A stretch of DNA of 64,000 bases from the NCBI RefSeq assembly GCF_003258595.1, contig NZ_QHHQ01000005.1, positions 62,001 to 126,000 on the forward strand, read 5' to 3'. Below are positions 1-64,000 of this stretch, one piece after another. Position 1 is the first letter of the stretch. Each line of letters opens with the position of its first letter. This DNA is from Acuticoccus sediminis (GTDB lineage Bacteria > Pseudomonadota > Alphaproteobacteria > Rhizobiales > Amorphaceae). A program made the position numbers and the translations under genes. The notes beneath the pieces are model-generated. The model made no database searches. It saw only the letters and a program-made list of their open reading frames with translations, and was not told the origin of the DNA.

Positions 1-1017
1 ACCGGCGACGTAGCCGAAGGCCCGGTCCGCCGTATCCGCCAGGAATGCAGCAGTGTCGGCGTAGTCCGTTCGTGCGACCATGCGGGCCAGCAGATCGGCG
101 TCCCCTGCACCACGCGCAGTCGCTTCCGCATCGATCTGGTTCTTCAACCATTTGTCGGTCAGCAACCGCCAGGCGCCGCCGACGCGCCGAAGGATATACG
201 GATATCCGGCGAGGAGCCGTCCGACACCCAGAAGGTCCGAACCGGACTCTCCGATCGGATAGGCCGGTCCGCCATTCACCGACAGGGTTGGACCCGCCAG
301 CGTGTTTGTTGCGTGCGGGGTGAAGACGACGATCGACGGGGCCGTCGCCGACGTTTCCACGGTATCGGCGGTGTATGCCTCACCGGTGCCGGCGACGTTC
401 GCCAAGGCGAACATGGCGGACGTGGCGACGCTGCCACGGATGTCGCTGAGATCCGAGGTCTCCGATTCAAGGTCGTCAACGCGAAGCGACAACGTGCCGA
501 CTTCGGTCCCGAGCGCCACGTCTCTTGCATTCTCGGCGGCCAGCTTGGCGGCCTGCGCCTGGTCACGTGCCAGCTCGGCCGCCAGGCGGGCGCCGGACGT
601 GTCATTGACCGCGAGCACGGTGACCTCGTCGCCATCGTTGACCTGGAGCACGAAGGCCGTTTCGTCTCCCATCGGCGATGGCGCGCTGAGCAGGCGCAGT
701 GCACCGGCGACCCACGTCTTGCGCTTGCCGTCGGAGCGCATGCGGTCGAGGCGGTAGTAGAGCGTCTCCTGGGTGGCGAACATGATCGATCGATCGGCCG
801 ACACCTCCCACGCGATCTCGGTGGTCGGCCCCGCAGCAGCGACCAACTGTCGGAGCAAAATGCGGCTCGCGTCTCGGCGGTCCGGCTTGGTGAACACCGA
901 GGCGTGGAAGGTCACGCCCGTCGCGTCGTACGGATCGCCGGCGCCGTCCTGGAGCTCGAAAACGATACTCCGGTCATTGTCCCGGTAGAGTTCGATGTTC
1001 TGCTGAACGACTTGCAT
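1..1017 (-). CDS. Phage tail fibre/appendage protein, C-terminus cut by window edge
   Basis: A minus-strand frame opens with ATG at 1017 and stays open for 339 codons to the window edge, so it is incomplete. The first 100 residues look like a beta-rich baseplate/appendage attachment domain (start MQVVQQNIELYRDND). A helical, Ala/Glu-rich stretch at about residues 145-165 (ARLAAELARDQAQAAKLAAE) and a second heptad-like segment (VDDLESETSDL) suggest a trimeric coiled coil, as in fibres. It is the last visible gene of the late operon, downstream of the tail-tip protein, which is the usual place of host-recognition genes. Function is inferred from position and architecture only. Confidence 0.7.
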   Translation of the reverse strand, partial: MQVVQQNIELYRDNDRSIVFELQDGAGDPYDATGVTFHASVFTKPDRRDASRILLRQLVAAAGPTTEIAWEVSADRSIMFATQETLYYRLDRMRSDGKRKTWVAGALRLLSAPSPMGDETAFVLQVNDGDEVTVLAVNDTSGARLAAELARDQAQAAKLAAENARDVALGTEVGTLSLRVDDLESETSDLSDIRGSVATSAMFALANVAGTGEAYTADTVETSATAPSIVVFTPHATNTLAGPTLSVNGGPAYPIGESGSDLLGVGRLLAGYPYILRRVGGAWRLLTDKWLKNQIDAEATARGAGDADLLARMVARTDYADTAAFLADTADRAFGYVAG

Positions 1018-1032
1018 GGCAGGGGGCCTCGG

Positions 1033-1452
1033 CTATTCGACGTCGATCGTCAGGCGAACGACTGCGGGTTTGTCGCGTACGACGGTGTCGTGCATGGCTC
1101 GGCTTGGATGGCTGGCGCCGGGCGACGTCGCGTTGACGGCGCCGTGGGCGTAGGTGCGAAGGCGGCCATCCTCGGTCTCGCGGTCGATGCGGTAGGCGAT
1201 CCGCTGGGCGAGCATTGACCGCTCGGCGAGAGCCGCTGTTGTCTCCCGGTCGATCCTCCACGCCAGCACCGTCGCGCCGTCCGCCTCGGCCGGGGTGAGG
1301 GTCGCCTCCCCGACCAGCTCGCCAACCGCGAGGATCCGGGCGGTAAAGGTGGAGCCGGCGACGTCGAGCGCGGCCTGGTCGACGGTGACGAGCTCGAAGA
1401 CGACGGTCTCGTCGGTGCCGGCAAAGACCTCGAGGTCGTATCGCGCGGTCAT
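1033..1452 (-). CDS. Small tail-region protein, 139 aa, unknown function
   Basis: The 139-residue protein starts MTARYDLEVFAGTDE and reads as a beta-rich domain with an acidic bias. Its ATG overlaps the TGA of the upstream gene by one base (TGATG), so translation is probably coupled. Its first 40 residues resemble in style the N-terminus of the downstream fibre (an aromatic/acidic start followed by a hydrophobic beta pattern), which suggests a related attachment fold. No catalytic motif, signal peptide or membrane segment is visible. It lies between the 202-aa tail protein and the fibre and probably forms part of the tail tip or an appendage. The role is inferred from position only. Confidence 0.7.
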   Translation of the reverse strand: MTARYDLEVFAGTDETVVFELVTVDQAALDVAGSTFTARILAVGELVGEATLTPAEADGATVLAWRIDRETTAALAERSMLAQRIAYRIDRETEDGRLRTYAHGAVNATSPGASHPSRAMHDTVVRDKPAVVRLTIDVE

Positions 1453-2060
1453 CAGGGCGCCTGCTCGATGAAGGTGAGGGACGGGAACGCGACGCCGCTG
1501 CGGTCGTAGTCGAGGTCGCCGGCCTTGAGGTCGTCGAGCACGCACCGCAGCGTGAGGATGCGCGGCTTGACCGTCTTGGCCTCGGGATAGGCGAGCCGCA
1601 GCGGCGGCAGGATGCCCACGATGTAGCGGCCGGTGCCGCCCGGCGCCGGCGCCAGGGTGACGTCGGTGACCTGGTAGATCCACTGATCGATGCAAAGGTA
1701 CGTGCCGGCGGTGACGGTGACCTCGACGCTCATCATGTCGAGCGTCGTGGTCCGCAGCGTGTGCGCCTGCCTCAGCGTCAGGCCGTTGCCCGGCGTCGTC
1801 ACGCCGTCCGGCGGATAGAGGTTCGGGATCGGGAGATTGACGTCCTCGCCCTGCCGCAGCCGCGCGAGGGTCGCCTGGTAGGTGTTGGCCGTCTCGCGGT
1901 CCTTCACGACGATGCCGTCGTATCGCACCGTCCAGAAGCCGGCGTCGAAGAACGTGCGCTGCTGGCGGCCGGTCAGCGCTCGCCCGCCGGACAGCGCGAA
2001 GTTGCGCAAGGCCGGCACGCATCGCTGCGGCACCAGCGCGGCCGGCCACGTGATGGTCAT
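1452..2060 (-). CDS. Tail-tip region protein, 202 aa, unknown function
   Basis: The 202-residue protein starts MTITWPAALVPQRC and ends with a GVAFPSLTFIE segment, a pattern I associate with conserved tail proteins of Hyphomicrobiales phages (from memory, not checked). It is mostly beta-strand in character with no catalytic motif. It follows the tail-tip protein by 12 bases and overlaps the next gene by one base, so it belongs to the late tail operon. The gene order (tip protein, this protein, small protein, fibre) suggests a distal tail component. Function cannot be assigned beyond that. Confidence 0.75.
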   Translation of the reverse strand: MTITWPAALVPQRCVPALRNFALSGGRALTGRQQRTFFDAGFWTVRYDGIVVKDRETANTYQATLARLRQGEDVNLPIPNLYPPDGVTTPGNGLTLRQAHTLRTTTLDMMSVEVTVTAGTYLCIDQWIYQVTDVTLAPAPGGTGRYIVGILPPLRLAYPEAKTVKPRILTLRCVLDDLKAGDLDYDRSGVAFPSLTFIEQAP

Positions 2061-2072
2061 GACGGGAGTCCT

Positions 2073-3890
2073 CTAGGTGGAGACGGTCGACGAGGTGACC
2101 CAGGTGCCTTCCTTGCCGGCCGACACGTACCGGGCCCGGGCACGATAGGTCTGCCCGCGCGCGACGCCGGACACCTCGCCGTAGGGCGGCCCGTCGTCGT
2201 CGGTCAGGGTCACGGACCGCCAGGCGCCGCCCGGCTCGACGCGGTACTGCGCCCGGGCCTCCAGCGCCGACGACGGCGGAGCGGCGACGGTGATCTGCAA
2301 GGTCACCGCGGAGACCGTCTCGGTGACGTTGTTCGTCGTCGTGTTGTTCGATTCCTCGCCGTTGTTCCAGACGGTGTCCGTGTCGGTGTAGGTCACCGAC
2401 GACACGGTCCGCGTGTCGCTGGTGAGAGACACGGACGCCGGCGCCGGCAGGGCGGCCGCCTCGATGCTGTCCGGCACCGCCGGAGCATCGCCCTCCTCCG
2501 TCGCCGCGTCGAAGTCGTAGGCGTCGGACGAGAAGCTCTGGACCGTGAGCATCACCGTCATCGTCCGCAAATCGAGCGCGAAGCTCATGATCTCGAACGT
2601 CTCGTCGATGTCGAGGTCGGCGAGCTGCAGGGAGATCCACCGCTGATCGATGCACTGCATGCCGAACAGGGTCGTGCGGATGGTACCGGTCCACCGCGGG
2701 TTCGCGCGGTGCGCGAGGATTTTGGCGATGCGGCGGGCGTGGTTGTGGTGCTGGATCTCGTAGAGCTCGGGCGAGCTCGACATGATCCCGTAGGCGGCGA
2801 TCGAGGCTTCGTCGCGCCAGGCGTCGGCCGTCGTCTCCGAGTAGTTCGCCTCGATCTGGGTGTACTTCACCATGATCTCGTTGGCGGAGCGGTGCGCGCC
2901 GGAGCCGTCCTCGATGTCGTAGTCGATGACGTGCCCGTCGGTGATGGTGATCGTCGGCGCCGCCCATTTGCCGACGAGGAGGGCGATCCGCCCGTCGGGC
3001 GCCAGGTAGGTCCGCCCGTCCATCGCCGCGAGGAATCGCTCCAGCACCGACCGCGGCTCCTCCTCGAAGCTGTAGGACAGCGCGCCGTGGTAGCGGGGGA
3101 TCGTGCCGCCGGCCTTCACCGGGACGGCCTCGTCGCAGATGTCGGCCGCCGTCGAGAACGACCCCATGTGGACCCGCGCTGGGTCGATCCGGCCGCCGTA
3201 CTCGTAGACGAGATAGTCCCGCAGGCAGAGTGCGAGGTTCGCCGACCAGGCGTTGCCCGGGATACGGGGATCGTAGACGCGGGCGCCGCGGCCGACGACG
3301 TTCAGCGTCGGGATCCTGTTCGGATAGACGTTGTTGAACCGCCCCTGGCTGACCGCGTTCGCCACGATGAGGGCGTGCGCGACGCTCGCGATCCGATGGT
3401 CCGCCGTCCACACGCCCTCGGGCAGATCCGACAGCATGATCTCGTAGGCCGTCTGCAGCTCGGTGCCGAAGCGCCAGTCGATCCGCACGCTGTTGCCCTT
3501 GTACGGATCGTCGGTCGCCCAGCCGTTGGTGTCGAGGGTCACGGGACGGTCGTCGACGTAGAACGTCTCGAAGGCGTCGACGCGGCCGTGCCCGAAGCAG
3601 ACGATCTGGTAGAGGTCGCCGCTGTAGGTCTCGATGAAGGCGAGGGACCCGCCCCACCGGCCGCGGCCATAGTGCCGCGACCGGGCCGTCACCGACGCGC
3701 GCACCACGTTCTTGACGTCCTGCGGCTTGGGCCGGTTCGGCTTCGGCGCCAGCAGGAGCTGGGCGGCGAAGTTGAGACCGATGCCGAGCCCCGCGGAGAT
3801 GACGCCGCCGAGCGCCGTCAACCCGCCGGCGGACGTCACCAGACCGGGGACGCCGAGCGCCGCCACGGCCGTCAGGAGCAGCTGCGGCAT
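2073..3890 (-). CDS. Tail tip attachment protein (J-like), 605 aa
   Basis: This large tail protein lies downstream of the tape measure gene. It begins with a hydrophobic segment (residues 1-48, rich in Leu/Ala/Gly) that may insert into or cross the host membrane. A central region follows that resembles the tail-hub folds of lambda J-type proteins, with conserved-looking Tyr/Trp clusters. The C-terminal ~100 residues have a fibronectin type III-like strand pattern ending in YVSAGKEGTWVTSS. ATG at 3890 overlaps the upstream TGA by one base. Such proteins form the tail tip hub and contact the receptor directly or through fibres. Assignment rests on position, size and domain style. At 605 residues it is shorter than lambda J. 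Confidence 0.75.
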   Translation of the reverse strand: MPQLLLTAVAALGVPGLVTSAGGLTALGGVISAGLGIGLNFAAQLLLAPKPNRPKPQDVKNVVRASVTARSRHYGRGRWGGSLAFIETYSGDLYQIVCFGHGRVDAFETFYVDDRPVTLDTNGWATDDPYKGNSVRIDWRFGTELQTAYEIMLSDLPEGVWTADHRIASVAHALIVANAVSQGRFNNVYPNRIPTLNVVGRGARVYDPRIPGNAWSANLALCLRDYLVYEYGGRIDPARVHMGSFSTAADICDEAVPVKAGGTIPRYHGALSYSFEEEPRSVLERFLAAMDGRTYLAPDGRIALLVGKWAAPTITITDGHVIDYDIEDGSGAHRSANEIMVKYTQIEANYSETTADAWRDEASIAAYGIMSSSPELYEIQHHNHARRIAKILAHRANPRWTGTIRTTLFGMQCIDQRWISLQLADLDIDETFEIMSFALDLRTMTVMLTVQSFSSDAYDFDAATEEGDAPAVPDSIEAAALPAPASVSLTSDTRTVSSVTYTDTDTVWNNGEESNNTTTNNVTETVSAVTLQITVAAPPSSALEARAQYRVEPGGAWRSVTLTDDDGPPYGEVSGVARGQTYRARARYVSAGKEGTWVTSSTVST

Positions 3891-4288
3891 CAGGTCGTTC
3901 TCCAGACGGCCACAGGGCGGCCGGCCCGCGTCACGAGGAGGCCCTCCCCGCTCTTGATCGCCCACCGACCGGACGGCGTGCGGATGGCGCCGTACCAGGT
4001 GCCGGGAAAGCGCAGCACCGCGGCGTCGCCCGGGCGGGGCGGTTCCCGGGTCAGGGGCGCGCCGACGTTCCGGGCGATGCCGGCGACGATACGCGGCGCG
4101 TGGCCGTGGGCGGCGAGGACCGCCGCGCAGGATCTCTCGTCGTGATAGGTCCCGCGCAGATGCGCCGCCGGATCGACGCCGTGCAGCGCCTCCCACCACG
4201 AGCCGAGCGCGAGGAGGCAGTCGAGCTGGCCCCAGGCGAACGGTTCCCGTGCAAGCCAGCGCAGGAAAGGGACGAGTTCGGGCGGCAT
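3890..4288 (-). CDS. DUF6950-like tail protein, 132 aa
   Basis: The protein starts MPPELVPFLRWL and carries a FAWGQLDCLLALGSWWEAL motif, the aromatic-Trp-Gly-x-x-Asp-Cys pattern of DUF6950-type phage proteins that occupy the NlpC/P60 peptidase slot in alphaproteobacterial tail operons. A Cys in this motif and a later HAPRIVAG segment could match a reduced cysteine-peptidase core, but a full catalytic triad cannot be verified by eye. It lies between the 191-aa tail protein and the tip hub. In related gene-transfer agents and phages this slot encodes a tail-associated cell-wall hydrolase, so wall penetration during DNA injection is possible. Confidence 0.7.
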   Translation of the reverse strand: MPPELVPFLRWLAREPFAWGQLDCLLALGSWWEALHGVDPAAHLRGTYHDERSCAAVLAAHGHAPRIVAGIARNVGAPLTREPPRPGDAAVLRFPGTWYGAIRTPSGRWAIKSGEGLLVTRAGRPVAVWRTT

Positions 4289-4289
4289 G

Positions 4290-4865
4290 CTACCAGTCCG
4301 GGAAGAGGATCGACTTGCCGTCGATGCCAGCGGTGTACGCGAGCCCCAGATCGGTCGGGTCGATGAGCTTCTGGTGCCGGTCGGTGAAGTAGCCGTTCGG
4401 CGGCCGGCGCCGGGTGATGAACGGCGTCTCCGCGGCCACGGACACCGTGAACACCGGCCCGTCGTCTGTCATCTCCCGGCGCGCCTTGATGGTGTCCATC
4501 TGCCGGAAGGCGACGGCGAACGGCGCGTCGAGCGTCTGCCAGTCCTCGTCGAAGAACTGCAGGTAGGTCAGCACCGGCTGCCGGTAATACTCCGCCTGCG
4601 CTCCCTTGGCCCGCGCGGCAAAGCGCGAGTCCACCCCGGAGACGGTGAACGTCTGCGTCGGCGCCGACCCGTTGATCGACTGGTCGATCCCGCTGATGGA
4701 GCCGAGCCCCGACAGCCCTTCCCAGGTCTTGGCGTCCGACGTCGTGAGCTGCCCGAAGCCGTTCCACAGCCGGATGGTCTCCGAGGCGAACTGGAACTCG
4801 ACGAGGGCGTCCACGCGGACGACGTCGCCGGCGAGCTGTGCGGCGATGGCGGCGGAGAAGTCCAT
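4290..4865 (-). CDS. Distal tail protein, 191 aa, conserved in phages
   Basis: The 191-residue protein starts MDFSAAIAAQLAGD and ends DGKSILFPDW. Its ATG overlaps the tape-measure stop codon by one base. It sits between the tape measure and the DUF6950-like gene, a slot normally taken by distal tail proteins that join tube and hub. It is beta-rich and has no signal peptide or catalytic motif. The C-terminal TGRxx-type aromatic segment (PPNGYFTDRHQKLIDPTD) recalls proteins in the same slot of other alphaproteobacterial phages. The role is inferred from synteny. Confidence 0.75.
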   Translation of the reverse strand: MDFSAAIAAQLAGDVVRVDALVEFQFASETIRLWNGFGQLTTSDAKTWEGLSGLGSISGIDQSINGSAPTQTFTVSGVDSRFAARAKGAQAEYYRQPVLTYLQFFDEDWQTLDAPFAVAFRQMDTIKARREMTDDGPVFTVSVAAETPFITRRRPPNGYFTDRHQKLIDPTDLGLAYTAGIDGKSILFPDW

Positions 4866-7800
4866 CAGGTCTGGAACCGCAGCTGGGCGCTGTCGATGCG
4901 CTCCAGGAGTGCCGGCCCCTCGAGCTGCTTGCTGAGTTGCTGCATCCCGACCTGCACACCCTGCTTGACGAGATTGATGACGTGCTGATCGCCGTTGGCG
5001 CCCTCGACATTGACGGTCACGCCGACCGACCCGGCGCCAGCCCGCGCCTCTTCGTCGCCACGCGTCACCTTCACCTTCTCGCCCGCGGAGACGCGGAAGG
5101 CGGCGAGATGGCTGTCCATGGAGTTGTTGCCGCCGCCGAACTCCATGACCCCGCCGGCGGCAAAGCCCGCGATCCCCTTGAAGGCGTTGGCGAGGCCACC
5201 CAGCAGCCCGGACAGGAAGCCGCCGCTCCCGTTCGTCCCGGTGCCGCCGAACGCACCGACGATCGCCTGGAAGCCCTGGTTGAAGAACATGTCGGCGAGC
5301 TTGCCGAGAAGGTCCGCGAGCACCTCTTTCACGGACTTCGACCCGTCGATGAGGCTCTTGAAGGCGCCGCCGATCGTCGAGCCGAGCGACTGGCCGACGT
5401 TCTCCATGCTCTGCAGGCTGCCAGTGGCGGCATCGGTCGACGTCTTCAGTCCAGCCCACGGATCGCCGGCTCCCTGCACCATGGCGATGGCTTGCTGGAC
5501 CTGTGCCGCGGTCTGCTGGGCCGCTCCGACGACGCCCACTTGACCCGCCTGCAGGCCGTTCTGCAGGCCCGCCATGACGTTGATGCCGACGTCGTGCATG
5601 AGCTGCGACGGCGAGCGGATGTCGAAGTAGCCCGTGACCGCGTTGTACATGCTCGAGCCGACCGAGCGGACGGTCTCGACGGCCGACGCGGCCATCGACC
5701 GGACGCCGTCGATCAGTCCCTGGACGATCTGCCGGCCGACCTCGACCATGCGCGCCGGCAGCTCGGCGAACGCCTGCATCACGGCGGCCGCGATCTGCCC
5801 GACCGCGGCGCGGACCGGCTCGACCATCTGGACGAAGGCATTCACCAGACCATCACGAACAGATGCTGCCGCCTCTCCGACACCAGCCAGCGCCGTCAGG
5901 AACTCGACGCGGACGATCTCGGCGACGCCCAGCACCGACGAGCCGAACCCGGTGATCGCGGCCATCAGCCCGTCGACACCGGCCCGCACGCCTTGAAGCA
6001 CCTCCGATGCCGACAGCTCGGAGACCGCGGCGAGGAAGCTGCGCACGCTGACAGCGGCGGCATCGAGCGAGCCGGCACCCGACGCCGCGTCGAGACCAAC
6101 GCCGGACGCCACATCAACGGAAGCAGATCGGGACATCGCCCCTTTGATCGAGGACCACGCCGACGACAGCTTGTCCGCCAGACCTCCATCGCCGATCCCG
6201 CTGAACGCACCGATCACCGATGAGGCGATCCGTTTGACGGTCTCGACCACCCCGCCCTCGCCGGCCTCCATCCCCCGTTCGAGCCCGGCCATGATGTCGG
6301 CGCCGACCTCGTGCATCACCTGCGAGGGCGACTGCGTCCTGGTCTCCTTGCGGAACAGGTACGGGATGAGAAGCGCGAGCCCAGTGACGGTGCTCATCAG
6401 GTAGGCCTTGCGCGACAGGATCCCGTTCGCCAGACCGTTGACGATATCGACGCCGATCTGGCGGACCTGTGACGGGATAGCCTGCAGGCCGTTCCAGATC
6501 GTCGACGCGACCTCGGCAATCGCCGCGCCGACGGTGGCGCCCATCTCCGCGAAGGCGTTGAAGATCGTGTCCTTGAGCTCGCTCGCCGCGGTGCCGATCG
6601 TGTCGAACGCGCCCTTGAAGTCGCCCTGGAAGAGCTGGACCAGCGTCCGCACGACGGTCTCCGTGCCGCGCAGAACGAGCGCGAGCCCCCGGATGAGGTT
6701 GACGAGCAGCTTCACCGCACCGTCCCGGACGATCCCGGAGACGTTGCGCCACAGATCCCCCAGCGCCTCGGACATCCCCGACATGACATCGCCCGTGTCG
6801 CCCCCGAACACGGTCTCGAAGAGCTCGCCGAGCGCGCGCAGGACGTTGCCCGCGGCATGGGTGAGCTCCTCGAGCGGCGGGCCGAAGGTCTGCTTCAGCC
6901 AGGTCCACACCCGGCCGAGAGCCGCGGAGATCTGATCGCCGAACGCCAGGAACGCGCCCCCCAGGCCGACGACCGCCGCAATGCCGCCGGCGACGGGCAG
7001 GCTGATGGCGCTGAGTGCAAGGGCGACGGCGCCGATCGCCATGACGACGGGGCCGAGCGCGGCCGCCACACCGGCCAGGATCGTCCCCCACTTCAGGATC
7101 GCGGGGTTGGTCTCGCCGAGCGTCTGGATGAAGCCGGTCAACGCCTGCACCGCCTGTGTCGCCCAATCGAGGAGACCGGAGTCGGCGATCGCCAGTTTCA
7201 GCCCCTCGAAGGCCGAGATCAGCGACTTCATGGCGCCGTTGAACCCCTTCATCTGCGCGTTGGCGATCCGCTCCGCCGTCCCGCCGCTGTTCTCGAGCTC
7301 GTCCGTCAGCCCGACGAGGGCGTCCGACCCTTGCGAGACGAGGGCTGCCATGGCCGGTCCGGCGCGCTGGCCGAACAGCTGCATGAAGAGGCCGGCGTCA
7401 TCGGCGTGCGGTTCGAGCTGGCGGATGATCTCGTCGAGCCCGATCAGGCGGCCCTGTGCATCGGTGAAGTTGAGGCCGGCCTTCGCCATGGCCTTCGACA
7501 CCGTCTTCGTCGGCGTCAGGACCCGCGAGATCGCCCCCTTGAGCGACGTGCCGGCCATGGACGCCTGGATGCCGGCATTGCCCATGAGGCCGAGCGCGGC
7601 CGCCGCCTCCTCGAACGAGATGCCCGCCGAGCTCGCCACGGGACCGGCGTACTTCATCGCCTCGCCGAGCTGGCGGAGATCCGTGTTCGTGCGCGTAAAC
7701 GTCTTCACCAGGACGTCGTTGATGCGGCCGAGGTCCTTCGCCTCGAGCGCGTATCCCGACATGACGTTCGAGACGATATCGGCCGAACTGGCGAGGTCCA

Positions 7801-8218
7801 TCTGCGCCGCCGCGGCGAGCTGGAGCGTCCCCGGCAGCGCGGCCATGATCTGCTCGGCGCTGAAGCCCGCCATGCCGAGGAAGCCCATCGCGTCCGCCGC
7901 CTGGGATGCCGAGAACTGTGTCGTGCGGCCGAGCAGCTTCGCCTGGTCCGCCAGCGCCGCCATCTGGTCGCCCGAGGCACTGGTGACCGCGCCGACGTTG
8001 TTCATGGCCGCTTCGAAGTCGCCGGCGGTCTTCACGATCGACGCGCCGAACGCGACGACCGGCGCGGTGATGCCGATCGACATCTTCGCGCCGACCGACT
8101 GCATGCTCTTGCCGGCCGAGGCGAGCGACTTGCTGGCGCCATCGAGGCCTTTGGTGAAGGCCGCCGTGTCGATGCCCAGGTTGACGCGCAGCGCGCCGAT
8201 GACGGCAGATCCAGCCAC
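4865..8218 (-). CDS. Tail tape measure protein, 1117 aa
   Basis: This is the longest gene of the tail module. Residues about 1-330 match the conserved TP901-type tape-measure core: Gly/Ala-rich helices with ATQFSASQAADAM-like and GLMGNAGIQASMAG patterns. Several long hydrophobic helices follow (about residues 360-430). Two related segments, near residues 580-640 and 830-900, share the motif PSQ(V/L)MH(E/D)VG, Asp/Asn, then MAGL, indicating an internal duplication. The start is GTG at 8218. The protein sets tail length and probably forms a channel during injection. At roughly 1.5 angstrom per residue it predicts a tail near 160-170 nm. The GTG lies 23 bp from the start of the opposing small gene. 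Confidence 0.93.
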   Translation of the reverse strand: MAGSAVIGALRVNLGIDTAAFTKGLDGASKSLASAGKSMQSVGAKMSIGITAPVVAFGASIVKTAGDFEAAMNNVGAVTSASGDQMAALADQAKLLGRTTQFSASQAADAMGFLGMAGFSAEQIMAALPGTLQLAAAAQMDLASSADIVSNVMSGYALEAKDLGRINDVLVKTFTRTNTDLRQLGEAMKYAGPVASSAGISFEEAAAALGLMGNAGIQASMAGTSLKGAISRVLTPTKTVSKAMAKAGLNFTDAQGRLIGLDEIIRQLEPHADDAGLFMQLFGQRAGPAMAALVSQGSDALVGLTDELENSGGTAERIANAQMKGFNGAMKSLISAFEGLKLAIADSGLLDWATQAVQALTGFIQTLGETNPAILKWGTILAGVAAALGPVVMAIGAVALALSAISLPVAGGIAAVVGLGGAFLAFGDQISAALGRVWTWLKQTFGPPLEELTHAAGNVLRALGELFETVFGGDTGDVMSGMSEALGDLWRNVSGIVRDGAVKLLVNLIRGLALVLRGTETVVRTLVQLFQGDFKGAFDTIGTAASELKDTIFNAFAEMGATVGAAIAEVASTIWNGLQAIPSQVRQIGVDIVNGLANGILSRKAYLMSTVTGLALLIPYLFRKETRTQSPSQVMHEVGADIMAGLERGMEAGEGGVVETVKRIASSVIGAFSGIGDGGLADKLSSAWSSIKGAMSRSASVDVASGVGLDAASGAGSLDAAAVSVRSFLAAVSELSASEVLQGVRAGVDGLMAAITGFGSSVLGVAEIVRVEFLTALAGVGEAAASVRDGLVNAFVQMVEPVRAAVGQIAAAVMQAFAELPARMVEVGRQIVQGLIDGVRSMAASAVETVRSVGSSMYNAVTGYFDIRSPSQLMHDVGINVMAGLQNGLQAGQVGVVGAAQQTAAQVQQAIAMVQGAGDPWAGLKTSTDAATGSLQSMENVGQSLGSTIGGAFKSLIDGSKSVKEVLADLLGKLADMFFNQGFQAIVGAFGGTGTNGSGGFLSGLLGGLANAFKGIAGFAAGGVMEFGGGNNSMDSHLAAFRVSAGEKVKVTRGDEEARAGAGSVGVTVNVEGANGDQHVINLVKQGVQVGMQQLSKQLEGPALLERIDSAQLRFQT

Positions 8219-8240
8219 AACTCTGTCCTAGGAGATACGA

Positions 8241-8528
8241 ATGAGAGAAATGATCATTGCTGCGGCGATGCTGGTTGCCAGCGCACCAACCGCACGTTCC
8301 GCCGGGCTCGATGACCTATGGATGGCCTGCGACCTTGCACAGATCGATGCGCTCGGAGATGCACCTCTCCCCGATCGCATTAACGTTGTAAGGCTTCAGC
8401 CGACCTCTGATGGCCAATATCTGATACAACTACTGGCAAGCACCTCAGCCGGCGACGCTTTGTTCTGTGAGCTAGACTACCAAGTCGTCACATTCAGGCA
8501 TGGCAGCACCACAATCATCGGCGAGTAA
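8241..8528 (+). CDS. Small exported protein, moron-like, 95 aa
   Basis: This is the only plus-strand gene inside the minus-strand late operon. It sits between the tape measure and the tail chaperone. A good ribosome site (GGAG, 7 bases before ATG) supports translation. Residues 1-21 look like a Sec signal peptide (hydrophobic core MIIAAAMLVASAP, cleavage after ARSA). The mature ~74-residue part has two Cys (MACDL and LFCELD), compatible with a disulfide. Base composition is visibly less GC-rich than its neighbours. Opposite strand, different composition and a secretion signal fit a lysogenic-conversion gene (moron), for example surface modification or superinfection exclusion. No homologue is recognised and its promoter would have to lie inside the tape-measure gene. 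Confidence 0.65.
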   Translation: MREMIIAAAMLVASAPTARSAGLDDLWMACDLAQIDALGDAPLPDRINVVRLQPTSDGQYLIQLLASTSAGDALFCELDYQVVTFRHGSTTIIGE

Positions 8529-8536
8529 GACCCATC

Positions 8537-8815
8537 TCATTGAGACTTGTTCACCGCCGCGTCCCACGCCTTCGCGATCGCGATCATGTCGTTCGCGGTC
8601 TGCCGGCGCTTCGGCTTGCGCCTGCGGCCGAGGAGCGTCTCGAGCTTCGGCAGCTTCTTCACCCGGGCCAGGGCTTCGGTGTGCCAGGCCGTCCAGGCAC
8701 GGCCGTCCTGCTCGGCCTCGAGGCGGCGGGTCCGGCCGGCCAGGATGGCGGCGAAGGTCCGGGGCGTCTGGCGCCAGAACTGATCCGGCGGCAGGCCGAT
8801 CTCCCCCGACCACAC
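8537..8815 (-). CDS. Phage tail assembly chaperone (TAC_6-like), 92 aa
   Basis: The motif GEIGLPPDQFWRQTPR near the N-terminus is typical of the Phage_TAC_6 family, the small chaperone gene found after the GTA gp10-like gene in alphaproteobacterial phages and gene transfer agents. The rest is basic and helical (GRRRKPKRR). The first visible start is GTG at 8815, which has no convincing ribosome site. The same frame stays open upstream into the previous gene, in the -1 frame relative to it. Expression by frameshift from that gene, as for lambda G/GT, is therefore possible. These chaperones coat the tape measure during tail assembly. Confidence 0.8.
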   Translation of the reverse strand: MWSGEIGLPPDQFWRQTPRTFAAILAGRTRRLEAEQDGRAWTAWHTEALARVKKLPKLETLLGRRRKPKRRQTANDMIAIAKAWDAAVNKSQ

Positions 8816-8835
8816 GCCGAGAAGGTCGAGGGCGG

Positions 8836-9180
8836 CTAGGCGCTCGCGGGAGGGCGCGCCTCGGTCATGCCGGTCGCCTCCGCCTTCGGGAAGGCGGCGG
8901 AGAACGCCTCGCCGATCAGGCCGGCGGCCCGCTGGATGCCGATGTCGCCGATGATCTCGCCGGCTTTGCGGTCGGTGATGTCGGGGTGGTGACGCGACAG
9001 GCCGATCCGGAAAATGGAGCGGATCATCTTCATGCGCGGCGCCTGCAGCGTGTCCTGCAGCTCCGACACGCTCATGTCGAACTCGTCCTCGATCTCGCAG
9101 ATCGCGTTGAAGTCGAACACCATGATGACGTGGGAGCCGAGCGCTGAGAACGTCAGCTCGCCGGTGAGACGGCTCGCCAT
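8836..9180 (-). CDS. GTA gp10-like tail assembly protein (TAC_11-like), 114 aa
   Basis: Residues 20-45 (VFDFNAICEIEDEFDMSV) and the following RxxFRIGLSRHHPD segment match the Phage_TAC_11 / GTA gp10 family, which is held between the tail tube and the second chaperone. The protein is mainly alpha-helical, with a Pro/Ala-rich C-terminus ending at TAG 8836. Its ATG overlaps the TGA of the tail tube gene by one base. It probably binds the tape measure before tube polymerisation. The gene pair with 8537-8815 corresponds in position to lambda G and T. Confidence 0.85.
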   Translation of the reverse strand: MASRLTGELTFSALGSHVIMVFDFNAICEIEDEFDMSVSELQDTLQAPRMKMIRSIFRIGLSRHHPDITDRKAGEIIGDIGIQRAAGLIGEAFSAAFPKAEATGMTEARPPASA

Positions 9181-9599
9181 CAGGCGCCCGCCACGCCGAG
9201 GACGGACGACGTCACCTTGAAGGTCACCGTCGCCGTCATCTTATCGTCGACCGGGGCTTCCGGCTCGTAGCCGGTGAGGATGCCGTCGAACTGCCACTTG
9301 AACCCGCCGGGGAAGGTGATCTGCAGCTTCTGCACACCGCTGAGGCCGCGGATGATGCCATCGGCCGTGGTCGCGCCGGGGATGAAGTTCATCTCCAGCG
9401 AGCATTCGCCGGGGTCCTTCAGTCCCTCGATGAACTCGCGGGTTTTGTCCGGCGACAGCATGTGCGTCGCGTCGATGATGTCGACCGAGGACCCCGGCGG
9501 CGTCACGGACGTCACCTCGGCCAGCGTGTCGTAGGAGGTGCCGCCGTCGTCGGAAATGCCGAACAGCGTGCCGTAGCCAATCGCGGCATTCGTCGTCAT
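9180..9599 (-). CDS. Major tail tube protein, 139 aa
   Basis: The 139-residue protein begins MTTNAAIGYGTLFGIS and has the beta-rich pattern of lambda gpV/GTA-type tail tube proteins, including an FIEGLKDPGECSLEMNFIPG stretch and a C-terminal ATVTFKVTSS strand. It lies between the tail terminator and the two chaperones, exactly where the major tail protein is found in siphoviruses. The protein would polymerise in hexameric rings around the tape measure. Its length is within the usual 130-200 range. Confidence 0.9.
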   Translation of the reverse strand: MTTNAAIGYGTLFGISDDGGTSYDTLAEVTSVTPPGSSVDIIDATHMLSPDKTREFIEGLKDPGECSLEMNFIPGATTADGIIRGLSGVQKLQITFPGGFKWQFDGILTGYEPEAPVDDKMTATVTFKVTSSVLGVAGA

Positions 9600-9601
9600 G
9601 C

Positions 9602-10012
9602 CTAAGCTCCGTGGTGCCAGATGATGAAGTCGACGCGGGTGCGGTAGTACCGCTCGGGTTGCCCGCTCTGTGAGTTGCTGCCGGCGTCGAGGCTGTCGTC
9701 CTCGCCGTCGACGAAGACGCCGCCGAAGGCGACGCCGGCGATCTCGCCACTGAGGCCCGACAGCGCCCGGATGGCGCCCCGCGCCGCGGTCTTGGCGTCG
9801 GCATAGCGCCTGCCCCACGCGTCGAGCTGGACGCGAGAGGTGATCAGGCCATCGGGACCGGACATCGCGTAGCCGCGCCGGCCGCTGATGGTCTGCACGA
9901 CGATCGCCGGCAGCGTAACGCCCTGCGGCCGGGTGACCGGCGTGACGCGGTCGCCGACCGACGCCCGCACGCCGGGATCGGCGAGCAGGATCCTGACGAG
10001 GACCTCTTCCAT
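9602..10012 (-). CDS. Tail completion/terminator protein, DUF3168 family, 136 aa
   Basis: The protein starts MEEVLVRILLADPGV and contains LPAIVVQTISGRR, then a VQLDAWGRRYADAKT motif, the signature pattern of DUF3168 proteins (GTA gp8-like). Members cap the tail and mediate its joining to the head. The ATG at 10012 follows the end of the HK97 gp10-like gene by 9 bases. Length and order agree with the family. No enzymatic role is expected. Confidence 0.88.
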   Translation of the reverse strand: MEEVLVRILLADPGVRASVGDRVTPVTRPQGVTLPAIVVQTISGRRGYAMSGPDGLITSRVQLDAWGRRYADAKTAARGAIRALSGLSGEIAGVAFGGVFVDGEDDSLDAGSNSQSGQPERYYRTRVDFIIWHHGA

Positions 10013-10021
10013 GGATGGTCC

Positions 10022-10483
10022 CTACCCGGCCCCGCCGGCCCGGGCCCGCTTGCGCGCCAGGCGTTGCGCCGACTTCTGGATCTCCATCCAGAGGTCGTCC
10101 TTGATGCCGCCAAGCATCTGCATCTTGCCGGCGTCCCATGCGGGTCGGGCAAACGGCTGCGCCGGCTCCTTGAAGGTGCCGAACTCCTGGGTGACCGACT
10201 GCGGGTTCGTGCCGGCGCCGATGAACCATTCGACGGCGGTGGACGAGCCCCATTTGCGGTGCATGGCCTTCTGTCGTCTGGACAGGCGTCCGATCGGTCC
10301 ATGATCGACGGACCGCCCCAGGGCGCCAGTCCGCACCGGCGCAAGCGAGGCCATGTTGATCGCGATCGGCTCGGCGCGCTTCTTGAGGACACGCCGCAGC
10401 ACGTTCTTGCCGGTCGCCTTGGGCAGCTCGCCGAGCGCCTTCTCGAGTTCGCGCAGCCCCTCGATCCTGACCTTGAGCGCCAT
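10022..10483 (-). CDS. HK97 gp10-like head-tail joining protein, 153 aa
   Basis: The protein starts MALKVRIEGLRELEKAL and carries LAPVRTGALGRSV, the P-V-x-T-G-x-L motif that marks HK97 gp10 family proteins. The segment VEWFIGAGTNPQSVTQEFGTF also matches the family's later G-x-x-x-x-x-A-x-x-x-E-F-G-T pattern. ATG 10483 overlaps the stop of the head closure gene by one base. Proteins of this family sit at the neck of long-tailed phages and are needed to join or complete the tail. The C-terminus is strongly basic. Confidence 0.9.
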   Translation of the reverse strand: MALKVRIEGLRELEKALGELPKATGKNVLRRVLKKRAEPIAINMASLAPVRTGALGRSVDHGPIGRLSRRQKAMHRKWGSSTAVEWFIGAGTNPQSVTQEFGTFKEPAQPFARPAWDAGKMQMLGGIKDDLWMEIQKSAQRLARKRARAGGAG

Positions 10484-10803
10484 CACTCCGCCCTCGCGGT
10501 CGCATCGATCTCGGTGACCACCCGCCGGCCGATCTCGCGCACGTCGACGATGTTCCAGACCCTGCCCTCGTAGATGAGGCGGTCCTTCACGGTGACGTCG
10601 GGCCGATACCGGATCTGGAAGGACATCACCGCCGACCCATTCACCTCCGCGGCGGTGAAGCGCTCGGCGCCGCGGTTCGGCCGTGCCTGTGCCCAGACCG
10701 TTGCAACCGGATCCCACCGCAGCAGGTCCGCACCGAACTCGTCCTTGCCGATGACGGTCGCGCGTTCGAGCGTCACGCGGCGGTCCAGCTTGCCGGCACG
10801 CAT
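10483..10803 (-). CDS. Head closure protein (SPP1 gp16-like), 106 aa
   Basis: The 106-residue protein starts MRAGKLDRRVTLERA and contains the DPVATVWAQARP and RYRPDVTVKDRLIYEGRVWNI segments characteristic of phage head-tail adaptor proteins of the SPP1 gp16/HK97 gp7 type. It overlaps both neighbours by one base. It follows the connector and precedes the gp10-like protein, the normal neck gene order. It would seal the portal after packaging. Length is typical. Confidence 0.9.
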   Translation of the reverse strand: MRAGKLDRRVTLERATVIGKDEFGADLLRWDPVATVWAQARPNRGAERFTAAEVNGSAVMSFQIRYRPDVTVKDRLIYEGRVWNIVDVREIGRRVVTEIDATARAE

Positions 10804-11390
10804 CAGATGAGGATGCCGCGGATGGGTGCGAGCAGTGCATGCACGTTGAAGCTCGACGGGATCGACGCGACGGACACTCCGATCGCGGTCCCCTCCCGGT
10901 TCTCGTACCAGGCCCCGATCAGCAGAAGCATGGCCTGGCGGAGGGGTGCAGGAACGTCGCCCGGCGCATCGCCGTAGCCGGCGGTGTACCGGACGAAGAC
11001 GCGTTGATCGGCCTCGGTGCGAGGGACGCTCGTTCCCCGGAGAGGCACCAGGCACCCGTGGTTGGTGTCGACGCGATAGCCGGACAGGTCGACTGACGAT
11101 GCGACGGTTCCGTCCGCGTCCACGACGACGAGCGACACGACGTTCTGGAGTGGCCCCACCTGCAGAGCGAGCGGTCCGCCACGCCAGGCGGTGACGTCCT
11201 CCTCCCAGGTCTGCGTGATGATCGCCTTGCCGAGGATCCCGTGGTGACCGTCCAGATACTCCGTCGCGGTCCGGACGAGATGCTCGATCAGTTCGTCCTC
11301 GTCGTCGTGGTCGACGCGCAGATGCGCCTTCGCTTCGGCGAGCGTGACGGGAGCGTCCGCCGGTGCGGCGACGCGATAGGGCCGCCCCAT
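10803..11390 (-). CDS. Head-tail connector (HK97 gp6 / phiE125 gp8-like), 195 aa
   Basis: The N-terminus (PVTLAEAKAHLRVDHDDED) is the hallmark of gp6-like connector proteins, which start with an 'L-x-E-x-K-x-H-L-R' helix. The middle reads WEEDVTAWRGG and the C-terminus LLLIGAWYENREG, both family-typical. It forms a dodecameric ring under the portal. The gene follows the short 59-codon gene by 5 bases and overlaps the head closure gene by one base. At 195 residues it fits the phiE125 gp8 variant, which is longer than HK97 gp6. Confidence 0.9.
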   Translation of the reverse strand: MGRPYRVAAPADAPVTLAEAKAHLRVDHDDEDELIEHLVRTATEYLDGHHGILGKAIITQTWEEDVTAWRGGPLALQVGPLQNVVSLVVVDADGTVASSVDLSGYRVDTNHGCLVPLRGTSVPRTEADQRVFVRYTAGYGDAPGDVPAPLRQAMLLLIGAWYENREGTAIGVSVASIPSSFNVHALLAPIRGILI

Positions 11391-11395
11391 GGGAC

Positions 11396-11575
11396 TTACC
11401 CCTTCCGCTTGCCCGAGGCGGCGGTGCCGTAGGGCGTCAGGTCGACACCCGGCGGCAGCGAGCGCGCATGCTTCGCCGCCTTCTCCGCGAGAATGGCGGC
11501 TTTCCGCTCGGCGGCGGCGGTTGCCGCAGCCTCGGCCTCGGGCTGCTCGGCCGGCGTGTCCTTGGTCTGAACCAT
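11396..11575 (-). CDS. Very small Ala/Glu-rich protein between capsid and connector, 59 aa
   Basis: ATG at 11575 opens a 59-codon frame ending TAA at 11396. The product starts MVQTKDTPAEQPEAEAA, is helical and Ala/Glu/Lys-rich, and ends GTAASGKRKG. The start is preceded by AAAGGA, a reasonable ribosome site. Short highly charged proteins are often found directly downstream of the capsid gene in this phage type, and their role is unknown. It fills the 250-bp interval between capsid and connector, and no other feature was seen there. Confidence 0.65.
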   Translation of the reverse strand: MVQTKDTPAEQPEAEAAATAAAERKAAILAEKAAKHARSLPPGVDLTPYGTAASGKRKG

Positions 11576-11643
11576 GGATCCTGTCCTTTGTCAGAGGGAG
11601 GGCGCGCCGGGGCTGGCCCGGCGCACTGGTCGCGTTGACCGGC

Positions 11644-12888
11644 TTACGCGGCGGCCATCTTGAAAAGCCGCAGCACTTCGGGATTGAGCAGGCCGCCGCC
11701 GACGCGCTTCGTGGTGTAGAAGTGGACGTACGGCTTGTTGGTGAACGGGTCGCGCAGGACCCGCACGCCCACCCGGTCGACGATCAGGTAGCCGCGGCGG
11801 AAGTCGCCGAAGGCGATCGGGATCGCCCCGGCCGCGATGCTCGGCATCGCCGGCATCTCGGTGATCGGGTACATCAGCAGCGTCGCCGGTTCGCCGGCCT
11901 GGTAGGACGGCTGCCACAGGTAACGGCCGTCGCTGTCCTTCAGTTTGCGGACCTCCGCCTGGGTCGTCCGGTTCATGATGAACCGCGCGCCGGTTGAGAA
12001 CTCCGTCGGCAGGTCGTAGACGAGGTCGATCAGCTCGTCCGGATCGATCGCGGTCGTGGCGGCCGCGTCCACCTGCGGGATCGCGCCCCACGGATGCGCC
12101 GCGGCGTTCGCCGCTCCGGCCGCGTAGGTCAGGAGCCCGTTCGGCTTGTTCGTGCCGTTGCCGGAGACGAAGGCGATGCCTTCCTGGTAGGCGAACTCGA
12201 GCTCGACCTCGCCGGACAGCCACGCCTCCAGATTCACCGCCGCGTCGTCGAGCATCTGCTGCGTCGCCGCCGGGTTCGCGTAGATCTCGCCGGTGGTGTA
12301 GGTCAGCGAGCCGAACGTCGGGGTCCCGGTCTGCGGCCGGGCCGCATTCTCGCCGACCCAGCCGGACGTCGTGCCGCGGGCGTTGAAGAGCTTGGTGAAG
12401 CCCGCCGTCGAGATCTGCTGGACCGCCGCGATCGAGCGCATCGGCGAGACCTGGACGAGCTGGTCGGTGATCGTCCGGTCCCACTCCACCGGCGCGAGGT
12501 AGCCGCCCTCGTCGGCCGCGCCCTTGTTGAGCGCCGCCTTCACGTCGCCCTTGCGGAAGTGCGCCCGGAACGCGTCGGTGTACTCGGCGTCCTTCACCTT
12601 GTCGTCGGAGCCGCCGGCCCCGCCGAGCTTGAGGGCGGCGATATCGCTCACCGCCGTATCGAGCGCGGACTGCAGCTTGCCGACGTCGGCGTTGATCCGG
12701 TCGACCTTCTCCACCCGCACGACGTCGTCGAGCCCCTTGCGCAGATCCCCGATCTGCGCGGCGTGCTCGTCCCTGAAGGCCGCGAAGGCCGTCTGCAGCT
12801 CCGCGAAGATCGCCCGGGGGTCGCCGCCCGCGTCCGCGCGCACGGCCACGATGCCGCGCATGTCCCGCGGCGCCTGGTGCATCGTCAT
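11644..12888 (-). CDS. HK97-type major capsid protein, 414 aa
   Basis: The first ~110 residues are a helical, Glu/Lys/Asp-rich delta domain that would act as internal scaffold and be removed by the upstream protease. The remainder has the HK97-fold pattern: EGGYLAPVEWDRTI at the start of the mature part, VNLEAWLSGEVELEFAYQEGIAF in the spine-helix region, and the C-terminal AFGDFRRGYLIVDRVGVRVLRDPFT block typical of phage capsid proteins. Its ATG lies 6 bases after the protease stop. At 414 residues it has the usual length of a capsid with delta domain. Confidence 0.96.
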   Translation of the reverse strand: MTMHQAPRDMRGIVAVRADAGGDPRAIFAELQTAFAAFRDEHAAQIGDLRKGLDDVVRVEKVDRINADVGKLQSALDTAVSDIAALKLGGAGGSDDKVKDAEYTDAFRAHFRKGDVKAALNKGAADEGGYLAPVEWDRTITDQLVQVSPMRSIAAVQQISTAGFTKLFNARGTTSGWVGENAARPQTGTPTFGSLTYTTGEIYANPAATQQMLDDAAVNLEAWLSGEVELEFAYQEGIAFVSGNGTNKPNGLLTYAAGAANAAAHPWGAIPQVDAAATTAIDPDELIDLVYDLPTEFSTGARFIMNRTTQAEVRKLKDSDGRYLWQPSYQAGEPATLLMYPITEMPAMPSIAAGAIPIAFGDFRRGYLIVDRVGVRVLRDPFTNKPYVHFYTTKRVGGGLLNPEVLRLFKMAAA

Positions 12889-12894
12889 GTTGGA

Positions 12895-13734
12895 TTACCC
12901 TTTGAGTGTGTCGAGTAGGGATCGCGCTCCGGCGATCCACGATGCGTCGGCGTTGCGCGCGACGTCGGCGGCGGCCTTGCGCTCACCGCCATGGATCTCG
13001 CGCAGAAGCCTTTCGCGTTCCGCACGAGGAAAACCCTGCCGGGCGAGGGCCTGGCTGACGCGCTTCATCGCGCTCGCCGGGCCGCCCTCGTCCTTCGTCT
13101 CGAGATCGGCCTCGAGCAGCGCGTCGGCGAGACCGACCTCCACCGCCCGCTCGCCGTTGAACCAGGTCTCGGCGTCCATCCAGCCGGCGGCCTCGGACCG
13201 CTCCACGCTCGCTTTCGCCGCGTAGACCGCCGCCATGGCGTCGTCGAACGGCTCGATCGTCGCGGCCGCCGAGCGCAAATCGTGCCGGTTGCCGACGGCG
13301 ACGACCCAGGCGTTGTGGACCATCAGGAACCCGGCGCGGCCGATCGCCAGCTCGTCGCCCGCCATCGCGATCACCGAGGCTGCGGACGCCGCCAGACCGA
13401 GAACGCGCACCCGGACCGGTCGGCTGTCCTGGCGCAGCATGTTGTAGATCGCGACGCCCTCGAAGAAGTCGCCGCCCGGCGAGTTGATGTCGACGGTCAC
13501 CGTGTCGGCCTTGATGGACCGGAGGGCCGCGCCGACCCGCTTCGCCGTCACACCGCCGCCGCTCCAGTAGTCCTCGCCGATCATGTCGAGGATGCTGATG
13601 ACGTTGTTGTCGGCATCGGCGGCCCGCACGTTCGATTGCCAGCGGTCCGCGACCTGCGGGCGCGAGAGCGGGTCGAAGGCCTGCACGCTCGCGGGCCGCG
13701 CGACCTCAATCGCCGGCGTCTGACGTACCGTCAT
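12895..13734 (-). CDS. Head maturation protease, ClpP-like S14, 279 aa
   Basis: A ClpP-type serine protease. The VDINSPGGDFFEGVAIYN block forms the oxyanion strand and helix. The nucleophile Ser lies in GLAASAASVIAMAG, and the catalytic His in FLMVHNAW. The N-terminal DNNVISILDMIGEDYW start is typical of phage S14 prohead proteases. The gene lies between portal and capsid, overlapping the portal 3' end by 29 bases. It would cleave the capsid delta domain and itself during head maturation. The C-terminal tail is basic and Ala-rich. Confidence 0.94.
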   Translation of the reverse strand: MTVRQTPAIEVARPASVQAFDPLSRPQVADRWQSNVRAADADNNVISILDMIGEDYWSGGGVTAKRVGAALRSIKADTVTVDINSPGGDFFEGVAIYNMLRQDSRPVRVRVLGLAASAASVIAMAGDELAIGRAGFLMVHNAWVVAVGNRHDLRSAAATIEPFDDAMAAVYAAKASVERSEAAGWMDAETWFNGERAVEVGLADALLEADLETKDEGGPASAMKRVSQALARQGFPRAERERLLREIHGGERKAAADVARNADASWIAGARSLLDTLKG

Positions 13735-14989
13735 CGTCGTCCTCGCTGGTTGGGGCCGGAGCGGCGCCGGGCGCCGCCGGCAGGTCGTCGCGCGGACCGA
13801 GCTCCATCAGCTCGCGCACCTCGTCCTGGTGCATCCAGGGAGCATGGCCGCCGGAGCCGAGCGCCTTGGCGAAGAACTCGCCCTGGTCCTTGAGATTGCC
13901 GCGCTCCAGGGCGCCGGCGTTGAACTTCGCGTAGAAGAGATCCTGCTCGGGCGGCGTCAGGAGCCGGAGCGAGATGGCCTGCTCCCACGCGGCGAACCAC
14001 GGCGCCAGGCAGTTGCGCACGAACGCCTGGCCGAGCACCTCGATGCCGGTCCCCCACGACGTGTCGTCGACCATCAGGAACGGCCGCGGAACGCCGAAGG
14101 CGCGGGCGATCTCCTCGATCTGGTGGCGCCGGGTCTCCAGGTGCTGGTTGTCCTTCGCGCTCGGCGTCAGCGTCTTGGCGTCCATCCCCTCCTCGAGGAG
14201 AAGCCACTTGCCGGCATTCTCCGCGCTGGAGTAGCGCTCCTCGATGCTGGCTTTCAGCCGAGCCAGCGCTTCGGGGCTCAACGTCCGGCCCTCCGGCAGC
14301 GTGAGCGCCCCGCCCACCATCATGCCCTTGGAGAACATCCGCGCCGCGGCGTTCTCCGCCTGGAGCGACAGCCCGATGGCCTCTGCCGCCTGCTTCACCG
14401 TCGACAGGCCGCGAAGGCCGTCGAGCGACGGGCCGCGGAGGTGGAAGACGTCCGGCGCCGGCAGCATCGTCTCGCCGCCGCCATCGCGCGACCAGCGATA
14501 GGTCACCTTCCAGCTCGCATCCTGCTCGACACGCACCCGTGCCGGGTCGAGCGGGATGAGCCGCCGCACCTCCTGCCCGCGCCGCACCACGAGGGCATAG
14601 GCGTTGCCGTGGACGAGCGCGCGGGTCTGCATCAGCGAGCGGAAGTCGAAGGCCGTCTGCCAGTCGTTCGGCTGCCGATAGAGGACCGCGAAGAGCGGAT
14701 GGTCCACCGCCTTCGCCTTCGCCGCGTCCGTCCTGAAGAGGTGCAGCGGCAGCATGCCGATCGACGAGCTGATGAGGTTCACACACCGCAGGACGGCCGT
14801 GTTCCTCATCGCCGTCTCGACCGTCACCGACGCCCCGCTCTGGGTCCGGCCCCCACCGCGCATGAACTGCGCGAGGTATGGGTCGGTGAGCCCCTCGAAG
14901 GTCGCGATGTCGCCCGACGCGCGCACGGCGCCGATGTGAGCCGGGCCCGCGGCGCTGGCGAAGCGCCGGACAGCGTCGAGAAGACCCAT
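13706..14989 (-). CDS. HK97-type portal protein, 427 aa
   Basis: The protein carries the HK97 portal features: AMRNTAVLRCVNLISSSIGML near residue 60, HALVHGNAYAL-like (RALVHGNAYALVVRR), the central FHLRGPSLDGLRGLS segment, and AFGVPRPFLMVDDTSWG near residue 300. The acidic, Pro/Ala-rich C-terminus (PTSEDDDDGTSD) overlaps the protease start. ATG 14989 overlaps the terminase stop by one base. The dodecameric portal is the DNA entry vertex of the head and the docking site of the terminase. Length is normal. Confidence 0.96.
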   Translation of the reverse strand: MGLLDAVRRFASAAGPAHIGAVRASGDIATFEGLTDPYLAQFMRGGGRTQSGASVTVETAMRNTAVLRCVNLISSSIGMLPLHLFRTDAAKAKAVDHPLFAVLYRQPNDWQTAFDFRSLMQTRALVHGNAYALVVRRGQEVRRLIPLDPARVRVEQDASWKVTYRWSRDGGGETMLPAPDVFHLRGPSLDGLRGLSTVKQAAEAIGLSLQAENAAARMFSKGMMVGGALTLPEGRTLSPEALARLKASIEERYSSAENAGKWLLLEEGMDAKTLTPSAKDNQHLETRRHQIEEIARAFGVPRPFLMVDDTSWGTGIEVLGQAFVRNCLAPWFAAWEQAISLRLLTPPEQDLFYAKFNAGALERGNLKDQGEFFAKALGSGGHAPWMHQDEVRELMELGPRDDLPAAPGAAPAPTSEDDDDGTSDAGD

Positions 14990-16785
14990 CAGAGCACCAG
15001 GACCCCGCGCCCTTCGTAGACCGAAGGCTGCTGCATCTCATCCCGGCACGTCGCGATCCCGATCGCCATGGCGAGCGAGACCATCCCGTCGATGCGCCCT
15101 GTCGCCTTCGCCTTGTCGAACATGCGGTGGCCGGACCGGTTCTCCGCGTACCGGGTGGACCCGGCGCAAAAGTTCATCATCTCGTTGCGCCGCACCGTGA
15201 GGCGCTGGTCGTAGACCGCGGCCTCGAGCTTGTTGATGCTGTCGGGCATCCAGAGGTACGTCTCGTCGAGACCTTCCGGCATGTCCGGCAGCGACTCCAG
15301 GACCTTCCGCTGGAAGCCCTGCGGGTGGACGACGATCGGCAGCCTGGCGCCGATCTCCTCCAGATGCTCCCGCAGCTGATCGAGACCGTACTCGTCGCAG
15401 CCGTACTGCACCGGATGATACCGGGCGTTGATCTCCGCGAGGGCCGACGCGAGCCAGCGGTAGGAGACCCGATTGCCGGCGACCGGCTCGATCCATCCCT
15501 CCCGCGCCCAGACCGGATAGGGCGGCCCGTCCACGCGGCTCCGCTGCTCCATCGTCTCGTCCGGCGTCCAGAACCAGGTCGCGCTCGCCAGCACCCACGC
15601 GTCCGGCGTCGGGTCGAGGACCCACACCAGCGTCAGCGCGGTGAAGTCGCGCGTCCGGGACAGGTCGAGCCCGCCGTAGCAGGGATAACCCGCCTCGGTG
15701 AGGGCGTCGGGGTCGACATCGCCGACGCACCGCATCCAGGCTTCGCGTGAGAGCGCCGCGGTCTCGGCGTGGGTCCACTGGCAGAAGTGCAGCCGCGCGA
15801 CGCCGTTGCGCTTGCCGGGCATGAGCCGGGCCTTCTGCACCTCGCCGGCAAGCCAGGCCTCGGAGATGGTGACGTTGAGCAGCGGGTTCGCCTTGATCCA
15901 GCAGGACGGGTCCGTCTCCCACTCGTCGTCCTCGTCGAGGCTGCACACGAACGCGAAGGTGCGGTCGTCGATCGGATTGCCGGCCGCCCCTTCGGTGACC
16001 GTCGCGACCGCGTGCATGTGCTCCTCGTGGCAGATCGATCCGACGTCGTGACCGGCGTTCGTCGCCATCGCCAGCAGCGGCTCGCGGCGGAACTTGAACC
16101 CCGCCTCGAGCATGTCGATCATCGCCCGGTCGCGGTGCTCGTGGACCTCGTCCACCAGCGCGAAGTGCGGCCGGGGCCCCGACTTGCGCTTGTCGGCGGA
16201 GATCGGCTTGAAGAATCGCCGGTCGCCGCTGCGGCCCCGGTAGACGAGCTCCCAGACAGGATCGATCCCCATCTGCTTGATCCGCCGCGACAGCGCCGGC
16301 GACTGGTTCGCCATCGCCACAGCATCGCGGAACAGGACCATCGCCTGGTCGCGGCTCGAGGCGGCGGCATAGACCTCGGCGCCCGGCTCGGGATCCACGC
16401 ACAGGCCGTAGAGCCCCAGCCCCGCGAGCAGCGGCGACTTGCCGTTGCCCTTGCCTTCCTCGTCGTAGAACCGCCGGAACCGGCGGGAGCCGTCGTCGCG
16501 CCGCCAGCCGAACAGCGAGCCGATCCGGAACGCCTGGCTCGGGTGCAAGGTGAAGGGCTTGCCCTCGAACTGCCCCCCGTTGAGCCGCAGCACCGACGGG
16601 AAGAAGCGCAGCGCCGCACCGGCGGCGTCCCGGTCCCACCGCAGTCCGCGCGCCGCCCCCGTGTCGAGGTCGACGAGGTGCCGACGCGCCGCCGAGCGGA
16701 TGTGCGGTCCCGCCACGATCCGCCCCGCCTCGACATCCTCGGCCCACGCCGTCGTGGGGTCGAGCTCGGCGGTCCCCTCGGTCAC
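14989..16785 (-). CDS. terL: Terminase large subunit, 598 aa
   Basis: The packaging ATPase-nuclease. The ATPase domain has a degenerate Walker A (EEGKGNGKSP) around residue 100 and Walker B with the catalytic acid in HFALVDEVHEHRD. The nuclease domain has Asp in YGGLDLSRTRDFTAL, YGCDEYGLDQL and the final DGMVSLAMAIG, the three-acid RNase H-like pattern. The start is GTG at 16785, which overlaps the small terminase TGA (GTGA), so the subunits are translationally coupled. Length and motif order match HK97/phiC31-type TerL. It pumps DNA into the prohead through the portal. Confidence 0.96.
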   Translation of the reverse strand: MTEGTAELDPTTAWAEDVEAGRIVAGPHIRSAARRHLVDLDTGAARGLRWDRDAAGAALRFFPSVLRLNGGQFEGKPFTLHPSQAFRIGSLFGWRRDDGSRRFRRFYDEEGKGNGKSPLLAGLGLYGLCVDPEPGAEVYAAASSRDQAMVLFRDAVAMANQSPALSRRIKQMGIDPVWELVYRGRSGDRRFFKPISADKRKSGPRPHFALVDEVHEHRDRAMIDMLEAGFKFRREPLLAMATNAGHDVGSICHEEHMHAVATVTEGAAGNPIDDRTFAFVCSLDEDDEWETDPSCWIKANPLLNVTISEAWLAGEVQKARLMPGKRNGVARLHFCQWTHAETAALSREAWMRCVGDVDPDALTEAGYPCYGGLDLSRTRDFTALTLVWVLDPTPDAWVLASATWFWTPDETMEQRSRVDGPPYPVWAREGWIEPVAGNRVSYRWLASALAEINARYHPVQYGCDEYGLDQLREHLEEIGARLPIVVHPQGFQRKVLESLPDMPEGLDETYLWMPDSINKLEAAVYDQRLTVRRNEMMNFCAGSTRYAENRSGHRMFDKAKATGRIDGMVSLAMAIGIATCRDEMQQPSVYEGRGVLVL

Positions 16786-17273
16786 GCGAAGTCGATCCCC
16801 TCGGGCTCGTCGAACATGTCCGCCTGGCCGGCGGTGGCCGACAGCAGCGCCCGGTCGCTGAACGGGTCGCCGCCGAACCGCTCGATCAGCGAGCGGAACT
16901 GCCCGAAGGCGACGTTCATCTGCGCCACCTCCGGCCGCGACTTCTGCTGCAGCCCGTTGCGCGTCATGCTGGCGTACGTCTCGCCGTTCTCGACGAGGAA
17001 CGCCCGCAGCCGCTCGTAGCGGGCCCGCGCCTGGCAGGCGAGCTCGAACGCCGGCACGAAGATCGGCTTCAGCCGCCCGACCTGCGGGTGCGCGTAGAGC
17101 GGCGCCAGGCGGTCCCACACCGCGGCGGTCTCCTCGTCCATGCCATCGGGACGGAGCGCGACGGCCGTCGCCTCGGCCCGCTGCAGCAGACGCACCTCGC
17201 GCTCCGCCGCGGCATCCTCGTTCGCCTCCGTCAGCGGGACGACGTTGTCGATCGTGGGTCGGCGTCCTCTCAT
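16782..17273 (-). CDS. terS: Terminase small subunit, P27 family, 163 aa
   Basis: The start MRGRRPTIDNVVPL is the typical opening of P27-type small terminases. ATG at 17273 is chosen over an upstream in-frame ATG (17294) because GAGGA sits 8 bases before it. The middle contains a PHVGRLKPIFVPAFELAC-like helix (AHPQVGRLKPIFVPAFE), then NGETYASMTRNGLQQKSRPEVAQMN, the segment family members share. It binds the packaging site and hands DNA to TerL. A 14-bp perfect palindrome lies 32-45 bases upstream of the start codon. Confidence 0.9.
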   Translation of the reverse strand: MRGRRPTIDNVVPLTEANEDAAAEREVRLLQRAEATAVALRPDGMDEETAAVWDRLAPLYAHPQVGRLKPIFVPAFELACQARARYERLRAFLVENGETYASMTRNGLQQKSRPEVAQMNVAFGQFRSLIERFGGDPFSDRALLSATAGQADMFDEPEGIDFA

Positions 17274-17304
17274 GGATGTGTTCCTCGACCGCAAGCTCTG
17301 TCAC

Positions 17305-17318
17305 CAAGGCATGCCTTG
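17305..17318. repeat. 14-bp perfect palindrome upstream of terS
   Basis: CAAGGCATGCCTTG is its own reverse complement and lies 32-45 bases before the terS start codon, in the 93-bp space between terS and the upstream gene. The region next to the small terminase gene is where cos or pac sites, and sometimes late promoters, are found in this phage type. Whether this palindrome is a cleavage site, a TerS site or a regulator operator cannot be told from sequence. Confidence 0.5.
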
Positions 17319-17366
17319 CCAACGGAACTCACTTTCAATCGTGCGAAGGTCAGGGTCGGCCGACGG

Positions 17367-17702
17367 TCAAAGGTCAGCGGCGGACCTGTCGGCAAGCACT
17401 TTCAAGCTGCGAACGGTATATTGAAGCTCGTTCTGATCGCAGGTGTATTCGCCAATGGTCCCACGGGTCGTGTACCGAGAACAGTTAAACCCGTCCTCGA
17501 TGTCGTTGTACCAGATCACGTACTGACCGAAGAGGCCTACCACCCAGAATCCGCCGCCGGCATCCCCCCAAGGCGGACACCGCCATTTTTGCGGCTCGAC
17601 CTTTATGGCCTCCCAGAACTGACGTTCCGGGAGCGACAAAGCGTCAATGGCGCGGCCGATCTCAGCCGATAGGTCCGCGCTCGATATGGGGTGCCAGCTC
17701 AT
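17367..17702 (-). CDS. Conserved hypothetical protein, 111 aa, phage-borne
   Basis: The 111-residue soluble protein starts MSWHPISSADLSAEIG. A GAGGA site 8 bases before ATG 17702 decides the start over an adjacent GTG. The central KWRCPPWGDAGGGFWVVGLFG and WYNDIEDGFNCSRYT segments are rich in Trp, Gly and aromatic residues and look strongly conserved; I recall similar hypothetical proteins in other Alphaproteobacteria but cannot name a family. No signal peptide or membrane segment is present. It is less GC-rich than the flanking terminase and HNH genes, so it may be an accessory gene inserted between the nuclease and the terminase. Function unknown. Confidence 0.75.
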   Translation of the reverse strand: MSWHPISSADLSAEIGRAIDALSLPERQFWEAIKVEPQKWRCPPWGDAGGGFWVVGLFGQYVIWYNDIEDGFNCSRYTTRGTIGEYTCDQNELQYTVRSLKVLADRSAADL

Positions 17703-17859
17703 CACAGCATCCTCGCGTCACACGATCATAACTTCCAGCGGCGACGGCGGGCTTTCTCTCCTGAATTTCGGCTCGTTCAAAAAAAAGGGCCATCCACCGG
17801 TCCCGCTCTGACGGGCTCCAGAGATTGGACCACCCCCTTCCCGTCGACGACGCGGCCGG

Positions 17860-18234
17860 TCAGCCGGCATTCGCGGGGTGGCGCGGGTCGCTCGGCCACC
17901 CGTCCGCGTCGACCGCGTTGGAGTAGCCGCGCCGCTCTTCGGCCTGCACCTCGGCATCGTGGCACGGAGCGCACAGCGACTCGTGGTTCGCCGGGTCGAC
18001 GAAGAGATCCCAGTCCCCGCGATGCGGTGCGCGGTGATGAACAACAGTTGCCGCGACCACCTCACCGCGGACGAGGTGCCTCTCGCACAAGGGCTGCCGG
18101 GAGAGTTGCGTGTCCCTCAGCCGCTGCCAGACCGCGAGCTTGTACCAGCGCCGCCACGGCTGAGCGGAACGCCGCCGCGCATCGTCGGCGCGGCCGCGGG
18201 CGACGTCTCGCTCAGTCCGCGCGACCTTCACCAC
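17860..18234 (-). CDS. HNH endonuclease, 124 aa
   Basis: An HNH nuclease: PLCERHLVRGEVVAA gives the first Cys, VVHHRAPHRGDW the paired His, and NHESLCAPCHDAEV the Asn-His and zinc-ligand Cys-x2-Cys. The start is placed at GTG 18234, 5 bases after GGGGG, since the longer frame upstream crosses a hairpin terminator. HNH nucleases beside the terminase are common in siphoviruses with cohesive ends and are required for specific terminase cleavage in HK97-type phages. This gene therefore supports a cos-type packaging strategy. Confidence 0.87.
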   Translation of the reverse strand: MVKVARTERDVARGRADDARRRSAQPWRRWYKLAVWQRLRDTQLSRQPLCERHLVRGEVVAATVVHHRAPHRGDWDLFVDPANHESLCAPCHDAEVQAEERRGYSNAVDADGWPSDPRHPANAG

Positions 18235-18248
18235 CGTACCCCCAACGC

Positions 18249-18280
18249 AAAACGCGCCCCGGAGCGTCGCTCCTGGCGCG
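18249..18280 (-). terminator. Rho-independent terminator, minus strand
   Basis: The inverted repeat at 18253-18280 (arms CGCGCC and GGAGCG pairing with CGCTCC and GGCGCG, with small internal bulges) is followed on the minus strand by TTTT at 18249-18252. It lies between the candidate late regulator (ends 18357) and the HNH gene (starts 18234), and would separate early from late transcription. Anti-termination or a late promoter below it would be needed for late genes. Confidence 0.75.
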
Positions 18281-18356
18281 TTGTTCGAACCCAGTTGTGG
18301 AATGTGCCGGAAAGGTGCCCAACCATATGACACCTGTCAAGCGGTGTTCCAGGCCG

Positions 18357-18998
18357 TCAAGCGAGATACACCCGGCGCAGTGTGCAGTGGGCGACGCGCA
18401 TCAGGTGATCGAGCGCGCGGTCGCCGTCAGCATCGGCCATCGGGCGATAGTCGTCCGAGTGGCTGGAGACGATCCCGACCCGGCGCACGGGACGCTCCCA
18501 GGCGTCCGCCAGTGCCTCGAGCCCCAAGCGGAGCATGTACGACACCGCCGTCCGCTGGGCCCGACCGGACGAGCCGTGGATCTCGGCGGCAGCCTCCTCC
18601 ACGGTCCGCCCCTCACCGATCACCGACCGAACCACGCGGCTGACTGGCCCCAGCACGGCATCGGCTTCACGGAGCACCCGGCCCGCATCGAGCCGACTGG
18701 CGGTCACGCCATCCCCACGCCGCCCGTCGATCGTGTCCTTCCCGAGAAGGCAGGCGAGGTCAGCGTGCGCCACGTCGTAGGCCCGCCGATACGTTGCGGC
18801 AGCCGCCTGCTGCCGGGCGTCGATCATCCCCCGGGCCGCCAGCCAGGCGACCGTGTCCGACACGACCGTCACGCGATCGACGCCCCCGTTGCCGTAGGGG
18901 TTCTCGACCTGCGCCGTCGTCGTCCGCCGCGCCTCGGCCGCCGTCTTGCCGGCGGCCCCAGCCGCTTCCCTTGCCTTCCGCACCTTCGACTTCGCCAT
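18357..18998 (-). CDS. Candidate phage regulator, DUF6456-like, 213 aa
   Basis: ATG at 18998 is preceded by GGTGGAG, a strong ribosome site. The first 40 residues are basic and Ala-rich (MAKSKVRKAREAAGAAGK), as in DNA-binding tails. Residues 60-190 form a helical domain with a pattern like DUF6456: a MIDARQQAAAATYRRAYD helix, a long loop, then a VLGPVSRVVRSVIGEGRTVEEAA segment resembling a helix-turn-helix. It is the last gene before the terminator and the late module, the place where late activators such as RinA/ArpU-type proteins lie. A role in late-gene control is inferred; the family match is tentative. Confidence 0.6.
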   Translation of the reverse strand: MAKSKVRKAREAAGAAGKTAAEARRTTTAQVENPYGNGGVDRVTVVSDTVAWLAARGMIDARQQAAAATYRRAYDVAHADLACLLGKDTIDGRRGDGVTASRLDAGRVLREADAVLGPVSRVVRSVIGEGRTVEEAAAEIHGSSGRAQRTAVSYMLRLGLEALADAWERPVRRVGIVSSHSDDYRPMADADGDRALDHLMRVAHCTLRRVYLA

Positions 18999-19030
18999 CG
19001 TCGTCTCCACCGAGCTCAAAAAACGCTGTT

Positions 19031-19321
19031 GCGAGGGTTGCGAGGGTCTGCGAGGGTCTGCGAGGGTCCCAAACCCAACCCTCGCAGCCCGATTTGCCAA
19101 TCTTTTCATATACTTCTCTCCTCTCTGCGAGGGTTGCGAGGGTTTTCTATAGGTGTGTGTGTGAGAATCGTTCTCTCATGAGAGCTGAGCCCTTACGCGC
19201 GCGTACGCGTACACGGGAAACCCTCGCAACCCTCGCGCCTCATCCCTAATCCACTGCGCATATTGCCTTTTTCCCCCTCGCGACCCTCGCACCGAACTCT
19301 CGCAACCCTCGCAACCCTCGC
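19031..19321. repeat. Iteron array: 12 copies of GCGAGGGT in both orientations
   Basis: GCGAGGGT occurs on the plus strand at 19031, 19040, 19050, 19060, 19127 and 19136. The reverse complement ACCCTCGC begins at 19078, 19220, 19229, 19283, 19305 and 19314. Neighbouring copies are spaced 9-10 bp start to start. The plus-oriented copies cluster on the left and the minus-oriented copies on the right of an AT-richer core (19091-19120) with extra palindromes (CTCTCATGAGAG 19173-19184, CGCGTACGCG 19200-19209). The region lies directly downstream of the primase-helicase gene and carries no credible gene. Iterons with an AT-rich core next to a primase suggest a phage replication origin. Confidence 0.85.
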
Positions 19322-19333
19322 GCGGCCACCGAC

Positions 19334-19349
19334 ACACCAGATCTGGTGT
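19334..19349. repeat. 16-bp perfect palindrome at the primase stop codon
   Basis: ACACCAGATCTGGTGT is a perfect 16-bp palindrome that runs into the stop codon of the primase gene (19351-19349 on the minus strand). There is no T-run after it, so it is a weak terminator candidate; as it borders the iteron array it may equally be a protein-binding site of the origin. Confidence 0.5.
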
Positions 19350-21880
19350 CACACGAGAGGCGCATCGGCCGCATCGGACACCATTGGAACATCTTGCAGA
19401 ATGACATCGAGATACTTCATCACGCGCCCTCTCTTCTTCTGGATACGCGTATGCGCCATCTCCTGGGCGAACCGCTTCTCGCTGAACGGCCGCATGCCGT
19501 TCGCCTCGGCCCACGCCACATATGCGCCGTAGAAGGCGCGTGCATCGACATCGTTGCCGGGCCTGGACACCACGCACGCCTTCACGAACTCGCCGACCGG
19601 GTCCATGTCGGATCGGTAATCCTCCGTCGCCGCAACGACGCCTTCCGGTGGCTTCAGCCCCTCGTTAAGGTAGCCGAGCAGCCCCTCCAGCGCCCAGTTC
19701 AGGATGCCTGAGGCCTCGGCCCCGAACTCGGCCAGCACCTCGCCCATGGGCCGCCGCTCCGAAGGCAGGAGGGTCTCTGTCCAGGGGACCAGGCACACGC
19801 GCCGAAAGACGGCGTAGTCCGAGCCTGTCGCCTGCGGCTTGTGATTGCCGGTCATCATCGCCTTGAAGACTGAGTTCAGCTCGATGAACTTCTGGTGCAG
19901 ATGGCGCACGAGCAGCGGTTCACCGCCGGTGACGAGCTTGATCGTCTCTTCCTTGAGCGGCTGCCCGCGGGGCAGTTCCGCGATGAGGACAAAGCGCACG
20001 CCGGTGAGGCGAGCCCACTCCGGTGTCGCCTGGTCGCCTCGCCGAACCTGATCGCCCGTCACGGCCTCGGCCGGAAGCGACGCCGCGTAATCCCCCATCA
20101 GCCGCCTCAGCGCCTCGCAGAAGGTTGATTTGCCGTTCGCGCCGAAGCCGTGGTTGAAGATGAGCATCTGCTCGCCCGTCAGGCCCGTCAGGGCGTAACC
20201 GGCCCATCTTTGCATCCACCAGCGGATGGCCGGATCGGGCAGGAATCGCTTGCAGAACGCCTCCCACTTCGGGCACGAAGCCCCCGGATCGTAGGCGGCC
20301 GACATGACCTTCGAGATGTGGTCCCGCTGGTCGTGCCGATCGAGCCGAACCGACCAGATCTTGCGCTCGACATCGGGGTCGGGGCACTCGGGATCGACGG
20401 CCTCGACCAGGCGCAAGGTGCCGTTCTGGACGTTGATGGCGAGCGGCTCGGCGTCGAGTTCAGGCACCGTGATCGTCGCGTGGGTTGCCGCGACGCCCAT
20501 CATCCCGGCGAGCTTCCCCGAGTTGCCGCTTTGCACCGAGTGGCGGATCCGGCTGGCTCGGCGTTGCTTCTCGGCCTTGTCGATCGCGTCCTCGCTCTCG
20601 CCCCGCGCCTCCATCGCCGCACGCTCGTCGTCGTCGATCTTTACGAGCGGCACCTCGAGGCGGATGCGGCTGGCCGTATCCTGAGCCATCCGGCTGACGG
20701 CCTCGTCGCCGCCGTCGACGTTCCAGCGCTTCCCATCCCAGACGGACCACCCGACGTTGCGAACGTGCAGGACGTGATCGCCGAACCACTCGAGGAGCCG
20801 GTGACCGTTGCCGGTGTCGTTCACCTCCAGCTCGGCGCACCGCTCCAGCGTGGCGCGGTCGAACCCGCCCCCACCGCCGCCGATCGTCGGCCCCCCACCA
20901 GGAGGCTGACCACCACCGCCGGCGCCGTCACTCCGAGGCGGGATTTGCGAGCCACGGGAACGCCATTCATCAGGGGACCGGGTTCGTGCTGCCTCGATTT
21001 CGGAGAGATCACGCGGCGAGGCGATCCCGGCGCGAAGGCCGGACTGAATGGTGCCGCGGCTCTTCTTCCGGTTCGGCCATTGGGCCGCCACGTCATCGAG
21101 CGCGGCCACAACGACGCTCTCGGAGAGCGCGCCGGCGCCGACCAGCTGGCCGAGCGCATAGGCCGTCGCGTTCAGCGTCTCGTTTCGCTCGCCGTTCGGC
21201 GCGGCGGCCGCCTTGCGCACCTCGGCGTCGAGGGCCGCGAGGGCGTACTTGCGCACCCGCTCCGAGGCCTCCACGGGCGCGCCGCGCGGCCGCGGCGGCT
21301 CCTCCTCTCTCGCGAACTTGCCGCGGCGCAGGATGCAGTCGATCAGCTCGGCCGGCGCCGCCGTGAGACCGCGTGTCGGGCCCGAGCGCCACTCGTAGCG
21401 GCGGCCATCGAGCATGATGGACGGCGGCGCGATGACGTACCCGCCCTCTCCCCGGACATCGACGTGGGCCGGGAGACCGGAGCGCGTGCCGGACCGATTG
21501 CCGAGCTTCTCGCCGGCGCCGAGGGTCGGCCAGGAATAATAGAGATGCCAACCACCCGATTGCGTGACGGCGACAATCGGCTCGCCGAGCGGTGCGCCGA
21601 TCAGCGCCTCGAGCTCGTCCCAAAGCTCCGAGCAGCTCTTCTCTCGAGGGTCGAGGTCGACGACGAAGGCCCCAAGGCCGGGCCCCGTCGGGAGCCCGAT
21701 CAAGGCCTCGGGCCAGCGTCCCCACCAGCCCCGAATCGTCCCCGCGTCGGTGGAGGCATCCTTCAGGCCGTGCTCGGTGAGTGGTCGCTTCGAACCCTTG
21801 GCCTTGTCGGCCTCGGGATTGCACGGGAAGACCGGCCACCCGCGTTTGGCGAGCGCCAGGGCGGCGTCGAGTATCGTCAT
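19349..21880 (-). CDS. Primase-polymerase/helicase fusion (Prim-Pol + D5/P4-type), 843 aa
   Basis: Residues 1-200 form a bifunctional primase/polymerase domain: GWPVFPCNPE, GLGAFVVDLDPRE with the catalytic acids, SGGWHLYYSW with the His, and VDVRGEGGYVIAPPS. A Gly/Pro-rich linker (PPRSDGAGGGGQPPGG) follows near residue 320. The C-terminal half matches the D5_N region and the phage/P4-type SF3 helicase: Walker A in NHGFGANGKSTF, Walker B-like FVLIAELPRGQ, sensor in MMTGNHKPQATGSD, then the arginine finger region AVFRRVCLVPW. It would synthesise primers and unwind DNA for phage replication. It is the largest early gene and ends at the iteron array. Confidence 0.93.
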   Translation of the reverse strand: MTILDAALALAKRGWPVFPCNPEADKAKGSKRPLTEHGLKDASTDAGTIRGWWGRWPEALIGLPTGPGLGAFVVDLDPREKSCSELWDELEALIGAPLGEPIVAVTQSGGWHLYYSWPTLGAGEKLGNRSGTRSGLPAHVDVRGEGGYVIAPPSIMLDGRRYEWRSGPTRGLTAAPAELIDCILRRGKFAREEEPPRPRGAPVEASERVRKYALAALDAEVRKAAAAPNGERNETLNATAYALGQLVGAGALSESVVVAALDDVAAQWPNRKKSRGTIQSGLRAGIASPRDLSEIEAARTRSPDEWRSRGSQIPPRSDGAGGGGQPPGGGPTIGGGGGGFDRATLERCAELEVNDTGNGHRLLEWFGDHVLHVRNVGWSVWDGKRWNVDGGDEAVSRMAQDTASRIRLEVPLVKIDDDERAAMEARGESEDAIDKAEKQRRASRIRHSVQSGNSGKLAGMMGVAATHATITVPELDAEPLAINVQNGTLRLVEAVDPECPDPDVERKIWSVRLDRHDQRDHISKVMSAAYDPGASCPKWEAFCKRFLPDPAIRWWMQRWAGYALTGLTGEQMLIFNHGFGANGKSTFCEALRRLMGDYAASLPAEAVTGDQVRRGDQATPEWARLTGVRFVLIAELPRGQPLKEETIKLVTGGEPLLVRHLHQKFIELNSVFKAMMTGNHKPQATGSDYAVFRRVCLVPWTETLLPSERRPMGEVLAEFGAEASGILNWALEGLLGYLNEGLKPPEGVVAATEDYRSDMDPVGEFVKACVVSRPGNDVDARAFYGAYVAWAEANGMRPFSEKRFAQEMAHTRIQKKRGRVMKYLDVILQDVPMVSDAADAPLV

Positions 21881-21910
21881 GGCAGAGCGTCCGTCAGCAG
21901 CGCGGCTGGA

Positions 21911-22762
21911 TCACGAGATCCGGCCCCACCAGACCGGGGTGCTGAGCGTCTCCTCGATCCCCCGCACCGTCTCGCAGAAGAGCTCGCGCTCGACGAGTTC
22001 CTTGCGGTGGATCACCAGCAGGAACGACAGCTTCCCGTTCGGCGCCCGCGTGCGCAGGAACACCTTGATCTCGACGCGCTCGCCGCCCTCGAACACCGGC
22101 ACATGGATCGTCATCTCGGACGGCGCATGGACCGTCTGGTCGCCGGCCTCCTCGTCCGAGAAGGACATCGCGACGGACCCGTTCGTCAGGTTCATCTTGC
22201 GGCTGAACCTGGTGGAGCGGATCGAGCGGAACTCGGTCACCATTTCCAGCACGTCGGCCGCCGCCGGACGCACGATGTCCTGGGCGTTCTCCTCGAGGAA
22301 CTCGAGCAGCGCCTCCTGATCGATCGCCCGCCGGTGGAGGTCCGCCCAGCGCTGCCACTCCACGGACTTCGGCGCCGCATAAACCAGACGGTGCGCCAAC
22401 CGGCCCGGCGCCGGATCGGCATACTCCGTCTCGTCGGAGCCGGCGTCGTGATAGTCCAGCACCGCGGTCAGCACGCCGTGGCGGACATCGGCGAAGAGCC
22501 GCGTCTGCGGGGTCGCGAACGCCTCGTAGTACAGGGTGAAGGAATCGGCCTCGTCGACCGAGATGACCTGGCTCACGTGCGGCAGCAGCGGCGGCACGAT
22601 CGGCGCGAGCCGCTCCAGGCTCCAGCCGGGCGGTACGAGCCGAACCTGCGAGCCGTCGGGGCCGTCCGGAAGGCTCTGACTGGTTGCCGCCACGACCTGC
22701 GCGGCCATCGCGCTGACCCGGTCCATCTCGCGGCCGGAACCGCGCGTCTCATCAGTCGTCAT
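21911..22762 (-). CDS. DUF2303 family protein, 283 aa
   Basis: The sequence LPHVSQVISVDEADSFTLYYEAFATPQTRLFADVRHGVLTAVLDYHD follows the DUF2303 (YfdQ-like) pattern found in early regions of temperate phages. The C-terminal half has the RSIRSTRFSRKMNLTNGSVAMSFSDE and IPVFEGGERVEIKVFLR-type segments (VPVFEGGERVEIKVF) of the same family. The gene overlaps its upstream neighbour by 11 bases. Function in the family is unknown, although its constant association with recombination or replication genes suggests a DNA-related task. Length is normal. Confidence 0.85.
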   Translation of the reverse strand: MTTDETRGSGREMDRVSAMAAQVVAATSQSLPDGPDGSQVRLVPPGWSLERLAPIVPPLLPHVSQVISVDEADSFTLYYEAFATPQTRLFADVRHGVLTAVLDYHDAGSDETEYADPAPGRLAHRLVYAAPKSVEWQRWADLHRRAIDQEALLEFLEENAQDIVRPAAADVLEMVTEFRSIRSTRFSRKMNLTNGSVAMSFSDEEAGDQTVHAPSEMTIHVPVFEGGERVEIKVFLRTRAPNGKLSFLLVIHRKELVERELFCETVRGIEETLSTPVWWGRIS

Positions 22763-23105
22763 AGCCCTTCACCTTTCGTGCCTGGCGCGGTTCAGCGTCA
22801 TCGGATGTGGCGAGCCGCGGTTCGAAGATGTCGCTCTGGCGCGGGTCGTGGCGCTGCAGCGACCCCGTGCTGGCGACGAAGAAGACGTTGTCGCCGCGGG
22901 CGCGCCGCGGCAGCCTGGTGCTGACGTCGCCAGCGACCTTCACGGTGGCGCCGCCGTTGGGCGACACGCTGATCTTGAGGGTGAGCATCCCGGCCTTGCC
23001 GGTCTCCTGCACGGCCTCGACGAGCGCGCCGAGCTCGTCGGACACCTCGTCAAAGAAGTCGCCACGGTTCATCTCCCGCAGCACGTCCGCGATTGGCCTC
23101 GCCAT
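22752..23105 (-). CDS. Phage early protein, 117 aa, unknown function
   Basis: The protein starts MARPIADVLREMNRGDFFDEV with AGGAGA 6 bases before the ATG. Residues 40-75 (TLKISVSPNGGATVKVAGDVSTRLPRRA) form a basic, beta-rich domain, and the C-terminal part is acidic/basic mixed. Proteins with an 'xLKxxxxPxGxxxxxVxxDVxxKxP' pattern commonly precede DUF2303 genes in phages, so the two may act together. The ATG lies inside the end of the upstream zinc-ribbon-like gene (56-base overlap). Confidence 0.75.
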   Translation of the reverse strand: MARPIADVLREMNRGDFFDEVSDELGALVEAVQETGKAGMLTLKISVSPNGGATVKVAGDVSTRLPRRARGDNVFFVASTGSLQRHDPRQSDIFEPRLATSDDAEPRQARKVKGYDD

Positions 23106-23283
23106 CCCGGTCTCCTGTCTCGGGTTCGTCGGAAGGCGGCCTGGCGCGCCGGTCGGGCGCCAGCCGGGCCACCTCGAAACACGAGCGGCAACACCACGGC
23201 CCCCGTCCGAGCCGATGCGTGGCGTACGCGCCGCAGGCGCAGCGCAGCGGCTTCCAATCCCCCGCCGCGTCGCGCTCGTTCAT
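23050..23283 (-). CDS. Small zinc-ribbon-like protein, 77 aa
   Basis: Five Cys and one His are arranged as CACGAYATH and WCCRSCF, enough for one zinc-binding ribbon near residues 15-36. The C-terminal half is charged and probably disordered. It overlaps the following gene by 56 bases in another frame, and its ribosome site is poor (GC-rich, only a GGCGGG stretch). Small zinc-ribbon proteins are frequent in phage early regions. The long overlap leaves some doubt that it is translated. Confidence 0.5.
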   Translation of the reverse strand: MNERDAAGDWKPLRCACGAYATHRLGRGPWCCRSCFEVARLAPDRRARPPSDEPETGDRDGEANRGRAAGDEPWRLL

Positions 23284-23304
23284 GGCCCCGCCCGCCGGAC
23301 CGTC

Positions 23305-23454
23305 TCAGTGATCCAGCAGGTCGACGCGCTGGCGGCCGCACCAGCGGCACCGCCGCACGACCGCGATCATCCGGTTGGCGCAGGACGTCTCCCACTCGTC
23401 CACGTCGTCGTGGCCGATCAGCCGGCAGAGCAATGACCGGAGCCCGCGCGGCAT
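23305..23454 (-). CDS. Very small Cys-containing protein, 49 aa
   Basis: ATG 23454 overlaps the TAA of the upstream gene by one base (TAATG) and the frame ends TGA at 23305, giving 49 residues. The product starts MPRGLRSLLCRLIGHDD and has CRWCGR near its C-terminus plus earlier Cys (TSCANR, LLCRL), which could bind zinc. The first 16 residues form a short basic amphipathic helix. Translational coupling and the Cys pattern support a real gene. Function unknown. Confidence 0.6.
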   Translation of the reverse strand: MPRGLRSLLCRLIGHDDVDEWETSCANRMIAVVRRCRWCGRQRVDLLDH

Positions 23455-23798
23455 TAGTTCCCCGCGCCTTCGGCGGGAAGCATCGAGAGGACGAAGAGGT
23501 GATGGAGCTCCTCGAGCGCGGCCTCCTTGTCGGCGAGCGCCCGGCGGAATGCCGGCGGGTCACTCCCAGCCGCAAGCACCTGGCGGGCGATGGCATCGAT
23601 CAGGCGCTGCGCGGCTTCGCTGTCGAGAGCTTGCATGCAGCCGAGGACGACCTCGGCGAGAAGCGTCATCGCCTGGACGTGAGGGACGTTGAGATGCCTC
23701 GCCAACGCCTTGGAGGCATCGCGCACGAGCGGTTCGGCCAAGAGCCAGGCGCGGTCCGCCTCGTCCATCATCTCGCGTTCGGTGGCGGCCGCGTTCAT
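23454..23798 (-). CDS. Phage early protein, 114 aa, helical, unknown function
   Basis: The protein is almost wholly helical, starting MNAAATEREMMDEADRAWLL, with an Ala/Leu-rich core (HVQAMTLLAEVVLGCMQALD) and an acidic/amphipathic C-terminal helix. It has no membrane segment long enough to span a bilayer and no recognisable motif. It overlaps genes on both sides by 1-4 bases, so it is an integral member of the early operon. The function cannot be assigned. Confidence 0.65.
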   Translation of the reverse strand: MNAAATEREMMDEADRAWLLAEPLVRDASKALARHLNVPHVQAMTLLAEVVLGCMQALDSEAAQRLIDAIARQVLAAGSDPPAFRRALADKEAALEELHHLFVLSMLPAEGAGN

Positions 23799-23983
23799 CG
23801 GCTGCCCTCCATGGGTGGAGGGCCTGCCATAGGGCGGTGCACTTCGACGAAGCCGCCGCGGAGTAAGAGGGACAGGGACGACCCCCTGTCAGTTGGCTCG
23901 CCGAGCCCTCGGGAGGATCGGTCGGCGAGGATCGCTGCGGCCGTGATCGCAGCGAAGAGGATGAGTGCGCCCGCGATCGTCAT
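23795..23983 (-). CDS. Small single-pass membrane protein, 62 aa
   Basis: The start is set at ATG 23983 because the product then begins with one clear membrane helix (MTIAGALILFAAITAAAILA) followed by a soluble tail of about 40 residues (RSSRGLGEPTDRG). A GGCGAG stretch 8 bases upstream is a weak ribosome site; an upstream in-frame ATG would add 20 polar residues. The TGA overlaps the next ATG (ATGA). Positive charges just after the helix favour an N-out topology. Such small membrane proteins in phage early operons may affect exclusion or host membranes, but nothing specific is indicated. Confidence 0.55.
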   Translation of the reverse strand: MTIAGALILFAAITAAAILADRSSRGLGEPTDRGSSLSLLLRGGFVEVHRPMAGPPPMEGSR

Positions 23984-24253
23984 GAAGAACTCGCCGTCGG
24001 GCTCGCGACAAGACGATAGCCACCCCAGCCTTCGATCGGGCAAGAAGCCGGAGGCACCAGGCCTCCGGCAGTTGCGCCGGTGACCACGGTAGTGGGAGGA
24101 AAGCTTGCCCGGCGGGTCTTGGAGAACGTTTCACATCCAGTTGAAGTTTCGCGCTCCTGTTGGGCTGCTGTTGCCCATGTCCGCACTTTGGACATAGTCG
24201 CCACCTGAGAAAGGCCGTTACCCTTCGCCCACATGCCAAACAAGGGAGCGGCT

Positions 24254-24475
24254 ATGAAACGCCCATTCGAACCAGGCACGAATATCGATCTATTTGTTAC
24301 GGGAGCGTACTGCGAGAGAGTCGCTCCTGGAGCTATTCGAATACTATGGACGTCGCGGCGGGCCGATATTTCAACGTCGAGTGCATCCATCGTCATGACA
24401 GATGACCTTCTTCGTCAGACGCTGTGGCAGATCTTGAGAGAGACATCCCCGGAACTGTCTCAATCCAGTCACTGA
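24254..24475 (+). CDS. Possible small plus-strand gene antisense to the early regulator, 73 aa
   Basis: ATG 24254 is preceded by GGGAG at a good distance and opens a 73-codon frame (start MKRPFEPGTNIDLFV). Its 3' third runs antisense to the end of the minus-strand XRE gene (24393-24475). Base composition here is clearly less GC-rich than the genome, so open frames arise more easily and the coding case is weak. The product shows no motif or signal. If expressed, its transcript would be antisense to the regulator mRNA. A longer minus-strand frame over the same DNA has no ribosome site and looks less likely. Confidence 0.4.
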   Translation: MKRPFEPGTNIDLFVTGAYCERVAPGAIRILWTSRRADISTSSASIVMTDDLLRQTLWQILRETSPELSQSSH

Positions 24476-24650
24476 ACGAAACGAACCCCTCGGTGAGTTC
24501 GTGCAGGGCGACTTTCAGATCCCATTCTACCTGGCCGCCATTCTCGGCCCGGGAGATCGTGGACTGACGCCTGCCAAGCTTGGTGGCAAGCTGAACCTGT
24601 GTAAGCTTGTTCAGCTTCCTCCAGTGACGGATTTTGTCAGCGGCTTGCAT
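24393..24650 (-). CDS. XRE-family regulator, Cro-position, 85 aa
   Basis: Residues 1-60 form an XRE helix-turn-helix: IRHWRKLNKLTQVQLATKLGRRQSTISRAE is split by the turn before RRQSTIS, with the typical Glu at the end of the recognition helix region. Only ~25 further residues follow, so it lacks an oligomerisation or protease-cleavable domain, as in Cro. It is transcribed toward the early replication genes, the Cro position. The start codon has no ribosome site, and a promoter placed just upstream predicts an mRNA beginning almost at the AUG, so translation may be leaderless. Confidence 0.8.
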   Translation of the reverse strand: MQAADKIRHWRKLNKLTQVQLATKLGRRQSTISRAENGGQVEWDLKVALHELTEGFVSFSDWIETVPGMSLSRSATASDEEGHLS

Positions 24651-24657
24651 GGTCGGG

Positions 24658-24687
24658 AATATCTACTAGGTAGGTATACCGTGTCAA
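24658..24687 (-). promoter_or_regulatory. Early promoter with embedded operator
   Basis: On the minus strand TTGACA (24687-24682) and GATATT (24663-24658) are separated by 18 bases, a good sigma-70-type promoter. Transcription would start at about 24651, one base before the regulator's ATG at 24650. The palindrome GGTATACC (24673-24680) lies between the two boxes and is a natural operator. A second, weaker promoter can be drawn on the plus strand (TAGGTA 24667-24672, AATAAT 24690-24695), so the same palindrome could control both directions. Confidence 0.6.
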
Positions 24688-24745
24688 CCAATAATCCGGA
24701 TCACTCGTGACATCGATATCGACCACTGGGCCTACCGTAAGGTCT

Positions 24746-25063
24746 ATGCCGAGATCGCCATCGCAACTGTCCCTAGGAAAGCCCTCAGTCCGCTCTCGCC
24801 GCCGTGCGCGAGGTTGGACGCAAGTCGATCTCTCGGTTCACAGTGGAGTGAGCCAATCCGTAATTTCCGACTTTGAGCGCGGGAAAACCATTGAGTGGCC
24901 AAGCATTTTCGCGATCGCCGAGGCGCTCGAGTGTCAATGGCAGGAGCTGTTCATCGATCCGGATTCTCCCGACTTCAACTTGCTGATGGCGGACGCCACC
25001 CCGGAAGAGCGGCGGCACTATTTCGATACCTTGAAGATGATGAAGTCAGGGCCTCGCCGATAA
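24746..25063 (+). CDS. XRE-family regulator, repressor-position, 105 aa
   Basis: A helix-turn-helix of the XRE type covers residues 16-70: RARGWTQVDLSVHSGVSQSVISDFERGK, with the E-R-G-K ending usual in this family, then IFAIAEALECQWQELF. The C-terminal 35 residues contain PDFNLLMADATPEERRHYFD, a helical tail but no LexA-type peptidase, so any repressor would be of the short type. ATG 24746 is preferred over GTG 24707 because AAGG lies 4 bases before it. Divergent to the Cro-like gene and transcribed toward the integrase, it is the best candidate for the lysogeny repressor. Confidence 0.75.
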   Translation: MPRSPSQLSLGKPSVRSRRRARGWTQVDLSVHSGVSQSVISDFERGKTIEWPSIFAIAEALECQWQELFIDPDSPDFNLLMADATPEERRHYFDTLKMMKSGPRR

Positions 25064-25147
25064 AATTATCGCCTGAGTACCGAATTATCGTTGCACTCGA
25101 TATCGACTGATGCCATATTCATCCTGTCACGATGACAGGAGGCTCAT

Positions 25148-25396
25148 GTGCTCCGCACGAACGACCAACATTGCACTCGGGCGCACGGCCGCGCTGCCGC
25201 CAACGCCTCTGTTCCCCTTCTCTATGCGCCTGAGGCAGGGTTCGATCCCGCAACGGTCGCCCTAAGGTTCAGCCGCCAGGCCCGCCGCGAAAGCGCGGCC
25301 AAGGCGCTCGGATGGTCGCTCGCGGACTATCGCGACGTCACGGCTCAGTCGCTAGCCATCGCAGATGAAGAAGCCGACGTCGCGGGGCATGCGTGA
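25148..25396 (+). CDS. Small phage protein, 82 aa, unknown function
   Basis: GTG 25148 is chosen because AGGAGG ends 5 bases before it, the optimal distance; an ATG two bases upstream gives a different 39-codon frame with only 3 bases of spacing. The product is Ala/Arg-rich, with a helical C-terminal half (RQARRESAAKALGWSLADYRDVTAQ). TGA overlaps the next ATG by one base. No motif is recognised. It begins the plus-strand cluster of six small genes before the integrase. Confidence 0.6.
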   Translation: MLRTNDQHCTRAHGRAAANASVPLLYAPEAGFDPATVALRFSRQARRESAAKALGWSLADYRDVTAQSLAIADEEADVAGHA

Positions 25397-25704
25397 TGGC
25401 AAACCAAGCCGCACATCACGAAGACGCCGCCCCCTGGCTACTCTCCGCGATTGACAGCACCCTGACGCAGCACATCGCGGCGGGTTGCTCGCGCCGTGAG
25501 GCCGCCGGCGAGGTTGTCAACGACCTGTCTCAGGCGCTGGGCACCCTCCTCGGCGAACTGGCGACGTCCGAGCAGGACCTCTTCAATCGCAACGCATACA
25601 CCGGCCGCCTTACGCAGGCCGCAGCGCGGGTCGCCTACAGCCGCGAGGTCAGGCGCGCGGCTCGCGTAGTTTGCGCTCCGCCTCACCCACGGAGGCTACG
25701 GTGA
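25396..25704 (+). CDS. Small phage protein, 102 aa, unknown function
   Basis: The product starts MANQAAHHEDAAPWLL and is helical, with a Cys-containing basic turn (GCSRREAAGEVV) and a basic C-terminus (SREVRRAARVVCAPPHPRRLR). Translational coupling with the upstream gene (TGATG) and with the mini-SSB downstream (GTGA) places it in an operon. No domain, signal or membrane segment is recognised. A DNA-binding role would fit the basic tail but is speculation. Confidence 0.6.
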   Translation: MANQAAHHEDAAPWLLSAIDSTLTQHIAAGCSRREAAGEVVNDLSQALGTLLGELATSEQDLFNRNAYTGRLTQAAARVAYSREVRRAARVVCAPPHPRRLR

Positions 25705-25829
25705 ACCGCGTCCAGCTGATCGGCTACGTCGGCGGCGCGCCAGAGACCCGCCAAACTCCCAACGGGACGCACGTCGCCACGTTCCAGAGCTCGAACCCCG
25801 CTCCGTTTGACGACGATGTTCCGTTCTGA
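25701..25829 (+). CDS. Internally deleted single-stranded DNA-binding protein, 42 aa
   Basis: The 42 codons encode the first strand of an SSB (VNRVQLIGYVGGAPETR, matching the common start MN-K-V-x-L-I/V-G-x-L-G-x-D-P-E-x-R) with the PNGTHVATF continuation, joined in frame to the SSB C-terminal tip DDDVPF. About 100 residues of OB fold and linker are missing. GTG 25701 has GGAGG 5 bases upstream, and the GTGA overlap couples it to the preceding gene. It cannot bind ssDNA as a normal SSB, but keeps the acidic tip that docks on RecO, PriA, RecQ, exonuclease I and other SSB partners. Whether it is a decaying remnant or a tip-peptide decoy is open. Alternatively the deletion could be an assembly error. 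Confidence 0.75.
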   Translation: MNRVQLIGYVGGAPETRQTPNGTHVATFQSSNPAPFDDDVPF

Positions 25830-25839
25830 GGACGCAGCG

Positions 25840-26121
25840 ATGACCGGCCTCTGCCACACCTGCCCCTACCGTAAGGCCCTCGCCCTAAACGCGGGGACCG
25901 AGTACCTGCCACCGCTGCGCCCCGTTCCGGTAATGCAGCATTCCGATTGCCTGACGTCGGCCGCGGCTGACATGCTCGCGGCATTGCGGGCGCTGATGGA
26001 TCACGACGGCGTCGTTGCCGCCGGCCTAGACTGCGCGTTGCGTCGCGAGGTGGAACGGTTCGAGGCCGACGCCTGTCGCGCCCGCGCCGCCATTAGAAAA
26101 GCGACCGGACAGCCGCGATGA
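25840..26121 (+). CDS. Small phage protein with N-terminal Cys pair, 93 aa
   Basis: ATG 25840 has GAGGA 8 bases upstream and is preferred over an upstream TTG. The N-terminus MTGLCHTCPYRK carries a Cys-x2-Cys, and a later Cys (HSDCLT) may complete a metal site. The C-terminal half is helical and basic (LRREVERFEADACRARAAIRK). Its TGA overlaps the next ATG (ATGA). Small zinc-binding proteins of this kind are frequent near phage integration modules, and the function is unknown. Confidence 0.6.
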   Translation: MTGLCHTCPYRKALALNAGTEYLPPLRPVPVMQHSDCLTSAAADMLAALRALMDHDGVVAAGLDCALRREVERFEADACRARAAIRKATGQPR

Positions 26122-26237
26122 AACCCGCAGCCCTCCCGCCGCGGCGCAACGTGATCATCGGATACTCCGCAGCGCTTGCCGCTTCGGCCGCGATCTGGAC
26201 CGGGCTGATCGCCGGCATCGCCTGGGCGATCGGATAG
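26118..26237 (+). CDS. Tiny single-pass membrane protein, 39 aa
   Basis: ATG 26118 overlaps the upstream TGA and opens a 39-codon frame ending TAG 26235-26237. Residues 12-38 are continuously hydrophobic (VIIGYSAALAASAAIWTGLI), flanked by RR, giving one membrane helix with the N-terminus inside. Translational coupling supports expression. No ortholog is recognised. The next 286 bases up to the excisionase-like gene hold no convincing gene; a possible TTGACA -35 box is at 26267-26272, without a good -10. Confidence 0.5.
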   Translation: MKPAALPPRRNVIIGYSAALAASAAIWTGLIAGIAWAIG

Positions 26238-26523
26238 GCAACGGGCCAGGGGGACGGCGGCTGCGTTTGACACCCTCAACCGCGTCCACCTGAAGACGTC
26301 GACCCGGCGGCGGCCCGAAGTCCCGGGGACAATTCGAGGCAAGCGACAGTGCGGATGACACCCGCGACTTGCGTCCGAGCCCGCCGGCTGTCGCTCAGGG
26401 CGTCTCTGCGAGGAGCTCGCCGTTTTGCCGCCGCAAGCACTTACTGGCGTGCGGGAGCGACGTTGCGCGACATGCCACGGCTCCGGCGTCGTGCCGGCGC
26501 ACTGTTGGGGAAGGAGAACACGG

Positions 26524-26769
26524 ATGAGCGCGAAACACCGGCCAGCTGTCGTCCCCTCTGGATCGTGGCCCGCTCGAATGGGCTCGGCGATGGCGGCCGG
26601 GTACGTCGGTGAGGTGAGCGTCGAGGCGTTCCTATCCCGCGTCGGATCGGAATACCCTGGACCCGTGGTAGCGGAAGGCAGGCGGCGGCTGTGGCTGAAG
26701 AGGGATCTGGATCACGCGATCGGAAACGCGACGGAAGAGATGGTGGCCGACGCCGCAGACATCCTGTGA
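26524..26769 (+). CDS. Excisionase/AlpA-like helix-turn-helix protein, 81 aa
   Basis: The region ARMGSAMAAGYVGEVSVEAF followed by LSRVGSEYPGPVVAEGRRRLWLKRDLDHAI has the winged-helix pattern of excisionase-type (MerR-like) DNA-binding proteins: a helix with 'xMAAxYxGExSVxAFL', a 'YPxPxxxxGRRRLWLxxDLDxAI' wing. ATG 26524 has GGAAGGAG 8 bases upstream. The same frame is open upstream and includes a Cys-x2-Cys (CATCHGSG), but no good start exists for that extension. GTGA overlap with the integrase suggests coupled expression. It probably directs excision with the integrase or regulates it. Confidence 0.75.
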   Translation: MSAKHRPAVVPSGSWPARMGSAMAAGYVGEVSVEAFLSRVGSEYPGPVVAEGRRRLWLKRDLDHAIGNATEEMVADAADIL

Positions 26770-28064
26770 GCATCAAGGTCAACCTGCCGCGCTATGTGAT
26801 TGTGCGGCCACTCTCCGGAGGCAGGAGCGGCTTCTATTGGAACCCGCCGCATCGCGACAAGGCGCGCGCCACGAAGGACGGGATCACCTTCCCCTTCAAC
26901 ATCATCGCCCTCGGCGTCGACCTTGGCCAGCGCGAGCTCGACGACGCTGCGCGGACATGGAACGTTGCCCTGGACGAATGGCGCGCCGAGCTGAACATCA
27001 TGCGGGACGCCAGCAGCGTCCTGCCGTCGAAATATGGGACCATCGACTGGCTGATCGACCAGTACGTCAAGAGCCGTGACTACGCGGCGAACGTCAGCGA
27101 CCGAACCGCCAGGACCTACAGGAACGTCTTCAAGCAGGTCGGCAACCTGCCGACGAAGTCGGAGCAGACACCCCGCTTCGGTCAGGTCTCGACGAGAAGC
27201 ATCACCCCGCGTGCTGCCGACAAGATCTATGAGGCTATGTGCGAAGGCGGGAAGTTTCGCCGGGGCGAGATGGCCATCAAGCAGATGCGCCGCGCCTGGG
27301 ACGTGGTCGGGCGCCTCTACCCCGACACGATGCCGACACCGGAGCGGAACCCCTGGCGCGGTGTCGCACTGGTACGGCGCGCTTCAACGCCGAAGGCTGC
27401 GGTGACCCGGGACGTGGTCTATCACTTCGCGGAGGAGGCGTTGCGCCAAGGCAAACCGGAGGCGGCCGCGGCGGCCGTCGTGTGCTTCGAATGGTTGCAG
27501 CGTCCCGAGAACACGATCCAGCACTTCACCTGGGCGAGCTACGATCCACCGGCGCATCGCGGATGGGTCAGCGTCCAGCACCACAAGACGGGCGTGGAGG
27601 GCTGGCACCCCCTGGCCGATCCCCGGACGGGCGAGCGGCTCTATCCGGAAGCGGAAGCTGTGCTGGCGTGTGTCCCTCGCCGGGGCCTCCTCGTATGTTT
27701 GAACGCCGGCGGCAAGCCTTACGCGACGCAGGCCTTTGCCAAGCTGGTGGCGCGCATCCGCGACAAGGCACTCAGGGACGATCCCGAGAGGAATGCCGCG
27801 CTGACGGGCTTCACCCTCGACGCCTGCCGACATGGCGGCATGACGGAGCTCGAGGAGGCCGGCCTGACCGAAGGCGAAGGCATGGCGCTGTCGGCCCACA
27901 AGCAGGCGAAGGCCTATCACGGATATGCGAAGCGGACCCAGGAACGGGCGGTTGGTCCGTCGCTGAAGCGCCGCGCCTTCCGTGTCGCCGCGGAGGCCCC
28001 AAACGGCACGTCCGAGAACGCCGGGCAAACGACCGGTAGAAACGCGTCAGCTGACAGCGGTTGA
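26766..28064 (+). CDS. Tyrosine recombinase integrase, 432 aa
   Basis: The N-terminal SAM-like core-binding domain spans roughly residues 85-195 and the catalytic domain residues 205-400. Candidate active-site residues are R246 (EWLQRPENT), K274 (QHHKTG), R355 in LDACRHGG, H378 (LSAHKQA) and the nucleophile Y387 (YHGYAKRT). The usual H of the H-x-x-R box is D352 here. GTG 26766 overlaps the stop of the excisionase-like gene (GTGA). The C-terminal 35 residues are low-complexity. The gene ends 64 bp before the tRNA-Gly gene, its presumed attachment target. It performs prophage integration and excision. Confidence 0.93.
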   Translation: MSIKVNLPRYVIVRPLSGGRSGFYWNPPHRDKARATKDGITFPFNIIALGVDLGQRELDDAARTWNVALDEWRAELNIMRDASSVLPSKYGTIDWLIDQYVKSRDYAANVSDRTARTYRNVFKQVGNLPTKSEQTPRFGQVSTRSITPRAADKIYEAMCEGGKFRRGEMAIKQMRRAWDVVGRLYPDTMPTPERNPWRGVALVRRASTPKAAVTRDVVYHFAEEALRQGKPEAAAAAVVCFEWLQRPENTIQHFTWASYDPPAHRGWVSVQHHKTGVEGWHPLADPRTGERLYPEAEAVLACVPRRGLLVCLNAGGKPYATQAFAKLVARIRDKALRDDPERNAALTGFTLDACRHGGMTELEEAGLTEGEGMALSAHKQAKAYHGYAKRTQERAVGPSLKRRAFRVAAEAPNGTSENAGQTTGRNASADSG

Positions 28065-28128
28065 AACGGCACCATGCACGAACGGGGAACGAAAGGCTCA
28101 AGCCGCTGATATCGCTGGCAAAGGCGGG

Positions 28129-28202
28129 TGGAGCGGGTGAAGGGAATCGAACCCTCGTCATCAGCTTGGAAGGCTGTTGCTCTACCATTGAGCTACACCC
28201 GC
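28129..28202 (-). tRNA. tRNA-Gly(UCC), prophage attachment target
   Basis: Reading the minus strand from 28202, the acceptor stem GCGGGTG pairs with CACCCGC at 28139-28133. The D arm, the anticodon loop CTTCCAA (anticodon UCC) and the GGTTCGATTCC T arm are intact. The discriminator is U and CCA is encoded (28131-28129). The 3' end faces the prophage, so the att core is expected in the 3' half of this gene. Integration rebuilt a complete tRNA. Confidence 0.95.
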
Positions 28203-28436
28203 ATTCCGGGCCGTGTCGCCGACCGTGGCGGCGCGGCGCGACGCATACCGGCCCCGGCCGGAGGCGGCGCAGAGCCCGATCCGCCCGGGCAAGACCGGCG
28301 GCGAGGCGACGGTCCTCGACGCGACACTCCATGCCTTCGCACGATGACATGGCGTTGGCAAGCTGGCACGGGCGGCCGCCGCCGCGCCCGTCCACGGCCA
28401 TGGCGCGGCACCCCGCCACCCCCTAAGCTCACGCCG

Positions 28437-29417
28437 ATGAGGGACCTCAATCTCAAGGCGACCGAATACTTCGAGGCCGTCGCGCGGCTCGGCAGCGTGA
28501 CCCGCGCCGCGGACGAGCTCGGCGTCTCGCCGTCGGCCGTCAGTCAGCAGATCGGCCACCTCGAGGCGCAGTTCGGCGTGCGGCTCTTCCGCCGCGAGAA
28601 GCGCCGCCTCATCCTCACGCTGGAGGGCGACCGGCTCTACCAGACAGCGACCCAGGCGTTCGGCGCGATCCGCAACGCGCGCAGCGCGATCACCCGGCAG
28701 CGCGACCTGCGCACCCTCGTCATCCGCGCCAGCCCGAGCTTCGGCGTGCGCTGGCTCTGCCCGCGCATCGCCGACTTCGCGGCCCAGAACCGCGACTTCG
28801 CCATCCGGATCGACGCCACGCCCGACTTCTCCTCGTTCGAGACGGAGGCGATCGACCTCGACCTGCGCTACGGGCTCGGCGGCTGGGCGGGCCTCTCGGA
28901 GACCGGCATCCTCGACGACATGGTGCTGCCGCTGTGCAGCCCGTCCTACCGCGACGAGCTGATGCGCCATTCCGGCGACCGGGCCGAGCAGCTCGCGCAG
29001 GCGCGGCTCATCGACAGCGTCAAGGGCTTCTACCGCTGGGACCTGTGGCTCGCCGCCAACCGGATCAGCCTGCCGAGCCTCACCTTCCCCTTCCGCTTCG
29101 ACCGCTCGTCTATGTCCATCGAGCTCGCCAAGCAGGGCGGCGGGCTCACGCTGGACAGCGTCAACCTGTGCCTTCCGGAGCTGATGCGGGGCGAGCTGGT
29201 CCCGTTCGCGCCGGAGTTCGAGGTCGTCTCGTTCCGCGCCTACTGGGTCGTGTGCCCGGCGCGCCACCTCAACCGCCGCATCGTCAAGCGCTTCGTGGAG
29301 TGGCTGTCGCAGGCGTGCGCCGCGCACGAGACGCAGGCGCGCGCCTTCCTCGCCGGGGCCGGATGCACCGTCCGCACCGGGGCGGGCCCGGACTTCTTCG
29401 AGCCTCCCCCGCGCTAG
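28437..29417 (+). CDS. LysR-family transcriptional regulator (GcvA-like), 326 aa
   Basis: The N-terminal winged helix-turn-helix is clear: LKATEYFEAVARLGSVTRAADELGVSPSAVSQQIGHLE at residues 5-42. The effector-binding domain follows, with the RASPSFGVRWLCPRIADF segment and a LGGWAGLSETGILDDMVLPLCSP region typical of GcvA/AmpR-type LysR proteins. The start ATG 28437 begins MRDLNLKATEY; a longer frame runs back through the tRNA and is an artefact. It is convergent to the SDR gene and lies 234 bp from the tRNA. A target near the transketolase operon is possible but not shown by sequence. Confidence 0.93.
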   Translation: MRDLNLKATEYFEAVARLGSVTRAADELGVSPSAVSQQIGHLEAQFGVRLFRREKRRLILTLEGDRLYQTATQAFGAIRNARSAITRQRDLRTLVIRASPSFGVRWLCPRIADFAAQNRDFAIRIDATPDFSSFETEAIDLDLRYGLGGWAGLSETGILDDMVLPLCSPSYRDELMRHSGDRAEQLAQARLIDSVKGFYRWDLWLAANRISLPSLTFPFRFDRSSMSIELAKQGGGLTLDSVNLCLPELMRGELVPFAPEFEVVSFRAYWVVCPARHLNRRIVKRFVEWLSQACAAHETQARAFLAGAGCTVRTGAGPDFFEPPPR

Positions 29418-29441
29418 ACGGCCGGATGCGGACGCTCCGCG

Positions 29442-30194
29442 TCAGTGGATCAGCGAGCCACCGTTCACATCGACCTCCGTGCCGGTGCAGTAGGCGGAGA
29501 GGTCCGAGGCGAGGAAGAGGGCGCAGCCCGCGACGTCCGACGCCTCCCCGGCCCGGCCCATAGGGATCCCGGCGATGATCGACTCCAGCATCTGCGGCGT
29601 CAGCGCGCCGGCGGTGATGTCGGTGGCGATGAAGCCGGGGCAGATGGCGTTGACGCGCACCCCGTCGGGGGCGAGCTCGCGCGCCATCGCCTTGGTGAGG
29701 CCCAGGATCCCGCCCTTCGCCGCCGAATAATGCGGCCCGCCGAAGATCCCGCCGCCCCGCTGCGCGGAGACCGAGCTGAGGTTGACGATCGAGCCGGACC
29801 GGCGCGCCCGCATCCCCGGAATGACGGCCTGGCTCATGTAGAGCGTGCCGCGAAGGTTCACGTCCAGCACCGCGTCGTAGTTCGCCGGTGCGATGTCCAT
29901 GATCTTCAGCGGCTGGGTGATCCCGGCATTGTTGACGAGGATGTCGATCCGACCCCAGCGCTCCTCGAGCGCCCTCGCCGCCGCCTCGCACGCGCCCTTG
30001 TCGGTGACGTCGCAGGCGAGGCCGACGTGGTCCGCGCCCAGGTCCGCGGCGACCCGCTCCGCCGCCGCGGCGTCGAGGTCGAGGATCGCCACCGTCGCGC
30101 CGTGCTCGGCGAAGAGCCGTGCGGTGGCCCGGCCCAGGCCTCTCGGGCTCGCCGCGCCGGTCACGACGGCATAGCGGCCTTCCAGCAGCCCCAT
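29442..30194 (-). CDS. Short-chain dehydrogenase/reductase, 250 aa
   Basis: A classical SDR: cofactor motif TGAASPRGLGRATA near residue 13, NNAGITQ, catalytic Ser in IVNLSSVSAQRGGG, Tyr and Lys in HYSAAKGG, and PGFIATDI. The cofactor loop has D in AILDLDAAA, which favours NAD(H). ATG 30194 is used because GGGGGAACT precedes it; a GTG 12 bases upstream is possible. It lies 61 bases downstream of the transketolase C-subunit gene and is probably the last gene of that operon. The substrate is likely a sugar or polyol derivative, inferred from context. Confidence 0.92.
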   Translation of the reverse strand: MGLLEGRYAVVTGAASPRGLGRATARLFAEHGATVAILDLDAAAAERVAADLGADHVGLACDVTDKGACEAAARALEERWGRIDILVNNAGITQPLKIMDIAPANYDAVLDVNLRGTLYMSQAVIPGMRARRSGSIVNLSSVSAQRGGGIFGGPHYSAAKGGILGLTKAMARELAPDGVRVNAICPGFIATDITAGALTPQMLESIIAGIPMGRAGEASDVAGCALFLASDLSAYCTGTEVDVNGGSLIH

Positions 30195-30255
30195 AGTTCC
30201 CCCCACAGTTGTCGTTGATGGCGGCGCCGCCCCGGGGGAGCGCCGCGCGGCGGTG

Positions 30256-31299
30256 TCAGAGCCAGCCCTTGATCCGTGCCGCGACCTTCGCGACGGAGAG
30301 GCCGTACATGTCGTGAAGCGTCGGCAGCGCGCCGGCCTCGAGGAACATGTCCGGCAGGCCGATCATCCGGAACGTCGGCGTCACGCCGTTCGTCAGCAGC
30401 GTCGACGCCACCGCCTCGCCGAGGCCGCCGATCACCGTGTGGTTCTCCGCCGTCACCACCAGGCGCCCGCCCTTGCCCGCCTCGGCGAGGATCGTCGCGG
30501 TGTCCAGCGGCTTGATGGTCGGCACGTGCAGCACCGCGACGTCGATCCCGTCCGCGGCCAGCGCCACCGCCGCGTCGAGCGCGCGCATCGTCATGAACCC
30601 GGTCGAGACCACGAGAACGTCGCGCCCCTCGCGGATCATCTGCGCCTCGCCGAGCCTGAACCGGTATCCCGGCTTGTGCCGGCTCAGCACCTTCGGCACC
30701 TTGCCGCGCAACAGCCGGCAGTAGACCGGCCCGTCGTGCGCCGCGACCTGCGGCACCATTCCGGCGATGTCGTCCGCGTCGCACGGGTCGACGATCGTGA
30801 GGTTCGGCAGGCCGCGGAAGATGGCGAGGTCCTCGGTCGCCTGGTGGCTCGGACCGTAGCCGGTGGTGAGCCCGGGCAGCGCGCAGACGATCTTGACCGG
30901 GAGATTCTCCTCCGCGATCGCCATCGCGATGAAGTCGTACGCGCGGCGCGAGGCGAACACGGCGTAAGTGGTCGCGAACGGGACGAAGCCTTCCCGCGCC
31001 AGTCCGGCGGCGGCCGACATCAGCGCCTGCTCGGCCATCCCCATCTGGTAGAAGCGATCGGGCATCGCCTCGGCGAAGACGTAGAGGTCCGTGTATTTCG
31101 ACAGGTCCGCCGTCAGCCCGACGACCTTGTCGTTCGACTTCGCGAGGTTGACGAGCGCGTGGCCGAACGGGGCGGCGACGGTGTCGTAGCCCTCCGCCGC
31201 CAGCGACGCGATCATCGCCGAGGTGGTGAGCGCCTCGCCGTCCGCGCTGCGCGGGACGCGGCGCGGCTCGTACTTGCGGGCCATGGATGCGAGCGTCAC
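30256..31299 (-). CDS. Transketolase, C-terminal subunit, 347 aa
   Basis: This is the pyrimidine-binding plus C-terminal half of a two-gene transketolase. The MAEQALMSAAAGLAREGFVPFATTYAVFASRRAYDFI block holds the conserved Glu for thiamine diphosphate activation (GMAEQ) and the FxxRAYD signature. PGLTTGYGPSHQATED and the C-terminal VTAENHTVIGGLGEAV also match. The start is GTG 31299, with GGAGG 7 bases upstream and GTGA overlap with the N-subunit gene, giving strict translational coupling. With the N-subunit it transfers C2 units between sugar phosphates. Split transketolases often belong to special sugar pathways rather than to the main pentose phosphate cycle. Confidence 0.92.
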   Translation of the reverse strand: MTLASMARKYEPRRVPRSADGEALTTSAMIASLAAEGYDTVAAPFGHALVNLAKSNDKVVGLTADLSKYTDLYVFAEAMPDRFYQMGMAEQALMSAAAGLAREGFVPFATTYAVFASRRAYDFIAMAIAEENLPVKIVCALPGLTTGYGPSHQATEDLAIFRGLPNLTIVDPCDADDIAGMVPQVAAHDGPVYCRLLRGKVPKVLSRHKPGYRFRLGEAQMIREGRDVLVVSTGFMTMRALDAAVALAADGIDVAVLHVPTIKPLDTATILAEAGKGGRLVVTAENHTVIGGLGEAVASTLLTNGVTPTFRMIGLPDMFLEAGALPTLHDMYGLSVAKVAARIKGWL

Positions 31300-32150
31300 T
31301 GCGGGCCTCCCTCGTCGAGCACCGCGAGCGCCTTGGCCCATTCGTCGGCCTCGACGCGGACGAAGTGGGTGATGTCCCGTTTCTCGAGGAAGGGGACGCC
31401 CTTGCACATCCTGGTGTCGAAGACGATCACGCGCGGCTGCGGCGCCGAGAGCTCGCGCGCGGCATCGAAGGCGCGCACCACGGCGCCGAGGTCGTTGCCG
31501 TCGACGCGCTGGCAGTGCCAGCCGAACGCCTCCCACTTGGCGACCAGCGGCTCGGCGGAGTTCATCCGGGTGGACGGGCCGTCGGCCTGCTGGTTGTTGA
31601 AGTCGACGAGGCAGACGAGGTTGTCGAGCCGATGGTGCGCGGCCACCATCGCCGCCTCCCAGGTGGACCCCTCGCCGAGCTCCCCGTCGGACATGAGGTT
31701 GTAGACGAAGGCGGGGTTGGACTTGCGCTTCAGCCCCAGCGCCATCCCGACGGCGATGCCGAGCCCCTGTCCGAGCGAACCGCCGGTGATCTCCATGCCG
31801 GGCGTGTAGGACGCCATGCCCGACATCGGCATGCGGCTGTCGTCCATCCCGTAGGTCTCGAGCTCGTCGACGGGCAGGACGTCCGCCTCCATCAGCGCGG
31901 CGTAGAGGGCGATGGCGTAGTGTCCGATCGACAGAAGGAAGCGGTCCCGCCCCTCCCACTCCGGGTCTTCCGGCCGATATTCGAGGGCGTGGAAGTAGGC
32001 GACGGCCAGGACGTCGGCGATACCGAGCGCCTGGCCAATATAACCCTGTCCCTGGACTTCGCCCATCCGCAGCGAGTTGCGCCGGATGTTGTGGGCGCGC
32101 TGCTCGAGCGAGAGATTGGACATTGGAACGGGTCGCGACCCTAATCTCAT
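31296..32150 (-). CDS. Transketolase, N-terminal subunit, 284 aa
   Basis: The diphosphate-binding half of thiamine-dependent transketolase: SIGHYAIALYAAL, TPGMEITGGSLGQGLGIAVGMALGLK, and the thiamine-binding DGELGEGSTWEAAMVAAHHRLDNLVCLVDFNNQQADG (G-D/E-G then N-N). Start ATG 32150 has GGAGGAAGCG directly upstream; a later in-frame ATG (32123) has no ribosome site. It forms a heterodimer with the overlapping C-subunit gene. A likely promoter region of ~175 bp precedes it up to the ABC exporter stop, where the DNA is notably AT-richer (TTAACGACTTGATTAGCG). Confidence 0.93.
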   Translation of the reverse strand: MRLGSRPVPMSNLSLEQRAHNIRRNSLRMGEVQGQGYIGQALGIADVLAVAYFHALEYRPEDPEWEGRDRFLLSIGHYAIALYAALMEADVLPVDELETYGMDDSRMPMSGMASYTPGMEITGGSLGQGLGIAVGMALGLKRKSNPAFVYNLMSDGELGEGSTWEAAMVAAHHRLDNLVCLVDFNNQQADGPSTRMNSAEPLVAKWEAFGWHCQRVDGNDLGAVVRAFDAARELSAPQPRVIVFDTRMCKGVPFLEKRDITHFVRVEADEWAKALAVLDEGGPQ

Positions 32151-32292
32151 CGCTTCCTCCGAATGACATGTTCTTTTGCGCGACCCTGCACTGCCGGGCC
32201 GGCGCTGTCATTTGCGAAAGATTAACGACTTGATTAGCGCAGCTTAACATTCATGCGCCGACCACCCTGCGGACGTCGCCCCACCGTCCGGG

Positions 32293-32317
32293 CGAGGGGG
32301 CGTCCGCCGCCCCCTCG
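32293..32317. terminator. Strong hairpin after the ABC exporter gene
   Basis: A perfect 10-bp inverted repeat (CGAGGGGGCG and CGCCCCCTCG) with a 5-base loop TCCGC lies 11 bases past the stop codon of the minus-strand ABC exporter gene. There is no U-run, so it is a GC-rich hairpin that may act with Rho or as a 3' end stabiliser. Confidence 0.5.
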
Positions 32318-32327
32318 GAGTGTCCGC

Positions 32328-34178
<1,851 letters not shown>

Positions 34179-34379
34179 GGTGCCCTCCGTCGCAGGCATA
34201 TAGAGGTGCCGACCCCGGATGTGAAATGAAGGTTTTTTGTCCGCCTTCGCCGACGTCTCGCGCGCCCGTGCCACCCGCCCTCACGGCACGCCGGCGGGCC
34301 CATAGCCCGGCGCAATATCCCCCGGCCGATCGGCGGACGGGCCTTTCGGCGCAAAGGCGAACCCCGTAACGTCGCGGCC

Positions 34380-35486
34380 ATGGCTGAGTTTGACGATCCC
34401 CGCCGCGACCGGCGGACCATCCGGGCAATGCGGCGGGCGTCTCGCCGCGGTCTCGCGGCGCAGGCGGCCCCCCGTCCGGACCATCGTTTGCGGCGACGCC
34501 GTCTGGCAGGACTGGCCGCGGCAATCGGCCTCGCCCCGCTCCTCGCCGGCTTCTCCCCCGTCCCCGTGCCGTCGGGCGTCGCGCCCGTTTCCGGGATCAC
34601 GGCCGCGCAGGCGCCGGTCCCCGCCGGCAAGCCGTCCGCGCCGCTCGGCGAGCGGGTACGGCCCGGGCAGACCGGCGGATCCTCGGACGACCAGCCCCGG
34701 CGCGGCTTCTTCGGCCTCTTCGGCGGCGGCCGGGACAACGCGCCGGCCAGCACCACGCCAGCCACCACGGCAGCGGCGACGGGCGGCGGCAGTGCCGACC
34801 AGCGGGCGCTCCTGAACGCCTATCCCGGCGCGTTCCGCATCGAGGGCAACGCGGTCGTCTTCCCGTCCGGCACGCGCGTCCCGTGGGACGACGGCCGGCG
34901 CAAGTCCGCGGCCGAGCTCCTCACCGACGGCGACGTCGAGGACATGTTCCACTACCCCTACCCGGCCGGAAGCTCCCGGCCCCCGGGCCGGGACGAGGAC
35001 CCCGGGCGCGTGCGCAGCGACGCCTTCTTCAAGGCGCTCTACGGCGCGAGCGAAGGCGCGGTGCGGGCCAACCTGCGTGCCGTCCCCTGGGTTCCGAAGC
35101 TCGGCGGCGGGACGCTCCTCGTCACCACCCGGTTCGGGGTCGACGAGAAGCTGGAGGCCGTCTCGCGCGACCTGGAGCGCCTGCCTTCACGCTTCCACAA
35201 GTACCTCGTCCCGCCGGCGGGGACGTTCAACTGGCGCGCGATCGCCGGGACGAACCGTCTCAGCGTCCATTCGTACGGCGCCGCCATCGATATCAACACC
35301 AAATTTACCAACTATTGGCGTTGGGACGCCCAGCAGGCGGGCGGCACGATCCCCTACCGCAACCAAATTCCCGCCGAGATTGTCGCGGTGTTTGAGCAAC
35401 ATTGTTTCGTCTGGGGGGGGCGCTGGTATCACTATGATACAATGCACTTCGAATACAGACCCGAACTCTTACGCCATTGCCACTGA
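34380..35486 (+). CDS. Exported M15-type D-Ala-D-Ala carboxypeptidase-like peptidase, 368 aa
   Basis: The C-terminal domain has the M15 zinc site: SVHSYGAAIDIN supplies the first His and Asp, and MHFEYRPEL the second His. An aromatic-rich region (RWYHYDTMHFEY) precedes the last. The N-terminus has an Arg-rich stretch then a hydrophobic segment (LAGLAAAIGLAPLLAGF), a signal peptide or anchor near residues 40-65, followed by a Pro/Ala-rich linker of ~60 residues. It probably cleaves peptidoglycan stem peptides in the periplasm. ATG 34380 is the first plausible start; the cytoplasmic-side extension of 35 residues is unusual and a start at 34428 is possible. Confidence 0.8.
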   Translation: MAEFDDPRRDRRTIRAMRRASRRGLAAQAAPRPDHRLRRRRLAGLAAAIGLAPLLAGFSPVPVPSGVAPVSGITAAQAPVPAGKPSAPLGERVRPGQTGGSSDDQPRRGFFGLFGGGRDNAPASTTPATTAAATGGGSADQRALLNAYPGAFRIEGNAVVFPSGTRVPWDDGRRKSAAELLTDGDVEDMFHYPYPAGSSRPPGRDEDPGRVRSDAFFKALYGASEGAVRANLRAVPWVPKLGGGTLLVTTRFGVDEKLEAVSRDLERLPSRFHKYLVPPAGTFNWRAIAGTNRLSVHSYGAAIDINTKFTNYWRWDAQQAGGTIPYRNQIPAEIVAVFEQHCFVWGGRWYHYDTMHFEYRPELLRHCH

Positions 35487-35587
35487 ACGCTGATTTCGAC
35501 AGCTGAACGAGACCACAATTGAATTGGACGAAGTTGATCACCGCCCCGCCAGGGCGTACCGTCCAGGACAAACAGGAGGGGTAGATT

Positions 35588-38500
35588 GTGACACGTTCGG
35601 TCTCGCTGGACGACAAGTACGACCTCTCGAAGGACCACGTCTTCCTCTCGGGAACCCAAGCCCTCGTCCGGCTCTGTCTCGCTCAGGTGGCGCGCGATGC
35701 CGCCAACGGCCATCGCACCGCCGGCTACGTCACGGGCTACCGCGGCTCCCCGCTCGGCGGCCTCGACCAGACCTTCGGCAAAGCCAAGAAGCTCCTCGGC
35801 GAGAACGTCGTCTTCCAGCCCGGCATCAACGAGGACCTCGCCGCCACCGCGATCTGGGGCAGCCAGCGTGCCGCCCTCGCGGGCGAGAACAAGTTCGATG
35901 GCGTCTTCGGCCTCTGGTACGGCAAGGGCCCCGGCGTCGACCGTTCGGGCGACGTCTTCCGCCACGCCAACCTCTCCGGCACGGCCCCCCTCGGCGGCGT
36001 CCTCGCCCTGATGGGCGACGACCACACCTGCGAGAGTTCCACGACCGCCCACCAGTCCGAATTCGGCATGATCAACACGCTCATGCCGATCCTGTCGCCC
36101 GCCGGCGTGCAGGACATCGTCGACTACGGGCTCCTCGGCATCGCGATGAGCCGCTTCTCCGGCCTCTGGATGGGCTTCAAGCTCGTCAAGGACACCGTTG
36201 AGTCGACCGCCTCCATCGACGGGCGGACCGACCGGCTGCAGATCGTGACGCCCGACTTCCTCTTCGCCGAGAACCCCAACATCCAGCCCGGCTTCGACGC
36301 GCTCGCCGAGGAGGCCCGCCTCCACGACGTGAAGCTTCCGGCCGCGAGGGTCTTCGCCCGCGCCAACCGCATCAACCCGATCGTGATGCGCGGCGGTCCG
36401 TCGGCCCGCATCGGCCTCGTCGGCACCGGCAAGAGCTGGCTCGACCTCCTGGAGGCGCTCGCCGCCCTCGGGATCGACGAGGTGGCCGCCGCCAACCTCG
36501 GCATCCGCGTCATGAAGGTCGGGATGCCCTGGCCGATCCCGCGCGAGGATGTCACCGACTTCGCCGAGGGCCTCGAGAAGATCATCGTCGTCGAGGAGAA
36601 GCGCGGCCTGATCGAGCCGCAGATGAAGGATATCCTCTACGGCACCGCCAACGCCCCGGCGATCGTCGGCAAGGAGGACGAGCTCGGCCACCAGCTCTTC
36701 CGTGCCCCCGCCGCGCTCGACGCCAACCACGTCGCGCGCGAGATCGGCCGCCGCCTCGCCGCGATGGGCGCCGATCAGGTGCAGGCCCCGCTCGCCGAGC
36801 TCGAAGCGCTCGCGAGCCGCATGAAGGCCACCACCAACATCACCGAGCGCAAGCCCTACTTCTGCGCCGGCTGCCCGCACTCGTCGTCGACCGTGGTGCC
36901 GGAAGGCTCGAAGGCGGGCGCCGGCATCGGCTGCCACTTCATGGCGATCTGGATGGACCGCAACACCTTCGGCTTCACCCAGATGGGCGGCGAAGGTGCG
37001 CAGTGGGTTGGCGAGGCCCCCTTCTCCACCCGCCCCCACATGTTCCAGAACCTCGGTGACGGGACGTACAACCACTCCGGCTCGCTGGCGATCCGCTCGG
37101 CCGTCGCCGCCGGCACCAACATCACCTACAAGATCCTCTTCAACGACGCGGTGGCGATGACCGGCGGTCAGACCCACGACGGCGGGCACCTCACCCCGGC
37201 GGTCATCGCCGCGCAGGTCCGCGCCGAGGGCGTCAAGGAAGTCGCCATCGTCACCGACGAGCCGGAGAAGTACGGCCGCGTCACCCTGCACGACGTCACG
37301 GTCGACCACCGCGACGACATCATGGACGTGCAGAAGCGCCTCGCGGCGACGCCGGGCGTCACGGTGATGATCTACGACCAGACGTGCGCGTCCGAGAAGC
37401 GCCGCCGCCGCAAGCGCGGCGCCTTCCCCGATCCGGACAAGCGCGTCGTCATCAACGAGCGCGTCTGCGAGGGCTGCGGCGACTGCGGCGTGCAGTCCAA
37501 CTGCGTGGCGATCCAGCCGGTGGAGACCGCGTTCGGCCGCAAGCGGCAGATCGACCAGTCCACCTGCAACAAGGACTTCTCCTGCCTGAAGGGCTTCTGC
37601 CCCTCGTTCGTCACCGTCCACGGCGCGAAGCTGAAGGCGACCACCGTCCCCGACATGCCTGAGGACCTGCCCGAGCCGGTGCGGCCCGAACTGACAGGGC
37701 CGATGGGCGTCCTCGTCACCGGCGTCGGCGGCACCGGCGTCGTCACCGTCGGCGCTGTCATCGGCATGGCCGCGCACATCGAGGGTCTCGGCGCGGGCGT
37801 CATCGACATGGCCGGCCTCGCCCAGAAGGGCGGAGCAGTGCTCTCGCACATCAAGATCGCGCCGAAGCCGGAGGACGTGACCACGATCCGCGTCGGCCCG
37901 GGCGACGCGCAGGCCGTGCTGGGCTGCGACATCGCCGTCGCGGGCTCGGCCAAGGTGCTGGCCGCGATCGGCGACAACGCCAAGGTCGTCGTCAACACGC
38001 ACGAGCAGTTCCCGGGCGACTTCACCCGGAACATCGACTTCTCGCTCCCCGCGCGGCGGATCGTCCAGGCGCTAGAGGCGCGCGCCGACACGGTCTCCTT
38101 CAACGCCACGAAGGCCGCCACCACGCTCTTCAGCGACGCCATCGCCTCCAACATGATGGTGATGGGCGCGGCCTATCAGTCGGGCGCCCTGCCCCTGTCG
38201 GCCGCCTCGCTGGAGGAGGCGATCCGCCTCAACGGCGCCGCGGTGGCGATGAACCTCGCCGCCTTCCGCGCCGGGCGCCTGTCCGTCGCCGACCCGGCGC
38301 GCTTCCAGGGGATGCTGGACGCCGCCGCCGGCACGCCGCTGCCGCACCGTCAGCTCCCGGCCAACGCCGCCGAGCGCGTGGCCAAGAACGTCGCGAGCCT
38401 GACCGAGTACCAGGACGCGGCCTACGCCCGCCGCTTCGAGAGCCGCATCGAGGCGGTCCGCGCGGCGGCGACGAAGGCCGGCATCGACGGCGAGCGCCTC

Positions 38501-39025
38501 GTCGATACCGTGGCCCGCGAGCTCTACAAGATGATGGCGATCAAGGACGAGTACGAAGTCGCCCGCCTCTTCGTGGACGGCGGCTTCGCCGAGCAGCTCA
38601 AGTCTCAGTTCGCCGAGTACAAGAGCCTCGAGTTCCACATGGCGCCGCCGATCATGTCGCAGACGGACCACCGCACCGGCCGGCCCGCCAAGCGCAGCTT
38701 CGGCCCGCGCATGCTGAAGCTCCTGCCGCACCTCGCCAGGTGGCGCCGTCACCGCGGCACCTGGCTCGACATCTTCGGGCGCAACGCCGAGCGCCGCGAG
38801 GAGCGGGCCATGCTCGCCCGCTACGAGGCGACCGTCGACCACATCGTCAAGACTCTCAGCCCCGAGCGGGCGGACGCCGCCGTCGCGCTCGCCGGGTGGG
38901 TCGAGCCGATCAAGGGCTACGGCCCCGTGCGTGCCGAGAACGTCAAGAAGGCCCTCGCGCGCCTCCCCGAGTTGGAGGCGGCCTACAACGACGCCCCCAG
39001 CACCACCCGCCAGGCGGCGGAGTAA
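35588..39025 (+). CDS. Indolepyruvate:ferredoxin oxidoreductase, single-chain, 1145 aa
   Basis: The chain combines the alpha (thiamine diphosphate) and gamma (pyruvate/indolepyruvate oxidoreductase) parts. The N-terminal half holds GYRGSPLGGLDQ, then a GDDHTCESS segment. The centre has KPYFCAGCPHSSSTV and the thiamine-binding NDAVAMTGGQTHDGG. A 4Fe-4S-type Cys cluster (CEGCGDCGVQSNC, then CLKGFCPSF) lies near residue 630. The gamma domain follows with TGVGGTGVVTVG. GTG 35588 is preceded by AGGAGGGG 6 bases away. It oxidatively decarboxylates aryl-pyruvates from amino acid transamination to the aryl-acyl-CoA and reduced ferredoxin. The length matches the fused form known in Alphaproteobacteria. 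Confidence 0.95.
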   Translation: MTRSVSLDDKYDLSKDHVFLSGTQALVRLCLAQVARDAANGHRTAGYVTGYRGSPLGGLDQTFGKAKKLLGENVVFQPGINEDLAATAIWGSQRAALAGENKFDGVFGLWYGKGPGVDRSGDVFRHANLSGTAPLGGVLALMGDDHTCESSTTAHQSEFGMINTLMPILSPAGVQDIVDYGLLGIAMSRFSGLWMGFKLVKDTVESTASIDGRTDRLQIVTPDFLFAENPNIQPGFDALAEEARLHDVKLPAARVFARANRINPIVMRGGPSARIGLVGTGKSWLDLLEALAALGIDEVAAANLGIRVMKVGMPWPIPREDVTDFAEGLEKIIVVEEKRGLIEPQMKDILYGTANAPAIVGKEDELGHQLFRAPAALDANHVAREIGRRLAAMGADQVQAPLAELEALASRMKATTNITERKPYFCAGCPHSSSTVVPEGSKAGAGIGCHFMAIWMDRNTFGFTQMGGEGAQWVGEAPFSTRPHMFQNLGDGTYNHSGSLAIRSAVAAGTNITYKILFNDAVAMTGGQTHDGGHLTPAVIAAQVRAEGVKEVAIVTDEPEKYGRVTLHDVTVDHRDDIMDVQKRLAATPGVTVMIYDQTCASEKRRRRKRGAFPDPDKRVVINERVCEGCGDCGVQSNCVAIQPVETAFGRKRQIDQSTCNKDFSCLKGFCPSFVTVHGAKLKATTVPDMPEDLPEPVRPELTGPMGVLVTGVGGTGVVTVGAVIGMAAHIEGLGAGVIDMAGLAQKGGAVLSHIKIAPKPEDVTTIRVGPGDAQAVLGCDIAVAGSAKVLAAIGDNAKVVVNTHEQFPGDFTRNIDFSLPARRIVQALEARADTVSFNATKAATTLFSDAIASNMMVMGAAYQSGALPLSAASLEEAIRLNGAAVAMNLAAFRAGRLSVADPARFQGMLDAAAGTPLPHRQLPANAAERVAKNVASLTEYQDAAYARRFESRIEAVRAAATKAGIDGERLVDTVARELYKMMAIKDEYEVARLFVDGGFAEQLKSQFAEYKSLEFHMAPPIMSQTDHRTGRPAKRSFGPRMLKLLPHLARWRRHRGTWLDIFGRNAERREERAMLARYEATVDHIVKTLSPERADAAVALAGWVEPIKGYGPVRAENVKKALARLPELEAAYNDAPSTTRQAAE

Positions 39026-39032
39026 GCGTCCC

Positions 39033-39057
39033 CCTCTCCCGGCCCCGCCGGGAGAGG
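39033..39057. terminator. Hairpin after the indolepyruvate oxidoreductase gene
   Basis: CCTCTCCCGG and CCGGGAGAGG form a perfect 10-bp stem with loop CCCCG, 8 bases after the TAA of the oxidoreductase gene. The hairpin is strong but lacks a T-run. It sits between convergent transcripts (the oxidoreductase gene and the minus-strand sensor kinase ending at 39167) and may serve either direction. Confidence 0.55.
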
Positions 39058-39166
39058 ATCTTCGCCCCGGCCGACCCGGCCGCCGGCGACCGTCGCGCGA
39101 CCAGGCCCGGCATCGACGGACCTATTTCCCCCGGACATCACCGAGGCCGCCCCTCCCGGCCCGCCG

Positions 39167-41026
39167 TCAGGCGACGCCGCCCATCCGGGCGGCGCGGACG
39201 CGCTCGCGGCGGCGGGAGGCGGCGAGCGCACGACGCGCGCTCTCCCCGGCCTGCCCGCCCGGGTTGGCCGGCGCCGGCCCGAACACCGGACCGCGGCGCG
39301 GCCTGCCGGAGACCAGCCCACCCGGGCGGCCGCGCCGCAGCGGATCGCGCGGCAGGACGATCGTGACGCGAAGCCCGCCTTCCGGCCGGTTCTCCAATGT
39401 CAGCGTCCCCCCGTGGGCGCGGATGATCGTGCGCGCGATGGAGAGCCCGAGTCCCGCACCGCCGGTCTCGGAACTGCGCGACGGGTCGAGGCGGACGAAC
39501 GGCTCCAGCACCTCCGCAAGCCGTTCCTCGGGGATGCCGGGACCGTCGTCGTCCAGCACCACCGTCGTCGCCGCGGCCCGGTCGACGAGCCGGATCCGCC
39601 CGCCACCGGCGTACCGCCGCGCGTTCTCGGCAAGGTTCGCGAAGGCGCGCGACAGGGCGACCGGGCGCCCCTCAACCATAAGGCTGTCCGGCCCCTCGTA
39701 GCGGATCCCGCCGACGGCCTGATCCTTCAGGAGGGCGGCGAGGTCGACGAGCGTGCGCGCCTCGTGCTCGGCCTCGGCCCGGCCGTAGGCGAGCAGGCCC
39801 TCGGCCATCACGCGCATCTCGTCGAGGGTGCGCACCATCGCGTCGCGCTCCTCGTCGTCCAGCATCTCGGCGCGGATGCGCAGCGAGGTGATCGGGGTGC
39901 GCAGATCGTGCCCCACCGCCGCGATGGTGCGGGCCCGCTCGGCGTCGAACTGGGCGATCCGGCCCTGCATGGCGTTGAACGCTTCGGCGGCGCGGCGGAC
40001 CTCGGCGGGTCCGGCCACCGCGGCCGTCGCGCTGCGGTCGCCCTCGCCGGCCCGCTCGGCGGCCGCCGCGAGGGAGCGGATCGGCCGGGTCAGGCGCCGC
40101 GTGAAGGTGATGCCGACCCCGAGGACGAAGAGCAGCGAGAAGCCGAGCGTCATCATCACCGCGCGCCCGTCGACCGGCGGTCCGCGATCGACCAGCGGCA
40201 GCTCCGCGTTGAGCCACATCCCGTCACCGAACGGAATCGAAGCGACGATCGACGGCGGCCGGTGCCGGCCGGGTCCGTCGCCTGCGCCGCGCCCATCGCG
40301 GTGATGCCCGCCGTGGCGCTCAGCGTGGCGCGAGCCGCGCCCGCCCTCTCCGCGCTCCTCGTCCCGCCCATCGGCGCGCCGCGCGTCCTCGGCGCGCCGC
40401 CCCTCGCGGACCCCGCGCACGTCGGCGCCGCCGGTCTGCCCGGTTGGCGCCTCATCCTCGGCCGGCGCGGCGGCCTCCTCGACCGGTGCAGCACCGTCCG
40501 CGGGCGGCGCGTCCGACCGGTCCCACCAGGGCGGAGCCGGCGGGCCCGGTTCGCGCGGGACGGTGGCCGCCCCCTCCTCGCGGCGCCACGGGCGCTGCAT
40601 CCGCGGCAGCACCGGCGGCTCGTCCGCCGCGACGCGCACCGGCGCCTCGAAGCCGGCCTCCACCAGCTCCTTGCGCAGTCGCGAGGCCACGGCGCGGGCG
40701 GTCAGACTGTCGAAGTCCTCCTCGAGGATCGGCGTGTCGGCGACGTTGAGGTGCAGGAAGGGCGACGACGTCGTCGCCGCGATGCCGGCCCGCAGGTGCG
40801 GCGGGACCTGTTCCATCACCGCCGCGATGCCGGCGAGACGCTCGATCTGCGCCCCGCGCCGCACCTCGCGCGCGACGCGCGCCCGCTCCGAGCCGACCAC
40901 CAGCAGCGCGACGACGTTCGCCACCAGCAGGGCCACGACGAGAAGCAGCGCGAACTGCGCGGTGACGGTGCGTGGCACCAGAGCCGCGCCGAACCGCGTC
41001 AACGCACGCGTCACACCGGTGCCCAC
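39167..41026 (-). CDS. EnvZ-type sensor histidine kinase with disordered periplasmic insert, 619 aa
   Basis: Two membrane helices (FALLLVVALLVANVVALLVV near residue 25, VMMTLGFSLLFVLGVGIT near 290) flank a periplasmic region of ~240 residues. Its second half is low-complexity, rich in Pro, Glu, Asp, Arg and His (RHAERHGGHHRDGRGAGDG). The cytoplasmic part has HAMP, the phosphoacceptor VGHDLRTPITSLRIRAEML, N box SRAFANLAENARRYAG, G1 LDDDGPGIP and G2 GAGLGLSIARTI. The start GTG 41026 overlaps the regulator's TAG; GTG 41014 is an alternative. The His/acid-rich periplasmic insert could bind metal ions, in line with the EF-hand gene nearby. The cytoplasmic tail (~60 residues) is basic. Confidence 0.88.
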   Translation of the reverse strand: MGTGVTRALTRFGAALVPRTVTAQFALLLVVALLVANVVALLVVGSERARVAREVRRGAQIERLAGIAAVMEQVPPHLRAGIAATTSSPFLHLNVADTPILEEDFDSLTARAVASRLRKELVEAGFEAPVRVAADEPPVLPRMQRPWRREEGAATVPREPGPPAPPWWDRSDAPPADGAAPVEEAAAPAEDEAPTGQTGGADVRGVREGRRAEDARRADGRDEERGEGGRGSRHAERHGGHHRDGRGAGDGPGRHRPPSIVASIPFGDGMWLNAELPLVDRGPPVDGRAVMMTLGFSLLFVLGVGITFTRRLTRPIRSLAAAAERAGEGDRSATAAVAGPAEVRRAAEAFNAMQGRIAQFDAERARTIAAVGHDLRTPITSLRIRAEMLDDEERDAMVRTLDEMRVMAEGLLAYGRAEAEHEARTLVDLAALLKDQAVGGIRYEGPDSLMVEGRPVALSRAFANLAENARRYAGGGRIRLVDRAAATTVVLDDDGPGIPEERLAEVLEPFVRLDPSRSSETGGAGLGLSIARTIIRAHGGTLTLENRPEGGLRVTIVLPRDPLRRGRPGGLVSGRPRRGPVFGPAPANPGGQAGESARRALAASRRRERVRAARMGGVA

Positions 41027-41745
41027 TACGCGACGTCCACGACGTCCGCGGCGAGGCGATAGCCGCCGCCCCACTCGGTCACGATGATCGTCGCGCGCCG
41101 GGCGTCCGGCTCGATCTTGCGGCGCAGCCGGCTGACCTGATTGTCGATCGCCCTGTCGTAGGGCTTGGCCTCGCGGCCCTGGGTGAGGTCGAGGAGTTGG
41201 TCCCGACCGAGCACCTGCCCGGGCCGGTCGAGCAGCACGATGAGGAGGCGGTTCTCCGCCGTCGTCAGGGTGATCTCCCGCCCGTCCTCGGCGAGCAGCG
41301 TGCCGGTCGCCGGGTCATGGACGAACCCCGCGAAGGCGCGGCGGCCGGACGGCACCGGGTCGCGTGTCGGCGGCACGCGGCGCAGGATTGCCCGCACGCG
41401 CGCCAGAAGCTCGCGCGGGTTGAACGGCTTCACCACATAGTCGTCGGCGCCGATCTCGAGCCCCACGATCCGGTCCGCGTCGTCGGCCATCGCCGTCAGA
41501 AGGATGACCGGCGGCCCGCCCGACGACCTCAGCCAGCGGCACAGGGAGAGCCCGTCCTCTCCCGGCATCATCACGTCCAGCACCACGAGATCGATGGAGC
41601 CGTTGCAGATCGCCGTCCGCGCGGCGGACGCGTCCGCCGCGAGCGTCACACGGTGGCCGTGCTTGCGAAGGTAGGCGCCGAGCGGCTCGCGGATGTCGCG
41701 CGCGTCGTCGACGACCAGGATATGGGGCTCATAAGTCTCGTCCAT
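41026..41745 (-). CDS. OmpR-family response regulator, 239 aa
   Basis: The receiver domain has acidic pocket DD (ILVVDDARD), phosphoacceptor Asp in LVVLDVMMPGEDG, Thr in VILLTAMAD and Lys in DDYVVKPFNPREL. The C-terminal winged helix ends TIIVTEWGGGYRLAADV-type (ATIIVTEWGGGYRLA), preceded by YDRAIDNQVSRLRRKIE, the recognition helix. ATG 41745 is the first start that begins just before the receiver (MDETYEPHILVVDD); longer frames upstream lack ribosome sites. It overlaps the kinase gene by one base, giving a cognate pair. It is divergent from the EF-hand protein gene, a likely target. Confidence 0.93.
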   Translation of the reverse strand: MDETYEPHILVVDDARDIREPLGAYLRKHGHRVTLAADASAARTAICNGSIDLVVLDVMMPGEDGLSLCRWLRSSGGPPVILLTAMADDADRIVGLEIGADDYVVKPFNPRELLARVRAILRRVPPTRDPVPSGRRAFAGFVHDPATGTLLAEDGREITLTTAENRLLIVLLDRPGQVLGRDQLLDLTQGREAKPYDRAIDNQVSRLRRKIEPDARRATIIVTEWGGGYRLAADVVDVA

Positions 41746-41788
41746 GGCGAAACAGATAACCTGCCGATCTCGCCCGCGCGGGGAGAAC

Positions 41789-41838
41789 TTTGTCGCCATT
41801 TGTAACAGCCCGCACGGCACGACAGACCCCGCGACAAA
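41789..41838. promoter_or_regulatory. Candidate response-regulator binding sites
   Basis: TTTGTCGCCATTTGTAAC at 41789-41806 is a tandem TTTGT repeat with a 10-bp period, the layout OmpR/PhoB-type dimers bind. TTTGTCGC is repeated in inverted form as GCGACAAA at 41831-41838. Both lie in the 183-bp space between the divergent regulator and EF-hand genes, so they could serve autoregulation and control of the EF-hand gene. Confidence 0.45.
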
Positions 41839-41928
41839 CACGGTCCTGCACCGACACACATTCGCGAACCGGAGGCACTAGCTGTGGGTGGAAGGCGAAC
41901 GACGCCTCACAGTCTACAGGAGCCACAG

Positions 41929-42849
41929 ATGAGAAACGTGATCCTTGCCGCCCTGCTCACCGGCAGCATGCTGACGGCCGCCGGCGCGGGTGCCGCGTTT
42001 GCCGCGGGTCCCGACAGCCCGGTCAAGGCCCAGGCCGGCGTGACCAACGCCCAGTTCGAGGGCAAGGGCTTCGGACCGCACGGCGGGCGGCACTTCGGTC
42101 GCGGCGGCCCGGGTGGTCCCGGCGGCCCGCGCGGTCCGATGATGATGATGGAGATCATGCGCCAGGCCGACGCCAACGGCGACGGCAAGATCACCCAGGA
42201 GGAGATCGACGTCTTCGTCCAGTCGAAGGTGGAGCTCGGCGATACCGACGGCGACGGGGAGATCACCCTCGACGAGTTCAAGACGATCTATCTCGACCTC
42301 ATGAACCGCATGATCGTCGACCGCTTCCAGTCGCTCGACGAGGACGGCGACGGCAAGATCTCCGAGGCCGAGCGCGCCGAGAAGTTCGGCGGCGTGGTCG
42401 AGCGGTTCGACCGCAACGGCGACGGCTCGCTGTCACGTGAGGACGGCCCGCGCGGCCGGCACGGCATGCACGGCCGTCACGGCATGCGCGGCGAGCGGGG
42501 TGAACGCGGCGAGCGCGGCGAGCGCGGCGAATTCCACCATGGCCCGCGCGGCCACCATGGCAAGCGTGACCAGTGCGGCCCCGGCGGCCCCCGCGGCGAC
42601 CGGGACGGCATGCGCGGCCATCACGGCGGCTGGGACGGCCCCCGCGGCCCGCGTGGCGACTGGGACGGTCCGCGTGGCCACCGCGGCGACTGGGACGGCC
42701 CGCGCGGCCCGCGCGGTGACGGTCCCCGCGGTCCTCGTGCCGACTGGGACGGCCCGCGTGGCGAGCGCCCCGAGATGCCGGCGCCTGACGCTCCGGCCAC
42801 CGACGCGCCCGACGCACCCGCTGCCGACGCTCCGGCTGCCGCCGACTGA
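41929..42849 (+). CDS. Secreted EF-hand protein with collagen-like tail, 306 aa
   Basis: A signal peptide (MRNVILAALLTGSMLTAAGA..., cleavage near residue 26) precedes a Gly-rich stretch. Four canonical EF-hand loops follow: DANGDGKITQEE (81-92), DTDGDGEITLDE (105-116), DEDGDGKISEAE (137-148) and DRNGDGSLSRED (161-172). Residues 175-285 are a Gly-rich repeat region with GERGERGERGER and tandem WDGPRGPRGD units, resembling collagen Gly-x-y but with irregular phase and many His and Asp. The C-terminus is DAPA-rich. ATG 41929 has AGGAG 6-7 bases upstream. It probably binds calcium in the periplasm or at the surface. Its divergent position to the two-component genes suggests regulation by them. 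Confidence 0.88.
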   Translation: MRNVILAALLTGSMLTAAGAGAAFAAGPDSPVKAQAGVTNAQFEGKGFGPHGGRHFGRGGPGGPGGPRGPMMMMEIMRQADANGDGKITQEEIDVFVQSKVELGDTDGDGEITLDEFKTIYLDLMNRMIVDRFQSLDEDGDGKISEAERAEKFGGVVERFDRNGDGSLSREDGPRGRHGMHGRHGMRGERGERGERGERGEFHHGPRGHHGKRDQCGPGGPRGDRDGMRGHHGGWDGPRGPRGDWDGPRGHRGDWDGPRGPRGDGPRGPRADWDGPRGERPEMPAPDAPATDAPDAPAADAPAAAD

Positions 42850-42898
42850 GGCCTGACACCTCGCGCCTCAGGACGGACCGACCGTCCGGCGCGATAGC

Positions 42899-42924
42899 GC
42901 GGCGCCCTCCCGCAGGGGCGCCGC
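42899..42924. terminator. Hairpin between EF-hand gene and cyclase gene
   Basis: GCGGCGCCC and GGGCGCCGC pair over 9 bp with an 8-base loop, 50 bases after the EF-hand stop codon and 80 bases before the end of the minus-strand cyclase gene. It lies between convergent genes and can act for either. There is no T-run. Confidence 0.5.
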
Positions 42925-43003
42925 ATCGCTCAGCCGATCCGAGCCGAGCGGTGCCGATCTTGTCTTGCGTCCTGCACCGCTCGCGCTCGCTGCGGTGGAG
43001 CGA

Positions 43004-43963
43004 TCAGTACAGCGCGATCGGATCGATGATCGCCTGGACGGCACCGCGCAGACGCGAGGGGCCGAGCACGAACATGAACTCCGAGACGTCGTCCTCGATG
43101 AGCGGCCCGGTGTTCATCACCTCCAGGATGTAGATCCCGTTCTCCTTCAGGAGCGTGATGTGGCCCTGGAACGGACGGCCGGGGTTCTGCGGCGGGACGA
43201 CGTCGACGCCCCACGTGTCGGCGCCGACCGCCAGAACGCCGAGCTCGGCCATGTATTCGGCGACGTCCTCGGCCATGCCCGGCTCGCCCGAGCCCCAGGC
43301 CTTCGGGTCGGACGGCAGGACGTGGTCGGTCCAGCCGGTGTGGAAGAGCACCACATCGCCCTCGCCAAGCGTGACGCCCTGCGCCTCGGCCTGCGCCTTC
43401 ACGTCGTCGGCGGTGAAGTACTCGCCGGCGTCGAGGTGCTCCTTGCCGGCGTGCGCGGCCATGTCGAGCACCACGCCGCGCGCGACCAGCGGCGGCACCT
43501 TCTCGAGACCGAGCTTGGTCATGCCGGTGACCTGCGAGATCTCGGCCGCCTCGTTGCAGTTGTAGAAGTAGCTGCCGTCCTCGTTGTGCAGGCCGCCGTG
43601 CGCCAGCGTGTCGAGCTGCGAGCCGATGCCGAGCCAGCCGGTGAAAATGTCGTCGTTGTAGATGAAGCCGTTCGGGAACGGCATCTCGCCCCACTGCTGG
43701 CCGGGCTGCAGGATCGTAACCGACAGGTTGCGCGCCCCGAAGGCGGGGATGGTCTTGTCGATGATGATGCCGAGGTGCTGGGTCTTGCCCTGCTTGACGA
43801 GCGCGGCGGCGGCCTTCACGCGCTCCGGCGTGATGGTGTTGGCCGCGCCGATCTCGTCGTCCGGTCCCCATTTGGAGGGCGTGCACTCGGCGAGCGCCGT
43901 CCCGCCCATCGCGACCGCCAGCAGCGCGGCGAGACCGGCCGTCTTCCATGTGTGAGTCGTCAT
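43004..43963 (-). CDS. Periplasmic cyclase-family (KynB-like) metal hydrolase, 319 aa
   Basis: A signal peptide (KTAGLAALLAVAMGGTALA, cleaved before ECTPSKWG) shows export. The mature part matches the putative cyclase/kynurenine formamidase fold. GSQLDTLAHGG takes the place of the usual H-x-G-T-H-x-D-x-P-x-H metal motif, the variant found in the larger periplasmic-type subgroup. VLFHTGWTDH and GADTWGVDVVP are also family-like. It is the last gene of the Liv-type operon, 28 bases after livF-like, so it probably hydrolyses or lactonises the transported compound outside the inner membrane. The substrate is unknown; an amide, ester or lactone is likely. Confidence 0.82.
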   Translation of the reverse strand: MTTHTWKTAGLAALLAVAMGGTALAECTPSKWGPDDEIGAANTITPERVKAAAALVKQGKTQHLGIIIDKTIPAFGARNLSVTILQPGQQWGEMPFPNGFIYNDDIFTGWLGIGSQLDTLAHGGLHNEDGSYFYNCNEAAEISQVTGMTKLGLEKVPPLVARGVVLDMAAHAGKEHLDAGEYFTADDVKAQAEAQGVTLGEGDVVLFHTGWTDHVLPSDPKAWGSGEPGMAEDVAEYMAELGVLAVGADTWGVDVVPPQNPGRPFQGHITLLKENGIYILEVMNTGPLIEDDVSEFMFVLGPSRLRGAVQAIIDPIALY

Positions 43964-43990
43964 CGGTTTCCTCCTTTGTCTGGGACGCCG

Positions 43991-44668
43991 TCAGCGCCCT
44001 GGATCCGCCAGCACCGGCGCGGTCTCGATTTCGCCGCGCTCGATGCCGATGGTTCGGTCGGCAAAGCTCTTCAGCAGTGCCGGATTGGATTCGGTGATGA
44101 GGAGCGAGAGGGACGGGTCCGCCGCCTGCAGCGCCCGCAGCGCCTCGCCGTAGCGCTGGGCGAGCACCGGGGCGAGGCCCTGGAACGGCTCGTCGAGCAG
44201 GACGAGGCGCGTGCCGATCATCAGCGCGCGGCCGAGCGCCACCATCTTGCCCTGCCCGCCGGAGACCGAGCCGGCCGGCCGCCCCGCCATCTCCTTCAAC
44301 TCCGGCAGGATCGCGTAGACCCGCTCCAGCCGCCGGTCCCGTTCGGCCGGGTCGAGCCGCGCCACGCGTGCCGGCAGGAGGATGTTCTCCTTCACCGTAA
44401 AGGCCGAGAAGAGCCGCCGGTCCTCCGGCGCCCAGCCGATACCGAGCCCCGGCCGCTCGTGCGCCGGCACCGTCTCGATCGCCCGGCCGCCGAGACGGAT
44501 CGTGCCGGTGGAGGCGACCGCCCCCATGATGGCGCGCAGGGTGGTGGTCTTGCCGGCCCCGTTGCGGCCGACATAGGCGACCGTCTCCCCCTCGCCGACG
44601 GAGAACGTCACGCCGCGCAGGATCGGGATGCCGGCGATCGCGACGGAGAGATCCTGGAGCTCGAGCAT
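43991..44668 (-). CDS. Branched-chain-type ABC transporter ATPase (LivF-like), 225 aa
   Basis: The short ATPase has Walker A GRNGAGKTT, Q-loop WAPEDRRLFSAFTVKENI (APEDR, typical of LivF), signature SVSGGQGKMVALGRAL and Walker B RLVLLDEPFQGLAP. The final H-loop carries SNPALLKS (N-P) where LivF proteins usually have QN, and no His. It pairs with the LivG-like ATPase whose stop overlaps its ATG by one base. Both power the LivH/LivM channel. The real substrate is inferred to be a small organic acid or amino acid derivative, because the operon ends with a hydrolase. Confidence 0.9.
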   Translation of the reverse strand: MLELQDLSVAIAGIPILRGVTFSVGEGETVAYVGRNGAGKTTTLRAIMGAVASTGTIRLGGRAIETVPAHERPGLGIGWAPEDRRLFSAFTVKENILLPARVARLDPAERDRRLERVYAILPELKEMAGRPAGSVSGGQGKMVALGRALMIGTRLVLLDEPFQGLAPVLAQRYGEALRALQAADPSLSLLITESNPALLKSFADRTIGIERGEIETAPVLADPGR

Positions 44669-45417
44669 CAGGCCGTCCCGATCACGGTGCGGATGACTTC
44701 GGGGTCGGCGAGGACCTCGGCAGGCGGCCCGTCGCGCTGGATCTGGCCGGAGGACCACACCGCGACACGCGTCGCGTAACGCGTCACCATCTCCATGTCG
44801 TGCTCGACGAAGACGGACGTGACGCCCCGCGCCTCGAGCGCCCGGATGAGCGTTTCCATGACGGCGAACTTCTCCGACGAGGCGACGCCGGAGGTCGGCT
44901 CGTCCATCAGCAGGAGCTCCGGCTCCAGCGCGAGCGCGAGGGCGATGTCGACCAGCTTGCGCTTGCCCTCGGGCAGCTCGTGCGCCTCCCGGTCGGCGAC
45001 GTCCGCGCAGTCGATCAGCGCCAGCAGCGCGTCCGCCTTGTCGCGCTCCGGCGTCGCCAGCAGCCGCGTGAAGGGGGCGATGCGGCCGGCGCGGGCGGCG
45101 GCGGCGATGGCGACGTTCTCGCGCACGGTCTGCTGGGCGAAGAGCTGCGGGATCTGGAACGCGCGCGCGATGCCGAGCCGGGTGATGGCACGCGGGCTCT
45201 TGCCGATCAGCTCGCGGCCGCGATAGCGCACCGACCCCGCGCGCGGCTTCAGGTAGCCGGTGCAGATGTTGAGGAAGGTGGTCTTCCCCGCCCCGTTCGG
45301 GCCGATGATGGCGATGTGCTCGCCCTCGGCGATCGTGAGGCCGATCCCGTCCGCGGCGACGACGCCGCCGAAGCGGATCTCGAGGCCCGAGGCCTCCAGC
45401 AGCATGGCCCCGCTCAT
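44668..45417 (-). CDS. Branched-chain-type ABC transporter ATPase (LivG-like), 249 aa
   Basis: The motifs are Walker A GPNGAGKTTF, Q-loop IARAFQIPQLFAQQTV, Walker B PELLLMDEPTSGVAS and the switch His in VEHDMEMV. The signature is the divergent LPEGKRKLVDIALALAL rather than LSGGQ, as is frequent for LivG subunits that pair with a canonical LivF. ATG 45417 overlaps the stop of the LivM-like gene by 4 bases. It forms the heterodimeric ATPase with the gene that follows. Length matches LivG. Confidence 0.92.
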   Translation of the reverse strand: MSGAMLLEASGLEIRFGGVVAADGIGLTIAEGEHIAIIGPNGAGKTTFLNICTGYLKPRAGSVRYRGRELIGKSPRAITRLGIARAFQIPQLFAQQTVRENVAIAAAARAGRIAPFTRLLATPERDKADALLALIDCADVADREAHELPEGKRKLVDIALALALEPELLLMDEPTSGVASSEKFAVMETLIRALEARGVTSVFVEHDMEMVTRYATRVAVWSSGQIQRDGPPAEVLADPEVIRTVIGTA

Positions 45418-46406
45418 ACCCGCTCCATCGCGTTGCGCTCCGACCGGCCCCGCTCGCCAGCCGCGCCGGCGCGGCCCCGCCCCGGCCGCCGGCCGAGGCG
45501 CTGGACAAGGCCGATCAGCCCGTCCGGCTGGAAGAGGATGATGACGAGGAGGACGACGCCGAGCGTCATCTGCCAGTAGTCGCCGACGTAGGCCGCCGCG
45601 AAGGAGCGGATGAACTCGAACGCGAAGGAGCCGACCAGCGCGCCGAGGACGTTCCCCGCTCCGCCCAGGATCGCGACGAACACCATCTCGCCCGAGCGCG
45701 TCCAGTAGGCGTAGTCAGGCGTCGCGAGGCCCTGGAAGACGGCGACGAGCGCGCCGCCGAGCCCGGCCAGCATCGCCGAGATTACGTAGAAGGCGAGCAG
45801 CGTGCGGCGCGGCGACACGCCGAGGTACTCCACCCGCGTCTCGTTCGTCTTGATCGCCTTCAGGGTGTGGCCGATCGGGCTGTCGAGCAGGCGGTGCACC
45901 GCCGCGAGCGCCGCCGCCAGCAGCGCCAGCGAAACGCCGTAGAGGACGAGCTCGAACTCGGCCCGGTCCATGGCGAGGCCGAGAACGGTGGGCCGGGCGA
46001 CGCGCAGGCCGTCGGTCCCGCCGGTGATGTGAAAGAACTTCTCGAGGAGCGAGTAGAGCACCATCGAGAAGGCGAGGTTCAGCATCGCGAAAAAGATGTA
46101 GCGGTAGCGCACCACGAAGACGCCGACCGCCAGACCGGCCACCCCCGCCGCCAGGGTCGCGAGCGGCAGGAGCAGCACGAGGTCCACCGCGCCGACGTCG
46201 CGCAGGACGAAGCCCATCGTGTAGGCGCCGACCGCGAAGAAGAGCGCGTGGCCGAACGACACCTGCCCCGCCTGAAGCAGCAGGATGATGCCCAGCACTG
46301 GCAGCGCCTTGGCGAACACGATCGTCAGCAGCGGCACGTAGGAGGTGCCGACGAACGGGTACACGGCGAGCGCGGCCAGGATGGCGGGGAAGAGGATGCG
46401 CATCAT
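45414..46406 (-). CDS. Branched-chain-type ABC permease (LivM-like), 330 aa
   Basis: Eight or more hydrophobic helices alternate with short loops. The conserved LivM loop (AIKTNETRVEYLGVSPRRTLL, near residue 190) and the FGHALFFAVGAYTMGF segment near residue 50 identify the family. The C-terminal cytoplasmic tail is Arg-rich (RRPGRGRAGAAGERG). The gene starts with two adjacent ATG codons (46406 and 46403), 31 bases after the LivH-like stop. It forms the membrane channel with LivH. Confidence 0.9.
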   Translation of the reverse strand: MMRILFPAILAALAVYPFVGTSYVPLLTIVFAKALPVLGIILLLQAGQVSFGHALFFAVGAYTMGFVLRDVGAVDLVLLLPLATLAAGVAGLAVGVFVVRYRYIFFAMLNLAFSMVLYSLLEKFFHITGGTDGLRVARPTVLGLAMDRAEFELVLYGVSLALLAAALAAVHRLLDSPIGHTLKAIKTNETRVEYLGVSPRRTLLAFYVISAMLAGLGGALVAVFQGLATPDYAYWTRSGEMVFVAILGGAGNVLGALVGSFAFEFIRSFAAAYVGDYWQMTLGVVLLVIILFQPDGLIGLVQRLGRRPGRGRAGAAGERGRSERNAMERV

Positions 46407-46437
46407 GACGGGGTGCGGTCCGCTCGGGTGTGGCGCA

Positions 46438-47343
46438 TCAGATCTTCCGTGCGGCGGTACGGCCGAAGAGGCCTTCGGGGCGGACGAGGAGCACCAGGAC
46501 CATGATGAGGTAGGGCATCACGACCTCGAACTCGGGCGCGTAGAAGACCGCAAACGACCGGCCGAGGCCGATGAGGAGCGCGGCCAGCGCCGCCCCCTCG
46601 ATCTGCCCGAGCCCCGCCGTGGCGGCGACCGCGAAGGACAGGACGATCATGTCCGGCCCGATGCCCGGCAGCACCGAGGTGGTCGGCGAGGCGAGCGCGC
46701 CGCCGAGCGCCGCCAGCGTGGCGCCGATGACGAAGGTCACCAGGAAGGCGCGGCGCGCGTTGATGCCGACCGCCATCGCCGCCTCGCGGTCCTCGGTGAC
46801 GGCGACGATCACCGAGCCCGCCAGCGTGTGGCGCAGGAAGAAGCGCAGGCCGAGGAGCACGCAGAGCGCAATCGCCGGCAGGAACAGCGTCTGGTAGGCC
46901 GTATAGGTCACGCCGCCGACGGAGACGTTGCCGAGCGCCTGCAGCGGGCCGGAATAGAAGTAGGGCTGCACGCCCCAGATCACGCGCTGCAGGTTCTCCA
47001 GGATCATGAAGATCGCGAACGTGACGAGGAGTTGCAGCGCCTGCTCGTTGTCGTAGATGCGCCGCAGCAGGAAGCGCTCCATCAGCCCGCCCACGACGAC
47101 GCCGATGACGACCGCCGTGACGAGATAGACCGGCAGCGCCAGCCACCCCGGCATCCCCCGCGTCGCGAGCCACGCGGCGAGGCTGACGGCGGCATACGCC
47201 CCCAGCGCGTAGAAGCTGCCGTGCGCGACGTTGAGGATGCGCATCACGCCGAACACGAGCGTCAGCCCGACGGCGACGAGGAAGACGAGCGCCCCGTACG
47301 CGATCCCATCGAAGAGGACGAGGAGGAGAAGTTGCGTGTTCAC
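46438..47343 (-). CDS. Branched-chain-type ABC permease (LivH-like), 301 aa
   Basis: The sequence begins VNTQLLLLVLFDGIAYGALVF and carries the LivH signature GLTLVFGVMRILNVAHGSFYALGAY, the EDREAAMAVGINARRAF coupling loop and ASPTTSVLPGIGPDMIVLSF. Eight helices are visible. The start is GTG 47343 with AAAGG 6-7 bases before it. The gene lies between the binding-protein gene (122-base gap) and the LivM-like gene. Its length fits the family. Confidence 0.92.
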   Translation of the reverse strand: MNTQLLLLVLFDGIAYGALVFLVAVGLTLVFGVMRILNVAHGSFYALGAYAAVSLAAWLATRGMPGWLALPVYLVTAVVIGVVVGGLMERFLLRRIYDNEQALQLLVTFAIFMILENLQRVIWGVQPYFYSGPLQALGNVSVGGVTYTAYQTLFLPAIALCVLLGLRFFLRHTLAGSVIVAVTEDREAAMAVGINARRAFLVTFVIGATLAALGGALASPTTSVLPGIGPDMIVLSFAVAATAGLGQIEGAALAALLIGLGRSFAVFYAPEFEVVMPYLIMVLVLLVRPEGLFGRTAARKI

Positions 47344-47465
47344 GCGCGACCTTTGCGGGCGAGAGGTGCCGCCCGGCGCGGCCGCCGGGCCATCGGACAC
47401 CGGCGCGGGGCCGGACGGATCACGAGGTCCGGCGGCCGAGCACGGGGCCGGGCCGCCGCCTCGGC

Positions 47466-48773
47466 TCAGTCGCCGTAGGTGTAGGCGTCGAACTTCGTGT
47501 CGAGGAAACTCTGGTCGAGCCCGCCGATCCACTCCACCGACTCGGTGCCGACGGGAGGCATGATGTCCTCGGCGGCGTAGATGCGCATGTTGTCGATGAT
47601 GGGGAAGTCGTACTCGCCGACGGTGCGGGCGGTGCCGATGAGCTGGTCCTCGAGGCCCTGGTGGTCCTCACGCAGCGTCACCTCGCGGCCGAGGCCGGTG
47701 AACGACAGCCCGTTCATGGCCTCGATCACCTGGTCCTCGTCGGGCCACTCGCCGCCGTTCGCCTCGATCGCCTTGGCATAGGCGCCCTCTAGGGCGGCGA
47801 AAGCCTGGGCCATGTGGAAGGCCGGATAGATCGGGTAGTCGCCCGTCGCGTCCTGGAACTCGGCGACGAACGCCTTGAACTTGTCGGTGTCCTTCGTCTC
47901 CGGATGGAGGAAGTAGTGGTCGCCGCGGCCACCGACGATCGCCCCGTCGGGGAGTGCGCCGCCCAGCCGCTGCAACGACGATTCCGCCAGCGGCAGGACG
48001 AACGTGGACGACTGCGTCAGTCCGCGCTGGCTCGCCTGGCGCACGAACGTCTCGAGGTCGCCGCCCCAGGAGGTGGAGAGGATGACGTCGGGCCGAAGCG
48101 CCTGGAGGCGGGAGATCTCGGCCGAGTAGTCGGGCGCGCCGAAGCGGGGGAAGAGCTCGGCAACGACCTTCACGTCGGGCTTCAGCGCCTTGAGTGCGCT
48201 GGAGAAGAGGTTCCAGCTATCGCGGCCCCAGGCGTAGTCCTGGTTGACGACGGCGATGGTGGAGAAGTCGGGCTTGGTCTGAAGGAGGTAGAGGAGCGCC
48301 GCCATCATCTCGGGCGTGGCGTTGCCCTGGGTGCGGAAGTTGTACTTGTAGTCCTCCTCCTCGAAGATCCGCTGGGTGCCGCAGTCCCAGAGGATGTTGA
48401 TGACCTCGAGGTCCTCCGCCAGCGGCGCGAGGTTGAGGCAGTTGCCCGACGAGATCGCCGCCATCATGACGTCGACCTTCTCGTCCTGCACCAGGCGGCG
48501 GAACTCGCTGGCGAGCGTCTCGCCGCCCGCGCCCTCGTCGGTGAAGAAGAGCTCGACGGGCACTCCGCCGATGCCGCCGCGGTCGTTGAGGTCCTTGGCG
48601 AGGATCTCCGCGGCCGCCCGCCCCGGCACGCCGAAGACCGACGCCGGTCCGGACAGGAACGTGGTGATGCCGACCTTCACCTTGTCGGGCTTGTCGGCGG
48701 CGATCGCGTCCGAGGTGATGGCGCCGGAGGCCACCACGAGGGCCGCCGTCGCAGCGGCAATGGCTTTCAACAT
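47466..48773 (-). CDS. Periplasmic substrate-binding protein of a Liv-type ABC transporter, 435 aa
   Basis: A signal peptide (MLKAIAAATAALVVASGAIT, cleavage after DAIA) precedes a class I periplasmic binding protein (Peripla_BP_6 type): VKVGITTFLSGPASVFGVPG, DGRGGI-like RGGIGGVPVELFFTDEG, and TIAVVNQDYAWGRDSW. ATG 48773 has GGAAGGAGA directly upstream. It is the first gene of a six-gene uptake operon and its promoter lies in the 492-bp divergent region shared with the GntR gene, where an operator-like sequence is found at 48862-48879. The ligand is not deducible. Length is slightly above the LivJ type. Confidence 0.92.
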   Translation of the reverse strand: MLKAIAAATAALVVASGAITSDAIAADKPDKVKVGITTFLSGPASVFGVPGRAAAEILAKDLNDRGGIGGVPVELFFTDEGAGGETLASEFRRLVQDEKVDVMMAAISSGNCLNLAPLAEDLEVINILWDCGTQRIFEEEDYKYNFRTQGNATPEMMAALLYLLQTKPDFSTIAVVNQDYAWGRDSWNLFSSALKALKPDVKVVAELFPRFGAPDYSAEISRLQALRPDVILSTSWGGDLETFVRQASQRGLTQSSTFVLPLAESSLQRLGGALPDGAIVGGRGDHYFLHPETKDTDKFKAFVAEFQDATGDYPIYPAFHMAQAFAALEGAYAKAIEANGGEWPDEDQVIEAMNGLSFTGLGREVTLREDHQGLEDQLIGTARTVGEYDFPIIDNMRIYAAEDIMPPVGTESVEWIGGLDQSFLDTKFDAYTYGD

Positions 48774-48861
48774 CCGTGTCTCCTTCCCTCGCGCGGGCCT
48801 CTGTGGGCCCTTCGCGGCGCGACAGTGGCGCCTATTAACCAGCTTGTCTACGGCCAACGCG

Positions 48862-48879
48862 CTATTGTTCGACCCATTC
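48862..48879. promoter_or_regulatory. Partial GntR operator near the uptake operon
   Basis: CTATTGTTCGACCCATTC shares its first 11 bases (CTATTGTTCGA) with the near-perfect palindrome at 49245-49262, and the right half is degenerate. It lies 89 bases upstream of the binding-protein start codon, suitable for repression or activation by the same regulator. Confidence 0.5.
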
Positions 48880-49244
48880 GGTGATTTTCGGTCGAAAAAT
48901 TAATTACATGACGAATTATGACGAAACGCATCCGGATCCGGCCGCAATTCCGCCCGATCCCGGCTCTACATCCGACGCGGTTGAAGCCCTGCGGGTGCCA
49001 GGTCACGCACCCGGGACGGAAGGAGCCTGTCGCGGCCGGAATTGCGGCCGAACACACATGCCGGACCACCGCCAATTCGGCAGAAACCGGCTGGGACCTG
49101 CGGTCGATCGCGATGATCGGCTCCTGCGAGAGGCAGGCGCCGGGCCATGGACCCGCGCCCGATCGCCTGATATAAGTCCCTAAAAAGACTTCCAAATCCG
49201 AATTTTGAGGCGTACGTTCCGGGCAATGGCGGTCGGCCTCTCCG

Positions 49245-49262
49245 CTATTGTTCGAACGATAG
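49245..49262. promoter_or_regulatory. GntR operator candidate, 18-bp near-palindrome
   Basis: CTATTGTTCGAACGATAG is a palindrome except for one mismatched pair (bases 5 and 14), centred on TTCGAA. It ends 3 bases before the GTG start of the GntR gene, so binding there would block initiation or transcription of the regulator itself. Confidence 0.6.
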
Positions 49263-49265
49263 GCG

Positions 49266-50003
49266 GTGATCGTGGCACAGGAGGAGTCCCGGACGGCGTC
49301 GCGCCACTCCGCTCTCGCCGAAGTGCTGCGGCAGGAGATCGAGGCGGGGACGTGGGCCGTCGGCGAGAAGTTCCCCACCGAGGCGGACCTGCAGTCCCGC
49401 TTCGGCGTCGGCCGCTACACCATCCGCAAGGCACTGAAGATCCTGACCGAGCAGGGGCTCATCGCCCGGCGGCCCAAGACCGGCTCGGTCGTCCTGTCCG
49501 ACACCCCCGTCACCCAGTTCGTCCATACCCTGCGCGACCTGCGCGAGGTGACGAACTTCGGCCGTGTCACGCGCTTCAGCGTCCAGCAGCAGGGCATCGT
49601 GACCGTCGATGCCGACAGCGCGCCGGACCCCGCCGACGCCGGGCGATACTTCCGCGTCGCGGGCCCGCGCTACCTGTTCGGCGCGAGCGAGCCGCTGTGC
49701 TGGTCGGAGATCCTCGTCCCGGAGGATTTTCAGGAACTGCGCGAGCAGATGCGCGCCGGCCACTCCCCCGTCTACGAGCTGGCGCTCGAGCGCTACGGGC
49801 TGAAGCTCGACTACATCGCGCAGACCGTCGCCGCGATCGCGCTGTCGCCGGCGATGGCACGCCTCCTGAAGGCGGAGGGCGAGACGGCGGCCCTCCTCGT
49901 CACGCGCCGCTTCGTGGAGACCGGCGGGCGCGCGTTCGAACTGACGCGCCACCTCTACCCCAGCGGCCGGTACGTGCTCGCGACCGTCTACCGCGAACGC
50001 TGA
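49266..50003 (+). CDS. GntR-family regulator, HutC/UTRA type, 245 aa
   Basis: The winged helix is evident: LAEVLRQEIEAGTWAVGEKFPTEADLQSRFGVGRYTIRKALKILTEQGLIARRPKTGSVV. A UTRA ligand-binding domain follows (LCWSEILVPEDFQELREQM, then RLLKAEGETAALLVTRRFVETGG). GTG 49266 is the first start; GTG 49272 is an alternative. It is divergent from the Liv-type operon and 5 bases from the convergent lyase gene end. With the palindrome at its own start and a second site near the operon promoter, it probably controls uptake in response to the substrate or a product. Confidence 0.9.
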   Translation: MIVAQEESRTASRHSALAEVLRQEIEAGTWAVGEKFPTEADLQSRFGVGRYTIRKALKILTEQGLIARRPKTGSVVLSDTPVTQFVHTLRDLREVTNFGRVTRFSVQQQGIVTVDADSAPDPADAGRYFRVAGPRYLFGASEPLCWSEILVPEDFQELREQMRAGHSPVYELALERYGLKLDYIAQTVAAIALSPAMARLLKAEGETAALLVTRRFVETGGRAFELTRHLYPSGRYVLATVYRER

Positions 50004-50008
50004 CGCCG

Positions 50009-50953
50009 TTACTCGGCGGCGACCAGCGTCGGGTAGGTCGCCGGGAGCTTGGGCACGCCCGCGCGATGCACCGCACCGCCGAGCCGCTGCCCCGGCAGCC
50101 ACGCCTCGAGGTCGGTCCTGAGCGCCAGCAGCGCGTCGAGGTCGATCCCGGTGTCGAAGCCCATCGTCTCCAGCAGGTAGACGGTGTCCTCGGTGTCGAT
50201 GTTGCCGGTGGCGCCGGGGGCGAAGGGGCAGCCGCCGAGCCCGCCCAGCGACGCGTCGAAACGCCGGACGCCCGCCTCGACCGCCGCCACGACGTTGGCG
50301 AGGCCGAGCCCGCGCGTGTCGTGGAAATGGGCGAGGATCGGCAGATCGCCGATCTCGGCCGCGACGGCGCGCATCAGCCGGCCCACCCGCAGCGGGTCGG
50401 CGTAGCCCACGGTGTCGGCGATCATGATCTCGTCCGCGCCGGCCTCGGCCACCTGACGGGCGAGGTCCACCACGTCGCGCTCCGGAACCTCGCCCTGGAG
50501 GGTGCAGCCGAAGGCGGTGGCAACGCAGCAGGCGATCGTCACCTCGCCGGCGAGCCCGCGCGCCTCCCGCTCGGCGATCATCGCGCGGAAGGCGTCGACC
50601 GCCTCGGCCCGGGTACGGCGCACGTTGGCGAGGCTGTGCGTCTCGCTGGCGGAGACGAGCGTGTTGATCTTCCGGAAACCGGCGTCGAACGCCCGCACCG
50701 CGCCCTTGAAGTTCACCGCCAGCACCGAGGCGAGAAAGCTCGCGTCCGCGAGCGCCGCGGCCGCGACGTCGTCGGCGTCCGCGAACTGGGGGATGATCTT
50801 CGCCGGGACGAAGGACGTCACCTCGATCTCGCGCACGCCGGCGGCGGCGGACCGGGTCATCCACTCGATCTTGCGTTCGGTCGGCATCATCTCGGGGACC
50901 AGCTGAAGCCCGTCACGCAACCCGACCTCACGCACCAGAATGTCTTCACGCAT
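50009..50953 (-). CDS. Hydroxymethylglutaryl-CoA lyase-type enzyme, 314 aa
   Basis: An HMGL-like TIM barrel: the N-terminal EVGLRDGLQLVPEM has the catalytic Asp and Arg (RDGLQ), ACCVATAFGCTLQGEV and MIADTVGYADP follow, then the metal-binding HFHDTRGLGLANVVAA. GLGGCPFAPGATGNIDTED carries the active-site Cys of true HMG-CoA lyases. Length is normal. It would cleave HMG-CoA or a related branched acyl-CoA to acetyl-CoA and a beta-keto acid. It lies just beyond the GntR gene on the opposite strand and may belong to the same catabolic unit as the uptake operon, or to leucine degradation. Confidence 0.92.
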   Translation of the reverse strand: MREDILVREVGLRDGLQLVPEMMPTERKIEWMTRSAAAGVREIEVTSFVPAKIIPQFADADDVAAAALADASFLASVLAVNFKGAVRAFDAGFRKINTLVSASETHSLANVRRTRAEAVDAFRAMIAEREARGLAGEVTIACCVATAFGCTLQGEVPERDVVDLARQVAEAGADEIMIADTVGYADPLRVGRLMRAVAAEIGDLPILAHFHDTRGLGLANVVAAVEAGVRRFDASLGGLGGCPFAPGATGNIDTEDTVYLLETMGFDTGIDLDALLALRTDLEAWLPGQRLGGAVHRAGVPKLPATYPTLVAAE

Positions 50954-51560
50954 TCCCGAACCCCCTCCGTGTCGTTCGACCCCCTCCTAGCACTCCCGTC
51001 GCGGAAATGCCCGTCCGCTCATGGTTCTGCCCCGTCGGCAGCCTGATGAGCCAGGCCGCACGGGGGCGGACTGCGGCGGCGACGACAGATCCGCAGGTTC
51101 GCCAACAACAGGGACACACTTCTAAAATTGATATGGATTTCGTGTAATCTTTTAGGTATGCAATCACGAAATACGCCACAATGTTGCCAATTTTCTGCAT
51201 TCCATCAACGTTTTGAGTGGGGATGCCAGAACCAGTCTAAGCGGACGACGGCGGCCCCGCCGCCCACCGGAACGGATCGTAACGCCGGCTCGTGCGTTGG
51301 ATCGTTCTCTGCGCTCGGGAGAAAGGCGAACGTCTGTGCCAATGGCGACCAGCACCGCGCTCGACCCGAGCCACACCCACACCCTGCATGATGCCGACCT
51401 GCGGATGCAGTGCACGGATCAGCCACAATCTCGGTGAGTGTGAACGTTGAGGCAGCGGGATGATGTTCAATTGCAAGCCAACGTAGTAACTTTGCAAGAT
51501 AGCCGTGTCTGAGGTCCGTCACGCGCGGTCGGCCGAAGCAAGATTGGATGCCGTCCAACC
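50954..51560. other. 607-bp intergenic region without recognised genes
   Basis: No convincing gene is seen between the lyase start and the GGDEF-EAL gene. Frames present are short, lack ribosome sites and have no recognisable content. The stretch 51115-51210 is AT-rich (CTAAAATTGATATGGATTTCG) and may contain promoters or a small RNA. An inverted element near 50970 (GTCGTTCGACC) resembles part of the GntR operator but is short. Confidence 0.5.
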
Positions 51561-53759
51561 ATGCTGAATCTCTCCGAGTGGACCGGCGATCACTACGACA
51601 CGGCGCTGGTCGCCCTGGCCGGTCTGATCTGCCTCGCCGGCGCCGTCCTCACCGCAAGGGCACTGCATCGCTCCACCGGCCACAGCCGCCTGCAGCGAGG
51701 ACTCCTGATCCTCGCCGGCGGGCTGATGTCCGGCGCGACGGTGTGGTGCGCCCACGTGATCGCCGTCCTCGCGACGGGCACCGACGCGTCGATCGACGGC
51801 CTTCTCAGCGTCCTCTTCCTCGTCCTCGCCGCGGTCGGAACGCTCCTCGCCTTCCTCGTCGCGGACCTGAAGTCGCCGCTGGCGCTGGTCCTGGGCGGTG
51901 TCATCTTCGGTCTCTCATCGGCTGCGATGCACGCGCTGGGGCTCTGCCTCGTCGACCTCGACCCGAGCCGGCCGGAGCCGATCGACCTTCTCGCCGGGCT
52001 CGGCGTGACGACCCTCGCCATCGTCACGCTCGCCGCCGGCATCGTCTCCCACACGCTGAAGGGCCGGGCGAAGACCGAGGCCGCCGCGCACCTGCGCCAC
52101 ATGGCCGACAACGGTGTCGATGGCGTCGCGGTGACCCGCGGCGGCGTCATCGTGGAGACCAACGAGGCGTTCTCGCGCATCTGCGGCGTCGACCGTGCCG
52201 GGATCGTCGGCCGGCAGATCGGCGAGTTCCTGGCCCCGGACGGGCTGGGCCTCGGCGCCCTCCCCGAGAGCGAGATCATCGCCATGCGGGTGAACGCCGC
52301 GGACGGCCGGACCCGGTCGATCGAGCTCACCGTGCGCAGCGAGACACCGGACGCCGGCGACGCGCCGACGATCGTCTACAGCGTGCGCGACATCACCCAC
52401 CGTATCGGGCAGGAGGAGCGGATCGCCTACCTCGCCCAGCACGACGACCTGACGGGGCTGCGGAACCGCGCCGCCTTTTTGGAACGGGCGACCACCCTGC
52501 TCCACTTGCAGGGCGGGGAGACGCAGTTCGCAGTCCTCTGCCTCGATCTCGATTTCTTCAAGGAGATCAACGACTCCTACGGTCACGCCGCCGGCGACGA
52601 AGTGCTTCGCGCCACCGCCGCCCGCCTGTCGGCATCGCTCCGCGACGGGCAGATCGCGGCACGCCTCGGTGGCGACGAGTTCGCAGTGATGGCGAGCGTG
52701 ACGAGTCAGGCCGAGGTCGTCGCCCTCGCCGAGACGGTCCACGAGGCGTTCTCCACCGAGGTCGAGTTCGAGGGTGCGACGCTGCGCTGCGGCTGCAGCA
52801 TCGGCATCGCCCTGTCGCGGACCGACGGCGACACGGTGCAGGCCCTCCTCAACAGCGCCGACCTCGCGATGTACCGGGCGAAGCGCGCGCGGATGAAATA
52901 CTGCTTCTTCGATCACGCGATCGACGGCAACGTTCACAAGCAGCGCAAGCTCGTGGACGACCTGCGCGAGGCGATCGAGCAGAAGAGGATCGAGGTCCAT
53001 TACCAGGTGCAGGTGCGCCTCTCGGACAACAGCGTCTGCGGCTACGAGGCGCTCGCGCGCTGGCACCATCCCGAGATCGGCCCCATCGCGCCGAAGATCT
53101 TCATTCCCCTCGCCGAGGAGCACGGGCTGATCGACGCGCTCGGCGCCCTCGTTCTGGAACGCGCCTGCCGCGACGCGGCAGGCTGGCCGAGCGAGGTCAC
53201 CGTCGCCGTCAACGTCTCCCCGGTGCAGCTCGGCGGGTCCGACCTCGTCGCCACGGTGAAGCGCGTGCTGGCCGAGACCGGGCTGCCGGCCACCCGGCTC
53301 GAGCTGGAGGTGGGCGAAGGCTGCTTCGAGCGCGACAACGAGGGCGCCGCGGAGCGGCTGACGGCGCTGGGCCACCTCGGCCTGACGATCACCATCGACG
53401 ATTTCGGCGCCGGCTACTCGTCGCTGTCGATGCTGCAGAGCCTGCCGTTCGACAAGATCAAGCTCGACAAGTCGTTCGCGCAGTCGCTCGCCGAGGACCG
53501 CAAGCGGCGGCAGATCATGCGCGCCGTCGTGAAGCTCGCCGAGATGATGCGCGTGCCCGTCGTCGCCGAGGGCGTCGAGACGGTCGAGCAGCTCACCGCG
53601 ATGCGCGCGGAAGGGTGCGACTTCGTCCAGGGCTACATCTTCGGCCCGGCGCTGCCGGCATCGCAGGCGGGTCTCGCCTCGGTCGAGCCGCAGCCGGGCG
53701 CGGATCCGGCAGACCGCGCCCGGGCGGCGTCCGCCTTCGCGCTGCCGAACGCGGAATAG
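51561..53759 (+). CDS. Membrane PAS-GGDEF-EAL protein with divergent MHYT-like domain, 732 aa
   Basis: Five hydrophobic helices (residues 15-170) carry WCAHVI and SAAMHALG, degenerate forms of the MHYT motif; a full MHYT domain has more copies. A PAS domain follows (residues 175-285). The GGDEF domain has an intact active site, ARLGGDEFAVM, and DLDFFKEINDSYGHAAGDE. The EAL domain has YEALARW, DDFGAGYSSLSML, KLDKSF, VAEGVET and QGYIFGP; the usual E-x-T-E is EVGEGC here. Both cyclic-di-GMP synthesis and hydrolysis are plausible, with the membrane part as sensor, possibly of a gas or copper. It stands alone. Confidence 0.93.
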   Translation: MLNLSEWTGDHYDTALVALAGLICLAGAVLTARALHRSTGHSRLQRGLLILAGGLMSGATVWCAHVIAVLATGTDASIDGLLSVLFLVLAAVGTLLAFLVADLKSPLALVLGGVIFGLSSAAMHALGLCLVDLDPSRPEPIDLLAGLGVTTLAIVTLAAGIVSHTLKGRAKTEAAAHLRHMADNGVDGVAVTRGGVIVETNEAFSRICGVDRAGIVGRQIGEFLAPDGLGLGALPESEIIAMRVNAADGRTRSIELTVRSETPDAGDAPTIVYSVRDITHRIGQEERIAYLAQHDDLTGLRNRAAFLERATTLLHLQGGETQFAVLCLDLDFFKEINDSYGHAAGDEVLRATAARLSASLRDGQIAARLGGDEFAVMASVTSQAEVVALAETVHEAFSTEVEFEGATLRCGCSIGIALSRTDGDTVQALLNSADLAMYRAKRARMKYCFFDHAIDGNVHKQRKLVDDLREAIEQKRIEVHYQVQVRLSDNSVCGYEALARWHHPEIGPIAPKIFIPLAEEHGLIDALGALVLERACRDAAGWPSEVTVAVNVSPVQLGGSDLVATVKRVLAETGLPATRLELEVGEGCFERDNEGAAERLTALGHLGLTITIDDFGAGYSSLSMLQSLPFDKIKLDKSFAQSLAEDRKRRQIMRAVVKLAEMMRVPVVAEGVETVEQLTAMRAEGCDFVQGYIFGPALPASQAGLASVEPQPGADPADRARAASAFALPNAE

Positions 53760-53782
53760 CGCGGCCCGCGCTGGCCCCGCGC

Positions 53783-54094
53783 TCAGTTCATGAGGCTGAG
53801 GAGCATCCCGTCGTCGTCCGGCCCCGCGCTGGCGTCGATCCTGGTGTAGACGCCCAGTTCGTCGGCGAGGAGGTTCTCCTCCGACACGTACGCCATCGAC
53901 TCCACCCCCTCGTAGTCCACCCGAACGCGGTAGAAGGGCTGGTTGCGGTCCGGCCGGCCGGCCTTCGGGAGAGCCTTGTAGGTCTCCTCGTTGTCGGAGT
54001 AGATCGCGTCGACGTCGACCACCAGGCCGCCGAAATCGTACACGCGATGCCGCACCGCCTGCCCGATGTTGAACTTCGCAGATTTGACGACCAT
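53783..54094 (-). CDS. hspQ: Heat shock protein HspQ homologue, 103 aa
   Basis: The small basic-acidic beta protein begins MVVKSAKFNIGQAVRHRVYDFGGLVVDVD and continues NQPFYRVRV, then AYVSEENLL, matching the HspQ/YccV (hemimethylated DNA-binding) family across its length. ATG 54094 is used; GTG 54103 would add three residues. HspQ stimulates or is degraded by Lon protease and is heat-induced in enterobacteria. Here it lies convergent to the GGDEF-EAL gene and downstream of the kinase gene. It is somewhat shorter than, but comparable to, homologues of about 105 residues. Confidence 0.9.
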   Translation of the reverse strand: MVVKSAKFNIGQAVRHRVYDFGGLVVDVDAIYSDNEETYKALPKAGRPDRNQPFYRVRVDYEGVESMAYVSEENLLADELGVYTRIDASAGPDDDGMLLSLMN

Positions 54095-54316
54095 CGAACG
54101 CACTCACTCTACAGCCGGCGCGCGCCGGAACGGGGACGGGAGTGGGCCGGCACATCGGGTCGGTGGGTTCGTCGGCTGTGCGCTGCCCTCGCAGACCAAA
54201 GCGCGCGAGGGCGGGTTCGGTTCAGTCGCCGCGCCGCGCCGCGCAAGTCAGGGACAAGCATGGCCGCCGGTGCGCCGCGAACCCGTGCCGTTTCGTGCGT
54301 CCGGGGTGCCTGCGCC

Positions 54317-57300
54317 TCACCCCAGCGGCGTCATGGCGTCGTTGGCGGCCACGTCGAAGGTGATCGTCATCTCGCAGCGCATCCCCTCTTCGGTGAAGCG
54401 GCGCTTGATGTCGAACTGGCGGCGGCTCGCGATGGCGCGCATCAGCCGCGATCCGGCCCCCTCCCGCACCGCGCCGACCGGCTTCGGCCCGGTCTCCTGC
54501 CACACGAAGTGCACCACGCAGATGCCGTCCTCGGTGTCGCACCCGATCGCGATCGACACCGCGCCGTCCTGGGCCATCGCGCCGTGCTTCACCGCGTTGG
54601 TGACGAGCTCGTGCACCACCATCGAGGTGTCGATGGCGATGCCGGGCGGGAGCGGGACGGTGCAGTCGCCGTCGATCACGATTCGCGCGTTGTCAGGATC
54701 GTAGGCCTGGGTCTGGACCCGGATGAGGTCGCGCAGGCTGACGGCGCTGTCGGCGCGGCGGAAGTTGATGTCGTGGGCGAGCGCGAGGGCCCGCACCCGC
54801 TGGGTGAGCTGCTCGCCCAGCTCGGTCGTGGCGTTCGAGTCGCGCAGCGACAGGTGGATCACCGACTGCATCGTCGCCAGCATGTTCTTCACCCGGTGGC
54901 GCAGCTCGTCGAGGAGCAGGCGCTTCTGGCGGTCGGCCTCGTCCCGCCGGAGCGAGGCCGCCAGGATGTTCGCCACCGACTGGAGGAACGCGGCGTCCCG
55001 CTGCGTGAACGTGCGCTGCCCGCGCGAGTGGACGCCGATGACGCCGAACGGCTCGTCCGGCGATCCGACGATCACGCTCATCCCGCTGATGATCCCCTCG
55101 ATCCGCAGGAGGGCCGGACCGGAGAAGCGCGTCTCGGTGCGAAGGTCCGTCACGACCACCGGCTCGTGCACCGTGAGGGTGTAGCCGGCCTGACTGTCGA
55201 GCCCGCCGTCGACGACCGTTCCGAGCGGCGAGCCGAAGCCGTGCGAGGAGATCAGCTCGAGTCGCTTGCGGTCCGGCTGCAGCCGCAGGACCTTGGCGTA
55301 CTCGCACTTCAGCAGCACGGCGAGGCGGTCCGGCAGCTCGGCGATGATCTCGTCGGCCGTGAGGCCGGACAGGCTGCGTCCGCCGAGGCGCGCCACGTAC
55401 GCCTGCTGCTCGGCGCGCTGCTCGGCGATGGCGCGGGCGGAGGTCAGCGCGGAGATGTCCCGCATCACGGCGACGACGCGCGTCGTCTCGCCCGCGCGGT
55501 TGAGGATCGGCGCGGCCGAGATCAGCACGTCGAACGTGCCGCCGGGGCCGACGTAGCGCGCCTGCACGTCCTCGACGATCTCGCCGGTGCGCCAGACGAT
55601 CGTGCTCGGCAGCTCGTCGAGCGTCAGCTCGCGACCGTTCTGGAGGATGGCGTACTGCCCCAGCTCGGACCGCGGCGGCCCGGTCTCGGCCCCGAGGCCG
55701 AGCATCTTCTGGCCGTATGAGTTGAGGCGCATGCGACTGATCGGCTGGTCGGAGAAGGCGATGGCGATGGGCGCGATGTCGAGGATCGCCTCCAGCGCGG
55801 CGACCTGGCCCTCGAGCTCGGTGTTGAGGACGTCGATCCGCGCCTGCGCCCGCTTGAAGCCGCTGACGTCAACGAAGGTGATGACGACGCCGTCGATGAT
55901 CCCGCTCGCCGTGCGGTAGGGCACGAGGCGCATCAGGAACGTGGCGCTGCCGTCGCGGAGCTCGACGACCTTCTCGGTAACCTCCGCCGAGACGACCACC
56001 GCCGCAACTTCGGCGGTGAGGTCGGTATCCTCCAGATGGTCGCAGAGGTCGCCGATCAGCCGCCCGATATCCGCGTCGTCGAGATCGAACGTGCGCCGCG
56101 CGACGGGCGTGAAGCCGCGCACCCGCCCGCTCGTGTCGAGGAACAGCGTCGCGATGTTGGTGCTGGCGAGGAGGTTGGCGAGGTCGTTGTTGGTGCGGCG
56201 CAGCTCGTCGATCTTGTGGGCGAGTTCGAAGTTGACGCTCTGCAGCTCCTCCCTGGAGCGTTCCGGGGCGTCCGCGGCCGTCTCCCGGATCTCCTCGGCG
56301 GCAGGCTCGGCGGGGGGCGCGGGCGTCACCTCGCCCTGGTCCTGGAACACGAAGAGGTAGTGCGGCTCGCCGCCCTCCTCGTGGGTCAGCCGTCGGCCGG
56401 AGATGCGCACGAGGCGCAGACGCTCGCCGTCGCGATAGCCGACGCGGTCGCGCACCGCCTGCTCCTCGCCGGACATCAGGCTGTGCCAGATGAGGCGCAG
56501 GTCGATCCTGAGGTCGTCCCGCATGAGGTTGACGAGCTCGAGCGACGCGCTGCCCGGCTGCGCCTCGAGATAGTCGGCGACGGGCCCGCCCGAGTGGACC
56601 AGCTCCCGGGTCGGCCCGACGACGACGTAGGCCGGCGCCATCTCGTTGACGAGGACCGCGTGAGCGTCGGCGATGACCTCGCTCCGGCGCGGCCTCGCGC
56701 CGTACCGGCCGGCGCGCCCGTCCGGTTCGGGACCGCGGCCGGGGGCCGTGGCGCCGGCGAGGATGGCGAGATAGTCGACCACCGCGCCCGGCATCTCCCG
56801 CGGCAGCAGCACCTTGTCGACGAGGCCGGTGGCGATGGCGTGGCTCGGCATCGCCGCGTCGGCGGCGCTGTCCGGCGACTGGGCGATGACGTACCCGCCG
56901 GCGGCCTTGACGAGGCGCAGGCCCTGGCTGCCGTCGTGGCTTGTCCCCGAGAGGACGATGGCGATCCCCTTCTCGCCGAGCTCGCTCGCGACGGCGGCGA
57001 AGAGGGTGTCGATGGGCGCGCTCTGAAGGGTCCGTTCGGCGAGGCGGAAGCGTCCGCCGCTCAGGGTCAGCGCGGCGTCCTCCTCGACCATGACGACGGT
57101 GTCGGCGCGGGGCACGGTGCCGCTCTCGGCCGACCTTACGGGGAGGTCGGTGGAGCGCACGATCCGCTCGCGCGTCGTGCCGTCGTCGCCCGGGTCGAGA
57201 TGGCCGACGACCACGTAGCAGGCCCCCGTCGACCGGGGGATCGCGCCCAGAAGCTCGCAGAGCGCATCCGCGGCACCGACCGACGCGCCGATCGCGACGA

Positions 57301-57352
57301 CCGGGACCATGGTTCGGCCGTGCTGGGGGATGTCTCTGACTTCGGCGTCCAT
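54317..57352 (-). CDS. Hybrid CheB-PAS-GAF HWE/HisKA_2 histidine kinase, 1011 aa
   Basis: Residues 15-195 are a CheB methylesterase domain with Ser24 in AIGASVGAAD, H51 in VVGHLDPG and Asp in LSGTSHDGSQG. The usual fusion partner CheR is missing: the PAS-like domain that normally follows CheR (RISGRRLTHEEGGEPHYLFVF, residues 230-340) comes directly after a short linker. Two further PAS domains (near 400-510 and 540-650) and a GAF domain (690-810) follow. The kinase is of the HWE/HisKA_2 kind, with phosphoacceptor LLDELRHRVKNMLATMQS and HELVTNAVKHGA. It is divergent from a single-domain response regulator, its likely partner. The start ATG 57352 has GAGG before it. Confidence 0.9.
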   Translation of the reverse strand: MDAEVRDIPQHGRTMVPVVAIGASVGAADALCELLGAIPRSTGACYVVVGHLDPGDDGTTRERIVRSTDLPVRSAESGTVPRADTVVMVEEDAALTLSGGRFRLAERTLQSAPIDTLFAAVASELGEKGIAIVLSGTSHDGSQGLRLVKAAGGYVIAQSPDSAADAAMPSHAIATGLVDKVLLPREMPGAVVDYLAILAGATAPGRGPEPDGRAGRYGARPRRSEVIADAHAVLVNEMAPAYVVVGPTRELVHSGGPVADYLEAQPGSASLELVNLMRDDLRIDLRLIWHSLMSGEEQAVRDRVGYRDGERLRLVRISGRRLTHEEGGEPHYLFVFQDQGEVTPAPPAEPAAEEIRETAADAPERSREELQSVNFELAHKIDELRRTNNDLANLLASTNIATLFLDTSGRVRGFTPVARRTFDLDDADIGRLIGDLCDHLEDTDLTAEVAAVVVSAEVTEKVVELRDGSATFLMRLVPYRTASGIIDGVVITFVDVSGFKRAQARIDVLNTELEGQVAALEAILDIAPIAIAFSDQPISRMRLNSYGQKMLGLGAETGPPRSELGQYAILQNGRELTLDELPSTIVWRTGEIVEDVQARYVGPGGTFDVLISAAPILNRAGETTRVVAVMRDISALTSARAIAEQRAEQQAYVARLGGRSLSGLTADEIIAELPDRLAVLLKCEYAKVLRLQPDRKRLELISSHGFGSPLGTVVDGGLDSQAGYTLTVHEPVVVTDLRTETRFSGPALLRIEGIISGMSVIVGSPDEPFGVIGVHSRGQRTFTQRDAAFLQSVANILAASLRRDEADRQKRLLLDELRHRVKNMLATMQSVIHLSLRDSNATTELGEQLTQRVRALALAHDINFRRADSAVSLRDLIRVQTQAYDPDNARIVIDGDCTVPLPPGIAIDTSMVVHELVTNAVKHGAMAQDGAVSIAIGCDTEDGICVVHFVWQETGPKPVGAVREGAGSRLMRAIASRRQFDIKRRFTEEGMRCEMTITFDVAANDAMTPLG

Positions 57353-57607
57353 CCGGCCTCAACCCAATCTATGATTTTGGTCGCGCAGAGTCTCAGCGAA
57401 TGACATGAATTATTCCCGGGGGCTAGCTTTCGCTCTTCCCTGCGCCATCTCTTCCCGGACCTGAGGCTAACCCCGATCGAAACGGCGTTTAACTGTGACT
57501 TTGTCGCAAGTCGCGAACGCCAGCAGCACGCCGTGCCCGAGTGGCCCTGTCGTGGAGGACGCAGTTCTTTATGGCCCCCTGTCTGTTTCCGATGTGTGCA
57601 GACGTTC

Positions 57608-58018
57608 ATGAGTGAGTTTGCGCCGCGTGACCGCGCACCGCGAATTCTCATCGTCGAGGATGAGATGTTCATCGGGCTGGAGCTGTCCATGATCGTCGAG
57701 GAGGCGGGGTTCGAGCCGATCGGCCCCGTCGCGGACCTCGACGGAGCACACACCCTCCTGTCCACCGAGCGGCCGGACATCGCCATTCTCGACATCAACC
57801 TCGGCCCCAACGTCACCTCCGCCCCCGTCGCGGAGACGCTGTCGGCCCTCGCCGTGCCGTTCGTCTACCTCTCGGGGTACAGCGCGAACTACGTGCGGGA
57901 CAACATGCCGCCCGCCCCGCTCCTCTCCAAGCCCGTCGATCCGAACGCGGTGCTGAGCGAGATCCGCCGCGCGCTCACACGTGAGACCGACGCGGGAGGC
58001 TCCCCGCAGGAGGCCTGA
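57608..58018 (+). CDS. Single-domain response regulator, 136 aa
   Basis: A lone receiver domain: ILIVEDEMFIGLELSMIVEEAG with acidic pocket E-D-E, phosphoacceptor Asp in IAILDINLG, and the conserved Lys in PLLSKPVDPNAV. The switch aromatic region is VPFVYLSGYS. There is no output domain, so it relays phosphate or competes for it. ATG 57608 begins MSEFAPRDRAPRILIVED; an upstream GTG would add 25 residues. Divergent from the CheB-HWE kinase with a 255-bp gap. Similar small regulators work with HWE kinases in the alphaproteobacterial general stress pathway, a possible but unproven link. Confidence 0.9.
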   Translation: MSEFAPRDRAPRILIVEDEMFIGLELSMIVEEAGFEPIGPVADLDGAHTLLSTERPDIAILDINLGPNVTSAPVAETLSALAVPFVYLSGYSANYVRDNMPPAPLLSKPVDPNAVLSEIRRALTRETDAGGSPQEA

Positions 58019-58161
58019 CCCCGCAGGCCCCCCGTCGCGCCGCTCTCCTCTTCTCCGATCGCGTGCCATGTCCGCGAGGCCGTAGAGGATTGTGCGCAGG
58101 GGCCTATCGCTCCCGGTCGTGATGCCTATGGTGCAACGACCGACAACGTGCGAGAGGCCCG

Positions 58162-59115
58162 ATGCTGCCCGACCAGACGACCCCGGATCACACGCCGGCG
58201 GAGCACAAGACCACCCACGACGCCGCCGACGATCCGCGCAACGAGACGCTGCTCATCTACGTCAACGGCGAGATGAAGCCGAAGGCCGAGGCGAAGGTCT
58301 CCGTCTACGACTCCGGCTTCATGCTGGGCGACGGCATGTGGGAGGGCATGCGCCTCTACAACGGCAAGTGGGCCTTCTTCGACGAGCACATGGACCGCCT
58401 GTTCGAGAGCTGCAAGGCAGTCTCCCTCGACATCGGCATGGACCGCGCCGGCATCCTCGACGCGCTGACGATGACGGCCGAGGCCAACGGCATGACGCAC
58501 GACGTCCACTGCCGGCTGATGGTGACGCGTGGCGTGAAGGTGCGCCCATTCCAGCACCCGTCGCTGTCCCGCTCGGGGCCGACGGTCGTCATCATCATGG
58601 AGCATTCGGTGCCGACGGCGAGCAAGGGCCGGGGCATCCGCCTTGCGACGGTGCCGCAGGTGCGCGGCCTGCCGATGAGCCAGGACGCCAAGTACAACTC
58701 GCACTCCAAGCTGAACTGCGTGATCGCGTGCCTGCAGGCCGAGCAGGCGGGAGCCGACGAGGGGCTGATGCTGGACCCGCACGGCTTCGTGAACACCACC
58801 AACGCCTGCAACTTCTTCATCGTGCGGAAGGGGCAGGTCTGGACGTCCACCGGCGACTACTGCATGAACGGGGTGACCCGCCAGAAGGTGATCGACCTCT
58901 GCCGCGACAACGGCATCCCCGTCCTCGAGCGCAACTATTCCCTGTTCGACACCTACGGCGCGGACGAGGCCTTCCTCACCGGCACCCACGGCGGGCAGAC
59001 GCCGGTCGCCGAGATCGACGGCAAGCCGATCGGCCCGCGCCCGGGCGGCGGCGGTCCCGTCCTCGACCGGATCCGCGCGCTCTACAAGGACCTGGTCGCG
59101 AAGAACACGGCCTGA
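58162..59115 (+). CDS. Class IV aminotransferase (branched-chain/D-amino acid type), 317 aa
   Basis: A fold-type IV PLP enzyme: VSVYDSGFMLGDGMWEGMRL at the N-terminus, the PLP-binding Lys in NSHSKLNCVIACLQA, a GLMLDPHGFVNTTNACNFF segment with the substrate-recognition N-x-x-x-x-F, and GVTRQKVIDL. The sequence AYGADEAFLTGT matches BCAT/DAAT-type C-termini (TYGADEAFLTGT). GAGAGG precedes ATG 58162. The first 30 residues are hydrophilic and extra. It transfers amino groups between amino acids and keto acids. The next gene is an AlaE-like exporter, so alanine or another amino acid may be the product exported. Confidence 0.9.
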   Translation: MLPDQTTPDHTPAEHKTTHDAADDPRNETLLIYVNGEMKPKAEAKVSVYDSGFMLGDGMWEGMRLYNGKWAFFDEHMDRLFESCKAVSLDIGMDRAGILDALTMTAEANGMTHDVHCRLMVTRGVKVRPFQHPSLSRSGPTVVIIMEHSVPTASKGRGIRLATVPQVRGLPMSQDAKYNSHSKLNCVIACLQAEQAGADEGLMLDPHGFVNTTNACNFFIVRKGQVWTSTGDYCMNGVTRQKVIDLCRDNGIPVLERNYSLFDTYGADEAFLTGTHGGQTPVAEIDGKPIGPRPGGGGPVLDRIRALYKDLVAKNTA

Positions 59116-59131
59116 CCCGACGGGACCCGCC

Positions 59132-59560
59132 ATGCGTACCTTCATCGCCGACACGCTGGCGCTCGTCACCTTCTTCACGGTGCTGGGCGCTCTCAACGAG
59201 CACTATATCGCCGGGATGGCGTGGTCCGAGGTGGCGCGCTCGCGCACCATCGGCGCGCCCCTGATGGTGCTGACGGCGCGGCCCTACGGGATCTGGCGCG
59301 ACTGGCTGATCGGCCGGATCGCGCCGCCGCTTCCGCGCGTCGCGGCGGACGCGCTCGCCCTCCTCATCTTCCAGGTGCCGATCTACGCGGCGATCCTCTG
59401 GGTCAGCGGTGCGTCGGTGGCCGGCGTCGCGCAGGGTTCGGCGAGCTTCGCGGTGCTGATGCTGGTCGTCGGCCGGCCCTACGGCCTGTGGCTCGACTTC
59501 GTGCGCGCACGCTTCGGCCTCGGCCACGGCGGCATGACGCCGATGACGCTGGGGGACTAG
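59132..59560 (+). CDS. alaE: AlaE-like L-alanine exporter, 142 aa
   Basis: The protein has four hydrophobic helices and two copies of the motif (A/G)RPYG(I/L)W(R/L)D, hallmark of AlaE. The N-terminal FIADTLALVTFFTVLGALNE corresponds to the family start FIADTFALV-x-F. ATG 59132 follows the aminotransferase by 16 bases, so they share a transcript. AlaE exports L-alanine and dipeptide-derived surplus across the inner membrane. Its link to an aminotransferase fits alanine homeostasis. Length (142) is close to E. coli AlaE (149). Confidence 0.88.
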   Translation: MRTFIADTLALVTFFTVLGALNEHYIAGMAWSEVARSRTIGAPLMVLTARPYGIWRDWLIGRIAPPLPRVAADALALLIFQVPIYAAILWVSGASVAGVAQGSASFAVLMLVVGRPYGLWLDFVRARFGLGHGGMTPMTLGD

Positions 59561-59679
59561 CGCCCCGGCCATGACGCCTGACGAGATCGTCAGGCGATGC
59601 GGTTGACTCGACCCCTCCCCGCGGCACAGTTGGTGGAACGCCGCATCAGGTCGGCCAAGACGACGGGGAAGGAAACGGC

Positions 59680-60729
59680 ATGACGGGTGTCTCGGCACCG
59701 ACGCGCGACCCGCTGAGCGACGGGCCGGCGCCGCCCGCGCTGGAGGCGTGGCTCACGGCAAACGTTGCGGGCTACCAGGGTCCGGCGACGCTGGACAAGA
59801 TCTCCGGCGGCCAGTCGAACCCGACCTTCCGCGCCACCGCGCCCTCCGGCCGCTACGTCATCCGCCGCAAGCCGCTGGGCGAGACGCTCCCCTCCGCGCA
59901 CGCGGTGGACCGGGAGTTCCGCGTCCTCAGCGCCCTCGCCGCGACCGACGTCCCGGTGCCGCCGGTCCATGCCCTGTGCGAGGACCACGACGTCGCCGGG
60001 CAGATGTTCTACGTGATGGACATGGTTCCGGGCCGCGTCTTCTGGGACCCGCGCCTCGAGGAGCTGACGACGGCCGAACGCGGCGGCATCTTCGCCTCGA
60101 TGAACGAGACCATCGCGGCGATCCACCGGATCGACCCGGCGGCGGTGGGGCTCGACGACTTCGGCCGGCACGGCGGCTACCTCGAACGCCAGATCAGCCG
60201 CTGGACGCGGCAGTACCGCGCCAGCGAGACCGGGCCGAACCCGGCCATGGAGGACCTCATCGCCTGGCTGCCGGAGAACAAGCCGGCGGAAGGCGAGACG
60301 CGCCTCGTCCACGGCGACTACCGGCTCGACAACGTCCTCATCCACCCGACCGAGCCGCGGATCGTCGCGGTCCTCGACTGGGAGCTCTCCACGCTCGGCG
60401 ACCCGCGGGCGGACTTCGCCTACCACGCGATGACGTGGCGTTTCGCGCCGGACCTCTTCCGCGGCCTGGAGGGCGCCGACCTCAATGCGCTCGGAATCCC
60501 GTCCGAGGACGAGTACGTCGGCCGCTACGCCGAGGCCTCCGGCTTCGACCCGCGCGGTGACTGGACCTTCTTCCTCGCGTTGTCGATGTTCCGGATCGCC
60601 GCGATCGTGCAGGGCATCGCCAAGCGCGCCCTCGACGGGACGGCGGCGAACGCGGACGCCGCGGCCATCGGCGCCAAGGCCCTGCCGATCGCCGAACGCG
60701 CCCGCGAGATCATCGAAGGGCGCGGATAA
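59680..60729 (+). CDS. APH-family phosphotransferase (ACAD10/11-like), 349 aa
   Basis: The fold is that of aminoglycoside phosphotransferase-like kinases: GGQSNPTFRATAPSGRYVIRRKP (ATP loop and Lys), catalytic RLVHGDYRLDNVLIHP, and VLDWELSTLGDPRADFAYH. The Brenner-type HGDxxxxN and D-W-E motifs are intact. Closest in style are the ACAD10/FadE36-like phosphotransferases that phosphorylate hydroxy-acyl-CoAs. GGAAGGAAA lies before ATG 59680. The SDR gene follows after 33 bases and probably belongs to the same transcript and pathway, for 4-hydroxyacid or fatty alcohol metabolism. Confidence 0.88.
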   Translation: MTGVSAPTRDPLSDGPAPPALEAWLTANVAGYQGPATLDKISGGQSNPTFRATAPSGRYVIRRKPLGETLPSAHAVDREFRVLSALAATDVPVPPVHALCEDHDVAGQMFYVMDMVPGRVFWDPRLEELTTAERGGIFASMNETIAAIHRIDPAAVGLDDFGRHGGYLERQISRWTRQYRASETGPNPAMEDLIAWLPENKPAEGETRLVHGDYRLDNVLIHPTEPRIVAVLDWELSTLGDPRADFAYHAMTWRFAPDLFRGLEGADLNALGIPSEDEYVGRYAEASGFDPRGDWTFFLALSMFRIAAIVQGIAKRALDGTAANADAAAIGAKALPIAERAREIIEGRG

Positions 60730-60762
60730 ACGGGCGCCCGCGACGGCGCAGGGAGGACTGGG

Positions 60763-61545
60763 ATGAAGATCGAGGGATGCATCGCCGTGGTGACCGGCGG
60801 TGCGAGCGGGATCGGCCGCGCGCTCGCCGGGGCGCTGGCCGCCGCGGGCGCCGGCCGGGTCGTCGTGACCGACATCGACGAGGCGGGCGCGAAGGCCGTC
60901 GCCTCGGCCATCGGCGGGCGCGGCGAACGGCTCGACGTCACCGACCCCGACGCCATGGAGGCGCTGGTCGCGTCGGTCGAGGCGGAGGACGGTCCGATCG
61001 GCCTCTTCTGCTCCAACGCCGGCATCGCGACGGGCTTCGGCCAGTTCGACAACGCCGCCGGCGCGGACGACGCGACCTGGCAGAAGGCCTGGGAGGTGAA
61101 CGTCCTCGCCCATGTGCGGGCGGCGCGCATCATGGTGCCGCGCATGAAGGCGCGGGGCGGCGGGCACTTCCTGCAGACGGTCTCCGCCGCGGGGCTGCTG
61201 AGCCAGATCGGCAGCTCGGTCTACTCCACCACCAAGCACGCCGCGATCGGCTTTGCCGAGAACCTCGCCATCACCCACCGCGACGACGGGATCCGCGTGT
61301 CGATCCTCTGCCCCCAGGGCGTCGACACCGCGATGCTCCGCTCGATGCCGGCGGGCGCGGAGTCGGCGGACGGGGTGATGACGGCGGAGGACGTCGCCGC
61401 GTCGGCCCTGGAAGGGCTCGCCGAGGACCGCTTCCTCATCCTGCCGCACGCCCAGGTCGCCGGCTACATGGCCCGAAAGGCGGAGAACTACGAGCGGTGG
61501 ATCGGTGGTATGGCGAAGTTCCAACGCACCCTGCGCGCCGGTTGA
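60763..61545 (+). CDS. Short-chain dehydrogenase/reductase, 260 aa
   Basis: Cofactor motif [13 protein letters not shown] at residues 12-24, D at VVVTDID suggesting NAD preference, CSNAGIATG in place of NNAG, catalytic Ser in [11 protein letters not shown], and the Tyr-Lys pair in [15 protein letters not shown] precedes the C-terminus. GGGAGGA lies just before ATG 60763. The C-terminal [14 protein letters not shown] segment is common in SDRs that accompany acyl-CoA dehydrogenase or ACAD10-like kinase genes. It could also start the sugar operon that begins 8 bases later. Confidence 0.9.
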
Positions 61546-61552
61546 GGTTCCC

Positions 61553-61990
61553 ATGCTGAAGTCCATCGACCCCCTCCTCTCGCCCGATCTCCTCTACGCG
61601 CTCGCCGCGATGGGCCACGGCGACCGGATCGTCCTCGTCGACGCCAACTTCCCCGGGACCAGCGTCGCGGCGGCGACCGTGACGGGCAACGTCATCCGCT
61701 GCGACGCGAGCGCGCCGGAGGCGCTGCGGGCGATCCTCACCCTCCTGCCGCTCGACACCTTCGAGCCGAACCCCGCGGTCGGGATGCTGACGGTGGGCGA
61801 CCCGGACGACAAGCCCGCCGTGGTGGCGGAGATGGAGGCGGTGGTCGCGGCGGAGGGTTTTCCCTGGGCGTCCGTCGACCGCTACGACTTCTACGATTTC
61901 GCGAAGGAATCCTTCGCCGTCGTCCAGACGGCCGAGCGCCGCTTCTACGGCAACGTGATCCTCACCAAGGGCGTCATCCCGCCCGAATGA
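61553..61990 (+). CDS. fucU: RbsD/FucU-family sugar mutarotase, 145 aa
   Basis: The 145-residue protein starts MLKSIDPLLSPDLLYALAAMGHGDRIVLVDANFPG, the RbsD/FucU signature with the catalytic His (MGHGD) and Asp. VDRYDFYDFAKESFAVVQTAERRFYGNVILTKGV is the typical C-terminus, with the Tyr/Phe active-site residues. GAGG lies before ATG 61553. It interconverts anomers of fucose or ribose-like sugars. The gene precedes a fuconolactonase-like hydrolase and a sugar ABC ATPase, so a fucose-type pathway fits better than ribose. A role in L-fucose use is an inference. Confidence 0.88.
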   Translation: MLKSIDPLLSPDLLYALAAMGHGDRIVLVDANFPGTSVAAATVTGNVIRCDASAPEALRAILTLLPLDTFEPNPAVGMLTVGDPDDKPAVVAEMEAVVAAEGFPWASVDRYDFYDFAKESFAVVQTAERRFYGNVILTKGVIPPE

Positions 61991-62260
61991 TCGCCCGCCG
62001 GGACGAACGGGGAGCGCGGCGGCCGGGCGGCTGATCCATACCGGGCCGGGCCGGGCCGGCGCCCGCTCGCGCCGGCGGCCGCGCCGCCCGTGTGCGGGCG
62101 TCCGCCCACCCTCCGGTCGGGTACCGCAGGGGCCACAACCCGGTAGTGTACAGCCACCGGGATGTTGCTTTACCCTCGCCGCAGACGCTCGCCAGAGGCG
62201 TCGATGGAGGGGACGGATGACGACTGGGCGGTCCGCAGCCGACGGCGTGCGGGAGAAGCC

Positions 62261-63133
62261 ATGACGACCCGGATCGACGCGCACTGCCACCTGTGGCGAC
62301 TGTCGCGCGGCGACTACGGATGGCTCTCCGGCGAAGGTCTCGACACCATCCGCCGCGACTTCGAGCCGGCCGACCTCGCCGCGGTCCATGGCTCCGCGGG
62401 CGTCGCCCACTCCGTCGCCGTGCAGGCCGCTCCCACCGTCGCCGAGACGCAGTTCCTGCTCGACCTCGCCGAGATCACCCCCGCCATCGCCGGCGTCGTC
62501 GGGTGGGTGGACCTCTCCGCCCCCGACGCTGCCGAGACGCTGGAGGAGATCGCCAGCCCCTACCTCGTCGGCGTCCGCCCGATGCTGCAGGACCTCCCCG
62601 AGGACGACTGGATCGCGACGCGCCCGGACGCCGACGCCATCGCCGCCCTGAAGGCGGGGGCGCTGCGGTTCGACGCGCTGGTGATGCCGCGCCACCTCGC
62701 CCACCTCGTCCGCTTCGTCGAGGCGCACCCCGACCTCCCCGTCATCGTCGACCACGCGGCCAAGCCGGCGCTGGGCGCCCCGCCGGACGATCCGCGCCAC
62801 GTCGCCTGGCGCGCGGGAATGGAGGCGCTCGGCCGGCATTCGGGCACCTACGTCAAGCTCTCCGGCCTCCTCACCGAGATGCGTCCGGACCAGCGCACCA
62901 CCCCGGAGGCCGCGGCGGCGACCCTGCGCCCGCTCGTCGACGACCTCCTCGAGTGGTTCGGCCCGTCGCGCATGGCGTGGGGCTCGGACTGGCCGGTGCT
63001 CACCCTGGCCGCGCCCTACGGCGCCTGGGACGCGGCGACGGCGCTCCTCCTCGCCGACCTCACCGCCGAGGAGCGCGCGGCCATCCTGCGCAACAACGCC
63101 GCCACCTTCTACGGGCTGGAGAAGTCAGCATGA
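62261..63133 (+). CDS. Amidohydrolase_2, fuconolactonase-like, 290 aa
   Basis: The metal-dependent hydrolase begins [22 protein letters not shown] with the D-x-H-x-H motif and the Trp typical of L-fuconolactonase. Then [28 protein letters not shown] (metal His) and [10 protein letters not shown] (Asp-W-P end motif) follow in family order. ATG 62261 has GGGAGAAG upstream. Its stop overlaps the ATPase gene start (ATGA). It likely opens a sugar lactone to the acid. The 270-bp space before it is GC-rich and probably carries a promoter. Length fits. Confidence 0.88.
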
Positions 63134-64000
63134 CGCCGCTGGTCGAGATGCGGGGGATCGAGAAGCGCTTTCCCGGCGTGCACGCGCTCAAGGGCGTCCA
63201 GTTCGAGCTCCGCCCCGGCGAGGTCCACGCGCTGATGGGCGAGAACGGCGCGGGCAAGTCCACGCTGATGAAGATCCTCTCCGGCATCTACCAGCGCGAC
63301 GGCGGGGACATCCTGATCGACGGCACGCCGACCGAGATCGACAGCCCCCGCACCGCACAGACCCTCGGGCTGTCGATCATCCATCAGGAGCTCTCCCTGA
63401 TGAACGACCTGACGGTGGCGCAGAACATCTTCATCGGCCGCGAGCCGCGCCGCCGCTTCGGCCGCCTCGACGAGCCGGCGCTGAACCGGGCCGCCGCCGG
63501 GATCTTCGAGCGGCTCAACCTCCACCTCGACCCGCGCACACAGGTCGGCACGCTCACCATCGCCCGGCAGCAGCTCGTGGAGATCGCCAAGGCCCTCTCC
63601 TACAGGAGCCGGGTGCTCGTGATGGACGAGCCGACCGCCGCGCTCAACGACCGTGAGATCGACGAGCTCTTCATCATCATCCGCCAGATCAGGGACGAGG
63701 GCGCAGGCATCGTCTACATCAGCCACAAGATGGACGAGCTGAAGCGCATCGCCGACCGGGTGACGGTGATGCGCGACGGGGCGACCGTCGGCACCGTGAG
63801 CGCCGCCGAGACGCCCGTCGCCGAGATCATCCGGATGATGGTCGGCCGCGAGCTCGACAACGAGACGCTTCAGATCCCGGACCTTTCCGCGGCGCCGGAC
63901 CTCCTCGAGGTGCGCGGGCTCAACCGCGGGCGGGAGATCCGCGACGTCTCGTTCAGCGTGCGCAAGGGCGAAATCCTCGGCTTCGCCGGGCTGATGGGCG
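63130..64000 (+). CDS. Sugar ABC transporter ATPase (RbsA-like), C-terminus beyond window
   Basis: An open frame of 290 codons runs to the window edge, so it is incomplete. The first domain has Walker [13 protein letters not shown]-loop [14 protein letters not shown], signature-like [16 protein letters not shown] (normally LSVGQQ), Walker [14 protein letters not shown] and SHKMDEL. A second ATPase domain begins near residue 250 ([14 protein letters not shown]), the RbsA/MglA tandem layout. It energises uptake of a sugar such as fucose, ribose or xylose. The ATGA overlap with the amidohydrolase shows a shared operon; the permease and binding-protein genes should follow to the right. Confidence 0.93.

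Follow-up and report, generated by a model that had tools for sequence, protein, structure and literature searches.

Members of the SSB family (PF00436; PHROG 44) possess an ssDNA-binding OB fold, and an acidic C-terminal tip with a PF end is a further criterion of an SSB. In 50 mM NaCl, the 15-residue free tip peptide of Escherichia coli binds RecO with a K of 1.2e7 per M and PriA with a K of 2.6e5 per M, and the binding of tip peptides is indifferent to linker length, according to the portion of the study drawn on here (PMC7145534). The opposite type of construct, an SSB without its tip, appears in PMC11372144. A naturally truncated SSB is present in phage Jbug18 and, in the section of PMC12904381 that cites it, was associated with Nhi sensitivity. 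In the literature searched for truncated or tip-only phage SSBs, SSB decoys or mimics, tip peptides that act dominantly or compete with exonuclease I, and prophage ssb deletions, we found no natural tip-only SSB.

The locus described here, mini-ssb, is situated in a prophage of Acuticoccus sediminis and was analyzed within a window, i.e., the whole stretch of 64,000 nucleotides under study (G000:C5:62001-126000). Its product is like the SSB family in residues 1 to 28 and in its DDDVPF tip, whereas the family has the OB fold and mini-ssb is without profile positions 29 to 104. Like the SSB-Ct peptides P9 and P15, it has a tip without an OB fold; unlike mini-ssb, these are laboratory peptides without an SSB N-terminus, as far as the portion of PMC7145534 used here shows. 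Its phage resembles Jbug18 in having a naturally truncated SSB, the link with Nhi sensitivity being particular to the latter. A shortened SSB encoded by two viral contigs (L110 and L114) likewise kept its N-terminus and tip and lost its middle in frame, but about 81 residues are retained there, the missing part being what remains of the OB fold together with the greater part of the linker.

Mini-ssb and its prophage

The 42-residue product, MNRVQLIGYVGGAPETRQTPNGTHVATFQSSNPAPFDDDVPF (GTG start translated as M), matched the Pfam SSB profile with 27.4 bits (E = 3.6e-6) in a protein search, residues 1 to 28 corresponding to profile positions 1 to 28 of 104. This score is above the 26-bit cut-off, and the same match reached 22.9 bits, under the cut-off, in a six-frame genome search. 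PHROG 44 (SSB) matched the product with an E value of 1.7e-7. The N-terminal first-strand signature of the family is thus present, and the acidic tip with its PF end is found as DDDVPF, in agreement with the first-pass annotation, which had read an SSB N-terminal signature in frame with this tip. Its description of a 42-codon gene with a ribosome site and a coupled start is likewise borne out by the GGAGG in front of the GTG and by the TGA (25702-25704) of the preceding ORF, which overlaps this start codon. The statement that strand 1 and the tip are all that remains has to be amended: the tip and the missing OB fold stand, while the N-terminal part is longer than strand 1 alone, with about 28 residues kept, to which linker and tip add about 14 more.

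The pattern [DE][DE][VIL]PF directly at a stop codon occurs in 1 of the 507 window ORFs of at least 30 aa, namely, mini-ssb, and in none of 8976 ORFs from ten mononucleotide shuffles, which argues against a chance origin of the tip. When mini-ssb was aligned with five SSBs (three of phages, the shortened L114 protein, and that of the host), the first segment and the tip were the common columns. The third-position GC content of mini-ssb (83%) is like that of the integrase gene; five other early ORFs measured lower (66 to 78%). A single-sequence AlphaFold2 model of the 42-mer has no predicted secondary structure (mean pLDDT, 61; pTM, 0.13). Because the OB fold is absent, the product should be unable to work as an SSB.

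Mini-ssb belongs to the rightward early arm of the prophage, after two divergent HTH genes and before the integrase gene (Table 1). The ORF upstream of it gave no match in viral contigs, and among 385 genomes its one match is to its own genome. A likely Shine-Dalgarno sequence of the downstream 93-aa ORF (TGAGGA, 25827-25832) takes in the mini-ssb stop codon. From its position alone, the small ORF at the integrase start is a candidate excisionase gene. No match to the integrase was obtained in Pfam or PHROG. The 3' part of the tRNA-Gly gene (window 28111-28177) has a 92% identical copy at G000:C5:45614-45683, and this copy of the tRNA end suggests a prophage of about 44.5 kb.

Table 1. Coordinates of mini-ssb and neighboring features in the window
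Feature	Position	Strand	Basis
42-codon ssb ORF (mini-ssb), probably internally deleted	25701..25829	+	sequence, Pfam SSB, PHROG 44, tip count
SSB N-terminus, codons 1-28	25701..25784	+	Pfam SSB profile 1-28 of 104; alignment
QSSNPAPF, codons 29-36: junction and leftover linker, approximate breakpoint	25785..25808	+	sequence, alignment
DDDVPF, codons 37-42: SSB acidic tip (cf. host PEPFDDDIPF)	25809..25826	+	sequence, tip count
Shine-Dalgarno GGAGG, 5 nt 5' of GTG (25701)	25691..25695	+	sequence
Upstream ORF, 103 aa; stop overlaps mini-ssb start	25393..25704	+	
Downstream ORF, 93 aa, ATG 25840	25840..26121	+	
Small ORF overlapping integrase start; homologue in 24/24 integrase relatives	26524..26769	+	
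Integrase	26766..28064	+	annotated integrase of a phage record; 24 viral-contig relatives, 37-48% identity
tRNA-Gly(tcc), attachment site	28129..28202	-	
Primase	19349-21880	-	profile match

Ten prophage proteins were compared with PHROG, five of which were assigned as terminase, portal, head protease, major head, and major tail protein; one fell into a family of unknown function and four were unmatched, some of these being perhaps wrong-strand ORFs. An Rfam search returned the tRNA and nothing else, and a defence-library scan of nine early-region proteins gave HTH matches to the regulator and no others. At the DNA level, similarity to the early arm was found in two phage records, confined in both to the integrase gene, and in no plasmid. 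The one other SSB match in the assembly is the full-length host ssb on contig C6, whose product ends in EPFDDDIPF; no piece of a lost OB fold was detected elsewhere in the genome at E values up to 1.

The genome has a second phage-like region, in which a search with mini-ssb turned up nothing convincing. Positions 26238-26387 of the window, which contain no evident gene, are 85% identical to G000:C3:851015-851163(-) in this region, and the ORF at 25148-25396 has a homologue there (L026:17015-17197; 51% identity over 61 residues).

Relatives and candidate second copies

Integrases related to that of the prophage are encoded at 24 viral-contig loci. A full-length ssb lies upstream of the integrase gene in four of these related prophages (L087, L088, L090, and L094), and L088 has genes for RecT and an exonuclease ahead of it. 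The other 20 arms showed no SSB match (E up to 0.05) within the stretch compared. All eight genomes of the genus have a host ssb; a second, partial SSB match was found solely in the genome that contains the window, and none of the seven congeneric genomes has mini-ssb. With the 42-mer as query, 7 of 150 genomes, its own included, gave matches at E values up to 0.01, and those outside its own genome covered residues 1 to 33 and lay in open frames of at least 156 codons. By tblastn, 622 records of phages and 5000 or more of plasmids were matched. Most of the 60 phage and 40 plasmid matches listed are annotated SSBs with 38 to 61% identity, and a few carry other annotations (e.g., chrA). The band of 60 to 80% identity contained two phage records and one plasmid record. 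Among the matches listed from phages, plasmids, viral contigs, and genomes, no close intact relative of mini-ssb was found.

Viral contigs and genome contigs were also scanned for patterns in which an SSB start is soon followed by an SSB tip. The first pattern demanded a start codon directly before Asn, and the second demanded TTC-TGA for the tip. Applied to 22 full-length SSBs (from 38 loci, the 16 on the minus strand being left out), the first pattern recognized the N-terminal half in 6 of 22 and the tip half in 22 of 22. From viral contigs the two scans retrieved 4 and 10 matches, and 4 more came from genome contigs. When read, none of the latter was an SSB; 12 of the 14 viral matches lay in longer ORFs resembling SSB, of which they covered the last strand and the tail, and that in L031 contained no tip-only SSB ORF. 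Thus, among the 14 viral and 4 genome matches there is no clear second tip-only SSB, the remaining one (L034) being doubtful. The viral-contig scan from which loci were sampled comprised at least 120 stretches, of which 80 loci were taken. Among the matches listed, the viral ORFs that are complete and have the SSB N-terminus as their anchor number 75; all of them are at least 107 residues long from the Asn (range, 107 to 191), and 53 of the 75 have a PF end.

Two further candidates were dismissed. Peptide patterns made from mini-ssb hit 11 stretches of viral contigs, and the one confirmed by tblastn (residues 33 to 50) was an unrelated 88-aa ORF. PHROG 25370, which has 48 positions and no assigned function, was considered as a natural mini-SSB family; its profile is the N-terminus of an ordinary SSB. 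It matches 265 of the 289 genomes of the class, and, among the matches listed, the open frames have at least 144 codons, full-length SSB being matched too.

The L034 look-alike (L034:1803-1922, minus strand) is a viral ORF of 39 aa that starts with MNGVNKVILVGSL and ends with RRNDLPF. Compared with phage SSB starts, 9 of its first 10 residues agree, followed by 1 of 26. Its start codon and the stop codon of the preceding ORF share an ATGA, and an integrase-like ORF comes after it, with a hairpin and a T-run between the two as judged by eye. The end is DLPF without an acidic run. Neither Pfam nor PHROG gave an SSB match, tblastn in phages and plasmids gave nothing, and its N-terminal pattern occurs once in the viral contigs. 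On these features, it is doubtful that L034 is a second mini-gene of the same kind as mini-ssb.

The L110/L114 protein came from a survey of NRVQLIG-type SSBs (21 loci, 20 of them complete) and derives from IMG/VR sample 3300001605. It is a phage SSB of 106 aa (L110:3138-3458, minus strand; L114:4233-4553) with an internal in-frame deletion and a retained tip; Pfam SSB positions 1 to 76 of 104 are matched, about 81 residues run to ...KVYIE, and ...QYADDEIPF follows. The two contigs are 99.7% identical over 7542 bases, with 20 mismatches. That they share the deletion despite these differences suggests that deletion alleles that keep the tip can persist.

Origin of mini-ssb

Mini-ssb is probably a lone in-frame deletion remnant in a phage able to use the host SSB. 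A prophage ssb would have lost in frame the greater part of its OB fold and linker, amounting to roughly 65 to 150 codons as judged from the 107- to 191-residue range of the 75 viral SSB ORFs. The 42-residue product would for the most part be unfolded and would be devoid of SSB-type ssDNA binding. The phage could do without an SSB of its own because the host presumably supplies one. The frame may survive through recency or, alternatively, because translation through mini-ssb would couple the overlapping preceding gene to the following gene. A remnant is supported by the presence of both SSB ends in one frame with 28 of 104 profile positions matched, by the full-length ssb in 4 of 24 related prophages together with the absence of mini-ssb from the seven congeners, by the host gene being the one other SSB match in the genome, by the elimination of all 4 genome and 13 of the 14 viral pattern matches as tip-only SSBs, by the minimum of 107 aa among the 75 viral SSB ORFs, by the smaller tip-keeping deletion in L110/L114, and by the lack of predicted secondary structure in the 42-mer.

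Some observations count against a remnant. The frame, the start signal, and the exact tip are all intact, and a random deletion preserves the frame about one-third of the time. The prophage does not look generally decayed, since the five structural genes assigned by PHROG are open. A full-length ancestor in this particular arm has to be assumed, because 20 of 24 related arms are without an SSB match. The persistence of the L110/L114 allele and L034 as a possible second mini-gene also weigh on this side. When the first-pass annotation offered a young in-frame deletion as one reading, the deletion agrees with the full-length relatives, with L110/L114, and with the lack of a clear second copy; its youth finds no such backing, because the deletion is not datable with no close intact relative found.

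It is unlikely that the true prophage ssb is full-length and that the contig dropped its middle. A single assembly, in 44 contigs, covers the locus, which leaves room for such an error, but the junction preserves the reading frame and sits where the first segment meets the linker, contig C5 is unbroken across the prophage and beyond, and by eye no long repeat was seen at the join. Distinctly improbable is the proposal that induction leads to synthesis of the peptide and that its DDDVPF occupies the SSB-binding pocket of host partners such as RecO or PriA, by which host recombination or restart may be kept off phage DNA. The intact tip, close to that of the host (APFDDDVPF versus EPFDDDIPF), and the good translation signal are in its favor, as is the binding of free tip peptides to RecO and PriA in E. 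coli in the portion of PMC7145534 considered. L034, with its SSB-like start (9 of 10 residues), RRNDLPF end, overlap with the preceding gene, and integrase-like ORF next to it, slightly raises the odds of such a decoy and of the bolder version given below and slightly lowers those of a remnant; however, it is without an SSB family match, an acidic run, or relatives in phages, plasmids, and viral contigs. The first 28 residues of a decoy would be idle baggage, and the peptide would presumably have to contend with the numerous tips that host SSB tetramers present. No clear conservation was seen in the viral contigs, genomes, and congeners searched, nor was the same product, proposed in the first pass as something to look for in related prophages, clearly present among the 24 integrase relatives within the stretch compared; for the idea that selection keeps a tip-only decoy, our searches gave no evidence of conservation or selection.

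A bolder version, in which a prophage ssb turned into a free-standing tip peptide that titrates a high-affinity SSB partner of the host, RecO first, with L034 and a few others perhaps arising independently beside an integrase gene, is very improbable. We hold it to be just as remote that mini-ssb is an escape allele, the loss of the OB fold hiding the phage from SSB-sensing host defences while host SSB covers the ssDNA. A response to phage SSB is reported for Nhi, Hachiman, retron Eco8, and AbpAB in the parts of PMC12904381 and PMC10732053 used here, but the truncated Jbug18 SSB went with Nhi sensitivity and full-length SSB with escape (PMC12904381, same part), and the retained tip would be left unexplained.

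If mini-ssb is a deletion remnant, a temperate phage can shed the portion of its SSB that binds ssDNA and still look complete in other respects. Together with L110/L114, it would then bring the internal phage ssb deletions that keep the tip to at least two among the data searched. Should the peptide act, it would be a natural counterpart of the tip peptides used for probing the SSB hub, and if both a decoy role and its independent repeats were true, such peptides would be the smallest anti-recombination factors of their kind.
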